This document shows, piece by piece, positions 1-64,000 of a stretch of 64,000 bases of DNA. This DNA comes from Caballeronia sp. LZ062 (lineage in GTDB: Bacteria > Pseudomonadota > Gammaproteobacteria > Burkholderiales > Burkholderiaceae). Every line of letters begins with the position of its first letter. Positions within the stretch are counted from its first letter, which is position 1. The notes under the pieces were generated by a model. It did no database searches, was not told the origin of the DNA, and saw only the letters and a list, made by a program, of their open reading frames with translations. Location of the stretch: NCBI RefSeq assembly GCF_031450785.1, contig NZ_JARTWB010000002.1, positions 1,488,001 to 1,552,000 of the forward strand, given 5' to 3'. The translations under genes were made by a program, and so were the position numbers.

Positions 1-87
1 GCCTGGCTCAAGCAATTGAGCCATACCGCGCTGGAGATTTCGCGTTCGCTCGGCTATCACGAAGAACAGCCGAACGGGGCGCATTAG
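1..87 (+). CDS. C-terminal end of an unidentified protein (cut by window edge)
   Basis: Frame 1 is open from the first base and reads 28 codons to a TAG at 85-87; the end reads ...HEEQPNGAH. A strong hairpin follows 25 bp later, which is consistent with the end of a transcribed gene. There is too little sequence to assign a family. Confidence 0.5.
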   Translation, partial: AWLKQLSHTALEISRSLGYHEEQPNGAH

Positions 88-112
88 CCGCAACGTTGAG
101 GGCGCAAAACGA

Positions 113-148
113 AAAAGCCGGATTCGTCGCTCGACGAATCCGGCTTTT
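113..148. terminator. Bidirectional Rho-independent terminator
   Basis: A perfect 17-bp stem (113-129 with 132-148) with a 2-base apex has A-runs before it and T-runs after it, so it can act on both strands. It sits between the plus-strand gene ending at 87 and the minus-strand endopeptidase gene ending at 175, and probably serves both. Confidence 0.85.
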
Positions 149-174
149 GCTTGCCGGCAACTTCGGGAAGGCGG

Positions 175-1353
175 TTACGGGTTCGCGCCGCCGCCCATGT
201 CGGCGCTCATGATGCGCGGCTCGCCGAGCGTATCGAGATACGTGCGCAGGCGGGTTGCATCCGCGAAACGCGAGTACTTCCCGTACGAATCCAGCAGCAC
301 GATGATGACCGGCCGGCCATGCACGTTCGCCTGCATCACGAGGCATTCGCCCGCTTCGTTGATGAAACCCGTCTTTTGCAAGCCGATATCCCACGATGCG
401 TTGCGCACCAGCGCATTCGTGCTGTTGTAGGCGAGCGTGCGCTTGCCCGTGAACACGTCGTAGCTGCGGTCGGTGGAGAACTTGCGGATCAGCGGATACT
501 GATACGCCGCGTTCACCATCTTCACGAGATCACGCGCGCTCGACACGTTGAGGCTCGTGAGTCCGGTCGAATTCTCGAAGTGCGTGTCGGTCATGCCGAG
601 CGCCTTCGCCTTCGCATTCATCGCGGCGATGAACGCGGGGCGGCCGCCGGGGTAATAGCGCGACAGCGCGGCCGCGGCGCGGTTCTCCGATGCCATCAGC
701 GCGATATGCAGCATGTCTTCGCGATTCAGCACCGAGCCGACGGAGAGGCGCGAGCCCGTGTACTTCTCGTAGTCGCGGTCTTCGTCCGTCACCGCGATTT
801 CATCGGTGAGCGGCATGTGCGAGTCGAGCACGACCATGGCCGTCATCAGCTTCGTGATGGACGCGATCGGCACGACGGCGCGCGAATTCTTGTCGAAGAG
901 CGTCTCGGACGTGTCCTGATCGACCACATACGCGACGCTCGAACGCAGCGCGAGGCTGTCCGCGGTCTCATGCAGGCCGAACGCCTGACCGACCGATGTG
1001 GCGCGCGGCTGATACGCCACCGCGTGCACCGCCGCGCGACGCGCGTGCGGATCCATCCGGTAGTTCACTCGACGCTTACGCGACGCCTTCGGTGCGTCTT
1101 CGTCGTCGGCGGCTGCGGCCACTTTGGCCGGGCGAGCCGCTTTGCCGGCCTTCGCGACGCGAGCAGGCCTGGCGCTCTTCTCTTCGGTATCGGACTTCTT
1201 GGCGTGTTTGGTGACGGTGGCGGTTTTGGCAAGGGCTTCAGCCGGAGCCGCTGCAAACGACGTCGCTACAGCCAGTGATACGGCGAAGGACAAAGCCGAG
1301 CGCAATGCCACGCCGTGCACCAGCTTTAGCGACGAAAACATTTCGGTTTTCAT
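175..1353 (-). CDS. pbpG: D-alanyl-D-alanine endopeptidase (PBP7-like, peptidase S11)
   Basis: A 392-residue exported murein hydrolase that should cut D-Ala-meso-DAP cross-links in the periplasm. The three S11 active-site motifs are present in order and spacing: SITK near residues 165-168, SEN near 222-224 and KTG near 327-329. A hydrophobic signal segment lies near residues 10-40. It is followed by a long Lys/Ala/Arg-rich linker (about 45-110) before the catalytic domain. The start is the ATG at 1353 (MKTEM); the open frame continues upstream only to a TTG at 1386, which would add a non-signal-like extension. A methionine four codons further in (MFSSL) is an alternative. The gene is monocistronic and ends at the bidirectional terminator. 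Confidence 0.9.
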   Translation of the reverse strand: MKTEMFSSLKLVHGVALRSALSFAVSLAVATSFAAAPAEALAKTATVTKHAKKSDTEEKSARPARVAKAGKAARPAKVAAAADDEDAPKASRKRRVNYRMDPHARRAAVHAVAYQPRATSVGQAFGLHETADSLALRSSVAYVVDQDTSETLFDKNSRAVVPIASITKLMTAMVVLDSHMPLTDEIAVTDEDRDYEKYTGSRLSVGSVLNREDMLHIALMASENRAAAALSRYYPGGRPAFIAAMNAKAKALGMTDTHFENSTGLTSLNVSSARDLVKMVNAAYQYPLIRKFSTDRSYDVFTGKRTLAYNSTNALVRNASWDIGLQKTGFINEAGECLVMQANVHGRPVIIVLLDSYGKYSRFADATRLRTYLDTLGEPRIMSADMGGGANP

Positions 1354-1920
1354 TAGTGTTCTATTGGGCGGCTGGAGTACCGCCAAGTGTAGTGAAGCTA
1401 CGAAATTTAAGCAATATTAAGCACTTATCGGCGCTCGTTAAACCGAGTTGTAAGCGTCGATTGGTTGTTTCTGACATGCTGTGCGCAACGATCGGAAAAA
1501 ACGATCGCTTTTCCGCAGACGGAACGCCGCCGACGGCGCGCTTTTGTACGACACGACTCACGCGTTGTCGGCAAAAAGTTCTGGAACTTAAGTGCTGACT
1601 GAAAAAGAGCGAACGTGGCAGTCGCCGCATCGGCCGGGAAAACCGCCGAGCGTCGCGGCGCTGATTGAGTGTGCGTCGGATCAACAGTCGAAATGTTAAC
1701 GGTTCTTCAACAATTTGGTGTACGGCGATGTCCGAAAAATAGGACGGCCGCAAGAATCGTCCTAATGCGTCACAGTCCGAACGCAGCTTCTTGCGGGCCG
1801 CACCATGACTGGACTGCGCTAAACGTCGCGATCCACACCGGTGCAAAGCAACTCATCCCAATGCTTGGGACCGATGCGCTCGATTACTTAAGCCCATGAT
1901 TAATCGAGCTTTCCAGTTCA
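1354..1920. other. Intergenic region upstream of pbpG and phasin
   Basis: About 570 bp between divergent genes. Short open frames occur on both strands (for example 1361-1846 minus and 1669-1899 plus), but none has family-like sequence or a good ribosome site. It presumably holds the pbpG promoter and upstream control of the phasin gene. Confidence 0.5.
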
Positions 1921-1935
1921 TTGTGCAATGCACAA
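1921..1935. promoter_or_regulatory. 15-bp palindrome, candidate PhaR operator
   Basis: TTGTGCA-A-TGCACAA is a perfect inverted repeat ending 7 bp before the -35 of the phasin promoter. PhaR repressors of polyhydroxyalkanoate-producing bacteria bind TGC/GCA-containing sites in phasin promoters. Assignment to PhaR is inference from position and sequence type. Confidence 0.55.
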
Positions 1936-1942
1936 AAACTGC

Positions 1943-1970
1943 TTGACATCACTAAGAATCTCTCTAAAAT
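1943..1970 (+). promoter_or_regulatory. Sigma-70 promoter of the phasin gene
   Basis: TTGACA at 1943-1948 and TAAAAT at 1965-1970 are separated by 16 bp, a near-consensus housekeeping promoter about 100 bp upstream of the phasin ATG. The leader contains a small GCAGC/GCTGC hairpin near 2012-2026. Confidence 0.8.
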
Positions 1971-2077
1971 GGGCTTCATGTTGCGACGCACCAATAGAAG
2001 TAGCACCAACTAGCAGCACTTCGCTGCATCAACCAAGCCACGACCCGCCATGATGGGTCGGCAATCAGGAGCCTGAG

Positions 2078-2656
2078 ATGACCCTACTGACCCCCGAACA
2101 AATCGCCGCTGCACAGAAAGCCAACTTCGACACGCTGTTCGGTCTGACGAACAAGGCGTTCGAAGGCGTGGAAAAGCTCGTTGAGCTGAACCTGCAAGTC
2201 GTCAAGTCGACGCTCGCCGAAGGCCAGGAAAACGCCCAGCGCGCACTGTCCGTGAAGGACGCGCAGGAACTGCTCGCGCTGCAAGCCAGCCTGACGCAGC
2301 CGGTCGCGGAAAAGGTGCTGTCGTACGGCCGTCATCTGTATGAAATCGCGTCGGCCACGCAAGCCGAGTTCGCCCGTGTCGCCGAAGTGCAATACGAAGA
2401 GCAGAACCGCAAGGTGCAGGCACTCGTCGACAACGTCGCGAAGAACGCGCCCGCTGGTTCGGAAACGGCCGTCGCCGTGATGAAGTCGGCCATCACCGCC
2501 GCCAACACGACGTACGAGACGGTTCACAAGGCAACGAAGCAAGCTGTCGAAATCGCGGAAAGCAACTTCAACGCCGCCGCCACGGCCGCGACGAAGGCTG
2601 CCACGCAAGCGACGGAACAGGCTGCCCGCGCCACGAAGCGCCCGACGGTCGCCTAA
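2078..2656 (+). CDS. phaP: Phasin (PHA granule-associated protein)
   Basis: A 192-residue protein with the sequence style of the Phasin_2 family: N-terminal [19 protein letters not shown], no signal peptide, long amphipathic helices, and an Ala/Thr/Lys-rich tail (about 150-192) like the polyalanine tails of this family. Phasins coat cytoplasmic polyhydroxybutyrate granules and control their number and size. AGGAG lies just upstream of the ATG. The gene is monocistronic, with a strong promoter and its own terminator, as expected of an abundant protein. A palindrome overlapping the promoter region suggests PhaR-type repression. The name phaP is a family-level assignment; several paralogues are usual in this group. 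Confidence 0.9.
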
Positions 2657-2697
2657 GTCTGAATCGACTGTCCTAAGCTGTACGCGTTGTGCGAAAG

Positions 2698-2718
2698 CCC
2701 GGCTGCGGCCGGGTTTTT
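2698..2718 (+). terminator. Rho-independent terminator of the phasin gene
   Basis: Stem CCCGGC (2698-2703) with GCCGGG (2708-2713) is followed by TTTTT, 41 bp past the phasin stop codon. Confidence 0.85.
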
Positions 2719-2771
2719 CTTTGCGCTCGCTGCGGCCGCGCTTCTCTTCGCTGGCTCGCCGCGCCATGAAA

Positions 2772-2805
2772 AAAGGCGCGTTTCCCTTGCGGGAAACGCG
2801 CCTTT
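2772..2805. terminator. Terminator of the aceE-aceF-lpdA operon (bidirectional shape)
   Basis: A perfect 15-bp stem (2772-2786 with 2791-2805) and TTGC loop, with A-run and T-run flanks, lies 22 bp beyond the lpdA stop codon on the minus strand. Confidence 0.85.
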
Positions 2806-2827
2806 CTCACATCTGCCGCCAGACTGC

Positions 2828-4915
2828 TTACTTCTTGCGCTGCGGCGGCAGGTCCGTGCAGACCCCTTCGTACAACTCAGCCGCCATACCGATTGACTCG
2901 CCGAGCGTCGGGTGCGGGTGGATCGTGCGGCCGATGTCGGTCGCGTCCGCGCCCATCTCGATTGCGAGACACACTTCGCTGATCAGGTCACCCGCATTCA
3001 AGCCGACGATACCGCCGCCGATCACGCGGTGCGTTTCTTCGTCGAAGATTAGCTTGGTGAAGCCTTCGTCACGGCCATTGGCGATTGCGCGGCCCGACGC
3101 GGCCCAAGGGAACACCGCCTTCCCATACTTGATGCCTTCGGCCTTGCACTGGTCTTCGGTCTTGCCGGCCCACGCGACTTCCGGATCGGTGTACGCCACC
3201 GACGGAATCTGCATCGCGTCGAAGTACGCCTTCTCGCCGTGCGCCGCTTCCGCCGCGACGTGGCCTTCGTGCACGGCCTTGTGCGCGAGCATCGGCTGGC
3301 CGACGAGATCGCCGATGGCGAAGATGTGCTCGACGTTCGTGCGCATCTGCTTGTCGACGTTGATGAAGCCGCGCTCCGTCACCGCGACGCCCGCCTTGTC
3401 CGCGCCGATCTTGCCGCCGTTCGGCGTGCGGCCGACCGACAACAGCACGAGGTCGTAACGTTGCGGTTCCGCCGGCGCCTTTTCGCCTTCGAAGGTCACA
3501 TAGATGCCGTCTTCCTTCGCTTCGGCCTTCGTGGTCTTCGTCTTTAGCATGACGTTGGCGAAGCGCTTGGCGTTGAACTTCTCCCACGCCTTTACCAAAT
3601 CGCGGTCCGCGCCCATCATCAGGCCGTCGAGCATTTCGACGACATCGATTTCCGCGCCGAGCGTCGAATAGACGGTCGCCATTTCCAGACCGATGATGCC
3701 GCCGCCGACCACCAGCATGCGCTTGGGCAACTGGCGCAACTCGAGCGCGCCGGTGGAATCGACGACGCGCGGGTCAGTCGGGAAGAACGGCAGCTTCACC
3801 GCCTGCGAGCCGGCCGCGATGATCGCCTTCTGGAACTTGACGACCTTCTTGCCATCCGCGCCCTGCACTTCCATGTGATGCGGATCGACAAACGTTCCGA
3901 CGCCCGTCACCACCTGCACCTTGCGCGCCTTCGCCATGCCCGCGAGGCCGCCCGTCAGCTTCTTGACGACGCCTTCCTTGAAGCCGCGCAGCTTGTCGAG
4001 ATCGATAGTCGGCTTGCCGAAGCTGATGCCGTGTTCGGCCAGCTCGTGCGTTTCATCCATCACGAGCGCCGTATGCAGAAGCGCCTTCGACGGAATGCAG
4101 CCGACGTTCAGGCACACGCCGCCAAGCGTCGAATACCGTTCGACGAGCACCGTCTTCATGCCGAGGTCGGCGGAACGGAACGCCGCCGAGTAGCCGCCGG
4201 GGCCGGCCCCGAGCACGAGCATCTCGCACTCAATATCGGCCGAGCCGGAATAGCTGCCCGCTTGCGGCGCCGGTGCGGCAGTCGCTTTCTCGGCGGGCTG
4301 CGGCGCGGCGGCCGCCGGATTCGTCGGCACATAGGTCGTGCCGCCGCCCTGGCCTTCGAGCGTCAGAATCAGCGTGCCTTCGGAGACGTTGTCGCCGACC
4401 TTGACCTTCAATTCCTTGACGGTGCCGGCTGCGGGCGAAGGCACGTCCATCGTGGCCTTGTCGGATTCCAGCGTGATGAGCGACTGTTCCTTTTCGACCG
4501 TATCGCCCGCCTTCACGTGAATCTCGATGATCGGGATGTCTGTGAAGTCGCCGATATCCGGCACCTTCACGTCCTGCGTGCCGCCGCCCGACGCAGCGGG
4601 CGCTGCTGCAGCGGGTTGCGAAGTGGACGCTTCCTTCGGTGCACCGCTCGGAGGCGCGCCCGAAGCCGCCGCCGCGCCTTCCGTTTCGATCATCGCGATG
4701 ACCGATCCTTGCGAGACCTTGTCGCCCTGCTTGACCTTCACTTCCTTGATGGTGCCTGCCACATCGGCGGGCACTTCCATCGTCGCCTTGTCGGTTTCGA
4801 GCGTGATGACGCCCTGTTCCCTTTCGATGACGTCGCCGGGCTGGATATTGACTTCGATGACATCGACATCGGAGAAGTCGCCGATGTCGGGTACTTTTAG
4901 TTCGACGAGACTCAT
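2828..4915 (-). CDS. lpdA: Dihydrolipoyl dehydrogenase (E3) with two N-terminal lipoyl domains
   Basis: A 695-residue E3 of the pyruvate dehydrogenase complex, which reoxidises dihydrolipoamide with NAD+. Two lipoyl domains come first, with target lysines in ETDKA (K43) and ESDKA (K153), joined by Ala/Pro-rich linkers. The FAD-binding GAGPGG follows (about 236), then the redox disulfide in GGVCLNVGCIPSK (C268, C273), an NAD-binding GGGIIGLE, and the C-terminal HPHPTLGES His-Glu pair. Typical E3 is about 475 residues; betaproteobacterial PDH forms with one lipoyl domain are near 590, so this one has an additional domain. It is last in the aceE-aceF-lpdA operon, 110 bp after aceF, and has its own terminator. 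Confidence 0.95.
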   Translation of the reverse strand: MSLVELKVPDIGDFSDVDVIEVNIQPGDVIEREQGVITLETDKATMEVPADVAGTIKEVKVKQGDKVSQGSVIAMIETEGAAAASGAPPSGAPKEASTSQPAAAAPAASGGGTQDVKVPDIGDFTDIPIIEIHVKAGDTVEKEQSLITLESDKATMDVPSPAAGTVKELKVKVGDNVSEGTLILTLEGQGGGTTYVPTNPAAAAPQPAEKATAAPAPQAGSYSGSADIECEMLVLGAGPGGYSAAFRSADLGMKTVLVERYSTLGGVCLNVGCIPSKALLHTALVMDETHELAEHGISFGKPTIDLDKLRGFKEGVVKKLTGGLAGMAKARKVQVVTGVGTFVDPHHMEVQGADGKKVVKFQKAIIAAGSQAVKLPFFPTDPRVVDSTGALELRQLPKRMLVVGGGIIGLEMATVYSTLGAEIDVVEMLDGLMMGADRDLVKAWEKFNAKRFANVMLKTKTTKAEAKEDGIYVTFEGEKAPAEPQRYDLVLLSVGRTPNGGKIGADKAGVAVTERGFINVDKQMRTNVEHIFAIGDLVGQPMLAHKAVHEGHVAAEAAHGEKAYFDAMQIPSVAYTDPEVAWAGKTEDQCKAEGIKYGKAVFPWAASGRAIANGRDEGFTKLIFDEETHRVIGGGIVGLNAGDLISEVCLAIEMGADATDIGRTIHPHPTLGESIGMAAELYEGVCTDLPPQRKK

Positions 4916-4988
4916 GGTGTCCCCTAAGAGAAGAGCGGATGGAACCGCCGCGCATCACGGCGCGCGCGGCTCCGCCGTCGGCTGGGCT

Positions 4989-5018
4989 GCGCGTTCGGAC
5001 TCGCAAGCCCGAACGCGC
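4989..5018 (-). other. Intergenic hairpin between aceF and lpdA
   Basis: GCGCGTTCGG (4989-4998) pairs with CCGAACGCGC (5009-5018). There is no T-run after it on the minus strand, so a processing or mRNA-stability element is more likely than a terminator. Confidence 0.45.
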
Positions 5019-5025
5019 GCCTCGA

Positions 5026-6690
5026 TCAAAGAATCACGCGACGGAAATCCGCCAGAATCGCCGACAGATAAGCGTTGAAGCGCGCGGCCTCCGCGCCGTC
5101 GATCACGCGATGGTCGTACGACAGCGACAGCGGCAGCGTGAGACGCGGCACGAACTGCTTGCCGTCCCACACGGGCTTCTGCTGGCCGCGCGACAACCCC
5201 AGGATCGCCACTTCCGGCGCGTTGATGATCGGCGTGAAATGCGTGCCGCCGATGCCGCCCAGCGACGAAATCGAGAAGCAGCCGCCCTGCATCTGGTCCG
5301 GCTTCAGCTTGCCTTCGCGCGCGAGCTTCGACAGCTCGGACATTTCCTTCGCGATATCGACGAGGCCCTTCTTGTCCGCATCGCGGATCACGGGAACGAC
5401 GAGGCCGTTCGGCGTGTCGGCCGCGAAACCGATGTGGTAGTACTTCTTGAAGACGAGGTTGTCGCCGTCGAGGCTCGCGTTGAAGGTCGGGAACTTCTTC
5501 AGCGCCGCGACCACGGCCTTGATGACGAACGCGAGCATCGTGAACTTCACGCCCGCTTTCTCGTGCTCCTTGTTCAGCTTGACGCGCAGCTCTTCCAGTT
5601 CCGTGATGTCCGCTTCGTCGTTGTTCGTGACGTGCGGGATCATGACCCAGTTGCGGTGCAGGTTAGCGCCCGAGATCTTCTTGATGCGCGAGAGCGGCTT
5701 GGGATCGACCGGACCGAACTTCGTGAAATCGACCTTCGGCCACGGCAGCAGTCCCAGCTCGCCGCCGCCACCGCCCGCCGGCGCGGCTGCCGCGGCGGGC
5801 GCCTTGGCCTGCCCCGTCATCACGCCCTTCACGAACGCGGTGACGTCCTGCTGCGTGATGCGTCCCTTCGGACCGGTGCCGTTCACGCGCGTCACGTCGA
5901 CGCCGAGTTCACGCGCGAACTTGCGCACCGAAGGCGATGCGTGGCTCGACGTGCGCGTGCCGTCGCCGGCCGGCATCACCGGCGCCTGCGCGAGCGCGGA
6001 CGGCGCTTCCTTCGCGGGCGCGGGCTTCGCGGGCGCATCGGGCGGCGCGGCGGTCGGCGACGGCGCTTCCTGCTTCGGCGCCGCTGCCGCTGGCGCTGCG
6101 GCAGCACCGCCTTCGCCGCCTTCCAGAATCAGAATCAGCGATCCTTCGGACACCGTATCGCCGATCTTCACCTTCAGTTCCTTGACTGTGCCGGCCGCCG
6201 GGCTCGGCACGTCCATGGTCGCCTTGTCGGATTCGAGCGTGACGAGCGACTGTTCCTTTTCGACCTTGTCCCCGACCTTGACGGCGATCTCGATGATCGG
6301 AATGTCCGTGAAGTCGCCGATATCCGGCACCTTCACCTCCACCGATCCGCCGCCGCCCGAAGCCTGCGCGGGCTGCGAGTGCGTCTGCGTCTGCGCGGGC
6401 GCTTCCTGCTTGGCAGGCGCAGCGGGCGCCGACGGCGCAGCGGCCGCCCCGCCGCCTTCCAGCACGACGATCAGCGTGCCTTCGGAGACGTTGTCGCCCA
6501 CCTTGACCTTGACTTCTTTCACCGTGCCCGCCGACGAACTCGGCACGTCCATCGTGGCCTTGTCGGATTCCAGCGTGACGAGGGACTGTTCCTGCTCGAC
6601 GACATCGCCCGGTTTGACCAGCACTTCGATCACCGGAATGTCCTTGAAATCGCCGATGTCCGGCACTTTGACTTCGATCGCTTGACTCAT
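5026..6690 (-). CDS. aceF: Dihydrolipoamide acetyltransferase (E2 of pyruvate dehydrogenase)
   Basis: A 554-residue core enzyme that moves acetyl groups from lipoyl arms to CoA. Two lipoyl domains (target lysines K44 and K156 in ESDKATMDV) are separated by Ala/Pro/Gln linkers. A peripheral subunit-binding domain follows (SPSVRKFARELGVDV, about 255-290). The catalytic domain ends with DHRVIDG (about 526-532), which holds the catalytic His. The gene lies 79 bp after aceE and 110 bp before lpdA on the same strand. Its lipoyl domains closely resemble the second lipoyl domain of the adjacent E3, which suggests domain copying between the two genes. Confidence 0.96.
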   Translation of the reverse strand: MSQAIEVKVPDIGDFKDIPVIEVLVKPGDVVEQEQSLVTLESDKATMDVPSSSAGTVKEVKVKVGDNVSEGTLIVVLEGGGAAAAPSAPAAPAKQEAPAQTQTHSQPAQASGGGGSVEVKVPDIGDFTDIPIIEIAVKVGDKVEKEQSLVTLESDKATMDVPSPAAGTVKELKVKIGDTVSEGSLILILEGGEGGAAAAPAAAAPKQEAPSPTAAPPDAPAKPAPAKEAPSALAQAPVMPAGDGTRTSSHASPSVRKFARELGVDVTRVNGTGPKGRITQQDVTAFVKGVMTGQAKAPAAAAAPAGGGGGELGLLPWPKVDFTKFGPVDPKPLSRIKKISGANLHRNWVMIPHVTNNDEADITELEELRVKLNKEHEKAGVKFTMLAFVIKAVVAALKKFPTFNASLDGDNLVFKKYYHIGFAADTPNGLVVPVIRDADKKGLVDIAKEMSELSKLAREGKLKPDQMQGGCFSISSLGGIGGTHFTPIINAPEVAILGLSRGQQKPVWDGKQFVPRLTLPLSLSYDHRVIDGAEAARFNAYLSAILADFRRVIL

Positions 6691-6712
6691 TATTAGTGTC
6701 TCCTGGGTTGCA

Positions 6713-6745
6713 CGCGGCCTCTTCCCGCTTCGGAAAGAGGCCGCG
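6713..6745 (-). other. Intergenic hairpin between aceE and aceF
   Basis: CGCGGCCTCTT (6713-6723) pairs with AAGAGGCCGCG (6735-6745). No T-run follows in the minus direction. It could set the relative mRNA levels of aceE and aceF by processing; this is inference from position. Confidence 0.45.
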
Positions 6746-6769
6746 TCACAACGCTCGGGGGCGATGCCT

Positions 6770-9463
6770 TTAGACGGTCATCGGATTGGGTTTGGACGGG
6801 TCGAGGTTGTACTTCTTGATCGCCTCAGCGACGACGTTACGCTCGATCGTGCCTTCGTCGGCGAGCGCGTTGAGCGCCGCCAGCGTGACCCAGTAGCGGT
6901 CGACTTCGAAGAAGTGGCGCAGCGCTTCACGCGTATCCGAGCGGCCGTAGCCGTCGGTGCCGAGCACCACGAACTTGTTCGGCACGTAGCCGCGAATCTG
7001 GTCGACGAGCGCGCGGATGTAGTCCGTCGACGCGATCACCGGACCTTGCGCACCCTTGAGCAGGTTCGTCACGTGCGGCACGCGCTTCTCTTCGGTCGGA
7101 TGCAGCAGGTTGTAGCGCTCGCACGCCTGACCTTCGCGGGCCAGTTCGGTGAAGCTCGGCACGCTCCAAAGGTCGGCGGACACGCCCCAGTCGTTCTTCA
7201 GCAGATCGGCGGCGGCGATGACTTCGTTGAAAATCGTGCCCGCGCCCATCAGCTGGACGTGCGCCTTGCCTGCGCTCTCGGCCTTGTTGAACGCGTACAT
7301 GCCCTTGATGATGTCGGCCGCAACCGACTCACCTTGCGGAATCGCCGGATGCTCGTAGTTCTCGTTCATCACGGTGATGTAGTAGTACACGTCCTCCTGC
7401 TCCTGCACCATGCGGCGCAGGCCGTCTTGCATGATGACGGCGAGTTCGTAGCCGAAGGTCGGGTCGTAGCTCACGCAGTTCGGAATCGACGCCGCCCACA
7501 GCAGCGAGTGGCCGTCTTCGTGCTGAAGCCCTTCACCGTTCAGCGTCGTGCGGCCCGCAGTGCCGCCCAGCAGGAAGCCGCGCGAACGCATGTCGCCCGC
7601 GGCCCACGCGAGGTCGCCGATGCGCTGGAAGCCGAACATCGAGTAGAAGATGTAGAACGGGATCATGATCTCGCCGTGCGTCGAGTACGACGTCGCGGCC
7701 GCGATCCAGTCACACATGCCACCGGCTTCGTTGATGCCTTCCTGCAGGATCTGACCCGTCTCCGATTCCTTGTAGAACATCAGCTGGTCGGAGTCTTCCG
7801 GAATGTACTTCTGGCCGTCCTGATTCCAGATGCCGATCTGGCGGAAGAGGCCTTCCATGCCGAAGGTACGCGACTCGTCCGGCACGATCGGCACGACGCG
7901 CTTGCCGATGGCCTTGTCCTTCAGCAGGATGTTCAGCACGCGCACGAACGCCATCGTCGTGGAGATTTCGCGGCCTTCGCCCGTGCCCTTCAGCAACGGC
8001 TCGAACGCGGACAGCGCCGGCACCGGCAGCGATTCCGCCTTTTCGCGGCGCGCCGGCAGATAGCCGCCCAGATCCATGCGCTTCTGGCGCATGTACTCGA
8101 GTTCCTTCGAGCCTTCCTCGAACGTCAGGTACGGCACGTCGACGATCTGTTCATCGGTGATCGGCAGGCGGAACTGGTCGCGGAATTTCTTCAGCGTCTC
8201 GATCGGCAGCTTCTTCTGCTGGTGCGTGATGTTCATGGCCTGACCGTGCTCGCCCATGCCATAGCCCTTGATGGTCTTGGCGAGGATGACGGTCGGCGCG
8301 CCCTTCGTCTTCGTGGCGGCGTCGAACGCGGCGTAGATCTTGTGCGGGTCGTGGCCGCCGCGGTTCAGGTTCCAGATGTCTTCATCGGACCAGTCGGCGA
8401 CGAGCGCCTTGAGTTCCGGCGTATTGAAGAAGTGCTCGCGCACGAACGCGCCCGACTCGGACTTGTACGTCTGATATTCGCCGTCCACCACTTCCATCAT
8501 GCGGCGCATCAGCGCGCCGGTCTTGTCGCGGGCGAAAAGCGCGTCCCAGCGGCTGCCCCAGATGACCTTGATGACGTTCCAGCCCGCGCCGCGGAACTCG
8601 CTTTCCAGTTCCTGGATGATCTTGCCGTTGCCGCGCACCGGGCCGTCCAGGCGCTGCAGGTTGCAGTTGATGACGAACACGAGGTTGTCCAGACGCTCGC
8701 GGCCGGCCATGCCGATCGCGCCGAGCGATTCCGGCTCATCCGTTTCGCCGTCGCCGAGGAACGCCCAGACCTTGCGGCCCTCCGTCTTCGCGATGCCGCG
8801 CGCCTGCATGTACTTCATGAAGCGCGCCTGGTAGATCGCCATGATCGGGCCGAGACCCATCGAGACGGTCGGGAACTGCCAGAAGTCCGGCATCAGCCAC
8901 GGATGCGGATACGACGAAATGCCCTCGCCGCCCACTTCCTGGCGGAAGTTGTTCAGTTGCTTCTCGGTCAGGCGCCCGAGCAGGAACGCGCGCGAGTACA
9001 CGCCCGGCGACGAGTGGCCCTGCACGAACACGAGATCGCCGCCATGCTCTTTCGAGGGCGCGTGCCAGAAGTGGTTGAAGCCGACGTCATAGAGCGTCGC
9101 GGCCGACGCGAACGAGGCGATGTGCCCGCCGACGTTCGTGTCCTTGCCCGCGCGCAGCACCATGGCGATGGCGTTCCAGCGCGTGTACGAACGGATGCGG
9201 TGCTCGATGTCCTGGTCGCCCGGAATCTTCGCCTGCGACGCGACCGGGATCGTATTGATGTACGGGGTGTTCGCCGAAAACGGCAGATGCTCGCCGTGCA
9301 CGCGAGCGAACTCGATCTGTTTTTCGATCAGGTAATGCGCGCGGTCAGGTCCGACCGCGGAAATCACGCCATCCAGTGCTTCGAGCCATTCGGCGGTTTC
9401 CTGCGGATCGTCGTCCTTGGCATTGGCGACATATTTGAGAACTTCGTCGGGTACAGCGGACAT
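6770..9463 (-). CDS. aceE: Pyruvate dehydrogenase E1 component (homodimeric type)
   Basis: An 897-residue thiamine-diphosphate enzyme that decarboxylates pyruvate and acetylates the lipoyl arms of E2. The length matches AceE (about 890 residues), and GDGETDEPES begins the ThDP-binding motif. The start is the ATG at 9463 (MSAVPDEVLKY), preceded at good spacing by AGGAGA; the open frame upstream of it is not family-like. It is the first gene of the aceE-aceF-lpdA operon, which links glycolysis to the TCA cycle. A candidate promoter lies at 9547-9576. The divergent neighbour is a membrane sensor kinase with its regulator. Confidence 0.97.
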   Translation of the reverse strand: MSAVPDEVLKYVANAKDDDPQETAEWLEALDGVISAVGPDRAHYLIEKQIEFARVHGEHLPFSANTPYINTIPVASQAKIPGDQDIEHRIRSYTRWNAIAMVLRAGKDTNVGGHIASFASAATLYDVGFNHFWHAPSKEHGGDLVFVQGHSSPGVYSRAFLLGRLTEKQLNNFRQEVGGEGISSYPHPWLMPDFWQFPTVSMGLGPIMAIYQARFMKYMQARGIAKTEGRKVWAFLGDGETDEPESLGAIGMAGRERLDNLVFVINCNLQRLDGPVRGNGKIIQELESEFRGAGWNVIKVIWGSRWDALFARDKTGALMRRMMEVVDGEYQTYKSESGAFVREHFFNTPELKALVADWSDEDIWNLNRGGHDPHKIYAAFDAATKTKGAPTVILAKTIKGYGMGEHGQAMNITHQQKKLPIETLKKFRDQFRLPITDEQIVDVPYLTFEEGSKELEYMRQKRMDLGGYLPARREKAESLPVPALSAFEPLLKGTGEGREISTTMAFVRVLNILLKDKAIGKRVVPIVPDESRTFGMEGLFRQIGIWNQDGQKYIPEDSDQLMFYKESETGQILQEGINEAGGMCDWIAAATSYSTHGEIMIPFYIFYSMFGFQRIGDLAWAAGDMRSRGFLLGGTAGRTTLNGEGLQHEDGHSLLWAASIPNCVSYDPTFGYELAVIMQDGLRRMVQEQEDVYYYITVMNENYEHPAIPQGESVAADIIKGMYAFNKAESAGKAHVQLMGAGTIFNEVIAAADLLKNDWGVSADLWSVPSFTELAREGQACERYNLLHPTEEKRVPHVTNLLKGAQGPVIASTDYIRALVDQIRGYVPNKFVVLGTDGYGRSDTREALRHFFEVDRYWVTLAALNALADEGTIERNVVAEAIKKYNLDPSKPNPMTV

Positions 9464-9546
9464 GCTCGTCTCCTGATGTGAGGAACGCTCTAAGAACAGC
9501 CGAAAACACACGCCCGCACGGATTCGGGCACTGGCCGCGTGCCGGC

Positions 9547-9576
9547 ATTCTAAAGAGGGTCCAGACCTAGTAGCAA
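9547..9576 (-). promoter_or_regulatory. Candidate sigma-70 promoter of the PDH operon
   Basis: On the minus strand TTGCTA (9576-9571) and TAGAAT (9552-9547) are 18 bp apart, giving a leader of about 77 nt before aceE. The surrounding 9550-9740 stretch is clearly AT-richer than its neighbours, as expected of a divergent promoter region. A candidate -10 for the opposite gene, TACAAT, is at 9733-9738 but lacks a good -35. Confidence 0.5.
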
Positions 9577-9745
9577 GGGATTTTTCGAATCATGGGAGTT
9601 CATCTCATGATGTGAAAAAATGCTGCAATGCACCGTCCGGTATCGTTTTTCTCTCAAACGTTTTGCCTCCTTTTCCCGCAAATGAGCCGTCTTTACCGTC
9701 TTTTTACGCCAATTAACAATCGGGCGCTGCGTTACAATCGCTTCC

Positions 9746-12283
9746 ATGTTGACTGACCGGCTGATCAAACGCTCGGCGCGAGTCGGTAAGAAACCGACCG
9801 ACTCTTCGCCCTCCCGCTGGCACCACGGCCCGTGGTGGTCGAACTCCTATTTACTGACGCCGCTCATCTCGATCATCGTGTTTCTGGTGGTCATGAGTCT
9901 GATTCTCTGGAGCCTCAACCGGCGCGAGCAGCAGCAGCAGGAAGACACGCTGTATCGCAACGTGGCGTGGGCGCAGCAGCAAATCCGTCTCTCCATGACG
10001 GGTGCGCAAGAACAAATCCAGGCCCTTGCGCGCGACATCGCGGGCGGCCACGGCGACTCGCAGAACTTCCAGACCGCGTCCACCGACATCATGCAGGGGC
10101 ATCCCGAGATCCTCTACATGAACTGGTACACGAGCGAGCACAAGCCGCGCTGGCCCAATTCGCCGCTGCCGGTGCTCGGCTCCCGTCTCGCGAAGCCGAA
10201 CGACACGCAAATGGACGAAGCCGTACAGGCCGCGTTCGACGAAGCGCGCACCACGCGCCGCCAGGTCTACTCCCCTCTTCTCTACGACGATCTCGGCAAC
10301 GGTTACATCACGCTGCAAACGCCGGTCTTCCGCGACCGCGAATTCCTCGGCTCGATCGCGGCGGTGTTTTCGATCGAAGGCATTCTGAAGCGCGACATTC
10401 CGAGCGAACTGTCGGCGAAGTACAAGATCTCGATTACCGATCTGAACAATCGCGAACTCGCCACCACGTCGAGTCGCCCGCGCCTTCCGCGCGACATGTT
10501 CTACGACCTTCCGCTCGATCCGCCCGGGCAGGGGCTGTCGGTGCGCGTCTATTCCTATCCGCAGCTCACGAATTTCACCAATAACACGCTGGTGTGGCTC
10601 GTCGCGGGCTTGTCCTGCTTCGTGCTGTGGAGCCTCTGGAGTCTGTGGAAGCACACGCGCCAGCGCTTCGAGGCGCAGCAGGCGCTCTACGCCGAAGCGT
10701 TCTTCCGCCGCGCGATGGAAAACTCGGTGCTCATCGGCATGCGCGTGCTCGACATGCACGGCCGCATCACGCACGTGAATCCGGCGTTTTGCCGCATGAC
10801 GGGCTGGGACGAGAGCGATCTCGTCGGCAAGAACGCGCCGTTTCCGTACTGGCCGCGCGACGCGTATCCGGAAATGCAGCGCCAGCTCGACATGACTTTG
10901 CGCGGCAAGGCGCCCTCGTCCGGCTTCGAATTGCGCGTGCGCCGCAAGGACGGCTCGTTCTTCCACGCGCGGCTATATGTTTCGCCGCTCATCGACAGTT
11001 CGGGCCGCCAGACGGGCTGGATGTCGTCGATGACTGACATCACGGAGCCGAAGCGCGCCCGCGAGGAACTCGCCGCCGCGCACGAACGCTTCACGACCGT
11101 CCTCGAAAGCCTCGACGCGGCCGTGTCCGTGCTCGCCGCCGACGAAGCGGAACTGCTCTTCGCGAACCGCTATTACCGGCATCTCTTCGGCATCCGCCCG
11201 GACGGGCATCTGCAACTCGCGGGCGCGGCCTTCGACGGCAACGCGCAGAGTTCGTCCGACACGCTCGACATGATCGACACCTACGCGGGCCTGCCGACCG
11301 CCGCGCTCACCGAAAGCTCGGCGGACGCGCAGGAGGTCTACGTCGAAGGCATCCAGAAGTGGTTCGAAGTGCGCCGCCAGTACATTCAGTGGGTGGACGG
11401 CCACCTCGCGCAAATGCAGATCGCGACCGACATCACGCAGCGCAAGCAGGCGCAGGAACTCGCGCATCAGCAGGAAGAGAAGCTTCAGTTCACGAGCCGC
11501 CTGATGACCATGGGCGAGATGGCCTCGTCGCTCGCGCACGAACTGAATCAGCCGCTCGCGGCCATCAATAACTATTGCTCCGGCTGCGTCGCGCTCGTGA
11601 AGTCGGGACGCATGACGCAGGAAACGCTGCTTCCGGTGCTCGAAAAGACCGCTCAGCAGGCCGTGCGCGCGGGCATGATCATCAAGCGCATTCGCGAGTT
11701 CGTGAAACGCAGCGAACCCAAGCGTCAGGCCACGCGCGTGGCGGATATCGTCGCCGACGCGGTCGGTCTCGCCGAGATCGAAGCGCGCAAGCGCAAGATC
11801 CGCATCGTCACCGAAATCCGTTCGCGCATGCCGGTGATCTACGTCGATCCGGTTTTGATCGAACAAGTGTTGGTCAACCTGTTGAAAAACGCCGCCGAAG
11901 CAATGCATGATGCAAAGCCGAACGCCGTCGATCCGGTGATTCGCGTGGTCGTGCAGCGAAACGATGGCGGGTTCGTGTGCATCAGCGTCGTGGATCAGGG
12001 TCCGGGCGTCGACGAAGCCACGGCCGAGCGTCTTTTCGAGCCCTTCTACAGCACGAAATCCGACGGCATGGGCATGGGCCTGAACATTTGCCGCTCGATC
12101 ATCGAATCGCATCGCGGTCGGCTGTGGGTGGTGAACAACGTCGAGGCGGACGGCCACGTGACCGGTGCGACCTTCCACTGCAGCCTGCCTATCGGCGAAG
12201 CGGACGGATCGACGGGACCGGGCGCCGACGCGCGCGACGAACATACCAATACGAGACAACATACCGTTACGGGAGAACTATGA
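9746..12283 (+). CDS. fixL: PAS-domain membrane sensor histidine kinase (FixL-like)
   Basis: An 845-residue kinase. A first membrane helix lies at about 36-57, followed by a periplasmic sensor region of about 225 residues and a second helix near 284-304 (LVWLVAGLSCFVLW). Then come two PAS segments (about 318-560), a HisKA domain with the phospho-acceptor His in SLAHELNQPLAAINN, and an HATPase domain containing NLLKNAAEA and the G-box GMGMGLNICRSII. It overlaps the response regulator gene by 4 bp (ATGA), so the two form one translationally coupled unit. Order and architecture match the FixLJ-type system described in Burkholderia dolosa and B. multivorans. Neither the signal nor a haem-binding role can be read from the sequence. 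Confidence 0.85.
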   Translation: MLTDRLIKRSARVGKKPTDSSPSRWHHGPWWSNSYLLTPLISIIVFLVVMSLILWSLNRREQQQQEDTLYRNVAWAQQQIRLSMTGAQEQIQALARDIAGGHGDSQNFQTASTDIMQGHPEILYMNWYTSEHKPRWPNSPLPVLGSRLAKPNDTQMDEAVQAAFDEARTTRRQVYSPLLYDDLGNGYITLQTPVFRDREFLGSIAAVFSIEGILKRDIPSELSAKYKISITDLNNRELATTSSRPRLPRDMFYDLPLDPPGQGLSVRVYSYPQLTNFTNNTLVWLVAGLSCFVLWSLWSLWKHTRQRFEAQQALYAEAFFRRAMENSVLIGMRVLDMHGRITHVNPAFCRMTGWDESDLVGKNAPFPYWPRDAYPEMQRQLDMTLRGKAPSSGFELRVRRKDGSFFHARLYVSPLIDSSGRQTGWMSSMTDITEPKRAREELAAAHERFTTVLESLDAAVSVLAADEAELLFANRYYRHLFGIRPDGHLQLAGAAFDGNAQSSSDTLDMIDTYAGLPTAALTESSADAQEVYVEGIQKWFEVRRQYIQWVDGHLAQMQIATDITQRKQAQELAHQQEEKLQFTSRLMTMGEMASSLAHELNQPLAAINNYCSGCVALVKSGRMTQETLLPVLEKTAQQAVRAGMIIKRIREFVKRSEPKRQATRVADIVADAVGLAEIEARKRKIRIVTEIRSRMPVIYVDPVLIEQVLVNLLKNAAEAMHDAKPNAVDPVIRVVVQRNDGGFVCISVVDQGPGVDEATAERLFEPFYSTKSDGMGMGLNICRSIIESHRGRLWVVNNVEADGHVTGATFHCSLPIGEADGSTGPGADARDEHTNTRQHTVTGEL

Positions 12284-12918
12284 GCAGTCCAGTCACCACT
12301 CAGGAAACCGTCTTTGTCGTCGACGATGACGAGGCCGTGCGTGATTCTTTGCGCTGGCTGCTCGAAGCGAACGGCTATCGCGTGCAGTGCTTCTCCAGCG
12401 CGGAGTCGTTCCTCGACGTTTATCTGCCCATCGCGCATTCCGGCGCCATCGCGTGCCTGATTCTCGACGTGCGCATGGCCGGCATGACCGGCCTCGAATT
12501 GCAGGAAAAGCTGATCGCGGACAACTCGGTGCTGCCGATCATCTTCGTCACGGGTCACGGCGACGTGCCGATGGCAGTCTCGACCATGAAGAAAGGCGCG
12601 ATGGACTTCATCGAGAAGCCGTTCGACGAAGCCGAATTGCGCAAGCTGGTCGAGCGCATGCTGGAAAAGGCGCGCAGCGAGAGCACGAGCGTCCAGCAGC
12701 AGCGCGCGGCGGCCGAGCGGCTCGGCAAGTTGACGGCGCGCGAGCATCAAGTGCTCGAGCGCATCATCGCGGGGCGGCTCAACAAGCAGATCGCGGATGA
12801 CCTCGGCATCAGCATCAAGACGGTCGAAGCGCATCGCGCGAACATCATGGAAAAGCTTTCGGTCAATACCGTCGCCGACCTGCTGCGCCTCGCGCTGTCC
12901 AACAAGCCGCAGCAGTAA
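12280..12918 (+). CDS. fixJ: LuxR/NarL-type response regulator (FixJ-like)
   Basis: A 212-residue cytoplasmic DNA-binding regulator. The receiver domain has the acidic DDDEAVRD pocket, the phospho-acceptor Asp in LILDVRMAGMTG, a Thr in FVTGHGD and a Lys in IEKPF. After a short linker there is a LuxR-type helix-turn-helix, LTAREHQVLERIIAG followed by NKQIADDLGISIKTVEAHR. The ATG overlaps the kinase stop codon and has GGGAGAA upstream. It is the likely partner of the preceding kinase. Targets cannot be told from the window, though the divergent PDH promoter is an obvious one to test. Confidence 0.88.
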   Translation: MSSPVTTQETVFVVDDDEAVRDSLRWLLEANGYRVQCFSSAESFLDVYLPIAHSGAIACLILDVRMAGMTGLELQEKLIADNSVLPIIFVTGHGDVPMAVSTMKKGAMDFIEKPFDEAELRKLVERMLEKARSESTSVQQQRAAAERLGKLTAREHQVLERIIAGRLNKQIADDLGISIKTVEAHRANIMEKLSVNTVADLLRLALSNKPQQ

Positions 12919-12940
12919 CACGTCTTCGCTGCTTCGTTGC

Positions 12941-12964
12941 GTGGCCGGCTCTCGTGCCGGCCAC
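12941..12964 (+). terminator. Hairpin after fixJ, possible terminator
   Basis: GTGGCCGG (12941-12948) pairs with CCGGCCAC (12957-12964) 22 bp past the stop codon. It lacks a T-run, so it may be a weak or Rho-assisted terminator. Confidence 0.4.
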
Positions 12965-13012
12965 GTTCGCATGGACTGCCCGAACGCGCACCGGCCGGTC
13001 GAATCGACAAGT

Positions 13013-13038
13013 GCGAAACGTGAAATTTCGTGTTTCGC
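13013..13038. promoter_or_regulatory. Inverted repeat next to the DUF3300 promoter
   Basis: GCGAAAC (13013-13019) and GTTTCGC (13032-13038) flank a 12-bp centre that contains the palindrome GAAATTTC. The repeat abuts the -35 hexamer at 13040, a classic operator position. The regulator is unknown. Confidence 0.45.
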
Positions 13039-13039
13039 G

Positions 13040-13069
13040 TTGACACCAAAGAGCGCCCGCCCGTAACTT
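13040..13069 (+). promoter_or_regulatory. Candidate sigma-70 promoter upstream of the DUF3300 gene
   Basis: TTGACA (13040-13045) and TAACTT (13064-13069) are 18 bp apart. Transcription would begin near 13076, about 300 nt before the preferred start codon at 13385 and 20 nt before an in-frame ATG at 13097 that has an ACGGAG ribosome site. Confidence 0.5.
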
Positions 13070-13384
13070 GATCGTGCCCTAACAACGGAGTCGATCATGC
13101 GCGACAAGGCAACCGGTGCACGCCCAGGCAAACGTTTCCACAACCACCTCAGACGCGCGCGAACGTCTTCATCCTTTGCCGCTTCGGCCGGCAACGCCGC
13201 TTTCTTCCGCAGTTCCTTTTGCACTTCTTCTTGCAGTTCCACGCCCCCGCCTGACTTCTCCGCTTTGCATCCGTCCACTTGGCGATGGGTGACGAAAACG
13301 CCGGACACACGCCTCGCGCCTCCAGTTGCAGGCTCCGCGTTGACTCAAACGCTATGCCTGTCGCTCGTCGAGCGCCTGCATGCA

Positions 13385-14668
13385 ATGCGCGTTCTGCTCC
13401 TTGCCACCATGCTCGCTGCGCCGCTCGCCGTGCTTCACGCGCCGCCCGCAATCGCTCAGGCGCAGCCTGCCGCAGCCGCCGGCCAGAAGCTCTCGAACCA
13501 GCAGATCGATGCACTCGTCGCGCCGGTCGCGCTCTATCCCGATGCACTGCTCGCGCAGGTGCTGATGGCTTCGACGTATCCGCAGGACATTCAGGCGGCC
13601 GCGCAGTGGTCGAAGGCGAATCCGAACATCAAGGGCGACGACGCGGTGAAGGCCGTTCAGTCAGAACCGTGGGATCCGAGCGTGCAATCGCTGGTGGCGT
13701 TCCCGCAGGCATTGGCGACGATGGCCTCCAAGCCGGACTGGGTCACGCAACTCGGCAACGCATTCATCGCGCAATCCGGCGACGTGATGGATTCCGTGCA
13801 GCGGCTGCGGCGCGCGGCACAAAGCGCGGGCAATCTGCAGACGACCGAACAGCAGAAGGTAGTCGTCGAGCAAAGCACTATTCAGATCGTGCCTGCCAAT
13901 CCGCAAGTGGTGTATGTGCCGACCTATAACCCGACCGTGGTCTACGGCGCGTGGCCGTATCCGGCGTATCCGCCGGTGTACGTGCCGCCGCAGCCCGGTT
14001 ATGCAATCGCGTCGGGTTTCGCGGCCGGGCTCGCGTTCGGCACGGGCGTCGCGGTCGCCAACGCGCTGTGGGGCAATTGCGACTGGGGCCGCCACGACGT
14101 CAACGTCAACGTGAACCGCTACAACAACATCAACGTCAACAACCGCATCAACGCGAACAGCAACAGCGTACGCTGGAATCGCAACGACCCGCAGTTCAAC
14201 CGGAACAACGTGGCGAACCGGCAGAACTTTGGAAACCAGAATCTCGGCGCGGCGAACCGCGACCAGTTCCGCGGACGCGATCAGGCGCGGGCGCAGGCAG
14301 CGCAAACGCTGCAGCAGCGCACGGGGCAGAACCTCAATCAGTCGGCGAGTCAGCGCGTGCAGAACATCCGGCAAGGCGGCGAAGCGCGCGGCGTCGGCAA
14401 CAACGACTTACATCAGCGCGCGCAGAGCGTGAACCGTGACAACGCGCTGCGCGGCGCAGGCGACGGCAATGCCGCGCGGCAGGACATCCAGCGCGGGCAG
14501 GCGAGCCGCGAGTCATTCGCGAGCGCGCATCCGAATGCGGGCGGCGGCGTGCAACGGCAAGGCGGCGGCCTCGGCAGCGGAGGTGGCGGCATTCAGCGCA
14601 GCGGCGGGTTCCAAGGCGGCGCGGGCGGCGGGTTCCATAGCGGCGGAGGCGGCTTTCATCGCCGCTGA
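13385..14668 (+). CDS. Exported DUF3300 protein with Asn/Gly/Arg-rich tail
   Basis: A 427-residue protein from the ATG at 13385, which gives a signal peptide (MRVLLLATMLAAPLAVLHA). The conserved part includes QQIDALVAPVALYPDALLAQ, PWDPSVQSLVAFPQAL, a possible membrane-proximal glycine/alanine segment, and PTYNPTVVYGAWPYPAYPPVY, all typical of DUF3300. From about residue 235 it is low complexity: Asn-rich (NVNVNRYNNINVNNRINAN), then Gln/Arg/Gly-rich, ending in Gly-rich repeats. The frame is open back to 13097, where an ATG has its own ribosome site and lies just after a promoter, so a 96-residue N-terminal extension is possible but looks non-homologous. The function of DUF3300 is unknown. It pairs with DUF2950 downstream. 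Confidence 0.8.
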   Translation: MRVLLLATMLAAPLAVLHAPPAIAQAQPAAAAGQKLSNQQIDALVAPVALYPDALLAQVLMASTYPQDIQAAAQWSKANPNIKGDDAVKAVQSEPWDPSVQSLVAFPQALATMASKPDWVTQLGNAFIAQSGDVMDSVQRLRRAAQSAGNLQTTEQQKVVVEQSTIQIVPANPQVVYVPTYNPTVVYGAWPYPAYPPVYVPPQPGYAIASGFAAGLAFGTGVAVANALWGNCDWGRHDVNVNVNRYNNINVNNRINANSNSVRWNRNDPQFNRNNVANRQNFGNQNLGAANRDQFRGRDQARAQAAQTLQQRTGQNLNQSASQRVQNIRQGGEARGVGNNDLHQRAQSVNRDNALRGAGDGNAARQDIQRGQASRESFASAHPNAGGGVQRQGGGLGSGGGGIQRSGGFQGGAGGGFHSGGGGFHRR

Positions 14669-14723
14669 GCCGCTCAATGCGCAAGCCCATGTCCATTCCA
14701 TGCCCACGATTCAGGAGTCCGAT

Positions 14724-15638
14724 ATGACCTGCAAGAAAACACTCGCCTCGTCCCCCCGCTCGTTCCTTCGCGCGGTCATCGCCAGCGCGTCGCTCTGTCT
14801 CGCCGCTCCGCTCGCGCACGCGCAGGCTCTTTACTCGACGCCGGAAGCCGCAGCGCAAGCCCTCACCGACGCCATCGCCTCGAACGACGAAGCCGCGCTC
14901 TCTAAGGTGCTCGGCAAGGACCACGCACGCTATGTTCCGACCGACAACATCGGCGCAGAAGACGTCTACGAATACCTCGGCTCGTGGGCGAAGGGACACC
15001 GGATCGTCGAGGAGACCGGCGCCGCCGGCGGCCCGAAGCGCGCGCACATCGAAACCGGCGACAGCGGCTGGACCCTGCCGATTCCGCTCGTCGAGACGGG
15101 CAAAGGCTGGCGCTTCGACATGCCAGCCGCACGCGACGAAGTGCTGACACGGCACATCGGCCGCAACGAGCGTTCGGTGATGCGCGTCGCGCTCGCCTAC
15201 GCGGATGCGCAAAACGATTATCGCAAGCTCACGAACCGCTACGCGGACCGCTTCGTGAGCACGCCCGGCAAGCACGACGGCCTCTACTGGGACAGTGCGC
15301 CCGGAGAGCCGGAGAGTCCACTCGGCCCGCTCGCGGCGGCCATGCCCAACAAGGCGACAGCGTCGGGCGGCTACTACGGCTATCACTACCGCATCCTCAC
15401 CGCGCAAGGTCCGCACGCTAAAGGCGGCGCGAAGAATTACATGGCAGGCGGCGCGCTGAAGGACGGCTTCGGCTTGATCGCGTGGCCGGCAAAATACGGC
15501 GAAACCGGCGTCATGTCCTTCATGATCGATCAGGACGGGCAGCTTTATCAGAAGAACCTGGGGCCGGCGTCGGCGCGCGTGGCAGCGTCGATCAAGACGT
15601 TCGATCCCGATTCGTCCTGGCAGTCGGTCTCGCCGTAG
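14724..15638 (+). CDS. Exported DUF2950 protein
   Basis: A 304-residue protein with a clear signal peptide (residues 1-34, ending AAPLAHAQA) and AGGAG upstream of the ATG at 14724. The body resembles DUF2950: YSTPEAAAQALTDAIASND near the N-terminus, and later GYYGYHYRILTAQGPHAKGG and MSFMIDQDGQLYQKNLG. It lies 55 bp after the DUF3300 gene on the same strand; these two families commonly occur side by side, so they probably act together in the envelope. The biochemical role is unknown. The open frame reaches further upstream inside the DUF3300 gene, but only the chosen start gives a signal peptide. Confidence 0.85.
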   Translation: MTCKKTLASSPRSFLRAVIASASLCLAAPLAHAQALYSTPEAAAQALTDAIASNDEAALSKVLGKDHARYVPTDNIGAEDVYEYLGSWAKGHRIVEETGAAGGPKRAHIETGDSGWTLPIPLVETGKGWRFDMPAARDEVLTRHIGRNERSVMRVALAYADAQNDYRKLTNRYADRFVSTPGKHDGLYWDSAPGEPESPLGPLAAAMPNKATASGGYYGYHYRILTAQGPHAKGGAKNYMAGGALKDGFGLIAWPAKYGETGVMSFMIDQDGQLYQKNLGPASARVAASIKTFDPDSSWQSVSP

Positions 15639-15811
15639 ATCAAGCACGAGGAGCACCGTGGCGCAGCGCGCCGCCGGACGCCCGAAAGCGCCCGGCGGTA
15701 TAATTTCGCCCTTCTTCGAGGGCGCTTCGCGCGCCCTGGCACGCCCGGCAGCAACACGTCTCGCCTGCGCGCCGTCCTCGCCACACCGCCCATTCTCGAT
15801 TCCGATTCGCC

Positions 15812-16666
15812 ATGACTGCCCAACTCATCGACGGTAACGCCCTTTCCAAGACCCTTCGCGCCGATGTCGCCGCCCGCGCGGCCGCGCTCACCGCTCGCGG
15901 ACACAAGCCGGGCCTGGCCGTGGTGCTCGTCGGCGACAATCCGGCGAGCGAAGTCTATGTGCGCAACAAGGTGAAGGCGTGCCAGGACAACGGGCTGCAT
16001 TCGGTATTCGACCGTTTTCCCGCGACGTTCGCCGAAAGCGAACTGCTCGCGCACATCGAGAAGCTCAACGCCGATCCGGCTATCCACGGCATTCTGGTGC
16101 AACTGCCGCTGCCCGCGCATATCGACAGCCACAAGGTGATCGAAGCCATCGCGCCGGAGAAAGACGTGGACGGCTTTCATGTCGCGAACGCGGGCGCGTT
16201 GATGACGGGCAAGCCGCTCTTTCGCCCATGCACGCCGTATGGCGTGATGAAGATGTTCGAGGCGCACGACATCGACCTTACGGGCGCGAACGCGGTGGTG
16301 ATCGGCCGCTCGAACATCGTCGGCAAACCGATGGCGCTCCTGCTGCTCGAAGCCGGCGCGACCGTCACGATCTGTCACAGCAAGACGCGCGATATCGCGC
16401 GCTATACACGCGACGCGGATGTCGTCGTCGCGGCGACCGGCCGCCGTAACATTCTGACGGCGGACATGGTGAAGCCGGGCGCGACGGTGATCGACGTCGG
16501 CATGAATCGCGATGAAGCGGGCAAGCTGTGCGGCGACGTCGACTTCGCGGGCGTGAAGGAAGTCGCGGGCTACATCACGCCGGTGCCGGGCGGCGTCGGC
16601 CCGATGACAATCACCATGCTGCTCGTCAATACCATCGAAGCCGCCGAGCGCGCGGCACAGGCGTAA
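15812..16666 (+). CDS. folD: Bifunctional methylenetetrahydrofolate dehydrogenase / cyclohydrolase
   Basis: A 284-residue cytoplasmic enzyme interconverting 5,10-methylene-, methenyl- and 10-formyl-tetrahydrofolate with NADP+. The catalytic Lys lies in YVRNKVKAC, and the family signatures [19 protein letters not shown] (nucleotide-binding region) and PGGVGPMT are intact. The length is normal for the family. The gene stands alone, with about 170 bp upstream and 156 bp downstream. Confidence 0.97.
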
Positions 16667-16822
16667 GCCGCCGGGGACGCGCCTGATCGTCCCCTTAGAA
16701 ACAATCCATTGGATTTTGGCCCTGCCGCCCCAATAATGCTCCAATAGCATTCGCACACGAGCGGCGCGGCCCGGCATGACCGGCCCGTTCCGCGCTTCAT
16801 TGATCAGAGAACCGGGAGAGTC

Positions 16823-18949
16823 ATGAGCGATACCACCGCAGCCACGCCGACCACGGCAGCATCCAACCCGCTGCTCGATTTTTCCGACCTGCCGCGCTTC
16901 GGCGAAATCAAGCCCGAGCACGTCACGCCGGCGCTCGACGTGCTGCTGGCGGCGGCCAAAAGCGCCGTCGATCGCGCGAGTGCGCCCGAGACGCCTGCCA
17001 CGTGGCAAGACATCGTGGAAACGGTGGAGCGTGAATCGGAGAAGCTCTCGCGTGCGTGGGGCATCGTCGGGCATCTGAACGCCGTGGCAGACACGCCGGA
17101 ATTGCGCGCCGCCCATGCCGAAAACCTGCCGCGCGTCACCGAGTTTTCGGCAAGCGTCGGCCAGAATCTCGCGCTGTACGAGAAGTACAAAGCGATCGCC
17201 GCAGGCGACGAGTTCGCCGGGCTTTCCGCCGAGCGCAAGAAGATTCTGGAAAACGCGCTGCGCGACTTCCGTTTGTCCGGCGCTGAGTTGCCCGAAGACC
17301 GCAAGCCGCGCTTCGCGCAGTTGCAGGAAGAACAAGCCGCGCTTGCAAAGGCCTTTTCGGATCACGTGCTGGATGCGACCAACGCGTACTCGTACATCGT
17401 CACGCAGCAAAGCGACCTCGCCGGACTTCCCGACGACGTGATCGAAGCCGCCCGCGAAGCCGCGCAAAAAGAAGGCAAGGACGGCTGGAAGTTTACGCTG
17501 CACTTCCCTTCGTATTTCCCTGTGCTGCAATACGCACAGCATCGCCCGATGCGCGAGGCCATGTATCGCGCGTACGTCACGCGTGCGTCGGAACTCGGCG
17601 AGACCTACGGGCACGGCAAGGCCGAATGGGACAACACCCAGAATATCGTCGAGCAACTGAAGCTGCGTCAGGAAGAAGCGCGCACGCTCGGCTATCAGAA
17701 CTTCGCGGAAGTCTCGCTTGCGCCGAAGATGGCGGAGTCGCCCGCTCAGGTCATCGCGTTTCTCGAAGACCTCGCGAAGCGCGCGCGCCCCTATGCTGAA
17801 AACGACTGGATGGAACTGCGCGCGTTTGCTGCCACCGAACTCGGCATGCCCGAACTTCAGCCGTGGGACATCGCCTACGCGGCCGAAAAGCTGCGCCAGA
17901 AACGCTATTCGTTCTCCGAAAACGAAGTGAAGCAATACTTCCCGCAGGAAGCGGTGTTGAAGGGCCTTTTCAAGGTGACCGAAACGTTGTTCAACGTCTC
18001 CATTCGCCGCGACGAAGCCGCCGTGTGGAATCCGGACGTGCGCTTCTTCCGCGTCGAGAACAAGGACGGTTCGCTCGTCGCGCAGTTCTATCTGGACCTG
18101 TACGCGCGCGAAGGCAAGCGCGGCGGCGCCTGGATGGACGACGCCCGCGCCCGCCACAAGCGCACGCAAGGCGACGTGCAGACGCCGGTCGCGTATCTCA
18201 CGTGCAATTTCTCCGCGCCGGTCGGCGGCAAGCCGGCGTGCTTCACGCACGACGAAGTCATCACGCTGTTCCACGAGTTCGGGCACGGCCTGCATCACAT
18301 GCTCACGCGCGTCGAGGAACTCGGCGTGTCGGGCATCAACGGCGTCGAATGGGATGCGGTGGAACTGCCATCGCAATTCATGGAGAACTTCTGCTGGGAG
18401 TGGGACGTGCTAACCGACATGTCTGCGCACGTCGAAACGGGCCAGCCGCTGCCGCGCGAACTGTTCGACAAGATGCTCGCCGCGAAGAACTTCCAGAGTG
18501 GTTTGGGGACGCTGCGCCAGATCGTTTTCTCGATGTTCGATATGGTGCTGCACACGTCCTACGATCCGGCCAACGGCACGCAGAACGTGAACGATCTCGC
18601 CCGCGAGATCAACGAGAAGTTTCACGTCATTCCGCAAACGCCGTTCTCGCGCTGGCCGAATACGTTCAGCCACATATTCGCGGGCGGTTATGCGGCGGGC
18701 TACTACAGCTACAAGTGGGCCGAAGTGCTGTCCGCCGATGCCTACGCCGCGTTCGAAGAAGCCGCGAAGGCCGCCAACGGCTCGGTGCTGGATGCGCAAA
18801 CGGGCATCCGCTATCGCCGCGAGATTCTGGAGGTGGGCGGGAGCCGCCCGGCGATGGACTCGTTCAAAGCGTTTCGTGGACGCGAGCCGAGCATCGACGC
18901 GCTATTGCGCCACAACGGCATGAGCGAGCACACACAGACGGTGCACTAA
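16823..18949 (+). CDS. prlC: Oligopeptidase A (M3 metallopeptidase)
   Basis: A 708-residue zinc endopeptidase of the thimet-oligopeptidase family that degrades oligopeptides and cleaved signal peptides in the cytoplasm. The zinc motif HEFGH is seen in TLFHEFGHGLHHM, with the downstream Glu in GINGVEWDAVELPSQF. The length is close to E. coli PrlC (680). The start is the ATG at 16823, with GGGAGAG upstream. A strong terminator follows 15 bp after the stop. Confidence 0.95.
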   Translation: MSDTTAATPTTAASNPLLDFSDLPRFGEIKPEHVTPALDVLLAAAKSAVDRASAPETPATWQDIVETVERESEKLSRAWGIVGHLNAVADTPELRAAHAENLPRVTEFSASVGQNLALYEKYKAIAAGDEFAGLSAERKKILENALRDFRLSGAELPEDRKPRFAQLQEEQAALAKAFSDHVLDATNAYSYIVTQQSDLAGLPDDVIEAAREAAQKEGKDGWKFTLHFPSYFPVLQYAQHRPMREAMYRAYVTRASELGETYGHGKAEWDNTQNIVEQLKLRQEEARTLGYQNFAEVSLAPKMAESPAQVIAFLEDLAKRARPYAENDWMELRAFAATELGMPELQPWDIAYAAEKLRQKRYSFSENEVKQYFPQEAVLKGLFKVTETLFNVSIRRDEAAVWNPDVRFFRVENKDGSLVAQFYLDLYAREGKRGGAWMDDARARHKRTQGDVQTPVAYLTCNFSAPVGGKPACFTHDEVITLFHEFGHGLHHMLTRVEELGVSGINGVEWDAVELPSQFMENFCWEWDVLTDMSAHVETGQPLPRELFDKMLAAKNFQSGLGTLRQIVFSMFDMVLHTSYDPANGTQNVNDLAREINEKFHVIPQTPFSRWPNTFSHIFAGGYAAGYYSYKWAEVLSADAYAAFEEAAKAANGSVLDAQTGIRYRREILEVGGSRPAMDSFKAFRGREPSIDALLRHNGMSEHTQTVH

Positions 18950-18964
18950 TCCACTGATCCGACA

Positions 18965-18989
18965 CCCCGGCCGCCGAGCCGGGGTTTTT
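18965..18989 (+). terminator. Rho-independent terminator of prlC
   Basis: CCCCGGC (18965-18971) pairs with GCCGGGG (18978-18984), followed by TTTTT. The convergent deaminase gene ends 5 bp further on. Confidence 0.85.
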
Positions 18990-18993
18990 ATTG

Positions 18994-20268
18994 TCAGCGC
19001 TTGATTCTGAAGTCCACCTCCGCAGGCCGTCCTTCGAGCGCCAGCGTCGCGCGCACGGCCGGGCTGCGGCTCACCACCTTCCCTCTTCTGATCACCGCCG
19101 TGCGCGCCGCGCGCAGACGGATCGCTTCGATCGGATCGCGAGCATCGAGCACGACGCAATCCGCATGGCAGCCCACTTCCACGCCGTAGCCTTCGAGCCC
19201 GAGAATGCGCGCGGGCGTTGCCGTGACCGCATCGAAGCACGCGCGCATCGCGTCCACGCCGGTCATTTGCGCGACGTGCAGGCCCATATGCGCGACTTCC
19301 AGCATGTCGCCGGAACCGAGGCTATACCACGGGTCCATCACGCAGTCGTGGCCGAACGCGACGTCGATGCCCGCCGCCATCAGTTCGGGCACGCGCGTCA
19401 TTCCGCGCCGCTTCGGGTACGTGTCCGATCGTCCCTGCAGCGTGATATTGATGAGCGGATTCGCAATCGCGGAAACGCCCGCTTCGCGCATCAGCGGAAT
19501 GAGCTTGCTCACGTAGTAGTTGTCCATCGAATGCATGGACGTGAGATGCGAGCCGGTCACGCGTCCATGCAGTCCCAGCCGATGCGTCTCCGCCGCAAGC
19601 GTTTCGATGTGCCGCGACAGCGGATCGTCGGATTCGTCGCAGTGCATGTCCACGCGCAAGCCCTGCTCTGCAGCGTATTCGCACAGCAGGGTGATCGATG
19701 CCGCGCCGTCGGCCATGGTGCGCTCGAAGTGCGGAATGCCGCCGACGACATCGACGCCGAGCGCAATCGCACGCTTCAGGTTCTCGAACGCGCCCGCGCT
19801 GCGCAATACGCCGTCCTGCGGGAACGCGACAAGTTGCAGGTCGAGATAAGGCTTCACGCGGCGCTTGACCTCGACCAGCGCCTCGACGGCGAGCAACCGC
19901 GGATCGCAGACATCGACGTGCGAGCGGATCGCCAGCAGCCCGCGCGCGACGGCCCAGTCGCAATACTGCAGCGCGCGCTCGACGATGGCTTCCTGCGTCA
20001 GTTCGGGCTTCAGTTCGCCCCACAACGCAATCCCTTCGAGCAGCGTCCCCGACGCGTTCACGCGCGGCAGCCCGTACGAGAGCGTCGCGTCCATGTGAAA
20101 GTGCGCATCGACGAAAGGCGCGGTGACGAGCGAACCGTTGGCATCGATTTCCTCGCGCGCGCTTGCGTTCAGATGCGGCTCGATGGCGACGATGCGGCCC
20201 GCTTCCATGCCGATATCGACAAGCTCAGTGGAACGCACGAGCGCGGCGCGACGAATGATGAGATCCAT
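18994..20268 (-). CDS. CodA-like cytosine deaminase family amidohydrolase
   Basis: A 424-residue metal-dependent amidohydrolase, the same length as E. coli CodA (427). Metal and substrate residues are visible: HFHMD near the N-terminus, QLVAFPQDG (substrate Gln), HCDESDD (metal/proton-shuttle His and Glu), SHLTSMHS, QGRSDTYPKRRG and GHDCVMDPWY. It lacks a signal peptide. The start is the ATG at 20268; the frame reaches 20361 but the added residues are not family-like. In E. coli CodA the last motif is GHDDVFDPWY, so the second Asp (D314), which influences pyrimidine specificity, is Cys here. The natural substrate may therefore differ (cytosine, isocytosine or another N-heterocycle). No codB-like permease is adjacent. 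Confidence 0.85.
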   Translation of the reverse strand: MDLIIRRAALVRSTELVDIGMEAGRIVAIEPHLNASAREEIDANGSLVTAPFVDAHFHMDATLSYGLPRVNASGTLLEGIALWGELKPELTQEAIVERALQYCDWAVARGLLAIRSHVDVCDPRLLAVEALVEVKRRVKPYLDLQLVAFPQDGVLRSAGAFENLKRAIALGVDVVGGIPHFERTMADGAASITLLCEYAAEQGLRVDMHCDESDDPLSRHIETLAAETHRLGLHGRVTGSHLTSMHSMDNYYVSKLIPLMREAGVSAIANPLINITLQGRSDTYPKRRGMTRVPELMAAGIDVAFGHDCVMDPWYSLGSGDMLEVAHMGLHVAQMTGVDAMRACFDAVTATPARILGLEGYGVEVGCHADCVVLDARDPIEAIRLRAARTAVIRRGKVVSRSPAVRATLALEGRPAEVDFRIKR

Positions 20269-20514
20269 GTGCAAACCCTCGTACTTAAGGCATTCCGACG
20301 ATTGTAGCGAGTCATAAAAGCGCCGCGCGGTAGGCGCCATACTTATCAAATTGATCAGCAATTGGGAAGAAACGTTTGCTTATCGACAATGGCGGATGCG
20401 TCGGCACATTTGGCGGCGTCGCATTAAACGCATCCTTACAATCGGTTGCAACTCAAGCAAAAGATACGGAGACCCCACTTGCTGACCGCAAATCTTGCCT
20501 GGCGAAAGAACCTT

Positions 20515-20925
20515 ATGTTGTCTCGGAGGCTTCGGGAATTGGCCGGACGGTTAGTGCGCGGCAGGATTCGACAGAACCGCCAGACCCAGCCGCAGGTCGC
20601 CTTGCCGAGCGCCGAGGTGCTGGCCCTCGCACTTGCTGCGGAAGGCGGTTTGCGCCGGCACGCATCGTCGCATTGGGGTGAACGCGGGGCGAGCAACTAC
20701 TATGATCTCGCCGTCTTCGAGATCGTCGTGGATCAAACGTCTCGCGGCGCTGCACAGGCGAGCGCCACGCGCGGCAAGATCGTCATCGCCGCGACGTCGG
20801 AAGCGGGCGCGCTGAGCGTACTGCGCGCGCAACTGCGGGGCGACGCCCGCTGCTATGCGTTCCACTGGAACGGCCGGACCATTCCCGTGCACTATCTGCT
20901 CGGCGCATCGGGGCTTTATCTGTAG
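20515..20925 (+). CDS. Hypothetical protein
   Basis: A 136-residue protein from the ATG at 20515 (the open frame begins at a TTG at 20446). The N-terminus is basic (LRELAGRLVRGRIRQNRQ); the middle reads YDLAVFEIVVDQT and the end is FHWNGRTIPVHYLLGASGLYL. There is no signal peptide or membrane helix. I do not recognise a family. Codon bias is that of the host genes, which favours a real gene. It lies alone between the divergent deaminase gene and the polymerase-like gene. Confidence 0.5.
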   Translation: MLSRRLRELAGRLVRGRIRQNRQTQPQVALPSAEVLALALAAEGGLRRHASSHWGERGASNYYDLAVFEIVVDQTSRGAAQASATRGKIVIAATSEAGALSVLRAQLRGDARCYAFHWNGRTIPVHYLLGASGLYL

Positions 20926-21239
20926 TCATCTCGCGGGACGGTCTCCAGCCGTCTTCGCGTCCGTCGGGCCTCTAACGCTGCACTGCGGCGTTCGACCCAG
21001 GTCCCTGTCGTACCGCTCTATTCAATCTGCCTTCGAAGATGAACGTGACTGGCGTCGCATCGTTGCGCCTCGCTCACGTGCTCATGACGCGCATGAGCCG
21101 GCATCGGAAGGACTCCGACGCATCAATCGTTTGCGTCTCGCGGCGCGCTCGCCTGCACGATCCGTAGGTTGGAGCCGTCCGCTGCATTCCCGCGTCGCAT
21201 AGAAGAAAAACGACTGACAAACCATGCAGAGACCCAACG
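20926..21239. other. Intergenic region before the polymerase-like gene
   Basis: About 314 bp with short open frames that lack ribosome sites and family-like sequence. An A-rich stretch (AGAAGAAAAACGACTG) lies shortly before the start at 21240. I see nothing else definite. Confidence 0.4.
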
Positions 21240-22589
21240 ATGCTTTCCTTCCGAAACCAATTTTCGGTCCGGCGCCTGATCAGCCTCGGGCTCGTGCTGA
21301 ACCTGTTCGTGATGCGGCCGTCCGCGCTCGGCGAACGCTATACGGCCATCGGCGTGCTGATCGCGCCGCTTCTCACCTGCCTGTATCTGTTCCATACGCA
21401 TCGCGAGGTTCGCTATACGACGCCGCGCCTGCGCGCGGAAACCGCGTGCCTGCTCGTTCTGATGGCCGTGTACTGGCTCTATGTCGCGCCGATTTCCATC
21501 GTGAACGAACGCTCGCAGCTCGAATGGACGCTGTATGAACTCGTGACCACTGGCGTCATCGGCTTGTCGTACAGCGCGTTCCTGCTGGACGTCAACGCGA
21601 ACCGTGTCTTCTTCCGGCAGCTTTGCACGGCCGTCGCGCTGCTGAGCCTGTCGAGCGTCGTCACCGAGCTGCTGACTGTGTGGCTTGGAAACAAGGACGG
21701 CCTCTATCTTTTTAGTCTGCCCGTGAAAGGCTATGCCGATTACACCGACGACCCGCGCGCCGCGACGGGCGCGATCTACTTTCCGTTCTCCATGCTGTAC
21801 AGCGACTTCGCGTCGGGCACCGTGAAGTTCGACCGCTACTGCGCCTTCTTTCGGGAGGCCGGCATCTATCAGGCGGTGGCGTGCTTCTGCCTGATCTACG
21901 AGGCGCTCACGCGGCGCTCGAAGTTCCTGCTCGCGTGCATGGTGGGCGGCATTCTGTGCGCCTTTTCGACACTCGGCGTCGCGCTGCTCGCCATGTCGCT
22001 CGGACTCGTGTTCCTGCTCTCCGGCCGCTCGCGCCGCTTGTTCATGCCGCGTTTGCTCGTCACCTGCGCGATCGTGCTGATGGCGTGGCCCATTGCGCTT
22101 TATACGCCGTACATCGGGCTCAAGGACAAAGCGCGCACGCACGGCGAATCCATCAGCGACCGCGCGCGCTCCATCGACCGTGGTCTCGCGAACTTCGCCA
22201 TGCGCCCGCTCGGCGTCGGGCTTTTCAGCGGCAAGGAGCACAACGACGGCATCTCTCTCCTGGCGCAGATCGGCATGATCGGGCTCTTCGGCTTCGCTTG
22301 TCAGGTGGTCATGCTGTCTGCATGGCGGCCGGGAACGAAAGCGAACTGGCCGAAGATCGGCGCATGTGCGCCCTTGCTGATCACCGCGCTTTTCGCGCAG
22401 CCGATCGCCGGTGCGCCGACCATCTACGTCATTCTGCTGGCCTATTTGCCGCGTCTGCGGCATGCGCCGCGTGCGCTCCCGCCCGCACGCGCTCCCGATC
22501 TCGCGCAGCCGTTTGCTCCAGCCGCGATGTCAGCGTCAACGTCAGCCGACGAGGTTCCCCGCCTGCAGACTGTCGCGCGAAACGCGTAG
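21240..22589 (+). CDS. Polytopic membrane protein, O-antigen polymerase/ligase-like
   Basis: A 449-residue inner-membrane protein with roughly ten hydrophobic segments, for example VLIAPLLTCLYLFHT, LVLMAVYWLYVAPISIV, ILCAFSTLGVALLAMSLGLV and LVTCAIVLMAWPIALY. A large hydrophilic loop near residues 155-210 (VKGYADYTDDPRAATGA, then FFREAGIYQA) resembles the periplasmic loop of Wzy/WaaL-type proteins, including an RE(A/P)G-like motif. The last 55 residues are hydrophilic and Pro/Ala-rich. It has no glycosyltransferase neighbours in the window. Its 3' end overlaps the convergent beta-helix gene by 48 bp. The likely role is surface or exopolysaccharide assembly, inferred from topology. Confidence 0.65.
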   Translation: MLSFRNQFSVRRLISLGLVLNLFVMRPSALGERYTAIGVLIAPLLTCLYLFHTHREVRYTTPRLRAETACLLVLMAVYWLYVAPISIVNERSQLEWTLYELVTTGVIGLSYSAFLLDVNANRVFFRQLCTAVALLSLSSVVTELLTVWLGNKDGLYLFSLPVKGYADYTDDPRAATGAIYFPFSMLYSDFASGTVKFDRYCAFFREAGIYQAVACFCLIYEALTRRSKFLLACMVGGILCAFSTLGVALLAMSLGLVFLLSGRSRRLFMPRLLVTCAIVLMAWPIALYTPYIGLKDKARTHGESISDRARSIDRGLANFAMRPLGVGLFSGKEHNDGISLLAQIGMIGLFGFACQVVMLSAWRPGTKANWPKIGACAPLLITALFAQPIAGAPTIYVILLAYLPRLRHAPRALPPARAPDLAQPFAPAAMSASTSADEVPRLQTVARNA

Positions 22590-23780
22590 CGGCACGCCGC
22601 ACGCCGAGATGACGTTGCCCTGCACGAGACAGCGCGACACGACCGTGATGCCCTCGGCGAAGCGGTGAATCGCGTTGTTCGCGATGACGGCATCGACCGT
22701 CTCGACATCGGGAATCAGGATACCGGCGCTGTCCTTCGAAGCGCCGCTTCCTTCGATGTGATTCGCGCTGATGACCACTTTGCGTTTTTGCGGCGCGTCG
22801 CCGCTCACGCTCGCCCGCGTGCCGACCTGAATGCCGTTGTTGCGCGCGAGCACGCTCACGACATTCCCGTCGATGGTAATCGCGCCGGCCGCGTCTTCGA
22901 CATGCAGCGTACCGTTGGCGCTGGACACGTTCGACGCCACGGTGTTGCCGGCGACCGCGATATCCGTCACATGCGCGATGTTGAGCGGCAAATCCATGGC
23001 AAGGCTGCGTGCGGTGATCGTGTTGCCCTGCACGACCACGTTCGAGCACGCGATATGCGGTGTGTTCACGCCGATGCTCGCGTCGATACACACGTTGCCC
23101 GCGATATGAATATGCGACGAGGCGCGTCCGAGCGGCGCGCGCCGCACGTCGCCCGTCATGCCGCGCTGGTTGTTGATCTGCACGCCGTACGAGCAGGACT
23201 CGAACTGGTTGTTCAGCACGAAGAGGCCGGTTACGCCCGTGCCCATGAACCACGCGCCGAAAATGTTCGACTGACGCGGCGTCGCGCCGATGGTTCGTCC
23301 GACGATGCAGTTGTTCTCGAAACGCTGATTGCGCGCGTCGTCGACGGCGTTGAGCACGCCGTGCATATCCGCCTTGCTCGTGTTCGACAGGTCGAAGGTC
23401 ACGTCGCGCACGAAGGTGCCGCTGCCGCCCCATTCGAACGCCGCGCCGCCGCGCGCGCCGTCCAGCGTCGCGATGAGCGTCGCGCCCTCGCCGTTCGTCG
23501 ATATGCCGCGCGCATAGACGCCGCGCGTCACGCGATACGTCGCGCCGCAGAGCGATACCGCCAATATGCGCTGCTGGCGCGCGTGTTCATAGGCGGCGTT
23601 GAGGGCGGCGGTGTCGTCGGCGCGGCCATCGCCTTTTGCGCCGAACGCAAACGGAGTCAGGGCGTCGCCATTCGAACGGGTCGCCGGGAATGCCATGCGC
23701 GGATACGCATACACGTGCAACGCGCCCAGTCCGAGCGCGGCATCGACAAGAAAGCGTCGGCGGCTGAAGGAGGAAGTCAT
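22542..23780 (-). CDS. Tat-exported right-handed beta-helix protein (pectate-lyase-fold)
   Basis: A 412-residue protein that begins with a twin-arginine-like signal (SSFSRRRFLVDAALGLGALH). It is followed by the start typical of pectate-lyase-superfamily proteins: FGAKGDGRADDTAALNAA. The rest is a series of short beta-coil repeats with Asn/Val/Gly turns (FENNCIVG, VLNNQFESCSYGVQINN, VVQGNTITA, VAGNTVASNV, VIANNAIHR), consistent with a parallel beta-helix. Such proteins bind or cleave polysaccharides. It converges on, and overlaps by 48 bp, an O-antigen-polymerase-like gene, so a shared glycan is plausible. It occupies the position where kdpE would normally follow kdpD. Confidence 0.75.
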   Translation of the reverse strand: MTSSFSRRRFLVDAALGLGALHVYAYPRMAFPATRSNGDALTPFAFGAKGDGRADDTAALNAAYEHARQQRILAVSLCGATYRVTRGVYARGISTNGEGATLIATLDGARGGAAFEWGGSGTFVRDVTFDLSNTSKADMHGVLNAVDDARNQRFENNCIVGRTIGATPRQSNIFGAWFMGTGVTGLFVLNNQFESCSYGVQINNQRGMTGDVRRAPLGRASSHIHIAGNVCIDASIGVNTPHIACSNVVVQGNTITARSLAMDLPLNIAHVTDIAVAGNTVASNVSSANGTLHVEDAAGAITIDGNVVSVLARNNGIQVGTRASVSGDAPQKRKVVISANHIEGSGASKDSAGILIPDVETVDAVIANNAIHRFAEGITVVSRCLVQGNVISACGVPLRVSRDSLQAGNLVG

Positions 23781-23851
23781 GCGAGCAAATCTACCGCCCC
23801 CGCGCGTTCCCGACCGTGCGATCGCGCATGAATGCCCTACATGCGCTCGCT

Positions 23852-26575
23852 CTACTCGATTTCCGGCGGCGCTTCATCCGCCGGCAGCGTGAACCAGAAG
23901 CGCGCGCCGCATACGCGCCCTTGCGCGTCGACGCGATTCTCCACGCCGATGCGCCCGCCATGCGCCTCCACGATCGCGCGGCAAATCGCCAGCCCGAGCC
24001 CGATGCCCGGCTGCGCCGATTCCTTCTCGCCGCGCGTGAACTTCTCGAACAGGCGCGTCTCCATGCCGGCGGGCACGCCCGGCCCTTCATCGTCGATGAC
24101 GACGCGCACATCGCCCGATGTCTCTTTTTCTGCCGCGATGGTGATCGGCGTTAGCGCGGGCGTGTACTTGGCCGCGTTCTCCAGCAGGTTCGCGAAGAGG
24201 CGCTCCATCAGCACGGCGTCGAGGCGCAGCAGCGGCAGGTCATGCGGCACGCGCACGTGTACCGGACGGCCCGCGAGCGTGCGCCGGAGCGTCGCGAGCG
24301 CCGCGCCGACGGTTTCTTCGAGCATCGACCATTGCCGGTTCAGGCGGATCGCGCCCGCCTGCAAGCGCGCCATGTCGAGCAGATTCGTCACGAGCCCGCT
24401 CATGCGCAGCGCTTCCTCGTGGATCGCGTGCACCAGTTCCTGCGATTCGCCCGGCAGACCGCCGATGCCCCGCGCGTTCTCTTCCAGCACCGACGCGAAG
24501 CCGACAATCGACGTCAACGGCGTGCGCAAGTCATGCGATATCGCGGAGAGCAGCGAATTGCGCAGCCGCTCGGACTCCATGTTGACGAGCGCGTCTTGCG
24601 CGATATCCACGTAATGCACGCGTTCGAGCGCCAGCGCGATCTGCGCCGCGAAGGTTTCGATCATGCGCCGCTGCTCCGGCACGGCCAGCTCCGCCTCGCG
24701 CTCGACGAGGATCGCGAGCACGCCGCGCGTGCGCATCGGCGCGCGCAGCGGCAAGTAGAGCGCGTCGGCGGCGGGCAGCGTGTCGGTGCCGCGGCCCGCG
24801 GGTTTCTGCTGCTCGTAGACCCACTGCGCGATATCCAGGTCGATGCGCGCCGTATCCAGCATCGCGTCCGCGTTCGGCTCGTCCACTTTCTGGCGCACGC
24901 GTTCGCTCGCATCGGGCAGCAGCATCGCGACTTTTGCGTGGAAGACTTCCGCTACGTGCCGCGTGCCGATCTCGATGATCTGCCCGGTCATCAGCGCGGC
25001 GGCGAGTTCCTTGGTCATCGCGTACATGGCGCTGGTGCGCCGCTCCCGCTGCGACGCGATGCGCGCCTCGCGGCGCAGGCTGGACGTGAGATGGCTGATC
25101 GTGAGCGACGTCAACAGCATCACGACGAACGTGAGCACGTATTGCGTGTCGGTGACGGAAAACGACAGCGCGGGCGGCACGAAGAAAAAGTCGAACGCCG
25201 CGACCGACACGAACGACAGCAGCACGCCCGGCCCGCGCCCGAGCCGCGCGGCGGTAAAGATCACGCCGAGCAGATACAGCATCACGAGATTGGTGAGCGC
25301 GATATGCCGCGCCGCCAGCAGATCCGCGACCAGCGTGATCGCTGCGCCTATGCCGATCGCGTAGCAGTAAGCACGTGCCGGCGAATGCTCGCCGTCGGGC
25401 CACGCCCCGGCTATCGATGCCCGCCGCGCTCGCGACTCGTCGCGCGAGTTGGCGGAAACGAGCGTGACGTCGATATCCGCCGCATGCCGGATGATGCGTT
25501 CCGCGACCGGCTTTCGGACCATACGCCGCCAGCTTCGCGCGCCCGGCGCGCCCGCGACGAGCTTCGACACGTTGCGCATCCGCGCGTAGTCGATGAGCGT
25601 CGCGGCGGCATCGGCGCCGTCCAGCGTCACGGTTTCCGCGCCGAGTTCCGAGGCGAGCTTAAGCGCATCGAGCGTGCGGCGGCGGTCATCGTCGGAGAGG
25701 CGCTGGAGCTTCGGCGTTTCGACATAAACCGCGAGCCAGTCCGCCTTCAGCGCCGCCGCCAGCCGCGCCGCCGCGCGCACCAGCACCGCGCCTTCCGGTC
25801 CCGGCCCGACGCACACGATCAACCGCTCGCGCGCTTGCCAGATGCGCTCGATCGACTGATCGGCGCGGTACTCGCGCATCTGCGCATCCACGCGGTCGGC
25901 GGTGCGGCGCAGCGCGAGTTCGCGCAGCGCGATCAGATTGCCCTTGCGAAAGAAGTTGCGCACCGCGTGCTCGGCCTGCTGCGGCAGATAGACCTTGCCT
26001 TCGCGCAGACGGTCGAGCAGTTCCTCGGGCGGCAGATCGACGAGCGTCACTTCATCGGCGAGATCGAACACGCGGTCGGGCACCGTCTCCCACACGCGAA
26101 TGCCGGTGATGCGCCCGACGATATCGTTGAGGCTTTCCAGATGCTGCACGTTGACGGTCGTGTACACGTCGATGCCCGCGTCGAGCAGTTCGTGCACGTC
26201 CTGCCAGCGTTTGAGGTGGCGCGAGCCCTGCACATTCGAATGCGCGAGCTCATCCACGACGATGAGTTGCGGCTTGCGCGCGAGCGCGCCGTCGAGATCG
26301 AATTCCGCGAGCGTGCGGCCGCGATAGTCGATCTGCGCGGGCGGCAGCGTCGCCAGGCCCGCGCATAGCGCGAGCGTCTCCTTGCGGCCATGCGTTTCGA
26401 CGACGCCGATCACCACATCGACCCCTTCTTCGCGGCGGCGTCGCGCAGCTTGCAGCATGGCAAGCGTCTTGCCGACGCCCGCCGACGCGCCGAAGAACAC
26501 CTTCAGCCTGCCGCGCTGGCGCTTTGCTTCCTCGCGTTGCAGCTTGTCGAGGAGTTCATCGGGGGTCGGGCGCAT
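23852..26575 (-). CDS. kdpD: Osmosensitive K+ channel sensor histidine kinase KdpD
   Basis: A 907-residue membrane kinase. The N-terminal KdpD domain has a Walker-A-like motif (FFGASAGVGKTLAML) and a universal-stress-like part (about 250-370). It is followed by four closely spaced membrane helices (about 400-500), a GAF-like region, HisKA with the phospho-His in AISHDLRTPLTSIVGF, and HATPase ending in GLGLAICRAIVEAHGG. AGGAG precedes the ATG at 26575. It lies 49 bp after kdpC. KdpD controls kdp expression through KdpE in response to low K+ or osmotic stress. No kdpE follows: only 71 bp separate it from the next gene, an unrelated beta-helix protein. Confidence 0.95.
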   Translation of the reverse strand: MRPTPDELLDKLQREEAKRQRGRLKVFFGASAGVGKTLAMLQAARRRREEGVDVVIGVVETHGRKETLALCAGLATLPPAQIDYRGRTLAEFDLDGALARKPQLIVVDELAHSNVQGSRHLKRWQDVHELLDAGIDVYTTVNVQHLESLNDIVGRITGIRVWETVPDRVFDLADEVTLVDLPPEELLDRLREGKVYLPQQAEHAVRNFFRKGNLIALRELALRRTADRVDAQMREYRADQSIERIWQARERLIVCVGPGPEGAVLVRAAARLAAALKADWLAVYVETPKLQRLSDDDRRRTLDALKLASELGAETVTLDGADAAATLIDYARMRNVSKLVAGAPGARSWRRMVRKPVAERIIRHAADIDVTLVSANSRDESRARRASIAGAWPDGEHSPARAYCYAIGIGAAITLVADLLAARHIALTNLVMLYLLGVIFTAARLGRGPGVLLSFVSVAAFDFFFVPPALSFSVTDTQYVLTFVVMLLTSLTISHLTSSLRREARIASQRERRTSAMYAMTKELAAALMTGQIIEIGTRHVAEVFHAKVAMLLPDASERVRQKVDEPNADAMLDTARIDLDIAQWVYEQQKPAGRGTDTLPAADALYLPLRAPMRTRGVLAILVEREAELAVPEQRRMIETFAAQIALALERVHYVDIAQDALVNMESERLRNSLLSAISHDLRTPLTSIVGFASVLEENARGIGGLPGESQELVHAIHEEALRMSGLVTNLLDMARLQAGAIRLNRQWSMLEETVGAALATLRRTLAGRPVHVRVPHDLPLLRLDAVLMERLFANLLENAAKYTPALTPITIAAEKETSGDVRVVIDDEGPGVPAGMETRLFEKFTRGEKESAQPGIGLGLAICRAIVEAHGGRIGVENRVDAQGRVCGARFWFTLPADEAPPEIE

Positions 26576-26624
26576 GGGCTCCTGTGCGGGGTCTCGTCAT
26601 GTTGCGCTTGGGGAATGGCGGCGC

Positions 26625-27203
26625 TCAGCGAACGCTCGCCCGGTCCAGCGCGAGATTCAATTTAAGCACATTCACCGCAGGTTCCCCGATGACGCCGAAC
26701 GCGCGCGCGGACGTCGCCTGGACGACGAGCGCATTGACTTGCGCGACGGACAGCCCACGGGCCCGCGCCACGCGTGCGATCTGATACGCGGCCGCCGCCG
26801 GGCTGATGTCGGGATCGAGCCCGCTGCCCGATGAGGTCACGAGATCGACGGGCACGGCGGCGTCGTTCGAAGGATCGGCGGCATGGAGCGCGGCGATGCG
26901 CGCTTTGACGGCATCGGCGAGCGCGGGATTGGTCGGGCCGAGGTTCGATCCGCCGGAGCTGCCCGCGTTATAGGGATTCGGCGTCGTAGCCGACGGGCGG
27001 CCCCAGAAATAACGCGGCGCGTCGAACTGCTGCCCGATCAGTTCGGAGCCGACGATTTTCCCGTCAAGCTCGACGAGGCTGCCGTTCGCCTGATGCCTGA
27101 ACACCGTCTGCGAGACCGCCGTGACGACAAGCGGATACAGCAGACCGGTCACAAGCGTCAGTGCAACGAACAATACAACGGCGGGACGCAATGCATTCTT
27201 CAC
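26625..27203 (-). CDS. kdpC: K+-transporting ATPase subunit KdpC
   Basis: A 192-residue subunit with a single N-terminal membrane helix ([22 protein letters not shown]) and a periplasmic domain carrying the family motif [15 protein letters not shown]. KdpC stabilises the KdpFABC complex and ATP binding by KdpB. The start is a GTG at 27203 (VKNALRP) with AGAGGAA at good spacing. The open frame runs far upstream inside kdpB in a different frame, so any longer start is an artefact. It begins 11 bp after the kdpB stop codon, and its 192 residues match the family length. Confidence 0.95.
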
Positions 27204-27214
27204 GTTAGGTTCCT

Positions 27215-29344
27215 CTAGTTCCAGCCGAGCGCGGTGATGGTCATGTCGATGACCTTGATAACCGGAAACGGCAGCACGATGCCGCCGAGCCCATAGACGA
27301 GCAGATTGCGCCGCAGCAACGAAGCCGCCCCGAGCGCGCGATACTTCACGCCCTTCAGCGCGAGCGGAATCAGGAACACGATGATGAGCGCGTTGAAGAT
27401 GACCGCCGAGAGAATGGCCGACGACGGCGACGCGAGATGCATCACGTCGAGCACGCGCAATTGCGGATACGTGGTGGCGAAGGCGGCAGGAATGATCGCG
27501 AAGTACTTGGCAACGTCGTTGGCGATGGAGAACGTCGTGAGCGAGCCGCGCGTCATCAGCATCTGCTTGCCGATCTCCACAATCTCGATGAGCTTGGTCG
27601 GGTTCGAATCGAGATCGACCATGTTGCCCGCTTCCTTCGCGGCCTGCGTGCCGGTGTTCATCGCGACCGCGACGTCGGCCTGCGCGAGCGCGGGTGCGTC
27701 GTTGGTGCCGTCGCCGGTCATCGCGACGAGCCGCCCTTCGGCCTGATGCGCGCGGATGGTCGAGAGCTTCGCCTCGGGCGTCGCTTCGGCGAGGAAGTCG
27801 TCCACGCCCGCTTCCGCCGCGATGGCCGCCGCCGTCAGCCGGTTGTCGCCCGTGACCATCACGGTCTTGATGCCCATCTTGCGCAGCTCGGCGAAGCGTT
27901 CCTTGATGCCGCCCTTCACGATGTCCTTCAGTTCGATCACGCCGAGCGCGCGCGCCTTGCCCGCGACGCATTCGGCGACGACCAGCGGCGTGCTGCCGCG
28001 CCGCGCGATCTCGTCGACGCCGTGCTGCACTTCCTGCGCGAAGCGCCCGCCGCGTTCTTCGACGTACTTCCTCACCGCATCGGCCGCGCCCTTGCGAATC
28101 TCGCGATCCGGCACATCGACGCCGCTCATGCGCGTCTGCGCGGTGAACCCGATGAACGTTGCGCCGAGCGTCGCCATATCGCGTTCGCGGATGTCGAAGC
28201 GCTGCTTCGCCAGCACGACGATGCTGCGGCCTTCCGGCGTTTCGTCGGCGAGCGACGCGAGCTGCGCGGCGTCGGCGAGCTCGCGTTCGCTCACGCCCGG
28301 CGCAGGCACGAACGACGACGCCTGCCGGTTGCCGAGCGTGATGGTGCCGGTCTTGTCGAGCAGCAGCACGTCCACGTCGCCGGCGGCTTCCACCGCGCGG
28401 CCCGAAGTCGCGATCACGTTCGCCTGCATCATCCGGCTCATGCCCGCGACGCCGATGGCCGACAACAGCCCCCCGATGGTCGTCGGAATCAGGCAGACGA
28501 GCAGCGCGACGAGCGCGGTGATCGTGACGACGTGCCCGGCTTTCGCGGCTTCGACCGAGAACATGGAGAACGGCAGCAAGGTCGCGGTCGCGAACAGCAG
28601 CACGAGCGTCAGCGCGACGAGCAGGATGGTGAGCGCGACTTCGTTCGGCGTCTTTTGGCGCTTCGCGCCTTCGACCATCGCGATCATGCGGTCGAGAAAC
28701 GCCTCGCCGGGATCGGCCGTCACGCGCACGACGATCCAGTCCGACAGCACGCGCGTGCCGCCCGTCACCGACGAGAAATCGCCGCCCGACTCGCGGATGA
28801 CGGGCGCGGATTCGCCCGTGATCGCGGATTCATCGACGGACGCGACGCCATCGATCACTTCGCCATCGGCGGGCACCGCGTCGCCGGCTTCGATCAGCAC
28901 GACATCGCCCTTGCGCAGATCACTCGACGCGACGATGCGTATCGGCGACTTCGGATGCGGCTCGTTGAGCTTCTTCGCCATCACGTTGTGCTTGGCGCTG
29001 CGCAACGATGCTGCCTGCGCCTTCGAGCGGCCTTCCGCGAGCGCCTCGGCGAAATTCGCGAAGAGCACGGTGAACCACAGCCACAGCGCGACGGCAAGGA
29101 TGAAGCCCGCAGGCGCTTCCGCCTGGCCCGCGAGCGCGGCGATCCAGAGCACCGTCGTCAGAATGCTGCCGACGTACACGCAGAACATCACCGGATTGCG
29201 CAACTGCGTGCGCGGCGCGAGCTTCGCGAAGGAATCGGCAATCGCGGGTTTCAGGAGCGCGGGATCGAACATCGAACGCGCCGCCGTGCGCGCTTGCCCG
29301 AGATTCTCCGGGCGATGCAGCGGCGCTTGATTCAGTTGAGTCAT
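27215..29344 (-). CDS. kdpB: K+-transporting P-type ATPase subunit KdpB
   Basis: A 709-residue P-type ATPase that powers K+ uptake. The phosphorylation loop [13 protein letters not shown] and the hinge motif [16 protein letters not shown] are intact, as is the TGES motif of the actuator domain (AITGESAPV). Membrane helices lie near 45-85, 230-290 and 590-690. It lies 13 bp after kdpA and 11 bp before kdpC, clearly in one operon. Confidence 0.97.
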
Positions 29345-29357
29345 CTGTTCCTCGAAA

Positions 29358-31163
29358 TCAGTGGGCGGCGATCATCGTCAGATGCTCGACGACAGGCCCG
29401 AGCGCGAGCGCCGGCACATACGTCAGCGCGCCGACGAGCAAAAGCGTGCCGAGCAGCAGCACCACGAAAAGCGGTCCGTGCGTCGGCAAGGTCCCGGCGG
29501 TGACGGCGAGGCGCTTCTTCGCGGCGAGCGAGCCGGCAATCGCCAGCACGGGCACGATCGAGCCGAAGCGGCCGAGCCACATCGCAATGCCGAGCATCAC
29601 GTTGTAGAACGGCGTGTTCACGGAGAGACCCGCGAACGCGCTGCCGTTGTTGTTGGCCGCCGAGCTGAACGCGTACAGCACTTCCGAGAAACCGTGAGCG
29701 CCGGGATTGGCGATGCCCGCCGTGCCCGATGCCGTCAGCACGGCCACCGATGCGCCCGCGAGCACGAGCAGCGGCGTAAGCAGAATGGCGATGGCGACCA
29801 TCTTCATCTCGAACGATTCGATCTTCTTGCCGGCGTATTCGGGCGTGCGGCCGATCATCAGCCCCGCGACGAACACCGCGAGCAGCGCGAAGACGAGCAT
29901 GCCGTACAAGCCCGAGCCGACGCCGCCGAAGATCACTTCGCCTAGCTGGATCAGGAGCATTGGAATGAGGCCGCCCAATGGCGTCAGCGAGTCGTGCATG
30001 GTGTTCACCGCGCCGCAGGACGCGGCTGTCGTCGCCACCGTGAAGAGGCCCGACTGCGCGATGCCGAAGCGCGTCTCCTTGCCTTCCATGTTGCCGCCCG
30101 CTTGCAGCGCGCTCGCCGCCGTATCGACATGTAGCGACGCGAAAAGCGGATTGCCCGCCTGCTCCGCCGATACCTCGCCGACGCACGCCGCCGCGAACGC
30201 GACGGTCATCGCCGCGAGCACGGCGTAGCCCTGCCGCCTGTCGCCGATCATGCGGCCGAAGACGACGCACAGCGCAGCCGGAATGAGCAGCATCGCGATC
30301 ATCTGCATGAAGTTGGAGAACGGCGTCGGGTTCTCGAACGGATGCGCCGAATTCGCGTTGAAGAAGCCGCCGCCGTTCGTGCCGAGCATCTTGATCGCTT
30401 CCTGCGACGCGACCGGGCCCATCGGCAGCGACTGCTTGTCGGCTTTCATGTCACGCATGACCGGGTTGCCGTGGGCATCCTTCACGGCGGTGCCTTGCGC
30501 ATCGGTCTGCGGTGCTTGGTACGTCGTTACTTGCAGCGTCGACACGTCCTGATACGGCTTGAAGTTCTGAATCACGCCCTGGCTCACGAAGACGAGCGCG
30601 AAGACGACGGCGAGCGGCGCGAGCACGTAGAGCGTCGTGCGCGTGAGATCGACCCAGAAGTTGCCGATGGTCTGCGCGCTATGCCGCTTGAAGCCGCGAA
30701 TCAGCGCGATGACGACCGCCATGCCCGTCGCCGCCGACAAGAAGTTCTGCACCGTGAGCCCGAGCATCTGCGCGAGATAACCGAGCGTGCTTTCGCCGCC
30801 GTAGTCCTGCCAGTTCGTGTTGGTGACGAAGCTCACCGCCGTGTTGAACGCGGCGTCCGGCGTCATCGCGGCCATGCCTTGCGGGTTGGCGGGCAAGACC
30901 TGTTGCAGGCGCAACAGCGCGTACAGCGCGAGCGCGCCGAGCGCGTTGAAGAGCAGCACCGCGAGCGCGTAATGCTTCCACGACATTTCGGCATCGGCAT
31001 CGACGCCTGCGATGCGATACAACGCGCCTTCGAAACGCCGCATCCTGCGCACGACGACCGACGAGCCGTCGAGCACGTTCGTGATGTATCGCCCCAGAGG
31101 AATCGCAAGCGCGATCAGGACGACGATGAACAGGGCCGTCTGCGTGAACGTGTTGGCGTTCAT
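29358..31163 (-). CDS. kdpA: K+-transporting ATPase channel subunit KdpA
   Basis: A 601-residue membrane protein of the SKT superfamily that forms the K+ pore of KdpFABC. Selectivity-filter-like segments are visible in [45 protein letters not shown] and [10 protein letters not shown]. The start is the ATG at 31163 ([12 protein letters not shown]), with GGAGG upstream, overlapping the kdpF stop codon by 4 bp (ATGA). The open frame extends upstream through kdpF in another register and should be ignored. Confidence 0.97.
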
Positions 31164-31255
31164 TCGAGGTCCTCCGCGCGCAGAAGCGCGTACACGAGGT
31201 AGGCGAAAAGCAGCAGCGTCGATGCGGCCGCGAGCCAGATCATCCATGCAGTCAT
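31160..31255 (-). CDS. kdpF: KdpF, small subunit of the K+-transporting ATPase
   Basis: A 31-residue single-helix protein ([20 protein letters not shown]...) encoded immediately before kdpA. Its stop overlaps the kdpA ATG (ATGA), and its own ATG overlaps the stop of the preceding mini-gene in the same way. Size, position and the single-helix layout fit KdpF, a lipid-like stabiliser of the complex. Confidence 0.88.
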
Positions 31256-31359
31256 GCGCGCGCTCCCGGCAGACGGCGGCGCAAACGCTCGCAGCCCACG
31301 GTCAGCGCCGCGCACAGCCCCCAGAACAGGGCGATGCCGGCGACGTAAAGCAGGTCCAT
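31252..31359 (-). CDS. 35-residue membrane mini-protein, first gene of the kdp operon
   Basis: The frame starts at an ATG (31357-31359) preceded by AGGAGAAG and reads [20 protein letters not shown] followed by [15 protein letters not shown], then TGA overlapping the kdpF ATG. It has one predicted membrane helix (residues 4-22) and a basic cytoplasmic tail. The good ribosome site plus three successive 4-bp stop/start overlaps (this gene, kdpF, kdpA) argue that it is translated. I cannot name the family with confidence; it may be an extra Kdp-associated subunit or regulator, or only a leader for translational coupling. Confidence 0.7.
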
Positions 31360-31441
31360 TGTTGGCTTCTCCTCTTGTGCATTGGACGCCTGCAAGAGTA
31401 GAAGGACCGGGATAAAGGGCGCGGCAAGAGTTCGCGCGGCG

Positions 31442-31459
31442 GCGTAAAAATCGCGTAAA
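31442..31459 (-). promoter_or_regulatory. Candidate KdpE operator upstream of the kdp operon
   Basis: Read on the minus strand it is TTTACGC-GATT-TTTACGC, two direct repeats 11 bp apart, one helical turn. The E. coli KdpE site has the same architecture (TTTATAC-N4-TTTACAC). It lies about 85 bp upstream of the first kdp start codon, in the 185-bp gap shared with xth. Confidence 0.65.
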
Positions 31460-31544
31460 TGAGCGAGCGACGGTGCGCAGGCGTCGTGGCGTTATCATTC
31501 CGGCTTCGATCGCTAATCAAGAAGCCGCAGGCATTCGCCGTCAC

Positions 31545-32324
31545 ATGAAAATTGCCACCTGGAACGTCAACTCTCTCAAGGTCCGTCTTCAGCACGTCAC
31601 CGACTGGCTCCAACTCTCGCAAGTCGACGTGCTGTGCCTTCAGGAACTGAAGCTGCCCGACGAGAAATTCCCCCGCGCCGAACTCGAAGCCGCCGGATAC
31701 AGAAGCTGGTTCGCGGGACAGAAGACGTATAACGGCGTCGGCATTCTGGTGCGCGAAGGCATCGAGGTGCACGACGCCACCGTCGTGCGCAATATTCCCG
31801 GCTTCGAGGACCTGCAGCAGCGCGTGATCGCCGCGACGGTCAACGGCGTGCGCGTGGTGTCGGCGTATTTTCCGAACGGGCAGGCGCCCGGCTCCGAGAA
31901 GTTCGCGTACAAGATGCGCTGGCTGGACGCGCTGCGCGAATGGCTGCGCGAAGAGATGATGCAGTATTCGAAGCTCGCGCTGCTCGGCGATTACAACATC
32001 GCGCCGGAAGACCGCGACGTGCACGACCCCAAGGCGTGGGAAGGCCAGAATCTGGTCTCGCCGGAAGAGCGCGCACATTTCATGCAGCTCGTCGGACTCG
32101 GCCTGACGGATGCCTTCCGCAAGTTCGAGCAGCCCGAGAAGCTCTTCACGTGGTGGGACTACCGCATGATGGCGTTCCGGCGTAACGCGGGCCTGCGCAT
32201 CGATCACATTCTGCTGTCGTCGGAACTGTCGGCGCTCTGCACGTCATGCGAGATCGACAAGGTGCCGCGCAAGTGGGATCAGCCGTCCGACCACGCGCCT
32301 GTCGTGGCGACGGTCGGCTGCTGA
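31545..32324 (+). CDS. xth: Exodeoxyribonuclease III
   Basis: A 259-residue AP endonuclease / 3'-5' exonuclease of the EEP family acting in base-excision repair. Motifs are MKIATWNVNSLKVR (Asn), LCLQELKLPD (metal Glu), ALLGDYNIAPEDRDVHD (Asp/Asn) and DHAPVVA (catalytic Asp-His). The start is the ATG at 31545; an open extension to 31473 is not family-like. It is divergent from kdp and ends 14 bp before the convergent ntrC gene. Confidence 0.95.
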   Translation: MKIATWNVNSLKVRLQHVTDWLQLSQVDVLCLQELKLPDEKFPRAELEAAGYRSWFAGQKTYNGVGILVREGIEVHDATVVRNIPGFEDLQQRVIAATVNGVRVVSAYFPNGQAPGSEKFAYKMRWLDALREWLREEMMQYSKLALLGDYNIAPEDRDVHDPKAWEGQNLVSPEERAHFMQLVGLGLTDAFRKFEQPEKLFTWWDYRMMAFRRNAGLRIDHILLSSELSALCTSCEIDKVPRKWDQPSDHAPVVATVGC

Positions 32325-32338
32325 TCCGTCTCATGGCA

Positions 32339-33823
32339 TCACGCGTCGAGATGCAGTTCCTGAATTTTGCGCGTGATCGTATTGCGGCCGATGCCTAAGC
32401 GCTCCGCCGCTTCGACCTTGCGCCCGCGCGTGAAGTCGAGCGCCTCGCGAATCACGGCGGCTTCGAAGCGGCGCGCGAGTTCGTCCATGACATCGGCGGA
32501 ATTCTCGCGCAACAGGCGCGCGACTTCCGTGCGCAAGCCGCTCTCCCAGATGCTGACCGGCACGCCTGCTGGCGCCGACGATACCGGCGCGGCGGCGTGC
32601 GCGGCCGAGCCGTTCGTTGCGACCGCGCCGTCGGTCGAGACTGCCATGCTTTCCGGCGCGGCGTCCTGCCGGGGCGTGAGATCCGGCGGCAAGTCCTTCT
32701 GCTCGATCACCTGCGCGGGCGCCATCACGGTGAGCCAGTTGCAGAGGTTTTCGAGCTGGCGCACGTTGCCGGGAAACGGCAGCGACGCGAGATACGCGAG
32801 CGCGCTGTCGGACACGCGCTTGGGCTCCACGCCCAGATCGCGCGCGCTCTTTTGCAGGAAGTGGCGCGTGAGCAGCGGGATATCCTCGCTGCGTTCGCGC
32901 AGCGCCGGCAGACGCAGCCGGATCACATTCAGGCGATGGTACAAGTCCTCGCGAAACAGGCCCTGCCGCACGCGCGATTCCAGATTCTGATGCGTCGCCG
33001 CGATCACGCGCACATTAGCGCGCAGCGGATTGTGCCCGCCCACGCGATAGAACTGCCCGTCGGACAACACGCGCAAGAGCCGCGTTTGCAGATCGAACGG
33101 CATGTCGCCGATTTCATCGAGAAAGAGCGTGCCGTTCTCGGCCTGTTCGAAGCGGCCCTGCCGCATCGCCTGCGCACCCGTGAACGCGCCGCGCTCGTGA
33201 CCGAATAGTTCGGACTCCAGCAGATCTTTCGGAATCGCCGCGGTATTGAGCGCGATGAACGGCCCGTTCGCCCGCGGGCTATGTCGGTGCAACGCGCGCG
33301 CGACAAGCTCCTTTCCGGTGCCTGATTCTCCCGTGATGAGCACGGTCGCCGCCGAATGCGACAGCCGGCCGATTGCGCGGAACATGTCCTGCATGGCGGG
33401 CGCCTGGCCCAACATCTCGGGCGTCTCGGTCACGCGCTCGTCGTAAGCGGCCTCGCCGCGCATACTCTCGTCGACGGCGCGGCGGATCAGCTCCACCGCC
33501 TTGTCGATATCGAACGGCTTGGCGAGATATTCGAACGCGCCGCCCTGAAACGCGGCGACCGCGCTATCGAGATCGGAGAACGCCGTCATGATGATGACGG
33601 GCAGTCCCGGCAGCCTGTCGCGCACCGTTTGCAGCAGTTCGAGGCCCGAGCCGCCAGGCATACGGATATCGGAGACCAGCACTTGCGGGCTTTCGGTTTC
33701 GAGCGCGGCGAGCGCGTCGCGCACGCCCGAGAAACTGCGCGTCGTGAAGTTCTCTCGTGCGAGGGCTTTTTCGAGCACCCAACGGATGGATTGGTCGTCG
33801 TCTACTATCCAGATCGGCTTCAT
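32339..33823 (-). CDS. glnG: Nitrogen regulation response regulator NtrC (NR(I))
   Basis: A 494-residue sigma-54 activator. The receiver domain carries the phospho-acceptor Asp in [13 protein letters not shown]; the AAA+ domain has Walker A GESGTGKE and the sigma-54-contacting GAFTGA loop; the Fis-type helix-turn-helix at the C-terminus includes [19 protein letters not shown]. NtrC-P activates glnA and other nitrogen-starvation genes. It is downstream of ntrB on the same strand (136-bp gap). A linker insertion rich in Ala/Pro/Val lies before the DNA-binding domain (about 395-425). Confidence 0.96.
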
Positions 33824-33959
33824 ATCGTTCGGCGAGAAGTCTTCGTGTGGTTCGGTGTATGCCCGTCGAAACGGTCAGGCTTCGTGGCTTCGCGCGAGTT
33901 TCGCGGCCCGCAGTCTGGTGAATGTCGATGTTGGTCGATTCGCGTGTCAGTTCCCGGTG

Positions 33960-35102
33960 TCAATTCCCGAAAGGCAGCAAGATGGCGAACTCCGTGCAGC
34001 CCGGCTTGCTCTCCACTTCGATCAGTCCATCGTGCTGCTGCACGAACGACTGCGCGAGCGTGAGGCCGAGGCCACTTCCGTCTTCCCTGCCTGACACGAG
34101 CGGAAAGAAGATGCGGTCGCGGATGTCGCTCGGAATGCCGGGACCGTTGTCAGTGATATGCAAGTCCAGTGCCAGTTTGTGCAGGCGCTTGCCGATCGTG
34201 ACCTTGCGCGCGATACGCGTGCGCAGCTCGATCTTCGCGTCGCCTTGCGAGATGCGCTCCTTGAGCGCCTCCGCCGCGTTGCGCACGATGTTGAGCAGCG
34301 CCTGAATCAGTTGTTCCTTGTCGCCGCGCAGGTCGGGCACGCTCACGTCGTAGTCGCGCTCGATGGTGAGGCCGCGCGGAAACTCCGCGAGAATCACCGC
34401 GCGCACGCGCTCGCAGACTTCGTGAATGTTGACGTCGCCGACGATATGCGGATGCCGGTGCGGCTCCAGCAAGCGATCGACGAGCGTCTGCAGACGGTCC
34501 GATTCCTTGATGATGACCTGCGTGTATTCGCGCAATTCGTCGCGTTGGCGCGCGCCGAGCTCGAATTCCAGTAGTTGCGCCGCGCCGCGAATACCGCCGA
34601 GCGGGTTCTTGATCTCGTGCGCGAGATTGCGGATCAGTTGCTTGTTCACCGCCGTCAGATCGTGAATGCGCTCTTCGCGATCCGTGCGCAAATGGCGCTC
34701 GTTCTCGAAGAGTTCGAGCAGCACGTAGTCGGGCGCGGCTTCGAGATACGCGACGATCGCGTGCACGTGAAGCAGTTCGCGCCCCGCGCGCTCCAGCGCC
34801 GCGTCGAGCCGCGTCGCGTTGAAGCGGTTCTCCGCGATGGACGCGATGGTCGTCGCCAATTCTTCCGCGTTCGCGAAGAGTCCGGACCAGTGCGTCTGCA
34901 TCAGTTGCTTGCGCGACATCTCCAGCATCGACTCCGCCGACGGGTTCGCATACGCGATCCTCAGACTGCGTTTGTCGAGCACGAGCACGACGGTCGGCAA
35001 CGCTTCGAGGCCGGGCAAGAGGCCGGTCGCGGCGAGTTGCGTATCGTCGGAGAGCGTGTCGGCGTGGCCCTTTCGCGCCTTGATCAGATTCTTGAGCACC
35101 AT
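33960..35102 (-). CDS. glnL: Nitrogen regulation sensor kinase NtrB (NR(II))
   Basis: A 380-residue soluble kinase/phosphatase. A PAS domain lies at about 25-130, HisKA with the phospho-His in NLAHEIKNPLGGIRGAAQLL, and HATPase contains NIVRNAAEAL, DNGPGIP and GSGLGLTLAQSFVQQHDG. It has no membrane segment, as expected for NtrB, which is controlled by PII. It is separated from glnA by a terminator, so part of its expression is read-through from the glnA promoter. It precedes ntrC on the same strand. Confidence 0.95.
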   Translation of the reverse strand: MVLKNLIKARKGHADTLSDDTQLAATGLLPGLEALPTVVLVLDKRSLRIAYANPSAESMLEMSRKQLMQTHWSGLFANAEELATTIASIAENRFNATRLDAALERAGRELLHVHAIVAYLEAAPDYVLLELFENERHLRTDREERIHDLTAVNKQLIRNLAHEIKNPLGGIRGAAQLLEFELGARQRDELREYTQVIIKESDRLQTLVDRLLEPHRHPHIVGDVNIHEVCERVRAVILAEFPRGLTIERDYDVSVPDLRGDKEQLIQALLNIVRNAAEALKERISQGDAKIELRTRIARKVTIGKRLHKLALDLHITDNGPGIPSDIRDRIFFPLVSGREDGSGLGLTLAQSFVQQHDGLIEVESKPGCTEFAILLPFGN

Positions 35103-35167
35103 CGTGCAGTGATTGAGGTCGTTCGTGCTACCGATCTTCTTCTCGTTGCGTGAGACCGCGAGCGATT

Positions 35168-35195
35168 AAAAAAGGGACGGCGCGCCGTCCCTTTT
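35168..35195 (-). terminator. glnA terminator / attenuator before ntrBC
   Basis: AAAAGGGACGG pairs with CCGTCCCTTTT around a CGCG loop (35170-35195), and on the minus strand a six-T run follows. It lies between glnA and ntrB, like the partial terminator of the enteric glnALG operon. Confidence 0.85.
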
Positions 35196-35270
35196 CGTCG
35201 TTCTTCATTGCAGGGCAAGAAGCGCGCGCTTCATCGAACCGAGATCAATGAAACGCGCAGCCGTCATGCC

Positions 35271-36686
35271 TTACAGCGAGTAGTACATTTCGAACTCGAT
35301 CGGATGCACCGCCTGACGATAACGCTGCAGCTCGTTCGTCTTCAGTTCGATGTACGCGTCGAGCATCGAATCCGTGAACACGCCGCCGCGCGTCAGGAAC
35401 TCGCGGTCGCCGTCCAGTGCGTCGAGCGCCTGATCCAGGCCCGCGCAAACGGTCGGAATCTTCGCGTCTTCTTCCGGCGGCAGGTCGTACAGATTCTTGT
35501 CCGCGGCTTCGCCCGGATGAATCTTGTTCTGCACGCCGTCGAGACCCGCCATCATCAGCGCGGAGAAGCACAGGTACGGATTCGCGAGCGGATCCGGGAA
35601 GCGCGTTTCGATACGGCGGCCCTTCGGGTTCGACACGTGCGGAATGCGAATCGACGCCGAGCGGTTGCGAGCGGAGTAAGCCAGCTTCACGGGCGCTTCG
35701 AAGTGCGGCACGAGACGCTTGTACGAGTTCGTACCCGGGTTCGTGATCGCGTTCAGCGCGCGCGCATGCTTGATGATGCCGCCGATGTAAAACAGCGCGA
35801 ATTCCGACAGACCTGCATAGCCGTTGCCCGCGAACAGGTTCTGGCCGTCCTTCCAGATGGACTGGTGAACGTGCATGCCCGAGCCGTTATCGCCGACGAT
35901 GGGCTTCGGCATGAACGTCGCCGTCTTGCCGTACGTGTGCGCGACGTTGTGGATGATGTACTTCATCTGCTGCAGCCAGTCCGCGCGCTGAACCAGCGTC
36001 GAGAACTTCGTGCCGATTTCGTTCTGGCCCTGGCCCGCCACTTCGTGGTGATGCACTTCGACCGGAATGCCGATCTGTTCGAGCAGCAGACACATTTCCG
36101 AGCGGATGTCCTGGAACGTGTCGACAGGAGCCACCGGGAAGTAGCCGCCCTTCGTGCCCGGACGGTGACCGGTGTTGCCGCCTTCGAATTCCTTCGCCGA
36201 CGACCACGGCGCTTCTTCCGAGCCGATCTTCACGAACGTGCCCGACTGGTCCGTGTTCCACTGCACCGAGTCGAAAATGAAGAATTCCGGCTCCGGACCG
36301 AAGAACGCGGTGTCGCCGAGGCCCGAGCTCTTCAGATACGCTTCCGCGCGCTTCGCGAGCGAACGCGGGTCGCGCTCGTAGCCCTTGCCGTCGGCCGGCT
36401 CAACCACGTCGCAGGTCAGAACCAGCGTGGATTCTTCATAGAACGGGTCGATGAACGCGGTGTCCGCATCCGGCACGAGCAGCATGTCCGACGCTTCGAT
36501 ACCCTTCCAGCCGGCGATGGACGAACCGTCGAAAGCGTGGCCGCTTTCAAATTTGTCTTCGTCGAATGCCGAGACCGGCACGGAAACGTGTTGTTCTTTG
36601 CCGCGCGTGTCGGTGAAGCGAAAATCGACAAACTTGACGTCCTCGTCCTTGACGAGTTGCATGACGTCGGCCACGGATTTACTCAT
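35271..36686 (-). CDS. glnA: Glutamine synthetase, type I
   Basis: A 471-residue dodecameric enzyme making glutamine from glutamate, ammonia and ATP. It has the normal GSI length. Signatures are the beta-grasp motif [22 protein letters not shown] and the ATP-binding KGGYFPVAP (seen in [19 protein letters not shown]). NLYDLPPEE carries the Tyr (about 400) that is adenylylated in GSI-beta enzymes. Translation starts at the ATG at 36686 after AGGAGAT. Upstream are a sigma-54 promoter and three NtrC-type sites, so transcription should rise under nitrogen limitation through the ntrBC genes just downstream. Confidence 0.98.
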
Positions 36687-36772
36687 TACCTATCTCCTGA
36701 TTAACAAAAGTCGGCGAATCGCTTCGCCGCCTCGACCAATTCTGCACTGCCGTTTCAATCGAGGGTGGGAAA

Positions 36773-36788
36773 AGCAGCTTCTATGCCA
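36773..36788 (-). promoter_or_regulatory. Sigma-54 promoter of glnA
   Basis: On the minus strand TGGCATAGAAGCTGCT matches the -24/-12 consensus TGGCAC-N5-TTGC: GG and GC are exactly 10 bp apart. The predicted transcription start is near 36761, about 75 nt before the glnA ATG. A GGCGAA/TTCGCC hairpin lies in the leader. Confidence 0.8.
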
Positions 36789-36796
36789 TCTGCACC

Positions 36797-36833
36797 AAGC
36801 ACGCCCTAAAGCACTGACGCGGCGTGCTTTTTT
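36797..36833 (+). terminator. Terminator-shaped hairpin on the plus strand in the glnA upstream region
   Basis: AAGCACGCC (36797-36805) pairs with GGCGTGCTT (36821-36829) around a 15-base loop, followed by TTTTTT to 36833. No plus-strand gene precedes it. It could end an antisense or small RNA that starts in the glnA leader, or the repeat could be a protein-binding site. Nothing else in the sequence decides between these. Confidence 0.4.
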
Positions 36834-36887
36834 GCTTCGTCTTTGCGCGAGACCGGTTCAGGCGAAACAGACGGCACGGTCGGGAAA

Positions 36888-36972
36888 GCACCAAACATGT
36901 GCGTGCGTCCTAGCATCGGTTTCGTCGCGCACTGCTTCTGTGCCTGCGCGCCGATTTGCACCATTCTCGTGC
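36888..36972 (-). promoter_or_regulatory. Three NtrC-type enhancer sites upstream of glnA
   Basis: Three GCAC-N7-GTGC elements occur at 36888-36902, 36929-36943 and 36958-36972; the last extends to TGCACC-ATTCT-CGTGC, close to the enteric consensus TGCACC-N5-GGTGCA. Their centres are 41 and 29 bp apart and lie roughly 135-205 bp upstream of the predicted sigma-54 start site. Confidence 0.7.
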
Positions 36973-37045
36973 TTCCACTATCTCGGAACCTCGTGCCCGA
37001 GGCCACGCTAAAATCACTTTTTCACGCGAACGGAGACACGCCGCC

Positions 37046-37510
37046 ATGAGCACGCTCGAACAACTGTACGGCAAAGCCTCGAGCCGCGCCGCCGAAAACA
37101 GTCTCTTTTATGCGGGCGCCCTGCTGCCCGCCGAAGCCTTCGAATTTCTCCAGCTCGAACCGCGCGCCCGGCTCGTCGATGTCCGCACCCGCGCCGAACT
37201 GGATTGGGTCGGCCGGCCGGCAATTAACGGCGAACAGTACGCGCATATCGAATGGATCCGCTATCCCGGCTCCGTGCCGAACGCTGAGTTTATCGAACAA
37301 TTAAGACAAATCGCCACTCCCGATACGCCGGTCCTGTTCCTGTGCCGCAGCGCCGCGCGCTCGAAGCTGGCCGCCGTCGCCGCGCAGAACCATGGGTTCA
37401 GCAACGCCTACGACCTGCTGGAAGGCTTCGAAGGCGACAAGGACGGCCAAGGACATCGCAAGACGGTGTCGGGATGGTGTTATCGCGGATTGCCGTGGAT
37501 CGGGGCGTGA
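37046..37510 (+). CDS. Single-domain rhodanese-like protein
   Basis: A 154-residue cytoplasmic protein with a rhodanese fold: EFLQLEPRARLVDVRTRAEL near the N-terminus and the active-site loop FLCRSAARS, whose Cys would carry the persulfide. No signal peptide is visible. The start is the ATG at 37046, with CGGAG upstream; the frame is open further upstream but not family-like. A TAAAAT -10 candidate sits at 37009-37014. It is probably a sulfurtransferase; the acceptor is unknown. Confidence 0.88.
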   Translation: MSTLEQLYGKASSRAAENSLFYAGALLPAEAFEFLQLEPRARLVDVRTRAELDWVGRPAINGEQYAHIEWIRYPGSVPNAEFIEQLRQIATPDTPVLFLCRSAARSKLAAVAAQNHGFSNAYDLLEGFEGDKDGQGHRKTVSGWCYRGLPWIGA

Positions 37511-37526
37511 CGCCGCTTCTCGCGCG

Positions 37527-38216
37527 CTAGCGGTCGAGCAGCGCCCGCGCGCGGGCGACCGCGGCCTCGTCCACCAGCGCGAGTCCCTTGCCGCCGACTC
37601 GCACGCCCGAGCCGAAGTGCACCGCTCGCACGCCCGTCGCAGCGACGAAGGGCGCGAGCGCATCCACGGTCAGCCCGGCACCCGCGAGCACGGTGCAGCG
37701 CGTGCCTTCCGAGCGCTCGACGAGCGACGCGATCTGCGTTTGCGCCTGCAACACGGACGGCGCGCCGCCGGACGTCAGAACGTTCGTGACGGCGTCGAAG
37801 CCGAGCAGCGTGTCGAATGCGGCGGCCAGATCGCGCGCCTCGTCGATTGCGCGGTGGAACGTGAGCGGCAAACCGCCGGCGGCGTCGATCACGCGTGCGA
37901 GCCCTTCCGTATCGATATCGCCGTTTTCGCGCAGCATGCCCACGACGATCGCATTGGCACGCGTCTTCGCGATGGCACGCACGTCGCGCAGCATGACGGC
38001 ATAGTCGTCGGCATCGTAGACAAACGACCGGCTATGAGGCCGCACGATCACGTTCACCGGAATGCCGACGGCTTCCACGACCGCCTCGATCAGCCCGATG
38101 CTCGGCGTCAGGCCGCCCTCGCCCATCGCGGTGATCAGTTCGATGCGGTTCGCCCCGCCGCGCTCGGCGGCGCGCGCGTCCGCAACAGTCGTCGCGATGA
38201 CTTCGAGCAGAATCAA
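37527..38216 (-). CDS. cutC: CutC family protein
   Basis: A 229-residue TIM-barrel protein of the CutC family: LLEVIATTVADARAAERGGA and NRIELITAMGEGGLTPS at the N-terminus, PVNVIVRPHSRSFVY, and LTFHRAIDEARD. Historically linked to copper homeostasis, its enzymatic role is unsettled. The start is a TTG at 38216, chosen because a GGAGG lies 8 bp before it and the TTG overlaps the stop of the upstream gene (TTGA), giving translational coupling. No ATG is available at the family N-terminus. Confidence 0.88.
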   Translation of the reverse strand: MILLEVIATTVADARAAERGGANRIELITAMGEGGLTPSIGLIEAVVEAVGIPVNVIVRPHSRSFVYDADDYAVMLRDVRAIAKTRANAIVVGMLRENGDIDTEGLARVIDAAGGLPLTFHRAIDEARDLAAAFDTLLGFDAVTNVLTSGGAPSVLQAQTQIASLVERSEGTRCTVLAGAGLTVDALAPFVAATGVRAVHFGSGVRVGGKGLALVDEAAVARARALLDR

Positions 38217-39025
38217 CGCCCGTCCTCCGGCGGCACTTCGACGACCTCGCCGCCCAGCGCCGCCACGCCTTCGCGCAGCGCCTCGAACGCTGCGTTCGCG
38301 CGCTCGGGATCGCCCTTCACGCCCAGATCGATGTGCGGCCGCGCGTAGAGCGCACCGCGCGCCGCGTCGCCGACGCTCGGCAGACTGAAAGCGCGCACGC
38401 CCGCGAAATCGCGCTCGATGGCGACCATGAGCGGCGTGATGCGCGATTCCGGCAAGCCAAAGACGAGAAGCGAACGCTCGACGTAGGGCGTCGCGTGATG
38501 CAGATGCGCGTACTTCGTATCGAGCACCCATTCGATCATCGGCCAGGCCATCACCGGAAAGCCCGGCACGAAATGATGATCGCCGACAGAAAAGCCCGGA
38601 ATCTTGTTGTAGCTGTTCGGAATGATCGCAGCGCCCTTCGGAAACATGCCCATGTTCAGCCGATGCAGGTTTTCCGGCGAGTCGAGATCCGCAGGCTGGT
38701 CGCCCGCCATGTCGCGAATGCGCGTGCGGATCAACTCTGCCGCTTCGGGCTGCAATTCCAGCGGCACGCCGAGCGCCTTGGCCGCGGATTGCCGCGTGTG
38801 GTCGTCCGGCGTCGCGCCGATGCCGCCCGTCGAGAAGACGATATCGCCCGATGCGAACGTGCGCGCGAGCGTCGCGGTGATGCGTGCGGGATCGTCGCCG
38901 ACGTATTCCGCCCAATCCAGCGCCAATCCCCGCGCGCCCAACAGTTCGATGACTTTCGGCAGATGCTTATCCGTGCGACGCCCGGACAGAATTTCATCGC
39001 CGATGATGATGACGCCAATGCCCAT
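38213..39025 (-). CDS. CinA-like molybdopterin-binding domain protein
   Basis: A 270-residue protein with the MoaB/Mog-type fold of the CinA N-terminal domain: GVIIIGDEILSGRRTDKHLP, then FSTGGIGATPDDHTR and PGFSVGDHHFVPGFPVMAW. The C-terminal nicotinamide-nucleotide deamidase domain of full CinA (about 160 residues) is absent, so it is a stand-alone member of the competence/damage-inducible family. It is coupled by a 4-bp overlap to cutC downstream and lies 30 bp after the EI24-type gene. Confidence 0.88.
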   Translation of the reverse strand: MGIGVIIIGDEILSGRRTDKHLPKVIELLGARGLALDWAEYVGDDPARITATLARTFASGDIVFSTGGIGATPDDHTRQSAAKALGVPLELQPEAAELIRTRIRDMAGDQPADLDSPENLHRLNMGMFPKGAAIIPNSYNKIPGFSVGDHHFVPGFPVMAWPMIEWVLDTKYAHLHHATPYVERSLLVFGLPESRITPLMVAIERDFAGVRAFSLPSVGDAARGALYARPHIDLGVKGDPERANAAFEALREGVAALGGEVVEVPPEDGR

Positions 39026-39055
39026 GAGTGCCTCTTCCTTTTGTGCTGACCGCTT

Positions 39056-39892
39056 TCAGGATTGCGCCGTGATGGCCGGGTAGCGCGGCTCGTTCGCGCG
39101 CAGGCGCTCCAGCGCATGCAGGCAGTAATGCGCGAACCACAGCGCCGAAAACACGAGGATGAACGCATACGCCCAGATCGTCGCCGCCGCCACGACCGGA
39201 AACAGTGGCAATAACCAGACCGACCACGCCCATAGGAGCGTCGGAACGGAACTCAAAAGCCCGCTCACGATGCCGATGGCGAGCAGCGGCCAGCGCGATT
39301 CGCGCACGATCGCGCGCCGTTCGTCGGGGCTCGCGTGCACGGCGAGCGCGTCGTAGGTCATCACGCGATACGTGAGCCAGCCCCACAGGAGCGGCGGAAT
39401 CAGCGCGAAGAAAGGCGGGATCAGCCAGAGCGGCAAGGTCACGACGAGCGCGACGAGGCACACGATGGTCGTCACGATCGAATGCCCGAGGCTGCCGTAC
39501 CACGAGCCGCCGCGCCGCGCTTCGAGCGCCGCGTAATGCCCCTTAGGGCGGCGCGTCAGCAGTTTGATAACGCCCGGCATCGAAAGCGTGGCGATCAGAA
39601 GGAGAACCGTCACGACGATCAGCGGAATCGTCATGATGACGACGAGAAACGGCGCGATGACCGCGTGCAGCGACGAAAAGCCGACAGCGTCGAACAGGCG
39701 GTACATCGCTGAAGTCAGCGCCCAGCCGTCGAGCCAGCCGTTGGCGGCGCCGGTCAGCGTCTGCCAGAAGAACCAGAGGATTGCGCCCCAAACGGCGGTG
39801 GCGACCGCGAACGGCATCAGCGTGAGCCAGAGCATGCGCGGATGGAAGACGTTCGCCAGCGCGCGCACGAACGAACGCAGCAGATCATTCAT
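39056..39892 (-). CDS. EI24/CysZ-type inner-membrane protein
   Basis: A 278-residue polytopic protein with about six membrane segments (WLTLMPFAVATAVWGAILWF, FLVVIMTIPLIVVTVLLLIA, TTIVCLVALVVTLPLWLIP, FALIPPLLWGWLTYRVM, LLAIGIVSGLLSSVP, FPVVAAATIWAYAFILVFSA). The pattern and PPLLWGWLTYRVMTYDAL fit the EI24 domain family, which includes the sulfate transporter CysZ. The start is the ATG at 39892 (MNDLLRSFVRAL); there is no strong ribosome site. It precedes the CinA-like and cutC genes and probably shares their transcript. Confidence 0.8.
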   Translation of the reverse strand: MNDLLRSFVRALANVFHPRMLWLTLMPFAVATAVWGAILWFFWQTLTGAANGWLDGWALTSAMYRLFDAVGFSSLHAVIAPFLVVIMTIPLIVVTVLLLIATLSMPGVIKLLTRRPKGHYAALEARRGGSWYGSLGHSIVTTIVCLVALVVTLPLWLIPPFFALIPPLLWGWLTYRVMTYDALAVHASPDERRAIVRESRWPLLAIGIVSGLLSSVPTLLWAWSVWLLPLFPVVAAATIWAYAFILVFSALWFAHYCLHALERLRANEPRYPAITAQS

Positions 39893-39927
39893 GCGTGATT
39901 CGGTGAAGGAGGAGTAAGCGACAGGAT

Positions 39928-39953
39928 AAACCAGCGCGCGTTCGGCGCGCTGG
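39928..39953 (-). terminator. Terminator of the sterol-desaturase-family gene
   Basis: CCAGCGCGC (39931-39939) pairs with GCGCGCTGG (39945-39953); on the minus strand TTTAT follows. It separates this gene from the EI24-type gene downstream. Confidence 0.7.
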
Positions 39954-39978
39954 CGAGCACAAAAAGGGAAGGGAAGGT

Positions 39979-40995
39979 CTAGAGCGCGGCCGACCGCTTG
40001 CCGGAATCCGCCGCGCGCCGCGCCGCGAGACGCGCGCCGATGCGCTTGAACGCGAGCCAATGCTGCTCGAAGAAGCCGTCGCCGTAACTGACGGGCGCGG
40101 TGCCGGGCGCGCCGATCTGATCGCGGATGCCGGTCGGCTCGACGGTGCGGTCGAACGACGCCGAGCGGAACAGAATGTCCCAGAACGAAAACAGCACGCC
40201 GAAGTTGCAGCCGTACGCCGTGCCTTCGTGACCATAGCCGATGGCGTGATGACGCCGATGGAACGCCGGACTCACAATCAGGCGATCGCCGAGCCAGCCG
40301 AAATGCAGGCGGATGTTCGCGTGCTGCACGCTTTGCATCAGGTTCGTGATGGCGACGAGCACGACGAATTGCGACGGTTCCACGCCAATCACGAGCGCAA
40401 CTGCTGCGAAGAAGCTGGCCTGGAGAATGTCGTCGAGCAAGTGATTGCGGTCGTCGGACCAGAGCGACATCTTCTGCTGGCTGTGATGAACCGCGTGCAA
40501 TTCCCACCAGATGCCGAAGCGATGCTCCAGCCGGTGATACCAATACCCGGCGAGATCAAGCAGAATCAGATAGATAACGAACGTGACGAGCGGCTGCGTG
40601 GTCACGCCCGGCCACAGATTGTCGATTTCCAGCGTCGGCACGCTATGAATGCGCAGCCAGCTTTGCACGGAATCGAAGATCGGCTGAAACGTGAAGAAGA
40701 AGAACAGATTCAGGATGCCGAGCTTCACGATCCACGTATAGAGCACGTCCACGCGCACGCCCTTGCGGTCCTGCCACGTTTCGGCCGGGCGCAGCGCTTC
40801 CAGCGGACGCAGGATCGCGTACATCGCGATGACTTCCAGCACGCCGACGATGACCCAGTACAGCGCGTCGTACGTGTCTTCGTCGTAACCCATCATGCCG
40901 AGCTTGAACAGCAGCGGCTGCACGACGTCCACGTACAACGCGGTCTGCACCGAAGAAACGAAGCTGTCGAGAGACGAGAGGATGACGTGAAACAT
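39979..40995 (-). CDS. Sterol desaturase / fatty acid hydroxylase family membrane protein
   Basis: A 338-residue integral-membrane di-iron oxygenase. The histidine clusters are present: HRLEH, then HAVHH (in LHAVHHSQQK), and HRRHH late in the protein. Together they coordinate the non-haem di-iron centre. Hydrophobic segments lie around residues 45-65, 90-115, 145-170 and 210-240. The start is the ATG at 40995 (MFHVILSSLDSF); the open upstream extension is not family-like. The likely substrate is a lipid (fatty acyl, sterol-like or hopanoid); none is implied by neighbours. Confidence 0.88.
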   Translation of the reverse strand: MFHVILSSLDSFVSSVQTALYVDVVQPLLFKLGMMGYDEDTYDALYWVIVGVLEVIAMYAILRPLEALRPAETWQDRKGVRVDVLYTWIVKLGILNLFFFFTFQPIFDSVQSWLRIHSVPTLEIDNLWPGVTTQPLVTFVIYLILLDLAGYWYHRLEHRFGIWWELHAVHHSQQKMSLWSDDRNHLLDDILQASFFAAVALVIGVEPSQFVVLVAITNLMQSVQHANIRLHFGWLGDRLIVSPAFHRRHHAIGYGHEGTAYGCNFGVLFSFWDILFRSASFDRTVEPTGIRDQIGAPGTAPVSYGDGFFEQHWLAFKRIGARLAARRAADSGKRSAAL

Positions 40996-41065
40996 GGTGC
41001 TCCGTGGAACTCGAAACCGGTCGCGAGGAACGGACAGAAGCGGTCCGTGACTCAATCGTAGTACA

Positions 41066-41083
41066 GGGCGCCCGCGAGCGCCC
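41066..41083. other. Hairpin after the beta-propeller gene
   Basis: GGGCGC (41066-41071) pairs with GCGCCC (41078-41083), between the beta-propeller stop and the desaturase start. There is no T-run, so terminator activity is uncertain. Confidence 0.3.
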
Positions 41084-41104
41084 TTCACTTACCGTTTGCC
41101 GCGT

Positions 41105-42127
41105 TCAGGCGCCGTTGGGCGCGGTGACCGGCGCGCGGTCGAGGAAATAGATGCCGTGCGGCGAACGTCCCACCGCGATGGTCTGGATGAGCTTGCGGTT
41201 TGCAAGGTCGATCACGCCGACATGCTTCGCGAAGCGGAACGTCACCCAGAGATACTTTTTATCGGCGGAAAGTTCCATGTCGTCCGGTCCCGGCAACAGG
41301 CCGGTGATGTCGCCGACGTTCGTGAGCGTGTCTTCGTCGATGATGCTGATGGTGTTCGCCACCCGGTTCGACACCAGAACGTGCTTGCCGTCCACCATCG
41401 ACCGGAAGTTGTGCGCGCCCTTGCCGGTCGTGATGGTCTTCACGACCTTCTGGTTGCGCCAGTCCACCACGGCGACGTAGTCGGCGCCCGTCATGCCGAC
41501 GAGCAGGAATTTGTCGCCCGGCGTGAGCCAGACGCCCGCCGGCACCTTGCCGACCTTCATCTTCCACTTCACCGTCTGCGTCGCCAGGTCGATGGCCGCG
41601 ATCTCGCCCGAGACCTGAAGCGAGATGAACGCCGTAGCGCTGTCGTTCGAGAACGCGATATGGCTCGGCATGGTCGCGAGCGGCAGGCGCTTCGCGAGGC
41701 TCAGATTCTTGCCGTCGAAATGATAGATATCGAGGCGGTCGAGGCGCAGGCCGGTCGAGACGAACCACTTGCGGTCCGGCGAGAAACCGATCTGATACGG
41801 ATCTTCGATGTCCTGCACCCAGCGCTGCACCGTGCCCGTTTTCGGATCGACGAACATGAGGTTGTTCGACACCGAATTCGCGACAATCAGCGACGCATTG
41901 TCGGGCGTCGGCATCAGGTGATGCGGCTCCTTGCCGGTCGGCACGGTGCCGACGACCTGATGCGTGTTTTCGTCGATGAGGCTCAGCGTGGCTTCCGCCG
42001 AATTGAGCACGATGACGTTGTTGGCGAATGCCGCGGTGGCGGCGAACGCGGCGACTGCCGGAACCGCGAAGCGCGCGGCGCGGGCGGCGGCCGCGCGCAG
42101 GCGGCCGGAGAAGAATGTGGAGCGCAT
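41105..42127 (-). CDS. Exported YVTN-family beta-propeller protein
   Basis: A 340-residue protein with an N-terminal signal segment (residues 1-33, ending in AATAAFA). About seven beta-propeller blades follow, each with a 'D-x-x-T/N-x-x-V...I..G..P..' pattern: DENTHQVVGTVPTGKEPHH, DLATQTVKWKMKVGKVPAG, DWRNQKVVKTITTGKGAHN, DEDTLTNVGDITGLLPGPD, DLANRKLIQTIAVGRSPHG. The blades place it with YncE / cytochrome-cd1-like periplasmic proteins whose role is often unknown. The start is the ATG at 42127, chosen because it gives a signal peptide. Confidence 0.85.
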   Translation of the reverse strand: MRSTFFSGRLRAAAARAARFAVPAVAAFAATAAFANNVIVLNSAEATLSLIDENTHQVVGTVPTGKEPHHLMPTPDNASLIVANSVSNNLMFVDPKTGTVQRWVQDIEDPYQIGFSPDRKWFVSTGLRLDRLDIYHFDGKNLSLAKRLPLATMPSHIAFSNDSATAFISLQVSGEIAAIDLATQTVKWKMKVGKVPAGVWLTPGDKFLLVGMTGADYVAVVDWRNQKVVKTITTGKGAHNFRSMVDGKHVLVSNRVANTISIIDEDTLTNVGDITGLLPGPDDMELSADKKYLWVTFRFAKHVGVIDLANRKLIQTIAVGRSPHGIYFLDRAPVTAPNGA

Positions 42128-42284
42128 GAATGTACACGTCGGAAAGCAGGCGTCATTGTAGAACGTTTGCATGCTCCGACGCGTTGACGACGCGGCTCTT
42201 TTTGCGCAATTCGGTGCGCGTGCGCAAGAAATGCCGCCTGTTCGCGCGGCTTTCCGCCACGTTCGCGCGAGAACGCGGCACGCG

Positions 42285-45200
42285 TCACCGCTGCATGGAT
42301 TCCCAGACCTTGTGGAGGCGTTTCACGGAAATGGGCATCGGCGTGCGCAATTCCTGCGCGAAGAGCGACACGCGCAGTTCTTCCAGCAGCCAGCGATACT
42401 CCGAGAGCCGCGCATCCGCGACGCCGCCGCGCTGCGACAACGTCCGCTGATACTGCTGCGCGAGCGGCAGCAACTCCGCCATCAGGCGTGCGTCGCGGGC
42501 GGCGTCGGCCTTCAGCTTGTCGATGCGCAGCGCGATGCCCTTCAGATAACGCGGGAAATGCGCGAGTTGCGCATACGGCGTATCGATCACGAAGCGTTTG
42601 CCGATCAATCCGTTCAACTGCGCCTGCATGTCGGCGTAGGCGGTGGCGAAGGGCTTCGCCTGCGCGAGCTTCTTCGTCAGCGCGGCATATTCCGCGAGGA
42701 TCGTCCCGGCGAGGCGCGCGATTTCGTTCGCGAGCAGCGTAAGGCGCCCTTTCGCGGCGTCGCGGCGTGCGTGAAAGCTCGCGTCGTCGTCGGGCAGCGG
42801 GTCTTGCAGACACGCGCGGTCGAGCGCCGTCTCCACGATCTGGTCGCGCAGTTCGTCGGCGGTGCCGAGCGCCATGTATTGCATCGACATTTCGCGCAGG
42901 CCCGGCAGGTTCTTCTCCAGATAGCGGATCGGCTCGCGCAATTGCAGCGCGAACAGCCGCCGCAAGCCCGCGCGATGAATGCGCGCCGCTTCCTCGGGCG
43001 AATCGAAGACTTCGACGTCGCAGTGCGTGATGCGATCCACGAGCGCCGGATAGCCGAAAAGCGTCTGCCCGCGCCGGCGAATTTCGAGCAACTCGGGCAG
43101 CTTGCCGAAGTTCCACGTCGTCAGGTTTTCGTAGAGCGCGGTGCTTTCAGCGGGCGCGGCTTGCGCGGCGGGTGCGCTCGAATCGCCTGAATCGCCTGAA
43201 AGCGCGTCGAGCGCAACGCTCGCCGCTTGCGCCGTCAGTTTCTGAAAGTGCTGCTGCGCCTGTCCGCCGAGTTCCCCGCGCAGTTGCGCGAGATTGCGGC
43301 CCATCGCGAGTTGCCGGCCGTGCTCGTCGATCACCTTGAAGTTCATGAACAGGTGCGCAGGCAGCGTTTCGAGCTTGAAATCCGCGCCTTTCACGGCGAT
43401 TTGCGTCTGTTCGCGTATATCCGCAATCAGCGCGTCGATGAGCGCGCCCGCGCCGAACTTTGGCCCCGCGTGACGCTCGGCGAAGGCGGCCGCGTAGTCG
43501 GGGAGCGGCACGACATGCCGGCGCAGCTTTTGCGGCAGCGACTTCAGGAGCAGTTGCGTCTTCTCCTTGATCATGCCCGGCACGAGCCACTCGACGCGGC
43601 GCGCGTCGATCTGATTCAGCCCGTAGAGCGGCACCGTGAGCGTCACGCCGTCGCGCGGCGCGCCCGGCTCGAAGTGGTACGACAGCGTCATTTCGATGCC
43701 CGACATCGTCATGCGCTTCGGGAACAAGTCAGTCGTGACGCCGGCTGCTTCATGACGCATGAGGTCGTCGCGGGACAGGAAGAGCAGTTGCTGCCTGCCC
43801 TCTTTCTTCTGTTCCTCGCGATACCACCGCTCGAACGCCGCGCTCGTCCAGATGCCTTCGGGCACGAGCGAGTCGTAGAACGCGTAGATCAGTTCGTCGT
43901 CGACCAGCACGTCCTGGCGGCGCGACTTGTGTTCCAGTTGCTCGATGTCGGCGACCAGCTTGCGGTTATGCGCGAAAAACGGCAGGCGCGTGTCGAATTC
44001 GCCTTCGACCAGCGCGCCGCGAATGAAAAGCTCCCGCGCGTATTTCGGGTCCTGCTTGCCGAAGCTCACGCGCCGCCGCGCGTACACGGTGAGCCCGTAA
44101 AGCGTCGCGCGTTCGAACGCGACGACCTGCGCCGCCTTCTTCTCCCAATGCGCGTCCGAAAGCGACTTCTTCAGCAGATGCGCGCCCACCGTTTCGAGCC
44201 ATTCCGGTTCGATCTTCGCGATGGTCCGCGCGTAAAGCCGGCTCGTCTCGACAAGCTCGCCCGCCATCACCCAGCGCCCTGCTTTTTTCAGCAGCGCCGA
44301 ACCCGGCCACAGATGGAACTTGATGCCGCGCGCGCCGAGATAATGCGGCTCGTCGTCGGCTTTCACGCCGATGTTGCCGAGCAAGCCCGTCAGCAGCGAC
44401 AGATGCACTTGCTCGAAGGTCGCATCGGATTCGTTCAGGCGCCAGCCGTGCTCGCGCACGACGGTCAGCAGTTGCGAATGCACGTCGCGCCATTCGCGCA
44501 GCCGCACGTGCGACAGGAAGTTGGCGCGGCAGGCATCGGCGAGCTGCTTGTTCGATTTCTTGTGCGCGACGGCTTCCTCGAACCACTTCCAGATGCGCGT
44601 CCATTGCAGGAATTCGGAGCGCTCGTCCACGAACTGTCGATGCTTCTCGTCGGCCTGTTCCTGCGCTTCGATCGGCCGGTCGCGCGGGTCCTGCACCGAA
44701 AGCGCGGACGCAATCACGAGCACTTCGGTCAGCGCGTGATGATCGCGCGCGGCGAGAATCATGCGCCCGACGCGCGGGTCGAGCGGAAGGCGCGCAAGCT
44801 CGCGGCCGAGCGGCGTCAACGCGTTGTCGTCATCGACCGCGCCGAGTTCGTTCAGCAACTGATAGCCGTCCGCGATCGCGCGGCCCGGCGGCGGCTCGAT
44901 GAACGGGAAGGTCTCGATGTCCGTCAGATGCAGCGACTTCATGCGCAGAATCACCGCCGCGAGCGACGAGCGCAGAATCTCCGGATCGGTGAAACGCGGG
45001 CGCGACTGGAAGTCGGCTTCGTCGTAAAGCCGGATGCAGACGCCGTCCGCCACGCGCCCGCAGCGGCCCGCGCGCTGGTTCGCGGCCGCCTGCGACACCG
45101 GCTCGACCTGCAACTGCTCGACCTTATTGCGGTACGAATAGCGCTTCACGCGCGCCGTGCCCGTATCGACGACATAGCGGATGCCCGGCACCGTCAGCGA

Positions 45201-47639
45201 CGTCTCCGCGACATTCGTCGCCAGCACGATACGCCGCGCGTTCGACGGCTTGAACACGCGCTCCTGTTCCTGCGCCGAGAGACGTGCGAAGAGTGGCAGG
45301 ATTTCCGTGTGCGGCGGATGGTGCTTGCGCAACGCCTCTGCGGCGTCGCGAATCTCGCGCTCGCCGGGCAGGAACACGAGCACGTCGCCGGGACCTTCGC
45401 GGCAGAGTTCATCGACGGCATCGACGATGCCTTCCATCAGATCGCGGTCGGTCTTGCGGTCGCTTCGTTTCGCCGACGTGCCTTGCGCGTTTTTGATCGC
45501 CTCGCTTTCCTCTTCGATCGGGCGATAGCGGATTTCGACCGGATACAGCCGCCCGCTCACTTCGATCACCGGCGCGGGCTTCTCTTCACTGCCGAAGTGG
45601 CGCGCGAAACGCCCGGCGTCGATGGTCGCGGAGGTGACGATCAGCTTTAGATCCGGGCGTCTGGGCAGTATCTCTTTGAGATAGCCGAGCAGAAAGTCGA
45701 TGTTTAGGCTGCGCTCGTGCGCCTCGTCGATGATGATCGTGTCGTAGGCCTCGAGCAGCGGATCGGTCTGCGTTTCCGCGAGCAGAATGCCGTCGGTCAT
45801 CAGCTTGACGGACGCGCCGGGCGCGAGATTGTCCGTGAAGCGCACCTTGTACCCGACGACTTCGCCGAACGGCGTGCCGAGTTCTTCCGCGATGCGCCGT
45901 CCTGTCGCCGATGCCGCGATCCGGCGCGGCTGTGTATGACCGATCAAGCCTGCGCCGCCTGCGCCCAGGCCGCGTCCGAGCGCGAGACAGATTTTCGGAA
46001 GCTGCGTGGTTTTGCCGGAGCCGGTTTCGCCGCTGACGATGACAACCTGATTCGACTGAATCGCACGCGCGATCTCTTCGCGGCGGCCAGAGACGGGCAG
46101 CGCCTCGGGGAACGTGATCGGCGGGACGGGATTTGGCGTGACGGTGCGGGGGCTGTGCCGATTTCGATCGCTGCGGGGCGCGGTGTCGGCGCGGCGCGGA
46201 TCGCGCTGGGCCGGCGTTGCGCTTTGCGTCCCGGTGCGGTCGTCGCGGGCGGGGGCGGAGGTATGCGCGTGCCCGTCCGCTTTCGCGCGGCGCGCGTTGC
46301 GCTCGGATGCGCCGCCGTCCGCACGCGGCGCGGCGCTGGCTTCGCCGCCCAGCGACACCGACTTCTTGGCTGCGCTTTCCGCTTCCGTGCGGCCGTCTTG
46401 TGTGACGGTAGCCGTGTGCATGCGCCGGTCCGGTTTCGCGTGGCGCTCGTCACGCTCGGATGCGCCGCCTTCCGCACGCGGCGCGGCGTTCCCGTCGCCG
46501 CGCGGCGATGCCGACTTCTTGGTCGCGCTTTCCGCTTCCGTGCGGCCGTCTTGTGTGACGGTGGCCGTGTGCATGCGCCCGTCCGACCTCGCGCGGCGCT
46601 CGTCGTGCTCGGATGCGCCGCCGTCCGCACCCGGCGCGGCGTTCCCTTCGCCGTGCGGCGATGCCGACTTCTTGCTTGGGTTCAGCGCTTCCGTGCGGCC
46701 GCCTTGTGTGACGGTGGCCGTGTGCATGCGCCCGTCCGGTTTCGCGCGGCGCTCGTCTCGCTCAGATGCGCCGCCGTCCTCACGCGGCGCGGCGCTCGCT
46801 TCGCCGCCGGACGACAGCGGTGCGCCTTCTTGCAAATGAGCGGACGCCGCATCGCCGCCTCCGCGCCGCGGCTCTTGCTGGTGCGATTGTCCGCGTCTCA
46901 CCGGATCATCTGCCCGCGGAACAGCGGCCGTTCGTTCCGCGCGATGCGGCTTTGGCGCGCCCGACGCGTGTCGGTTCGACTGCGCCGGCATCGCGCCATC
47001 ACCTGCTTTCGTCACCGGAGCAGGCAAATCCGTACGAGTTGGCTTCGCCGCGCCCGGTCCGCGCTGAGTCGATTGTTCGGGCTTCGCGGCGGCGTCTCTG
47101 TTGGATGCGGCAGCAGCCTGTTCCGCCCGATGCGGCTTTCCAGCCGCCGCGCGCCGTTGCGGTTGCGCCGCGTTCGCGGCGTTTTCGGCGCCTCGATCAA
47201 CCGGCGACTGCGTCGCGCGGTCAGGCTTCCCCGCTTCCGATCCACGTGGGCTCGGCCGTGCGGGGTGTACTGCGTTTCCCGCGCCCGAGTGCGTCCCGCG
47301 GTGCCGTTCCGCCGCGTCCGACCTGCGCTCGCCGCTCGCGACTTGCTTTCCTGGACTCCCGTCGCCAGACGGCTTCGTCGCGCGCGCTTGATGCGCGTCA
47401 CGCGATGTCTGCGTTTGCTTCGATTCACCACGAGGACCCGCCGCTTCCTGCGCCCCAGCAAACCGCCGCGCCGCCAACTCCTTCTTGCTGAGCCCGGCTG
47501 ATTCGCCCGGCGCCTCGCTCGGCCGCGCGTCGCGCAGCAAGTTATCGCGCAGTTTCTTCAACTGCTCCTGAGCGGTGAGGGTCTTATCGGCGGATTGCGG
47601 CTGGCCCGGCTGAACGGGGCGTCTGGAAACATTCGGCAT
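42285..47639 (-). CDS. hrpA: ATP-dependent RNA helicase HrpA with very long repetitive N-terminus
   Basis: A 1784-residue DEAH-box helicase; E. coli HrpA has about 1300. The helicase core starts near residue 510: Walker A GETGSGKTTQLP, then DEAHERSLNIDFLLGYL, SATIDAGRF and the last RecA motif NQRAGRCGR. A helicase-associated region and the long HrpA-specific C-terminal domain follow. Residues 1 to about 500 are charged and disordered-looking, rich in Ala/Arg/Gly/Ser/Glu, and include four tandem copies of a 51-residue unit (46203-46808). HrpA rescues stalled ribosomes in E. coli. Its ATG at 47639 is only 22 bp from the divergent argA ATG, with a shared -10 region and little room for a leader. 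Confidence 0.95.
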   Translation of the reverse strand: MPNVSRRPVQPGQPQSADKTLTAQEQLKKLRDNLLRDARPSEAPGESAGLSKKELAARRFAGAQEAAGPRGESKQTQTSRDAHQARATKPSGDGSPGKQVASGERRSDAAERHRGTHSGAGNAVHPARPSPRGSEAGKPDRATQSPVDRGAENAANAAQPQRRAAAGKPHRAEQAAAASNRDAAAKPEQSTQRGPGAAKPTRTDLPAPVTKAGDGAMPAQSNRHASGAPKPHRAERTAAVPRADDPVRRGQSHQQEPRRGGGDAASAHLQEGAPLSSGGEASAAPREDGGASERDERRAKPDGRMHTATVTQGGRTEALNPSKKSASPHGEGNAAPGADGGASEHDERRARSDGRMHTATVTQDGRTEAESATKKSASPRGDGNAAPRAEGGASERDERHAKPDRRMHTATVTQDGRTEAESAAKKSVSLGGEASAAPRADGGASERNARRAKADGHAHTSAPARDDRTGTQSATPAQRDPRRADTAPRSDRNRHSPRTVTPNPVPPITFPEALPVSGRREEIARAIQSNQVVIVSGETGSGKTTQLPKICLALGRGLGAGGAGLIGHTQPRRIAASATGRRIAEELGTPFGEVVGYKVRFTDNLAPGASVKLMTDGILLAETQTDPLLEAYDTIIIDEAHERSLNIDFLLGYLKEILPRRPDLKLIVTSATIDAGRFARHFGSEEKPAPVIEVSGRLYPVEIRYRPIEEESEAIKNAQGTSAKRSDRKTDRDLMEGIVDAVDELCREGPGDVLVFLPGEREIRDAAEALRKHHPPHTEILPLFARLSAQEQERVFKPSNARRIVLATNVAETSLTVPGIRYVVDTGTARVKRYSYRNKVEQLQVEPVSQAAANQRAGRCGRVADGVCIRLYDEADFQSRPRFTDPEILRSSLAAVILRMKSLHLTDIETFPFIEPPPGRAIADGYQLLNELGAVDDDNALTPLGRELARLPLDPRVGRMILAARDHHALTEVLVIASALSVQDPRDRPIEAQEQADEKHRQFVDERSEFLQWTRIWKWFEEAVAHKKSNKQLADACRANFLSHVRLREWRDVHSQLLTVVREHGWRLNESDATFEQVHLSLLTGLLGNIGVKADDEPHYLGARGIKFHLWPGSALLKKAGRWVMAGELVETSRLYARTIAKIEPEWLETVGAHLLKKSLSDAHWEKKAAQVVAFERATLYGLTVYARRRVSFGKQDPKYARELFIRGALVEGEFDTRLPFFAHNRKLVADIEQLEHKSRRQDVLVDDELIYAFYDSLVPEGIWTSAAFERWYREEQKKEGRQQLLFLSRDDLMRHEAAGVTTDLFPKRMTMSGIEMTLSYHFEPGAPRDGVTLTVPLYGLNQIDARRVEWLVPGMIKEKTQLLLKSLPQKLRRHVVPLPDYAAAFAERHAGPKFGAGALIDALIADIREQTQIAVKGADFKLETLPAHLFMNFKVIDEHGRQLAMGRNLAQLRGELGGQAQQHFQKLTAQAASVALDALSGDSGDSSAPAAQAAPAESTALYENLTTWNFGKLPELLEIRRRGQTLFGYPALVDRITHCDVEVFDSPEEAARIHRAGLRRLFALQLREPIRYLEKNLPGLREMSMQYMALGTADELRDQIVETALDRACLQDPLPDDDASFHARRDAAKGRLTLLANEIARLAGTILAEYAALTKKLAQAKPFATAYADMQAQLNGLIGKRFVIDTPYAQLAHFPRYLKGIALRIDKLKADAARDARLMAELLPLAQQYQRTLSQRGGVADARLSEYRWLLEELRVSLFAQELRTPMPISVKRLHKVWESMQR
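46203..46808 (-). repeat. Four tandem 153-bp repeats inside hrpA
   Basis: Identical landmarks recur at 153-bp steps (GCCGTGTGCA at 46411, 46564 and 46717). In protein the 51-residue unit contains GGASERDERRAK, then GRMHTATVTQ.GRTEA and KKSASP; the fourth copy is more diverged. The period is a multiple of three, so copy-number change would keep the frame. Confidence 0.9.
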
Positions 47640-47647
47640 AGCGTCGC

Positions 47648-47655
47648 ATTATAAT
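47648..47655. promoter_or_regulatory. Overlapping face-to-face -10 elements for hrpA and argA
   Basis: ATTATAAT contains TATAAT on the plus strand (47650-47655) and TATAAT on the minus strand (47653-47648). The usual 6-7 bp spacing puts the plus start at about the A of the argA ATG (47662), and the minus start 2-3 bases before the hrpA ATG (47639). Neither -35 is strong. Confidence 0.6.
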
Positions 47656-47661
47656 CCCGGC

Positions 47662-49032
47662 ATGAATTCCCAAACCGACCTCACCCTCGCGTCGCAGCCG
47701 GCCGCAAGCGAAGCCGACGCGCCGACTTCCCTCGGCCAGTTCGTCGACTGGATGCGCTCCGTGGCGCCCTATATTCACGCGTTCCGGAACAAGACGTTCG
47801 TCGTCGCGTTCGGTGGGGAACTCGTGCAGGAAGGACGGCTGAACGCGCTGGTGCAGGACGTCGGTCTGCTGCATGCCATGGGCATCCAGATCGTGCTCGT
47901 GCACGGTTCGCGTCCGCAGCTGGACGAACAGTTGAGCCTGCACGGCGTCGAGTCGTCGTTCTCGCATGGACTGCGCATAACGGATGCCCGCGCGCTCGAA
48001 TCCGCGAAGGAAGCCGCTGGCGAAGTACGTCTCGACATCGAGGCCGCCATCAGCCAGGGCCTGCCGAACACGCCGATGGCGCACGCGCACATCAGCGTCG
48101 TGTCCGGCAACTTCGTGACGGCGCGGCCGGTCGGCATTCTGGATGGCGTCGATTTCCAGCACACGGGCGTCGTGCGCAAGATCGACGGCGACTCGGTGCG
48201 CCAGTCGCTCGCCAGCAACAAGATCGTGCTGCTGTCGTCGCTCGGCTTCTCGCCGACGGGCGAAGCCTTCAATCTGTCGATGGAAGACGTCGCGTCCGCC
48301 GCCGCCATCGCGCTGCGCGCCGACAAGATCATCTTCGTGACCGAGATTCCGGGCCTCGTCGATCAGGAAGGCGCACTGGTCCGCGAAATGTCGCTCGACG
48401 ACGCGTACCGGCTGCACGAATCCGGCGAGTTGCAGGGCGACACCGCGTTCTATCTGAAGCACGCGATTCGCGCGTGCCGCGGCGGCGTGGCGCGCGCGCA
48501 CATCATTCCGTACACGCTCGACGGCAGCGTGCTGCTCGAACTCTTCCTGCACGACGGCGTCGGCACGATGATCTCCTACGAGAACCTCGAAAGCCTGCGC
48601 GAGGCCACGCCTGACGACGTCGGCGGCATTCTCACGCTGATCGAGCCGCTCGAAGCCGACGGCACCCTCGTGCGACGCGGGCGTCACCAGATCGAGCGGG
48701 ACATCGATCACTTTTCGGTCATCGAGCACGACGGCGTGCTCTTCGGCTGCGCGGCGCTGTATCCGTACACGCAGGAGCGCATCGGCGAGATGGCCTGCCT
48801 TACGGTCGCGCCTGAAGCGCAAGGTTCCGGGGACGGCGAGCGGCTTCTGAAGCGCATCGAGCAGCGCGCCCGCGCACGCGGTCTCACGCGCATTTTCGTG
48901 CTGACGACGCGCACGGAGCACTGGTTTCTGAAGCGCGGCTTCGTGAAGGTGACTGTGGACGACCTGCCGGAAGACCGCCGCCGCCTTTACAACTGGCAGC
49001 GCAAATCGCTCGTCTTGATGAAACAGCTTTGA
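47662..49032 (+). CDS. argA: Amino-acid N-acetyltransferase (N-acetylglutamate synthase)
   Basis: A 456-residue enzyme for the first step of arginine synthesis, acetylating glutamate with acetyl-CoA. It has the bifunctional-looking ArgA layout: an amino-acid-kinase domain (about 25-300, with [10 protein letters not shown] and VLVHGSRPQ) that binds arginine for feedback, and a GNAT acetyltransferase domain (about 310-450) with the acetyl-CoA loop [15 protein letters not shown]. The length fits E. coli ArgA (443). The ATG at 47662 has no ribosome site between it and the -10, so a leaderless mRNA is likely. Downstream, 88 bp on, is yggX. Confidence 0.96.
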
Positions 49033-49120
49033 ACTGACAACGGACGCGCGCCGCGCTTCCAAAATCGGAAATCATGGAACCGGAAGGCGAAGCCGACACC
49101 GGTCGATACAGGAGAAACAG

Positions 49121-49393
49121 ATGGCCCGAATGATTCAATGCGCAAAGCTCGGCAAGGAAGCCGAGGGACTGGACTTCCCGCCGCTGCCCGGCGAACTTGG
49201 CAAGCGCATCTACGAGACGGTCTCGAAGGAAGCGTGGCAAGGCTGGCTCAAGCAGCAGACGATGCTCATCAACGAAAATCGCCTGAACATGGCCGACCCG
49301 CGTGCGCGCCAGTATTTGATCAAGCAGACCGAAAAGTACTTTTTCGGCGAAGGCGCCGATACGGCGTCGGGCTACGTGCCGCCGCAAAGCTGA
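49121..49393 (+). CDS. yggX: YggX family Fe(II)-trafficking / oxidative damage protection protein
   Basis: A 90-residue protein matching the YggX family over its whole length: [19 protein letters not shown] with the conserved Cys7, then [20 protein letters not shown] and [18 protein letters not shown]. It helps protect iron-sulfur proteins from oxidants. AGGAG precedes the ATG. It follows argA on the same strand and ends at a terminator. Confidence 0.96.
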
Positions 49394-49414
49394 TTCCTCG
49401 CTTGCGATCATCGA

Positions 49415-49442
49415 AAAACCGACCCTTCGCGGTCGGTTTTTT
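49415..49442 (+). terminator. Rho-independent terminator of yggX
   Basis: AAAACCGACC (49415-49424) pairs with GGTCGGTTTT (49431-49440), with a TTCG-containing loop and further Ts. Confidence 0.9.
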
Positions 49443-49990
49443 AATGCCCGGACGTACCGTTTAGAACATCCAAGACGTCGGACAAGACTAGGCGCAATCC
49501 TAAGCCCAGTAAGGGATAGCGCCGCTCCCGGGCCGGCTCGATCTTGGGTCCGTTTGCAGATCGTCTGTCATCGTGTTATCATCTTGCTCGTTATCAACAG
49601 CACTTCACCATCATTCACGCGCGGCTTGCCCGGCGCACCGTTCATCGGGTAACGCGTGGTAGTGACAGTTTTTATACAAAGAGGCTTGTCGGTTTAGCAG
49701 TACGCCGGCCTTTTTCGTCCCAAGCCTTGGTTTTTCGCCGACGTTGCGGTTCCACCCGCGGCAGCCTCCCGGCTCGCCGTCCGCGCGTCAAATTCGTTTG
49801 TTTTATCCGAGTGCAATTTCGCGACTTTCGCCGCGAGGCACCGGCACCGCCCTTTTCTTCCGATCGTCGGCTTCGGGCGTTTTAGTCCGACGCCCGGCGA
49901 AGCCATTCGCTCGCGTTCCCACGTGGCGAACGGCTGGCGGCGCCGTCGCGAAACTGCACTATCCGGCATTCGACACGGAGTCTTCAACAC
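49443..49990 (+). other. Long region upstream of the ProP-type transporter gene
   Basis: About 550 bp without a convincing gene; a 113-codon open frame at 49544-49885 has no family-like sequence. A possible sigma-70 promoter is TTGCAG (49554-49559) with TTATCA (49576-49581), 16 bp apart. A second AT-rich candidate (TTTTTATACA) lies near 49668-49678. If the first is used, the leader would be about 400 nt, long enough for RNA-level control. Confidence 0.4.
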
Positions 49991-51466
49991 ATGACCGCCA
50001 TGAACGACGGCCTTTGGCGCAAGCGCCACTCATCGAATCAAACTACCGGCCTTTCCCTCGACGACATCACCATCGTCGATCAATCGCTGCTCAAGCGCGC
50101 AGTCGGCGCCATGGCCATCGGCAACGCGATGGAATGGTTCGACTTCGGCGTGTACAGCTACATCGCCGTGACGCTCGGCAAGGTGTTCTTCCCCTCGTCC
50201 AGCCCGACTGCGCAGTTGCTCGCGACCTTCGGCACGTTCGCGGCCGCGTTTCTCGTGCGCCCCCTCGGCGGCATGGTGTTCGGCCCGCTCGGCGACCGCA
50301 TCGGCCGCAAGCGCGTGCTCGCGATGACCATGATCATGATGGCCATCGGCACGTTCTGCATCGGCCTGATTCCGAGCTATGGAAGCATCGGCGTGATGGC
50401 ACCGGTGCTGCTGCTCGTCGCGCGCCTCGTGCAGGGTTTCTCGACCGGCGGCGAGTACGGCGGCGCGGCGACGTTCATCGCCGAATTCTCGCCGGACAAG
50501 AAACGCGGGTTCATGGCGAGCTTTCTGGAATTCGGCACGCTCGTCGGCTACGTGCTGGGCGCGGGCGTCGTCGCGGTGCTGACAGGCGCGCTCTCGCAAG
50601 ACGCGCTGTTGAGCTGGGGCTGGCGCATTCCGTTTCTCGTCGCCGGGCCGCTCGGGCTGATCGGTCTTTATATCCGCATGAAGCTCGAAGAGACGCCCGC
50701 GTTTCAGCGCGAAGCCGACAAGATGGAAGCGACCGCGCACGAAACGACCAAGGCGCAGTTCCGCGAAACGCTGCTCGCGCAATGGAAGCCGCTGCTGCAA
50801 TGCGTGGGTCTCGTGCTGATCTTCAACGTGACGGACTACATGGCGCTTTCGTATCTGCCGAGCTACCTGTCCGCCACGCTCAAGTTCAACGAGACGCATG
50901 GGCTTTTCATCGTGCTCGTGGTGATGGTGCTGATGATGCCGCTCACGCTCCTGGCCGGACGCCTCTCCGACAAGATCGGCCGCAAGCCGGTGATGCTCGC
51001 GGGCTGTGTCGGGCTGCTGGTGCTGTCGATTCCGGCGCTCTCGCTGATCCGCATGGGCACGGTGCCGTCCATCTTCGCCGGCATGATGATTCTCGGCGCG
51101 CTGTTGTCTACGTTCACAGGCGTGATGCCGTCGTCGCTGCCGGCGCTCTTCCCCACGAAGATCCGCTACGGCGCGCTCGCCATCGGCTTCAACGTGTCGG
51201 TGTCGCTCTTCGGCGGCACGACGCCGCTCGTCACGGCATGGCTCGTCGACAAGACCGGCAATCTGATGATGCCCGCGTACTATCTGATGGGCGCGTCGGT
51301 GATCGGCATCGTCTCCGTGCTCGCGCTGCACGAAACCGCCAAGAAGCCGCTGAAGGGCTCGCCGCCCGCGGTCGCGACGCACTCGGAAGCGCACGCAATC
51401 CTGCGCGGCCATCGCGAAGCGGCCGACATGGATGACGGCTTCCCCGAAGGCACGGTGCGCGCGTAA
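49991..51466 (+). CDS. proP: ProP-type MFS transporter (proline/glycine betaine:H+ symporter family)
   Basis: A 491-residue transporter with 12 predicted helices in the metabolite:H+ symporter branch of the major facilitator superfamily. The start is AIGNAMEWFDFGVYSYIA, typical of ProP/ShiA/KgtP. Loop 2-3 has GPLGDRIGRKRVLAM, and GFSTGGEYGGAATFIAEF and the second-half copy GRLSDKIGRKPVML are also present. E. coli ProP has a C-terminal coiled coil for osmosensing; here the tail (about 450-491) is short and Pro/His-rich, with no clear coiled coil. Betaine/proline is therefore likely but not certain. A strong bidirectional terminator follows. Confidence 0.8.
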   Translation: MTAMNDGLWRKRHSSNQTTGLSLDDITIVDQSLLKRAVGAMAIGNAMEWFDFGVYSYIAVTLGKVFFPSSSPTAQLLATFGTFAAAFLVRPLGGMVFGPLGDRIGRKRVLAMTMIMMAIGTFCIGLIPSYGSIGVMAPVLLLVARLVQGFSTGGEYGGAATFIAEFSPDKKRGFMASFLEFGTLVGYVLGAGVVAVLTGALSQDALLSWGWRIPFLVAGPLGLIGLYIRMKLEETPAFQREADKMEATAHETTKAQFRETLLAQWKPLLQCVGLVLIFNVTDYMALSYLPSYLSATLKFNETHGLFIVLVVMVLMMPLTLLAGRLSDKIGRKPVMLAGCVGLLVLSIPALSLIRMGTVPSIFAGMMILGALLSTFTGVMPSSLPALFPTKIRYGALAIGFNVSVSLFGGTTPLVTAWLVDKTGNLMMPAYYLMGASVIGIVSVLALHETAKKPLKGSPPAVATHSEAHAILRGHREAADMDDGFPEGTVRA

Positions 51467-51494
51467 GCGACTGCCTTGATGTGAGCCGCGAAAG

Positions 51495-51525
51495 GCCGGC
51501 GTCCGCAACGGACGCCGGCTTTTTT
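51495..51525. terminator. Bidirectional terminator between proP and the phosphodiesterase gene
   Basis: A perfect 11-bp stem (51495-51505 with 51509-51519) has a CAA loop, followed by TTTTTT and preceded by AAA. The stop codon of the convergent gene (51524-51526) overlaps its edge. Confidence 0.85.
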
Positions 51526-51985
51526 ATGCGACGAGCGTGACGATGCGCGCTTCGATGCTCGCGTTCGCACCGATGTCGAGCAAGCCGACACTGATCGGCA
51601 GCTTGAAGCGGCGCCGCCCCGCGCTGCCCGGATTCACGAAGAGCACGCCGCCGCGCCGCGCGATGACCGGTTTGTGCGAGTGCCCGGTCACGACGACATC
51701 GACGCCATCGAGCTGCGCGGGCACATCGGCGATATCGTGCACGACGTGGATCGTCGCGCCGGCCAGCTCGATGCGTGCGTGCTCCGGCAAATGCGCGACG
51801 CTTTCGGCGACATCGTTGTTGCCGCGCACGACGGTCAGCGGCGCGAGTTGCGCGAGCGCGTCGAGCACTTCGCGCTTGCAGATATCGCCTGCATGAATGA
51901 TATGGGCGCAGTCGCGCAGCGCATAGAGCGCCTCGGGGCGCACCAGATTGTGCGTGTCGGAGATGAGGCCGATGCGCGTTGTCAT
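51524..51985 (-). CDS. YfcE-type metallophosphoesterase
   Basis: A 153-residue calcineurin-fold phosphodiesterase of the YfcE/MJ0936 type. The five metal motifs are present: ISDTHNL (D-x-H), HAGDICK (GD), VRGNNDVAE (GN), VVHDI (H) and VTGHSHKP (GHSH). The ATG at 51985 begins MTTRIGLISD. Open sequence further upstream lies inside the preceding gene. It starts 4 bp after the stop of the TMEM175-like gene, so the two are in one operon and likely translationally coupled. The physiological substrate is unknown. Confidence 0.92.
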   Translation of the reverse strand: MTTRIGLISDTHNLVRPEALYALRDCAHIIHAGDICKREVLDALAQLAPLTVVRGNNDVAESVAHLPEHARIELAGATIHVVHDIADVPAQLDGVDVVVTGHSHKPVIARRGGVLFVNPGSAGRRRFKLPISVGLLDIGANASIEARIVTLVA

Positions 51986-51989
51986 CGAT

Positions 51990-52574
<585 letters not shown>

Positions 52575-52719
52575 CCTGTGTCCTTGCGTGATCGACGGCC
52601 TGCCGTTGCGCGCGTTCTCTGGCGCGCCGGTCCGTCGGCGATTATGCGTGAGGCGTGCGGGGTTGTCGAATGGCTTTCAATAGACGCGCGTGTGCGGCGG
52701 ATCGCGCGTCGAGGCGGTT

Positions 52720-52747
52720 TTGGCGCGCCCCGGCGCAATGGTAGAAT
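52720..52747 (+). promoter_or_regulatory. Promoter of tRNA-Leu
   Basis: TTGGCG (52720-52725) and TAGAAT (52742-52747) are 16 bp apart; transcription would start about 6 nt before the mature tRNA 5' end. Confidence 0.6.
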
Positions 52748-52759
52748 CGCGTCCGCCCT

Positions 52760-52844
52760 GCCGGGGTGATGAAATTGGTAAACATAGCGGACTTAAAATC
52801 CGCCGCCTAACGGCTTGCCGGTTCGAGTCCGGTCCCCGGCACCA
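52760..52844 (+). tRNA. tRNA-Leu (anticodon UAA)
   Basis: A complete 85-nt class II tRNA: acceptor GCCGGGG pairs with CCCCGGC, followed by A and an encoded CCA. The anticodon stem GCGGA/TCCGC has the loop CTTAAAA with anticodon TAA. There is a long variable arm (CCTAACGG region), and T arm CCGGTTCGAGTCCGG. Its 3' half is the left attachment site of the island that follows. Confidence 0.96.
52795..52844 (+). repeat. attL-like direct repeat (3' end of tRNA-Leu)
   Basis: These 50 bp, from the anticodon loop (AAAATCCGCCGCC) to the terminal CCA, recur without mismatch at 60703-60752. This is the standard sign of site-specific integration into a tRNA 3' end. Confidence 0.9.
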
Positions 52845-52996
52845 CTGTGCCAATAAGCCTTGTTGGGCTCACGGCGGTGACGCGTCAAAATGGCAGTGTG
52901 TATTTTTTGTGCCAGAGTCAATTCTGACGACACTCCTGGAGCCATCCATGTCGAGGCATCCGCGTGTCTGCGGCGGGCCGAGAACAGCACAGATGA

Positions 52997-53618
52997 ACCG
53001 CGTGCGTAGCATCCGGCGTTACATGGCGCAATATCTTATGGAAGACTGAAGCGATAGCAGACGCCGCACTACTTGGAACCATTGCTGGTGGCGTCATCGG
53101 CTTCCTCAGCGCGGCCGGAAAGGACCTACTGGACAAACAACGGAAGTCGCGCGCTCTCGCACTGTCGTTTCGAGGCGCCATCGACTCGCTCGTTGCAATC
53201 GTGGATCGTCGACAGTTTCCGGAAATGATCGAGGCCTACGCCGCAGCCGTAGAAGCGGGTCACCAAAAGCAGATTTTCAAGGTAAAGGCGTCTGCGGACG
53301 ATCAGGAGATCTACAACAAGAACGTCGGGAGACTGGGGCTCTTGCGCGGCCGACTGCCGGAATCGATACCAGCGTTCTACACGGTCACTAACTCGATGTT
53401 GGCGGACTTCGAATGTTTTTACGACGCTGTTTGGGACAAGGAGCCTAACGAGTTCTCATTCGGCTCTACCGGGACAGGGGCGGCCTCCCGAGGACGCTCG
53501 CGAATGCGCCGACGAGATAAATGCGCAAGTTAGCGAGCACTGCAGTTCTTCTTCACTGCTAGCTCGTGAGCGAGCAGTTGCCGCTTCGTTTCAACAGAAT
53601 CGTCAGGGGAGACCGTGA
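52997..53618 (+). pseudogene. Decayed small hypothetical gene in the island
   Basis: A frame open from 52997 encodes a protein-like stretch, ALLGTIAGGVIGFLSAAGKD followed by RKSRALALSFRGAIDSLV, with one membrane-type helix. However, it has no ATG until 53201, deep inside the hydrophobic and helical region. Near 53465-53480 the protein-like reading moves to another frame (PPEDARECADEINAQ) and ends at a TGA at 53616-53618. Loss of start plus one frameshift suggests a decayed gene. The family is not recognised. Confidence 0.5.
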
Positions 53619-53981
53619 TCGGTTTCACCCAGTCGCACGCCGCGCACACTTCTAACTGCTGATGTGGCCTCGGCAAAGCGTTTCGCCCGGCCCCGCCGGG
53701 CTTTTACTATTCTCCTGTGCCACCAATGCGCACGCACGCCCACAGGTGATGCGCGTTCTGGGTGCGGGCGATTGCGGCGGATGATGAGGATGATGGGAAT
53801 GCGCCGCCTCGCCTAACAATTGCGGTCAGACCGGGTGAAATCGCGCTTTCATCGCCTCGATGATTGGGCGGACGCTCAACCGGCCGAAGACGCTCGACGA
53901 CCGCATCGGCTTGAAGACCGGAGCCGATGACTCGAAAAACGACGTGTTTCTCGCGTAGTTCGACAAATCGAAGATGTCTCC
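53619..53981 (+). other. Decayed sequence between island remnants and the oxygenase gene
   Basis: About 360 bp with no intact gene. A hairpin GCCCGG (53685-53690) with CCGGGC (53696-53701) and TTTTA forms a possible terminator for the preceding remnant. A frame ending at the TAG near 53957 reads MIGRTLNRPKTLDDRIGLKT, which looks like the tail of a lost gene. Confidence 0.4.
53685..53705 (+). terminator. Rho-independent terminator after the first island remnant
   Basis: A 6-bp GC stem (53685-53690 with 53696-53701) is followed by TTTT. Confidence 0.6.
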
Positions 53982-54116
53982 ATGGGTTATCTTTCAAACT
54001 CGATGGGATACGCTCCCGCGTGTCCGTTTGCAGTGTCGAATTGGAATACGAAGATCAGCGATAAAAAGTTGCTGGCCAATTTCAGTTCTCTCACGCATTT
54101 CTTGTCTGATTTCTGA
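53982..54116 (+). CDS. Possible 44-residue small protein upstream of the oxygenase
   Basis: The frame runs from the ATG at 53982 to the TGA at 54114-54116. It starts MGYLSNSMGYAPACPFAVSN and ends LLANFSSLTHFLSDF. The stop codon overlaps the first base of the AAGGAGGG that serves the next gene. There is no clear ribosome site of its own, and the frame is open upstream to 53931 without ATG. It could be a coupled small gene, a leader peptide or the tail of a decayed gene. Confidence 0.3.
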   Translation: MGYLSNSMGYAPACPFAVSNWNTKISDKKLLANFSSLTHFLSDF

Positions 54117-54126
54117 AGGAGGGAGC

Positions 54127-54996
54127 TTGGATCCTTGGGTGTTTTCGGGACTTAAGCCAGATGACGTGGCCAGCCATCTCGATGAATTGAGTGAATGCTA
54201 TGCTGAGCATGGACTCGTCGTGATGCCGGGCCTACTCGCCGGCAATGAGGACTTTGTTCGTTACCTTGACGCAATTCGGTTCATGTTCGGCCAAATCTTC
54301 GCGCGATATGGCGAGCGTATTGCGCAAGGTGAGGATATTGGTGACATCCTTGTCAGGCTAAAACGGATTGCGCCGCTGGACGGTCGCATTGTCGCCGATA
54401 TGGGGACACAGCCGAACAAGTTCGCGGCGGGGAATCGAATTAAATTCGCCGACTTCGTCACTCGATTGCTGGAAAAAATCTTTGGCAACGATGCGGTGAT
54501 TGCAACACCCCAAGCGGGCGACACGTTGCATCTCTTCATGCCGGGGGAAGAGTTCCACCGATATAATCTGCCGATTCACCAAGACTATCAATACCTGATG
54601 CAATCTCCGCGACAAGCGACGCTTTATCTCGGGCTATCTCGTCCGTACGGAGATGCGGGGGGACTCGAGTACTGGCCGGGATCGCACAAACTTGGCGTAC
54701 TGCCTTGCGAACGAAACGAAAACGGAGCGTTCCGGGTAATGAATGGCGACGAGTTGATGAAGCAGTTCCGACACGAACGCTACTTGTGGGAAGTCGGAGA
54801 CGTATCCTTATTCGATAGTCTGATGTGTCATCGCTCCATACCGAACACCTCGGCCGATCGGGGCAGGTCAGTCCAGATCTTTCGATTCTCAGATTTGAAC
54901 AATGTGGTCGGCGAGAAGTACGACTGGCGGTCAACCATATACGAACGTCGAGGAGCGCGGTTCGAAGCTGAACACGCGGAACTCTTCAAGGAATAG
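54127..54996 (+). CDS. PhyH-family Fe(II)/2-oxoglutarate-dependent dioxygenase
   Basis: A 289-residue oxygenase of the phytanoyl-CoA dioxygenase family. The iron ligands are visible as HQD (in PIHQDYQYLMQS) and the distal His in SLMCHRSIPN, with the 2-oxoglutarate-binding Arg likely in RGRSVQIF. GGLEYWPGSHKLG is typical of PhyH. The start is a TTG at 54127, because a strong AAGGAGGG lies 5 bp before it and the protein then begins at the family-like (M)DPWVFSGLKPDD; no ATG is suitably placed. Base composition is lower in GC than in the flanking chromosome, indicating transfer. The substrate is unknown; neighbours suggest a surface-glycan or small-molecule hydroxylation. Confidence 0.8.
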   Translation: MDPWVFSGLKPDDVASHLDELSECYAEHGLVVMPGLLAGNEDFVRYLDAIRFMFGQIFARYGERIAQGEDIGDILVRLKRIAPLDGRIVADMGTQPNKFAAGNRIKFADFVTRLLEKIFGNDAVIATPQAGDTLHLFMPGEEFHRYNLPIHQDYQYLMQSPRQATLYLGLSRPYGDAGGLEYWPGSHKLGVLPCERNENGAFRVMNGDELMKQFRHERYLWEVGDVSLFDSLMCHRSIPNTSADRGRSVQIFRFSDLNNVVGEKYDWRSTIYERRGARFEAEHAELFKE

Positions 54997-55807
54997 CTGT
55001 CCCGACCGTCGGCCATGATTTGGCCGATTCCTCTCGCCTGTATTGGCCTTGCTAGCCGTTCCCGGCTTCGCTCGGTTGCACCCGCAGCGCCGGTGCCGTA
55101 TGAGTGCATGTCGAACGGCTTACCGCTCGCCGTCACTCTCCCGGCCACTTGCCGTGCGCAATCGTCCATACCACACCGGCCACTGTGAGCAACGGAGCCA
55201 AGGCCATGGCTGTGCTTCAAAGGGAGCGCGCGGTGCGCGCGAAGAACGTCGCGCTTTGCCTTGCCCGGTTGCATATGCCGACGAGCGCCCAAGTGTTCGT
55301 CTCGATGCGTCGAGACCGCTCATCGGCCGCCTTCGTCAGCGCTGTGCTCTCTTCGATCGACTCGTGGACACCGGCAAATCGGCTGTCGATCTGTGCCTGC
55401 ATATCCTCGCATCTCTGATCGTTCTTGGCGAAGCGCTCATCAATGTCGAGTTGTCGTTCTACATGCTCAGGTGGATTCAAAAAGTGGCTTCGGCAATAGA
55501 AACCCCGTACAAGGCGGGGTTTGGAGACGGATGACCGGTAATCTATTGCCATCCACCCTGCCCGCATGATCTGGTCGCGATACGCGTACCAATCACGCAG
55601 ATGGGAAGAGCGTTAGCCGATCGAACTGGCGATGCAATTCGCCGACGTTTGAGAAGTGTTGAGAAAGCCCGCTCCGGGCGAGCAGCCATGGCTCGGTCGA
55701 TCAGGCAGTTAGAATGGCAAACCGCGCAGTATTTCTCAAGTAGCAGCAAGAAACCCTGCTGCATAGGTCGGCAAGCCGCGTAGCATGCACTCAGCACATT
55801 GCACTCA
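54997..55807. other. Decayed region between the oxygenase and the GT-C-like gene
   Basis: About 800 bp without an intact gene. It includes a broken minus-strand phage-like gene (55133-55500). A GC-poorer stretch just before 55808 presumably holds the promoter for the membrane protein. The other open frames show no family-like sequence. Confidence 0.5.
55133..55500 (-). pseudogene. Frameshifted small phage-type coiled-coil membrane protein
   Basis: On the minus strand a coiled-coil stretch (DERFAKNDQRCEDMQAQIDS, then ADERSRRIETNT) is followed, in a different frame, by a hydrophobic end, ALAPLLTVAGVVWTIAHGKW, and a TGA at 55133-55135. A helical N-terminus plus one C-terminal membrane helix is common for small prophage-encoded proteins. 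At least one frameshift lies between 55190 and 55290, and no good start codon remains. Confidence 0.5.
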
Positions 55808-58030
55808 ATGCAACAATCAAATCAAACGAGTAGGAACCGTTCGTACGCATGGGTCGCATTCTTGGCGGCTCTGGCTTCCATTCTGACGCTTCTCTATGTG
55901 CTCCCCCGCGCCCCATCCGGAAATCTGACGGTCGTTGTACTGCATGATCGATCAGCACACCTGCCAAAGCTAACCATCAACCTTGATGCAGGACACGGAT
56001 TCAGGCCACGCCTTGCCTTCCCTTTTCCCTCGGGTCAGACTAGCAACATGGTCGATCTACCAGGTGCCAAGGTCGACCAGATTACCTTTGACACCGCCCC
56101 GACGAGAATCTGGCAGATAGCGAATGGCGATCCAACCTCCATCCGGTTGGTCGAATTTGATAGCGGAGCCAGGCCAAGTGCCCATGTCAAGGAAGGCGAT
56201 ACAGGCACAATTGTTCAAGCTACTGCCGCTCCAGAAAACCCATCCGGTGGAACAGCGCGCCTATTCTTCATCGCTATAAAGACGGTGACGGGCGTACGCG
56301 CCGGCTGGTCACGCGCCTACCTTCAGATTCCGTCCTGGCAGGCGCCAACCCACTCCGTGCGACGTATTGCCTTCCCAGATTTGCAGGGGCACAAGTTAGA
56401 CGTTTTCCGTCTTGCGCCTGATTCCGGGGCTTTCCTTCCGCTCGCAGAGACCGAGACTGGGGTCTACAAGTATTCATCGATTGCCGAACCTGATAGCCGG
56501 GCGGAAATCGCCCGCAAGCTCAGCACGGCAATCATGGCAGGCTGTATTGTGCTGCTTGCTCTCCCGCTCATTAAGATCAAGCAGTTGGCCAATTCCATTT
56601 TCAAGCACGCGCAGGGAGCCGCGGTCACTTCTGTCTTCTGCATTGCTGCAATCTGGTCTGCCTTCATGCTGCTATTTTCTTGGCCGACCGTTCTCGGTTG
56701 GGATGCATTTTCTCCCGTAGTACAGCATGGAAGCCCTGGAATGTCTCTCTGGTATGGCCTGGGGTATCCCCTCATCACATCGGCATCAATAAACCTAGGC
56801 GGACTAGAGGTCGCCCTTGTTCTACGCATGGTCGTTTTCTTCATTGTCCTGATATGGGTCGCCTTGACGGCGATGAAGAGCGGTTCGTCGCCTTCCATCA
56901 TCGCTGCCTGGATCTTGCTCTGTGCTGGCCTGACATCTACGTCCATAGTCGTAGTTACCGAACTACGGGACTCGGTCAACGCAATCCTGCTCACCGCCTA
57001 CAGTGTACTGGCGTACACGACCATGAGAGGCGCGCCAAAGCCTTCGTTTGCGAGCACGTTGGGGCTGGTTCTGGGAGGTTTCGCCCTTGCTTTACTGCGT
57101 GTGGACAATATTCCCTTCGTATTCGTATTGCTGGTGGGATTGGTGACACTTCAGCGTTCGTCGCGCAGCCTCCTATGCGCGCTGGCTACAGCTATGGCGT
57201 GCTTGGCAGCTAATCCGGCGTTGGAATACTACCTGTTCCGGGGGGACAGTTATGTGCAAGGCGAAAAGCGTCTCTATGAGGAAGCGGCACTGATCAACCC
57301 TCTTGTCGGATACCTGAATGCGAATTCGGTGAGCGACACCGACAAGGACGAGCTGACTCAGGTTCTAGACAATGTCATTGACGTGCCATACGCCAAAGAG
57401 CACTGGAATCCATTTGGAATTGTCTACTGGCATGAGAAAAACAAGGGGGCTCCGTCACCACAGTCCTTGTCGCAACTCAAATCAGTCTACCTCCGCATGC
57501 TGCTTCGGTATCCCGCGACATACTTGAAAATGCGAGGCGCCACCATGCTGATGCTGCTGAATGAGGAGCGTGCAGCGTTACGGCTCACCGGCGGCTTCAA
57601 GTCCGCGATGCCTACTGAAAACTACAATTTCCGCGATCACCTCTTCAGCACGAGACCTGATCATGTGCTTCTTCGCGAACTCTCGGGCCTGTCGCGCCTC
57701 GATCATCTATCGCAGAGCGCAACGAAGCGGATCATCGATTTGTACGCGTCGATCGCGACTCACCTGCCTCCGCTCATTCTGGCCGGCATCCTGGCAATGA
57801 TGACGCGCCGAATCCCGGCTACGGGAATATTGGCGCTCGCAGCTGTAACGCGCGCCGGCGTGTTCTTTCTGCTCGCGCCAGCTACCATGTTCGCGTACCT
57901 GTCAGAACTGCAACTGTTCATGATCCTGCTGCCCCTCCTGGCAATCGCAGAATGGAGGTCCCGCAACGCGCCAAACTCAATCAGCCGATCGACACAGGTT
58001 TATCCGTCCAGGCGATCGGAAATGCGTTGA
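55808..58030 (+). CDS. Large polytopic membrane protein, GT-C-like (glycan modification)
   Basis: A 740-residue protein. After one N-terminal helix (WVAFLAALASILTLLYVLP) there is a soluble, probably periplasmic domain of about 210 residues. Ten or more helices follow from residue 240, with an acidic pair in the first loop (VLGWDAFSPVVQHG), as in GT-C glycosyltransferases that use polyprenyl-phosphate sugars. A second soluble loop lies at about 480-560. I cannot assign a named family; serotype-converting glucosyltransferases and DUF6020-like proteins have similar layouts. The ATG at 55808 is used (a TTG at 55799 would add three residues). GC is low for this genome. The acyltransferase gene converges on it. 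Confidence 0.6.
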   Translation: MQQSNQTSRNRSYAWVAFLAALASILTLLYVLPRAPSGNLTVVVLHDRSAHLPKLTINLDAGHGFRPRLAFPFPSGQTSNMVDLPGAKVDQITFDTAPTRIWQIANGDPTSIRLVEFDSGARPSAHVKEGDTGTIVQATAAPENPSGGTARLFFIAIKTVTGVRAGWSRAYLQIPSWQAPTHSVRRIAFPDLQGHKLDVFRLAPDSGAFLPLAETETGVYKYSSIAEPDSRAEIARKLSTAIMAGCIVLLALPLIKIKQLANSIFKHAQGAAVTSVFCIAAIWSAFMLLFSWPTVLGWDAFSPVVQHGSPGMSLWYGLGYPLITSASINLGGLEVALVLRMVVFFIVLIWVALTAMKSGSSPSIIAAWILLCAGLTSTSIVVVTELRDSVNAILLTAYSVLAYTTMRGAPKPSFASTLGLVLGGFALALLRVDNIPFVFVLLVGLVTLQRSSRSLLCALATAMACLAANPALEYYLFRGDSYVQGEKRLYEEAALINPLVGYLNANSVSDTDKDELTQVLDNVIDVPYAKEHWNPFGIVYWHEKNKGAPSPQSLSQLKSVYLRMLLRYPATYLKMRGATMLMLLNEERAALRLTGGFKSAMPTENYNFRDHLFSTRPDHVLLRELSGLSRLDHLSQSATKRIIDLYASIATHLPPLILAGILAMMTRRIPATGILALAAVTRAGVFFLLAPATMFAYLSELQLFMILLPLLAIAEWRSRNAPNSISRSTQVYPSRRSEMR

Positions 58031-58110
58031 TGTCAACACTATTTACCGACACCGTATCGCTTCCAGGCAAGCAGGGCTCGAAAGAAGAGCCACCCGAAGG
58101 TGACTCAAAC

Positions 58111-58133
58111 AAAAAGCCGCCCGAAGGCGGCTT
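58111..58133 (-). terminator. Terminator of the acyltransferase gene
   Basis: AAGCCGCC and GGCGGCTT (58114-58121, 58126-58133) enclose CGAA. On the minus strand a T-run follows, 49 bp beyond the acyltransferase stop. A second CGAA-loop hairpin (CCACC/GGTG) lies just beside it. Confidence 0.75.
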
Positions 58134-58181
58134 ATCGCACTAACCAAGCGACACCGGATAGGCCCGCGTCGAAACTCAGGC

Positions 58182-60149
58182 CTATTTGGATGGCAGGATC
58201 TCGCCTGCCATTTTCTGTGCTACATATCGCGCCCCTGCCAAAGAGAGGTGGCCGAAATCAATCGCGGTCAGGTCAGTCGCTTGTGAGCCGACTCTAGTCA
58301 AGCAGCCGGACTGATTGCAGAGCAAGTCGAGCAGAGAAATGTACTCAACGCCGCTCGCTTTGACAGCCTCGCGAAGAAGTGGATCAAGCTCTTGCGGGCG
58401 CGGGATTCTTCCGTAGAGCATATATTGCGGAGGCGCTGGATGGCCCGGCGTATCCGTGTAGTACTTGAGCATTACGTCCTGGAGCCTGCCGTTCCACATT
58501 GGAGCCGGTCCCACGACCACAATCTTGGTGTTTGGCAGAGTCGCTTTGACCGCTCCAAGCGTTTCACCGACCTTCTCGACAATCGCCGGATACTCCATCC
58601 AATAGTCACCATGCGTCCACGCAGAAACCATAACGAGCACCTGCGGCTGCAGCTCCTTGAGCGACTCGAGCACCGATTTATTGATGTCGGCGCAGTTCTT
58701 TCGGTATTCGAAGCTGACATTCAACAACGGCGGGCACGCCGACTGAGTGAGTTGTGCAACCCCGAAGCTGTGATTCTCCTGGAGCGAATGAAGACCTTGA
58801 TAGAACGCGCCGCCGAAAGAATCGCCCCACAGCGCTACGAGAGGCCGCTGCTTCTCGATGCAGTAGGAAGGACGTGTGCTGACGCTGACTTCCTGAATAA
58901 AGCACGTACCCGATCGAACGTCCGCCTGCCATTGAAAGTCGATCGGCGTCGCGAATGGCCTCAGGTCCGCCGGCAATCTGACGAGAAATCCGTTGGACAT
59001 CACCGCTGCTCCGCTGATCGAAGCCATAACCATCATAGACGCGGCGAGACCAGACACCGCATAGCGGGGCCGGATAGAAAACCGGAGTGGCCGCTCGACG
59101 ACCTTGAATGTGAGCCAAGCGAGGATGACCGCCACGACCAGTGCGCCGCCTCGCAACCTCCAATCGGCATCAAATGTCGGAATGCGCCGCCCTAAAACAA
59201 GAAGCGGCCAGTGCCACAGATACAGCGGATAACTGATCGAGCCGATCCATACCATCGGTCGGGATCCGAGCACAAATCGGTTCAGCAACGCTTGCGGACC
59301 CGCTGCAATAACAAGGCATGCACCGACGGTTGGAAGCAACGCCCAATATCCCGGAAACGCCCTGTGCTCGTCTAGAACAACGAAACCGACTGTGAACAGA
59401 ACCAGTCCAGTCGCCCCGACAACAGTGCCGAATCGCTCTACGAGTCGGCGAGCCGAGTGCACGCTCGTCGAGGACATGAAGAACGAGAGGAGCGCCCCGA
59501 TCATCAATTCCCAGAATCTTGAGACGGGCGAATAGAATCCCGCAACCGGATCATGCATGGTAAGGGCGACACACGCGACGAATGAGAACACCGTCGCCAC
59601 GACCGCCATAACGGCGAGTCGTCGATTCCACTTCCAGACTAAGAATAAAGCCACCGGCCATACCACGTAGAACTGCTCTTCGATCGCCAACGACCAAAGG
59701 TGCAGGAACGGCTTCGTGACAGATGCAGCATCGAAGTATCCTGCTTGGTGCCACAGAACGAAGTTCGATACAAAGGCCGCTCCAGCCAGCATCTCTGTGC
59801 CGAACTGAATAAAGTCCTGCGGCAACAGCATGGTCCAAGCAGCAACGAAGCTAGCCAGGAAAACAACAATGAGAGCCGGAAAGATTCGGCGGATTCGACG
59901 CGAATAGAATTCCGTGATACTGAAGCGGTTCAATTCCAATGACCCGACGAGGATTGTCGTAATCAGGAACCCCGAGATCACAAAGAAGATATCGACGCCG
60001 ATGAATCCACCGGGTAACAAGCTGGGGAAAGCATGAAAAAGCAACACTGAGGCAACGGCGATAGCACGCAACCCGTCAATGTCCTTTCGATACGCCGGAT
60101 GGCCGTCGTTCAAAAGCGGACGGCTTAACTTCTTGATCTCGTTCTTCAT
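58182..60149 (-). CDS. OafA-type acyltransferase with C-terminal SGNH domain
   Basis: A 655-residue inner-membrane acyltransferase (acyltransferase-3 family) fused to a periplasmic SGNH hydrolase-like domain, the layout of O-antigen O-acetylases such as OafA. The AT3 part (about 20-370) starts with YRKDIDGLRAIAVASVLLFH and has FFVISGFLIT, FYSRRIRRIFPAL and the catalytic-type SLAIEEQFYVVWP. The SGNH part (about 420-655) has ALWGDSFGGA (Ser), VVGPAPMW and DFGHLSLAGARYVA (Asp/His). It would O-acylate a surface polysaccharide. GC is lower than in the flanks. It converges on the GT-C-like gene and has its own terminator. Confidence 0.92.
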   Translation of the reverse strand: MKNEIKKLSRPLLNDGHPAYRKDIDGLRAIAVASVLLFHAFPSLLPGGFIGVDIFFVISGFLITTILVGSLELNRFSITEFYSRRIRRIFPALIVVFLASFVAAWTMLLPQDFIQFGTEMLAGAAFVSNFVLWHQAGYFDAASVTKPFLHLWSLAIEEQFYVVWPVALFLVWKWNRRLAVMAVVATVFSFVACVALTMHDPVAGFYSPVSRFWELMIGALLSFFMSSTSVHSARRLVERFGTVVGATGLVLFTVGFVVLDEHRAFPGYWALLPTVGACLVIAAGPQALLNRFVLGSRPMVWIGSISYPLYLWHWPLLVLGRRIPTFDADWRLRGGALVVAVILAWLTFKVVERPLRFSIRPRYAVSGLAASMMVMASISGAAVMSNGFLVRLPADLRPFATPIDFQWQADVRSGTCFIQEVSVSTRPSYCIEKQRPLVALWGDSFGGAFYQGLHSLQENHSFGVAQLTQSACPPLLNVSFEYRKNCADINKSVLESLKELQPQVLVMVSAWTHGDYWMEYPAIVEKVGETLGAVKATLPNTKIVVVGPAPMWNGRLQDVMLKYYTDTPGHPAPPQYMLYGRIPRPQELDPLLREAVKASGVEYISLLDLLCNQSGCLTRVGSQATDLTAIDFGHLSLAGARYVAQKMAGEILPSK

Positions 60150-60363
60150 TTCGCGTCAAGCCGGAGCTAAGGGTGATATCGAACGCGCCATTATAGGCGC
60201 TCTCGCATAAGCCCCCCGAACGACATCAGCTTACTTAGTGCACCAGTTTCGCAATCGGGGTGCGGCTCTTTTACCTTTGCCGACGGGCGCGTCCGGCACT
60301 CAGCACCGCCCGCCTTAGGTACTGTTTCCATTGCTCTGAAAGCACCACTTTCGAGCGGTAGCC
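60150..60363. other. Intergenic region upstream of the acyltransferase gene
   Basis: About 214 bp that should contain the acyltransferase promoter. I see no gene or clear consensus element in it. Confidence 0.3.
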
Positions 60364-60681
60364 TCACCGATATCTATTGCGTCTCGCAGCGGAGCAATCA
60401 CCGCACGCCTGGGCGAGTACCACGTTACGCGTCGCGGTGTTCTCCGCGAGCACTGCGGTCGCAGACTTCGGAGGCTCAATGCACTCCAAGAATGACGTTC
60501 CGTCGTAGACCATTCCTGCGACTACGTTGTCGTCGCATTGAACCAGCGACTGGCGGAACTCTCCGGTGAAGCGCCCTTCGATAGGAACCTCGTTCCGGTC
60601 ATCGCCCAGCATCGGCTCGATGATCTCCATGAGCCGGTCTTCATTCAGATACCGTGTAAGCCCAGCGCAACAACTGTTCAT
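60364..60681 (-). CDS. Hypothetical protein at the right end of the island
   Basis: A 105-residue open frame on the minus strand starting 21 bp inside the right repeat. The sequence is protein-like (DRLMEIIEPMLGDDRNEVPI, then FRQSLVQCDDNVVAGMVYDG) with six cysteines. It has no signal peptide or known motif, and no clear ribosome site. It may be real or the stub of a gene lost at the island border. Confidence 0.4.
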   Translation of the reverse strand: MNSCCAGLTRYLNEDRLMEIIEPMLGDDRNEVPIEGRFTGEFRQSLVQCDDNVVAGMVYDGTSFLECIEPPKSATAVLAENTATRNVVLAQACGDCSAARRNRYR

Positions 60682-60702
60682 GCATAGAGTGCGTTGAGAC
60701 CG

Positions 60703-60752
60703 AAAATCCGCCGCCTAACGGCTTGCCGGTTCGAGTCCGGTCCCCGGCACCA
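60703..60752 (+). repeat. attR-like direct repeat (copy of tRNA-Leu 3' end)
   Basis: A perfect 50-bp copy of 52795-52844. No tRNA 5' half precedes it, so it is the attachment-site remnant and not a second tRNA gene. Confidence 0.9.
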
Positions 60753-60916
60753 GGTGTGAACCGCGTATTCGTTGCACGAACTCTTCACGGCGGCATCAGC
60801 ACAGACTGCGGCGCTCATCGAGCAGTCCGCACGCGGCGGCGAGTTATTTAGCATCCCTCATGCTTGGATGCACGCCAAAGTCCCTGCCCGCATCAAGCGC
60901 TACAGCCCATGCTCCA
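60753..60916. other. Non-coding stretch beyond the island
   Basis: Chromosomal sequence returning to high GC, with only short open frames and no family-like sequence. Confidence 0.3.
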
Positions 60917-61283
60917 CTATCCGCGACATGTAACGCCGGCCCACGCCTCGCCATGCACGAGCGCTTTAGCCACCGTCGCGAAGGGACCGTGGTCGCCCTT
61001 CATCTCGCCTGAATCCGTCGCGCGCGTCGAACTGTGGAGCGGCCGCACATCGGCGCTCGTCACGTGCACGCGCACCGCATAGCCTTCGCCGGGCGCATCC
61101 GCTCGGGCATCAGCGGGCATCAGCGGGCGGCGGTGAGGGAGTCGTGTCCAGCGTGAGCACGTAAATCCCTGCTTCGACTTCCTTTTGCATGGCGGACGCC
61201 TCCGTAATCAGCGCCTCTGCCGATTGTGCTACCGTGCCGACCCGCCCGACAAGCGGCCGCGAGCGCAGGCGGTGCGTCGTCAT
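60917..61283 (-). pseudogene. Small hypothetical gene broken by a 10-bp tandem duplication
   Basis: The frame from the ATG at 61283 (MTTHRLRSRPLVGRVG) reads through EAGIYVLTLDTTPSPPPADA and stops at 61110. The downstream frame continues with APGEGYAVRVHVTSADVRPL to a stop at 60917. Removing one copy of the 10-bp repeat at 61105-61124 joins the two into one protein of about 117-120 residues. An in-frame upstream ATG at 61301 exists, but a TATAAC -10 lies immediately before it, favouring 61283. Family not recognised. Confidence 0.6.
61105..61124. repeat. 10-bp tandem duplication causing a frameshift
   Basis: GGGCATCAGC occurs twice in direct succession (61105-61114 and 61115-61124). Ten is not a multiple of three, so the extra copy shifts the frame of the small minus-strand gene. 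Confidence 0.85.
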
Positions 61284-61375
61284 CCGCTTGCCGCCGCGCA
61301 TGTTATAAAGCTTCGCCGCACACTTACATCACGCTCCGATGCGCGCGCCGCGTCGGACATCGACCGATTTCTTCG

Positions 61376-61723
61376 ATGAACATCCGCTCTCGTCTGCTTC
61401 TCGTTTTCTCGCTTCCGCTCGTGTTCGCGACGGGCTGCACGTCCTATTACCGCAATACCGAAGCGTGCAAGGACAAGGTGCGCGCCGATTATCCGGACGC
61501 GGCGAGCGCGCCGCTCAAGATCACCGGCTCGAACGCCGCTTTCCACGGTTCGCGCGTCGTCGTGCGGGGCGTCATCGCGACACCGCCGAAGCCGCCCGCG
61601 ACAAAAACAGCAGAGGTGCCCGCCGCAGCCGAATGCACGTTCAGCGACGCGACGCTCACCGGCTTCCAATGGCTCGCGCCCGCGAACCTCGCACCCAAGC
61701 CGCCGGCGGACGACGATGAGTGA
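61376..61723 (+). CDS. Small lipoprotein, hypothetical
   Basis: A 115-residue protein from the ATG at 61376 with a type II signal: MNIRSRLLLVFSLPLVFATG followed directly by the Cys at residue 21. The mature part has RNTEACKDKVRADYPDA, a possible disulfide partner in AAECTFSDATL, and a Pro/Lys-rich tail ending in acidic residues (PPADDDE). Upstream open sequence in the same frame lacks a signal and is ignored. It is followed about 100 bp later by the MFS gene. Function unknown; a membrane-anchored envelope protein. Confidence 0.75.
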   Translation: MNIRSRLLLVFSLPLVFATGCTSYYRNTEACKDKVRADYPDAASAPLKITGSNAAFHGSRVVVRGVIATPPKPPATKTAEVPAAAECTFSDATLTGFQWLAPANLAPKPPADDDE

Positions 61724-61824
61724 CGCGCGCCGTGCCGACGGTGCGCTCGGCAGACGTCGCGCGTCTCCAGTATGATCGGCGGCTGGCCGCACGCCGCCTT
61801 CCCGCCGTCCGACGGAACGATCTC

Positions 61825-63096
61825 ATGTCCGCGCAATCGCAACCATCGCATCAGCCGCATTCCTCCTCGTCGCACACGCACACGCCTGAACCGCATCCGC
61901 CCGAACCACATCCGCATTATTCGCGCGCCACGCTCTGGCTGCTTGCGACCATCGCGGGCGTCTCGGTCGCCAATATCTATTTCAATCAGCCGCTGCTCGG
62001 CGACTTCCGGGCGTCCTTTCCGCAGCACGCGTATCTGATCGGCGCCGTGCCCACCGCGACGCAGTTGGGCTACGCGCTGGGCATGCTCGTGCTCGCGCCG
62101 CTCGGCGACCGGTTCGACCGGCGCATGCTGATCCTGCTGCAGCTTGCCGCGCTCGGCGTATCGCTCGTCGCCGCGAGCGCCGCGCCGACGCTCGCGGTGC
62201 TGATCGCGGCGAGCCTCGCGATCGGCGTCGTATCGACGATCGCCCAGCAGGCCGTGCCTTTCTCCGCCGAACTCGCGCCGGCGGCCGAGCGCGGTCACGC
62301 AGTCGGCACCGTGATGAGCGGCCTGTTGCTCGGCATTTTGCTCGCGCGCACGGTGTCGGGCTTCGTCGCGCAGTACTTCGGCTGGCGCGCGGTGTTCGGC
62401 GCATCGGTGGCGGCGACCATCGCGCTCGCCATCGTCGTGATGATGCGGCTGCCGAAAAGCCGCCCGACGTCCACGCTGTCCTACGGCAAGCTGCTCGTCT
62501 CGATGTGGCATCTCACCGTCGAGAACCCCGGTCTGCGCGAGGCCGCGCTGACGGGCGGCGCGCTCTTCGCCGGATTCAGCGCGTTCTGGTCCATGCTCAC
62601 GCTCCTGCTCGCGGGCGAGCCGTTTCACATGGGGCCGCAGGCGGCGGGACTCTTCGGCATTGTCGGTGCGGCGGGGGCGCTCGCCGCGCCGCTCGCGGGA
62701 AAGTCGGCGGACAAGCGCGGACCGCGCGCGGTGATCTCGCTGTCGATTGCGCTCGTCGCACTGTCGTTCGTCGTCTTCGCGCTGTCCGCACGCAGCATCG
62801 CGGGGCTCGTGGTAGGCGTGATCGTGCTGGACATCGGCGTGCAGGCCGCGCAGATCTCGAATCAGTCGCGCATCTACGCGCTTAAGCCCGACGCGCGCAG
62901 CCGCGTCAATACGGTGTACATGGTGGCGTATTTCATCGGCGGCGCGGCGGGCTCGGCGCTCGCGTCAGTCGCATGGCACGCGATGGGGTGGACGGGCGTC
63001 TGCCTCGTCGGTCTCGCGTCGACAGGACTCGCCGGCTTCAGTCACTGGCGGGGCCGCGAGCGGCGGCTGGTATCGCGTCAGGTTCGCGAGGAGTGA
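61825..63096 (+). CDS. MFS transporter (DHA1-type drug/metabolite efflux)
   Basis: A 423-residue, 12-helix major facilitator protein. The N-terminal 30 residues are His/Pro/Ser-rich (SSSHTHTPEPHPPEPHPHYS), an unusual potentially metal-binding tail. Helix 1 has SVANIYFNQPLLGDF, typical of a YnfM/inner-membrane-transport subgroup; loop 2-3 has LAPLGDRFDRRMLI, and loop 8-9 KSADKRGPRAVI. The start is the ATG at 61825; the frame is open back to 61720 over the lipoprotein stop. The substrate cannot be predicted. Confidence 0.85.
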   Translation: MSAQSQPSHQPHSSSSHTHTPEPHPPEPHPHYSRATLWLLATIAGVSVANIYFNQPLLGDFRASFPQHAYLIGAVPTATQLGYALGMLVLAPLGDRFDRRMLILLQLAALGVSLVAASAAPTLAVLIAASLAIGVVSTIAQQAVPFSAELAPAAERGHAVGTVMSGLLLGILLARTVSGFVAQYFGWRAVFGASVAATIALAIVVMMRLPKSRPTSTLSYGKLLVSMWHLTVENPGLREAALTGGALFAGFSAFWSMLTLLLAGEPFHMGPQAAGLFGIVGAAGALAAPLAGKSADKRGPRAVISLSIALVALSFVVFALSARSIAGLVVGVIVLDIGVQAAQISNQSRIYALKPDARSRVNTVYMVAYFIGGAAGSALASVAWHAMGWTGVCLVGLASTGLAGFSHWRGRERRLVSRQVREE

Positions 63097-63943
63097 GGAA
63101 AGCCGCATACGTTCGCGTGGATTCGAGCGGCGGTGCATCGCGAATGACGTCCGCGACAAGTGAGTCAAGCCGCATGTGCACGCTCGCATCTGCGTCGAAC
63201 TGCGGCTGATTCACGGTCGGACCCGCCGAGTCCTGAAAGCGCAGCGGCCACGCGTCCGCTCAAGCCGCAGCTGCTCGAAGATGAGGTCCGCGAGAAGCGC
63301 GACGAGCGTTACATCGACGCAAGCCCGAACCCTTTCCTCGCGAATCAGACGGCCCGCGCCCTGCTTCAGCGCGATGACCGCCTGCGGCAACTGACGCACG
63401 GGAACGGCTGCAACTCGCGCGCACGTCGCACGAGCGCCTGAAGCGATTCCGCCCGCTGGGCATGACCACAACGCGGCCGCGAGCGCATCGGAGAGCGGAT
63501 GCCCGTCCGGAAGCGCGTGGTTCCGCGCGAATCAGACGGCCCGCGCCCTGCTTCAGCGCGATGACCGCCTGCGGCAACTGATGCACGGCGAACGGGATGC
63601 AACTCGCGCGCACGTCGCACGAGCGCCTGAAGCGATTCCGCCCGCTGGGCATGTGACCACAACGCGGCCGCGAGCGACTCGAAGAGCGGATGCCCGTCCG
63701 GAATCGCGTGGAAGCGAAGTCGGTCAACGCGTTTCCGCCAGCCTGCGGCAGCGATCTCACCGCGTACGGCTTTCGTGTCTACGAGCAGAGCAACGCGATG
63801 TTCGTGCCGGGCGATTTTGCTTGCGGCGTCGTCGCGCGAATCGAAAGCGAGCTAAACCGAAACGGTACGCGTAGACCGGCGGTCGATCGCCTATACGCAC
63901 CCCGACGAATCAGCCAACCCGCCGCAGGCACGACGCCACACGC
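63097..63943 (-). pseudogene. Degenerate region with helicase-like remnants
   Basis: About 850 bp without an intact gene. On the minus strand HQLPQAVIALKQGAGRLIR (near 63526-63590) and a second copy RQLPQAVIALKQGAGRLIR (near 63340-63400) match the conserved motif VI region of DinG/YoaA-type helicases. They are embedded in frameshifted sequence, with HAQRAESLQALVRRAREL before each. The rest of a helicase (Walker A, DEAH) is absent. It is a remnant, made of two tandem copies of one segment. Confidence 0.5.
63339..63712. repeat. Two diverged tandem copies of a 187-bp segment
   Basis: Matching landmarks lie 187 bp apart: CGAATCAGACGGCCCGCGCC at 63341 and 63528, and AGCGGATGCCCGTCCGGAA in both copies. 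The copies differ by small substitutions and short indels, so the duplication is not very recent. Confidence 0.75.
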
Positions 63944-64000
63944 TCACGCACGTTCCCGCGCATAGTCGTCCAACGCGTCGAGCACGCGGTCGAACTCGAG
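63944..64000 (-). CDS. C-terminal end of a gene cut by the window edge
   Basis: On the minus strand the frame is open from the window end and reads LEFDRVLDALDDYARERA to a TGA at 63944-63946. It is too short to identify. Confidence 0.4.
   Translation of the reverse strand, partial: LEFDRVLDALDDYARERA

Follow-up and report, generated by a model that had tools for sequence, protein, structure and literature searches.

A tRNA-Leu island with surface-glycan-type cargo in Caballeronia sp. LZ062, a probable relic of a temperate phage

The Salmonella islands SPI-16 and SPI-17 lie beside tRNA genes, are stably maintained and are described as phage-derived; SPI-16 has direct repeats, and in other serovars its locus is occupied by a complete prophage or by a large remnant of a phage (PMC3688519). 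SPI-17, termed a prophage remnant (PMC5770046), carries oafB (PMC10655114). As far as these accounts describe them, SPI-16 and SPI-17 are the closest known counterparts of the locus analyzed here, an island of Caballeronia sp. LZ062 that is likewise tRNA-adjacent and, probably, phage-derived, and oafB of SPI-17 represents the family to which its AT3-SGNH acyltransferase is related. SPI-16 is located at tRNA-Arg, whereas the Caballeronia island is at tRNA-Leu. It also differs from both in having no gtrA or gtrB among the six ORFs scanned by Pfam, and in encoding, in addition, a PhyH oxygenase and a membrane protein of unrelated type. It is a further case of the known phage-derived glycan islands but is not classed among the gtr islands, since GtrA and GtrB were absent from the scanned ORFs (GtrA and GtrB-like genes are present in a host cluster).

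The analyzed DNA (hereafter, the window) is a stretch of 64,000 bp from contig NZ_JARTWB010000002.1. A preliminary description, made from its letters alone, had proposed a site-specific island at tRNA-Leu with surface-glycan-type cargo, bounded by a perfect 50-bp repeat and lower in GC than its surroundings, and had suggested looking for an empty site in related genomes. All of this was borne out. The direct repeat of the 3' end of the tRNA-Leu(UAA) gene, called by ARAGORN, is identical at 50 of 50 positions (55 nt at 96% when extended), and its two copies enclose 7,858 bp (~7.9 kb) adjoining the tRNA gene. The GC content is 0.560 in the island and 0.644 elsewhere in the window; all 225 equal-length stretches stepped through positions 1-52700 have at least 0.626. 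In G012, the closest relative found (92% upstream of the locus), a single copy of the core (49/50 identical) lies between collinear outer flanks. Its tRNA-Leu locus is an empty site for the island, which is therefore a tRNA-gene insertion with flanking direct repeats and established boundaries.

Table 1. Features of the island and its ends (positions in the window)
Feature	Position	Strand	Basis or remark
tRNA-Leu(UAA) gene	52760..52844	+	ARAGORN tRNA-Leu(taa); 3' 50 nt (52795-52844) = attL core
Putative arm-type integrase site GTGTGTATTTTTTGT	52896..52910	+	51 nt inside attL
ORF fragment, 157-aa frame	53060..53533	+	No family found
PhyH-family Fe(II)/2-oxoglutarate oxygenase, 289 aa	54127..54996	+	PF05721, E 6.9e-10; probable TTG start behind AAGGAGG
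ORF fragment, weak PHROG 6701 match	55217..55567	-	E 5.8e-4
743-aa membrane protein, rarely found family	55799..58030	+	Open ORF; no Pfam family at E<=0.01
AT3-SGNH acyltransferase, OafB / O-antigen acetylase type, 655 aa	58182..60149	-	PF01757, PF19040, PHROG 6705
ORF fragment adjoining attR, weak PHROG 14370 match	60364..60681	-	E 0.0099
Inner end at attR, in-register likeness to the G009 prophage end	60657..60702	+	30/46 identical
attR core, perfect 50-nt copy	60703..60752	+	Repeat comparison

The tRNA-side end carries, besides the core, a putative arm-type integrase site (GTGTGTATTTTT) inward of the tRNA gene. With up to two mismatches, GTGTGNNTTTTTYTG is matched once in the island and twice in the whole window, while the complete pattern of core, gap and arm occurs once in the window and in none of 100 shuffles. 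In another species (G009) this tRNA gene is occupied by a 46-kb prophage that has a site of the same type, likewise 51 nt away from the core, and a variant with this spacing was revealed in G001; the remaining 15 of 17 relatives have no such site at the equivalent place (<=1 mismatch). Among 2.9 million viral contigs of IMG/VR, the core and arm pattern was found in seven, with a spacing of 50-53 nt. Six of these hold a PF00589 integrase, and the same six were recovered independently by homology to the G009 integrase; three viral contigs (L074-L076) contain an apparent attP in the order int, arm, core, arm. The arm site, GTGTGNNTTTTTCTG, is a putative binding target of the G009-type integrase.

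The inner ends were also compared with those of the prophage. At the attR side the in-register identity given in Table 1 was reached by none of 20,000 random 46-mers of the window (best 24), the region having been picked after the alignment was seen. In free local alignments with G009 (300 nt) the right inner end scored 24, within the shuffle range (maximum 27 of 200), and the left one 27 against a shuffle maximum of 24, a weak likeness; both ends were within chance when aligned with G001.

The G009 prophage shares with the island the attachment core, the arm-type site and its spacing, as do the related IMG/VR viruses, but is a 46-kb contractile-tail element with integrase, head, tail and lysis genes. 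Its integrase lies inside attR and an AT3 acyltransferase gene near attL; the latter encodes 385 aa, which leaves no room for an SGNH fusion. All 10 prophage proteins chosen for a PHROG scan were matched, eight of them best by a PHROG of known function (integration, head, tail or O-acetyltransferase), besides lysis and portal genes. In total, 26 viral records with a G009-type integrase were found, and AT3 genes are present in five of the 19 searched: two have the tRNA-Leu core (L075, L084), two end at the integrase (L069, L082) and one has another att (L086). A related integrase and a relative of the island AT3-SGNH protein occur together in one virus contig, 2898242259_000001 (L086/L125), where the att sequence after the integrase is different and was read as not tRNA-Leu, as in others of the 26. 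The preliminary description had not foreseen that the tRNA-side end bears the mark of one particular integrase family of temperate phages, that in another species this tRNA is occupied by a prophage which itself encodes an AT3 acyltransferase, or that the kind is a known one, the phage-derived O-antigen islands such as SPI-16/17.

The island itself has no integrase, as had been noted before: none of the seven PF00589 matches of the genome falls inside it. It had also been supposed that decayed genes hold the integrase's place beside the att sites. A decayed integrase still in place there was rejected, since tblastn with 14 integrases gave no match in the island better than E 0.025. No recognizable phage structural gene was found, and the three ORF fragments have no Pfam match and absent or weak PHROG matches. 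Positions 53201-53533 gave no Pfam or PHROG family; the longer frame of this fragment gave no NCBIfam family and no relative in viral contigs, and a protein search returned only an identical 102-aa protein. Likewise, the fragment with the PHROG 6701 match has no relative in viral contigs. A DNA comparison of the island with plasmids and phages matched nothing beyond short stretches of acyltransferase genes and the PhyH gene of the NK8 plasmid (in one search, among the best 20 of 36 matches). Except at the att ends and in the membrane protein, tblastx matches to other loci were judged to be chance and left unused.

The three intact cargo genes had been described as a PhyH-type oxygenase, a 740-residue GT-C-like membrane protein and an AT3-SGNH acyltransferase. 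Pfam confirmed the first and the third (Table 1), and the second is indeed an open ORF, of 743 aa, while its GT-C-like nature is unconfirmed. The acyltransferase has an AT3 domain (PF01757, residues 22-347) fused to a C-terminal SGNH domain (PF19040, 428-647) and belongs to PHROG 6705, a phage O-antigen acetylase family (E 7e-167); the island thus encodes a member of an established family of O-antigen modification proteins. The SGNH domain matches PDB 6se1 (E 5.9e-33), with which the catalytic Ser, Asp and His are aligned (GDS at 442; DFGH at 631, i.e., DxxH). The AT3-SGNH fusion, GDS and DxxH are shared with the OafB / family II GtrC O-antigen rhamnose acetyltransferases, such as GtrC of Salmonella phage BTP1, although identity to BTP1 GtrC is only 36% over 97%. 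The island protein is a predicted OafB-type O-antigen acetyltransferase. The host cluster region includes a dTDP-glucose 4,6-dehydratase gene (RmlB-type), which is only consistent with rhamnose as a possible acetylation target.

In the oxygenase, H151, D153, H235 and R247 are invariant in 20 aligned sequences; we take them to be the HxD...H metal triad and the distal Arg of PhyH-type oxygenases, and the island protein thus has both elements. In the one pairwise comparison made, with a Caballeronia plasmid homologue, pN was 0.159 vs a pS of 0.868. At E<=1e-40 the protein was found in its own genome alone among 399 Burkholderiales genomes, a sample that misses some carriers, as the NK8 plasmid shows. 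PhyH is immediately preceded by a similar gene in Methylobacterium (L062), Methylorubrum (L063) and a Kiloniellaceae record (L064); the one scanned, that of L062, is TylF (PF05711, E 6e-8). Membership of PhyH in a conserved glycan operon was rejected: this upstream partner is not detectable in the window, and in the Caballeronia NK8 plasmid PhyH has no such partner and no annotated glycan-synthesis cluster alongside, glycosidase genes being ~5.5 kb away. A literature search on PhyH with O-antigen and glycosyltransferase matched a list of biofilm mutants (PMC3130047), and among the matches listed no description of PhyH-type hydroxylation in phage conversion was found.

The 743-aa protein has no Pfam or NCBIfam family; at E<=10 Pfam gave weak unrelated matches only (best 0.024). 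A simple scale predicted 10 hydrophobic segments, and Asp302, after Trp295-Pro296, is invariant in four sequences. The single-sequence structure model was useless (mean pLDDT 39), and a PDB profile search with the family gave two matches with E about 0.09, taken as chance. A paralogue in the same genome (34% identity, 1,116 aa) is located in an O-antigen-type cluster (L056:10037-13387), the region of which includes rmlB, Wzt-type ABC, glycosyltransferase, GtrA, GtrB-like, WecA-like and PseB/FnlA-like genes. The 743-aa protein may be a transferase or polymerase acting on a host surface glycan. The combination of PhyH and this membrane protein is unusual, in agreement with the preliminary description, to which it was unfamiliar.

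It seems probable that the island is what remains of a temperate phage or another phage-derived element, integrated by a G009-type tyrosine integrase, whose cargo was kept after deletion. Such a phage or element would have entered tRNA-Leu(UAA) via its integrase, and the island would once have been a full prophage. A later deletion, with one endpoint perhaps ~45 bp inside attR, would have taken out the integrase, the second arm site and the virion genes. Lysogenic-conversion-type cargo would have stayed: the OafB-type acetyltransferase, the PhyH-family hydroxylase and the rare membrane protein akin to that of the host cluster, which together would alter the O-antigen or another surface glycan of the host. 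This origin is indicated by the attachment signature common to the G009 prophage and seven viral contigs; since no virion gene is left, it is visible in the ends only. Confidence in it is lowered by the right inner end, which scored at chance level against G009 in free local alignment, and by the different att of the virus contig with the AT3-SGNH relative. Neither PhyH nor the 743-aa protein is matched in 50,697 phage records, and in IMG/VR the former has one relative (46%, L094, amid sugar-type genes as read from ORFs) and the latter none, so that carriage by phages is not established for these two of the three cargo genes, and the reading of them as phage genes was rejected.

These last observations agree as well with an assembly of the cargo at a tRNA hotspot by recombination of successive inserts, in which an older prophage remnant supplied the att ends and the cargo arrived later, independently of phage transfer. 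We consider this unlikely, though worth keeping in mind; it overlaps with the phage-relic reading in the origin of the att ends. Other glycan genes occupy the same tRNA in four of 17 relatives examined. Those in G004 (AT3), G014 (an EPS-type cluster) and G023 (PMT_2) have no second core copy in the stretch fetched, and G001 has a 1.8-kb att-bounded remnant there. Such an assembly is opposed by the affiliation of the AT3-SGNH protein with a phage O-antigen acetylase family and by the AT3 genes in viral records with G009-type integrases.

The preliminary description had left the island either fixed or mobilized in trans. Cis-mobilizable elements (CIMEs) consist of att-bounded cargo without a recombinase of its own, and mobilization by a partner integrase needs two arm sites. 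The island is likewise att-bounded and devoid of a recombinase, but its ends are of phage rather than ICE type and it shows no sign of mobilization. An integrase-less cassette (CIME-like or a phage satellite), still excised and moved when a phage with the same integrase superinfects the cell, would account for the perfect core copies and the left arm site; viral contigs with the cognate integrase type and an apparent attP exist, and one short island ORF is also listed for a second contig, which at 7,918 nt is close to the island in length. On the other hand, the 600 nt next to attR contain no arm site, even with up to three mismatches, and at E<=1e-20 the strain's genome encodes nothing related to the G009 integrase, which has a relative in two of 58 genus genomes. 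The scanned island ORFs (six by Pfam, seven by PHROGs) include no family for packaging, replication or regulation. Trans mobilization is thus possible in principle but unsupported, and we regard it as quite improbable. Finally, a repeat duplicated by chance or in assembly, next to an unrelated low-GC block, has a negligible probability given the 50/50 identity, the empty site of G012 and the attachment signature, and nothing was found in its favor.

As to function, it may be speculated, with considerable doubt, that the phage relic is a seroconversion cassette of a new type, in which a variant of the 1,116-aa membrane enzyme of the host, an acetylase and a sugar or acyl hydroxylase stand in place of gtrABC and would rewrite the host glycan by competing with the host enzyme and adding hydroxylation.

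The island suggests that a course of events known from Salmonella has a counterpart in a Burkholderiaceae host: after a temperate phage has integrated at a tRNA gene, its genes for the virion and for integration are lost and those for surface glycans remain. It also provides an explicit signature for finding such relics, namely the tRNA-Leu core followed after about 51 nt by GTGTGNNTTTTT, and the PhyH-type oxygenase and the rare membrane protein are candidate new glycan-modifying enzymes.

The island is a site-specific insertion with a phage-type attachment signature at its tRNA end and without an integrase. The tRNA-Leu(UAA) 3′ end is repeated at 52795–52844 and 60703–60752 with 50 nt identical (55 nt are alike with two mismatches). 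GC content is 0.560 in the island and 0.644 in the remaining window, the lowest value among 225 stretches of island length stepped through positions 1–52700 being 0.626. The preliminary description of a perfect 50-bp repeat around 7.9 kb of lower-GC DNA, with three intact cargo genes and no integrase, was borne out on each of these points: the cargo genes are intact in the sequence, and none of the seven PF00589 matches of the genome lies within the island.

Positions of the tRNA gene and of the intact cargo genes in the window
Feature	Position	Strand	Source or match
tRNA-Leu(UAA)	52760–52844		tRNA search of the window
PhyH-family oxygenase	54127–54996	plus	
743-aa membrane protein	55799–58030	plus	
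AT3-SGNH acyltransferase	58182–60149	minus	PHROG 6705 O-antigen acetylase, E 7e-167

The upstream flank was matched in 60 of the 61 genomes searched, own genome among them, and the closest of the others was G012 (92%). The search for an empty site suggested in the preliminary description was successful: the G012 locus is an empty site of the island. It contains a single copy of the core (the 50-nt tRNA end), one base different from that of the window, and the sequence directly beyond it matches the window beyond attR (86% over 87 bp, core included). Positions 60790–60897 gave no alignment to G012 and are about 63 bp longer than their G012 counterpart; from 60898 onward the flank is collinear with G012 for 2.2 kb at 85%.

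Two repeats were also observed in the window. At 63334–63711 there are two tandem copies of a unit of about 187 nt (94% matches), located in what seems to be the 3′ portion of a minus-strand gene of helicase type; the copy spacings of 187–191 nt would break the frame. At 46271–46808 a 153-nt unit, equal to 51 codons, is repeated 3.5 times with 87% matches, in a stretch whose GC is 0.72 and AT skew -0.46.

A putative arm-type integrase site, GTGTGTATTTTT, was revealed inside the tRNA end of the island, 51 nt from the core. The same distance separates the core from the arm site GTGTGCATTTTT in G009, a genome with a prophage at tRNA-Leu, and from its variant ACGTGCATTTT in G001. The motif TGTGYATTTTT was absent within one mismatch at that place from the other 15 of 17 tRNA-Leu loci; vaguely similar strings occur near the arm position in G027 and G002. 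In G009 the arm sequence recurs exactly next to the integrase gene, close to attR, and once more in the interior with one mismatch. The consensus GTGTGNNTTTTTYTG, at up to two mismatches, gave two matches in the window, one of them at the arm position. The core followed after 38–66 nt by GTGTGNNTTTTT has a single occurrence in the window, and 100 shuffles produced none.

The pattern of core, gap and arm was detected in seven of 2.9 million IMG/VR contigs, with gaps of 50, 51, 51, 53, 51, 51 and 50 nt. Six of them contain a PF00589 integrase, and the same six were already among 26 homology matches to the G009 integrase. The seventh (L164) has no integrase in its 24 kb and is, by our own reading, a chromosome–prophage junction at the same tRNA, flanked by the same phosphodiesterase-type gene. 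In the viral records L074, L075 and L076 an apparent attP can be made out, in the order integrase, arm, core, about 51 nt, arm. Because the integrase lies on the opposite side of the core in L072, L077, L083 and L084, the side on which it originally lay in the window element is uncertain. Several of the 26 integrase-family contigs stop at the integrase without an att, and in some another att sequence lies beside the integrase (e.g., L080, L085 and L086, 68–69% identical to the G009 integrase). The family is therefore not bound to tRNA-Leu, and in these records it appears to have changed its target tRNA.

The tRNA-Leu locus was taken from 17 of the 36 same-genus genomes of the upstream-flank search, and a second core copy was found in two of these loci (G009 and G001) within the fetched stretch, which may fall short of a distant second att in some genomes. 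In G016 a 38-bp tRNA fragment (89%) is located 1.3 kb away. The core copies of G009 enclose 46 kb, in which an integrase immediately adjoins attR, an AT3 acyltransferase of 385 aa lies near attL, and there are genes for terminase, portal, major head, tail sheath, tape measure, baseplate, tail fibre and endolysin; all ten chosen proteins had PHROG matches. In G001 the copies are 1.8 kb apart (L031, 4185–6017) and have phage-type arm sites, and this remnant may represent the same element family at a later point of decay. A family scan of 10 ORFs chosen from four genomes revealed glycan genes in inserts for which the fetched stretch has no second core copy: AT3 in G004 (L033), PMT_2 in G023 (L032), and an EPS-type cluster with a glycosyltransferase, a MurJ-type flippase, a Wzc-type protein and AT3 in G014 (L029/L030).

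At the other end of the island, 30 of the inner 46 nt of attR match G009 in register and none of 20,000 random 46-mers of the window reached this number (best 24), the stretch having been picked after viewing the alignment. Free local alignment of 300 nt on this side scored 24, a value within the range of 200 shuffles (maximum 27). On the left side, the inner end reached 27 against G009 (shuffle maximum 24), both inner ends were within chance against G001, and the right ends of G009 and G001 are alike (80 vs 24). The attR end is less clear than the attL end. No decayed integrase was recovered: none of 14 integrases gave a significant fragment in the island (best E 0.025), and the enzyme has been lost rather than left in visible decay. 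Excision of the island on its own is unlikely, and excision in trans is doubtful, because there is no significant integrase remnant, the 600 nt next to attR contain no arm site at up to three mismatches, and the own genome has no match to the G009 integrase at E ≤ 1e-20 (two of 58 genus genomes have one). A further contig, 7,918 nt long and thus near the island length of 7,858 plus 60, is listed as carrying the left ORF fragment of the island (P0123); it may stem from an assembly that broke at the repeats, or from an excised circle.

The AT3-SGNH protein is 36% identical over 97% to gtrC/oac of Salmonella phages BTP1 and SPC32H, with 85 matching phage records in all, and its SGNH domain matches PDB 6se1. 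Family II GtrC has been renamed OafB and acetylates O-antigen rhamnose, and oafB is present in SPI-17 (PMC7448272; PMC10655114). Relatives were found in 63 viral loci; viral contig 2898242259_000001 combines one with an integrase that shares 69% identity with the G009 enzyme, but has another att. At E ≤ 1e-60, matches occur in 22 of 58 genus genomes (own included) and none in G012; the best elsewhere in the genus is 43% (G034). A second relative (41%) is located on another replicon of the own genome.

The PhyH gene probably starts at a TTG behind AAGGAGG. A protein search gave 128 proteins including itself (best other 74%); a search of named phages gave none. A Caballeronia plasmid carries a gene 70.5% identical to it; pN of 0.159 against pS of 0.868 over 289 codons (one pair, pS saturated) points to purifying selection. 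Among proteins of solved structure the closest is 1-deoxypentalenic acid 11-beta hydroxylase, and its relationship is distant (profile E 3.9e-8). A viral relative (L094) sits, by our own reading, among sugar genes. Three alphaproteobacterial relatives (L062, L063, L064) have a methyltransferase-type gene just upstream, TylF in L062.

The 743-aa protein belongs to no family in Pfam or NCBIfam. Its 10 hydrophobic segments, counted by a simple scale, would fit a GT-C or polymerase-like enzyme. Relatives were found in the own genome (L056, a paralogue of 1,116 aa), in G185 (L057, 996 aa) and in G619, along with P0002 (among 7,998 scored candidates sharing most words); members occur in two of 150 genomes of the bacterial family and two of 369 of the class, own genome counted in both. 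The paralogue, a membrane protein of an almost unknown family, has glycosyltransferase, NTP transferase and GT2 domains in its neighbours. Its region (G000:C2:358500–412000) contains dTDP-glucose dehydratase, Wzt-type ABC ATPase, AT3, GtrA, GtrB-like, WecA-like and PseB/FnlA-like genes, and we infer an O-antigen-type cluster. By our own reading, L057 lies among glycosyltransferase-type genes and the G619 copy does not. The island copy is without the N-terminal part of L056, about 200–330 residues depending on the true L056 start.

The ancestor of the island would have been a lysogen whose conversion-type genes were retained after deletion of the rest. SPI-16 is described as a tRNA-Arg site with direct repeats and gtr operons, with a full prophage or large phage remnant in some serovars (PMC3688519), and SPI-17 as a prophage remnant with O-antigen conversion genes (PMC5770046). 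The island looks like the same history in another bacterial family, except that part of the cargo differs and a gtr operon is missing. The seroconversion module of Pseudomonas phage D3, with an O-acetylase and an O-antigen polymerase, may be another analogue. We file the island under the broad kind of phage-derived glycan islands rather than among the gtr islands. The host cluster could contribute its GtrA/GtrB-like functions in trans; in Salmonella, family II operons with deleted gtrB have been suggested to depend in a comparable way on a second gtr operon (PMC3688519). On the host O-antigen or a related glycan, the putative AT3-SGNH enzyme would add O-acetyl groups, the PhyH protein would hydroxylate, and the membrane protein would transfer or join units.
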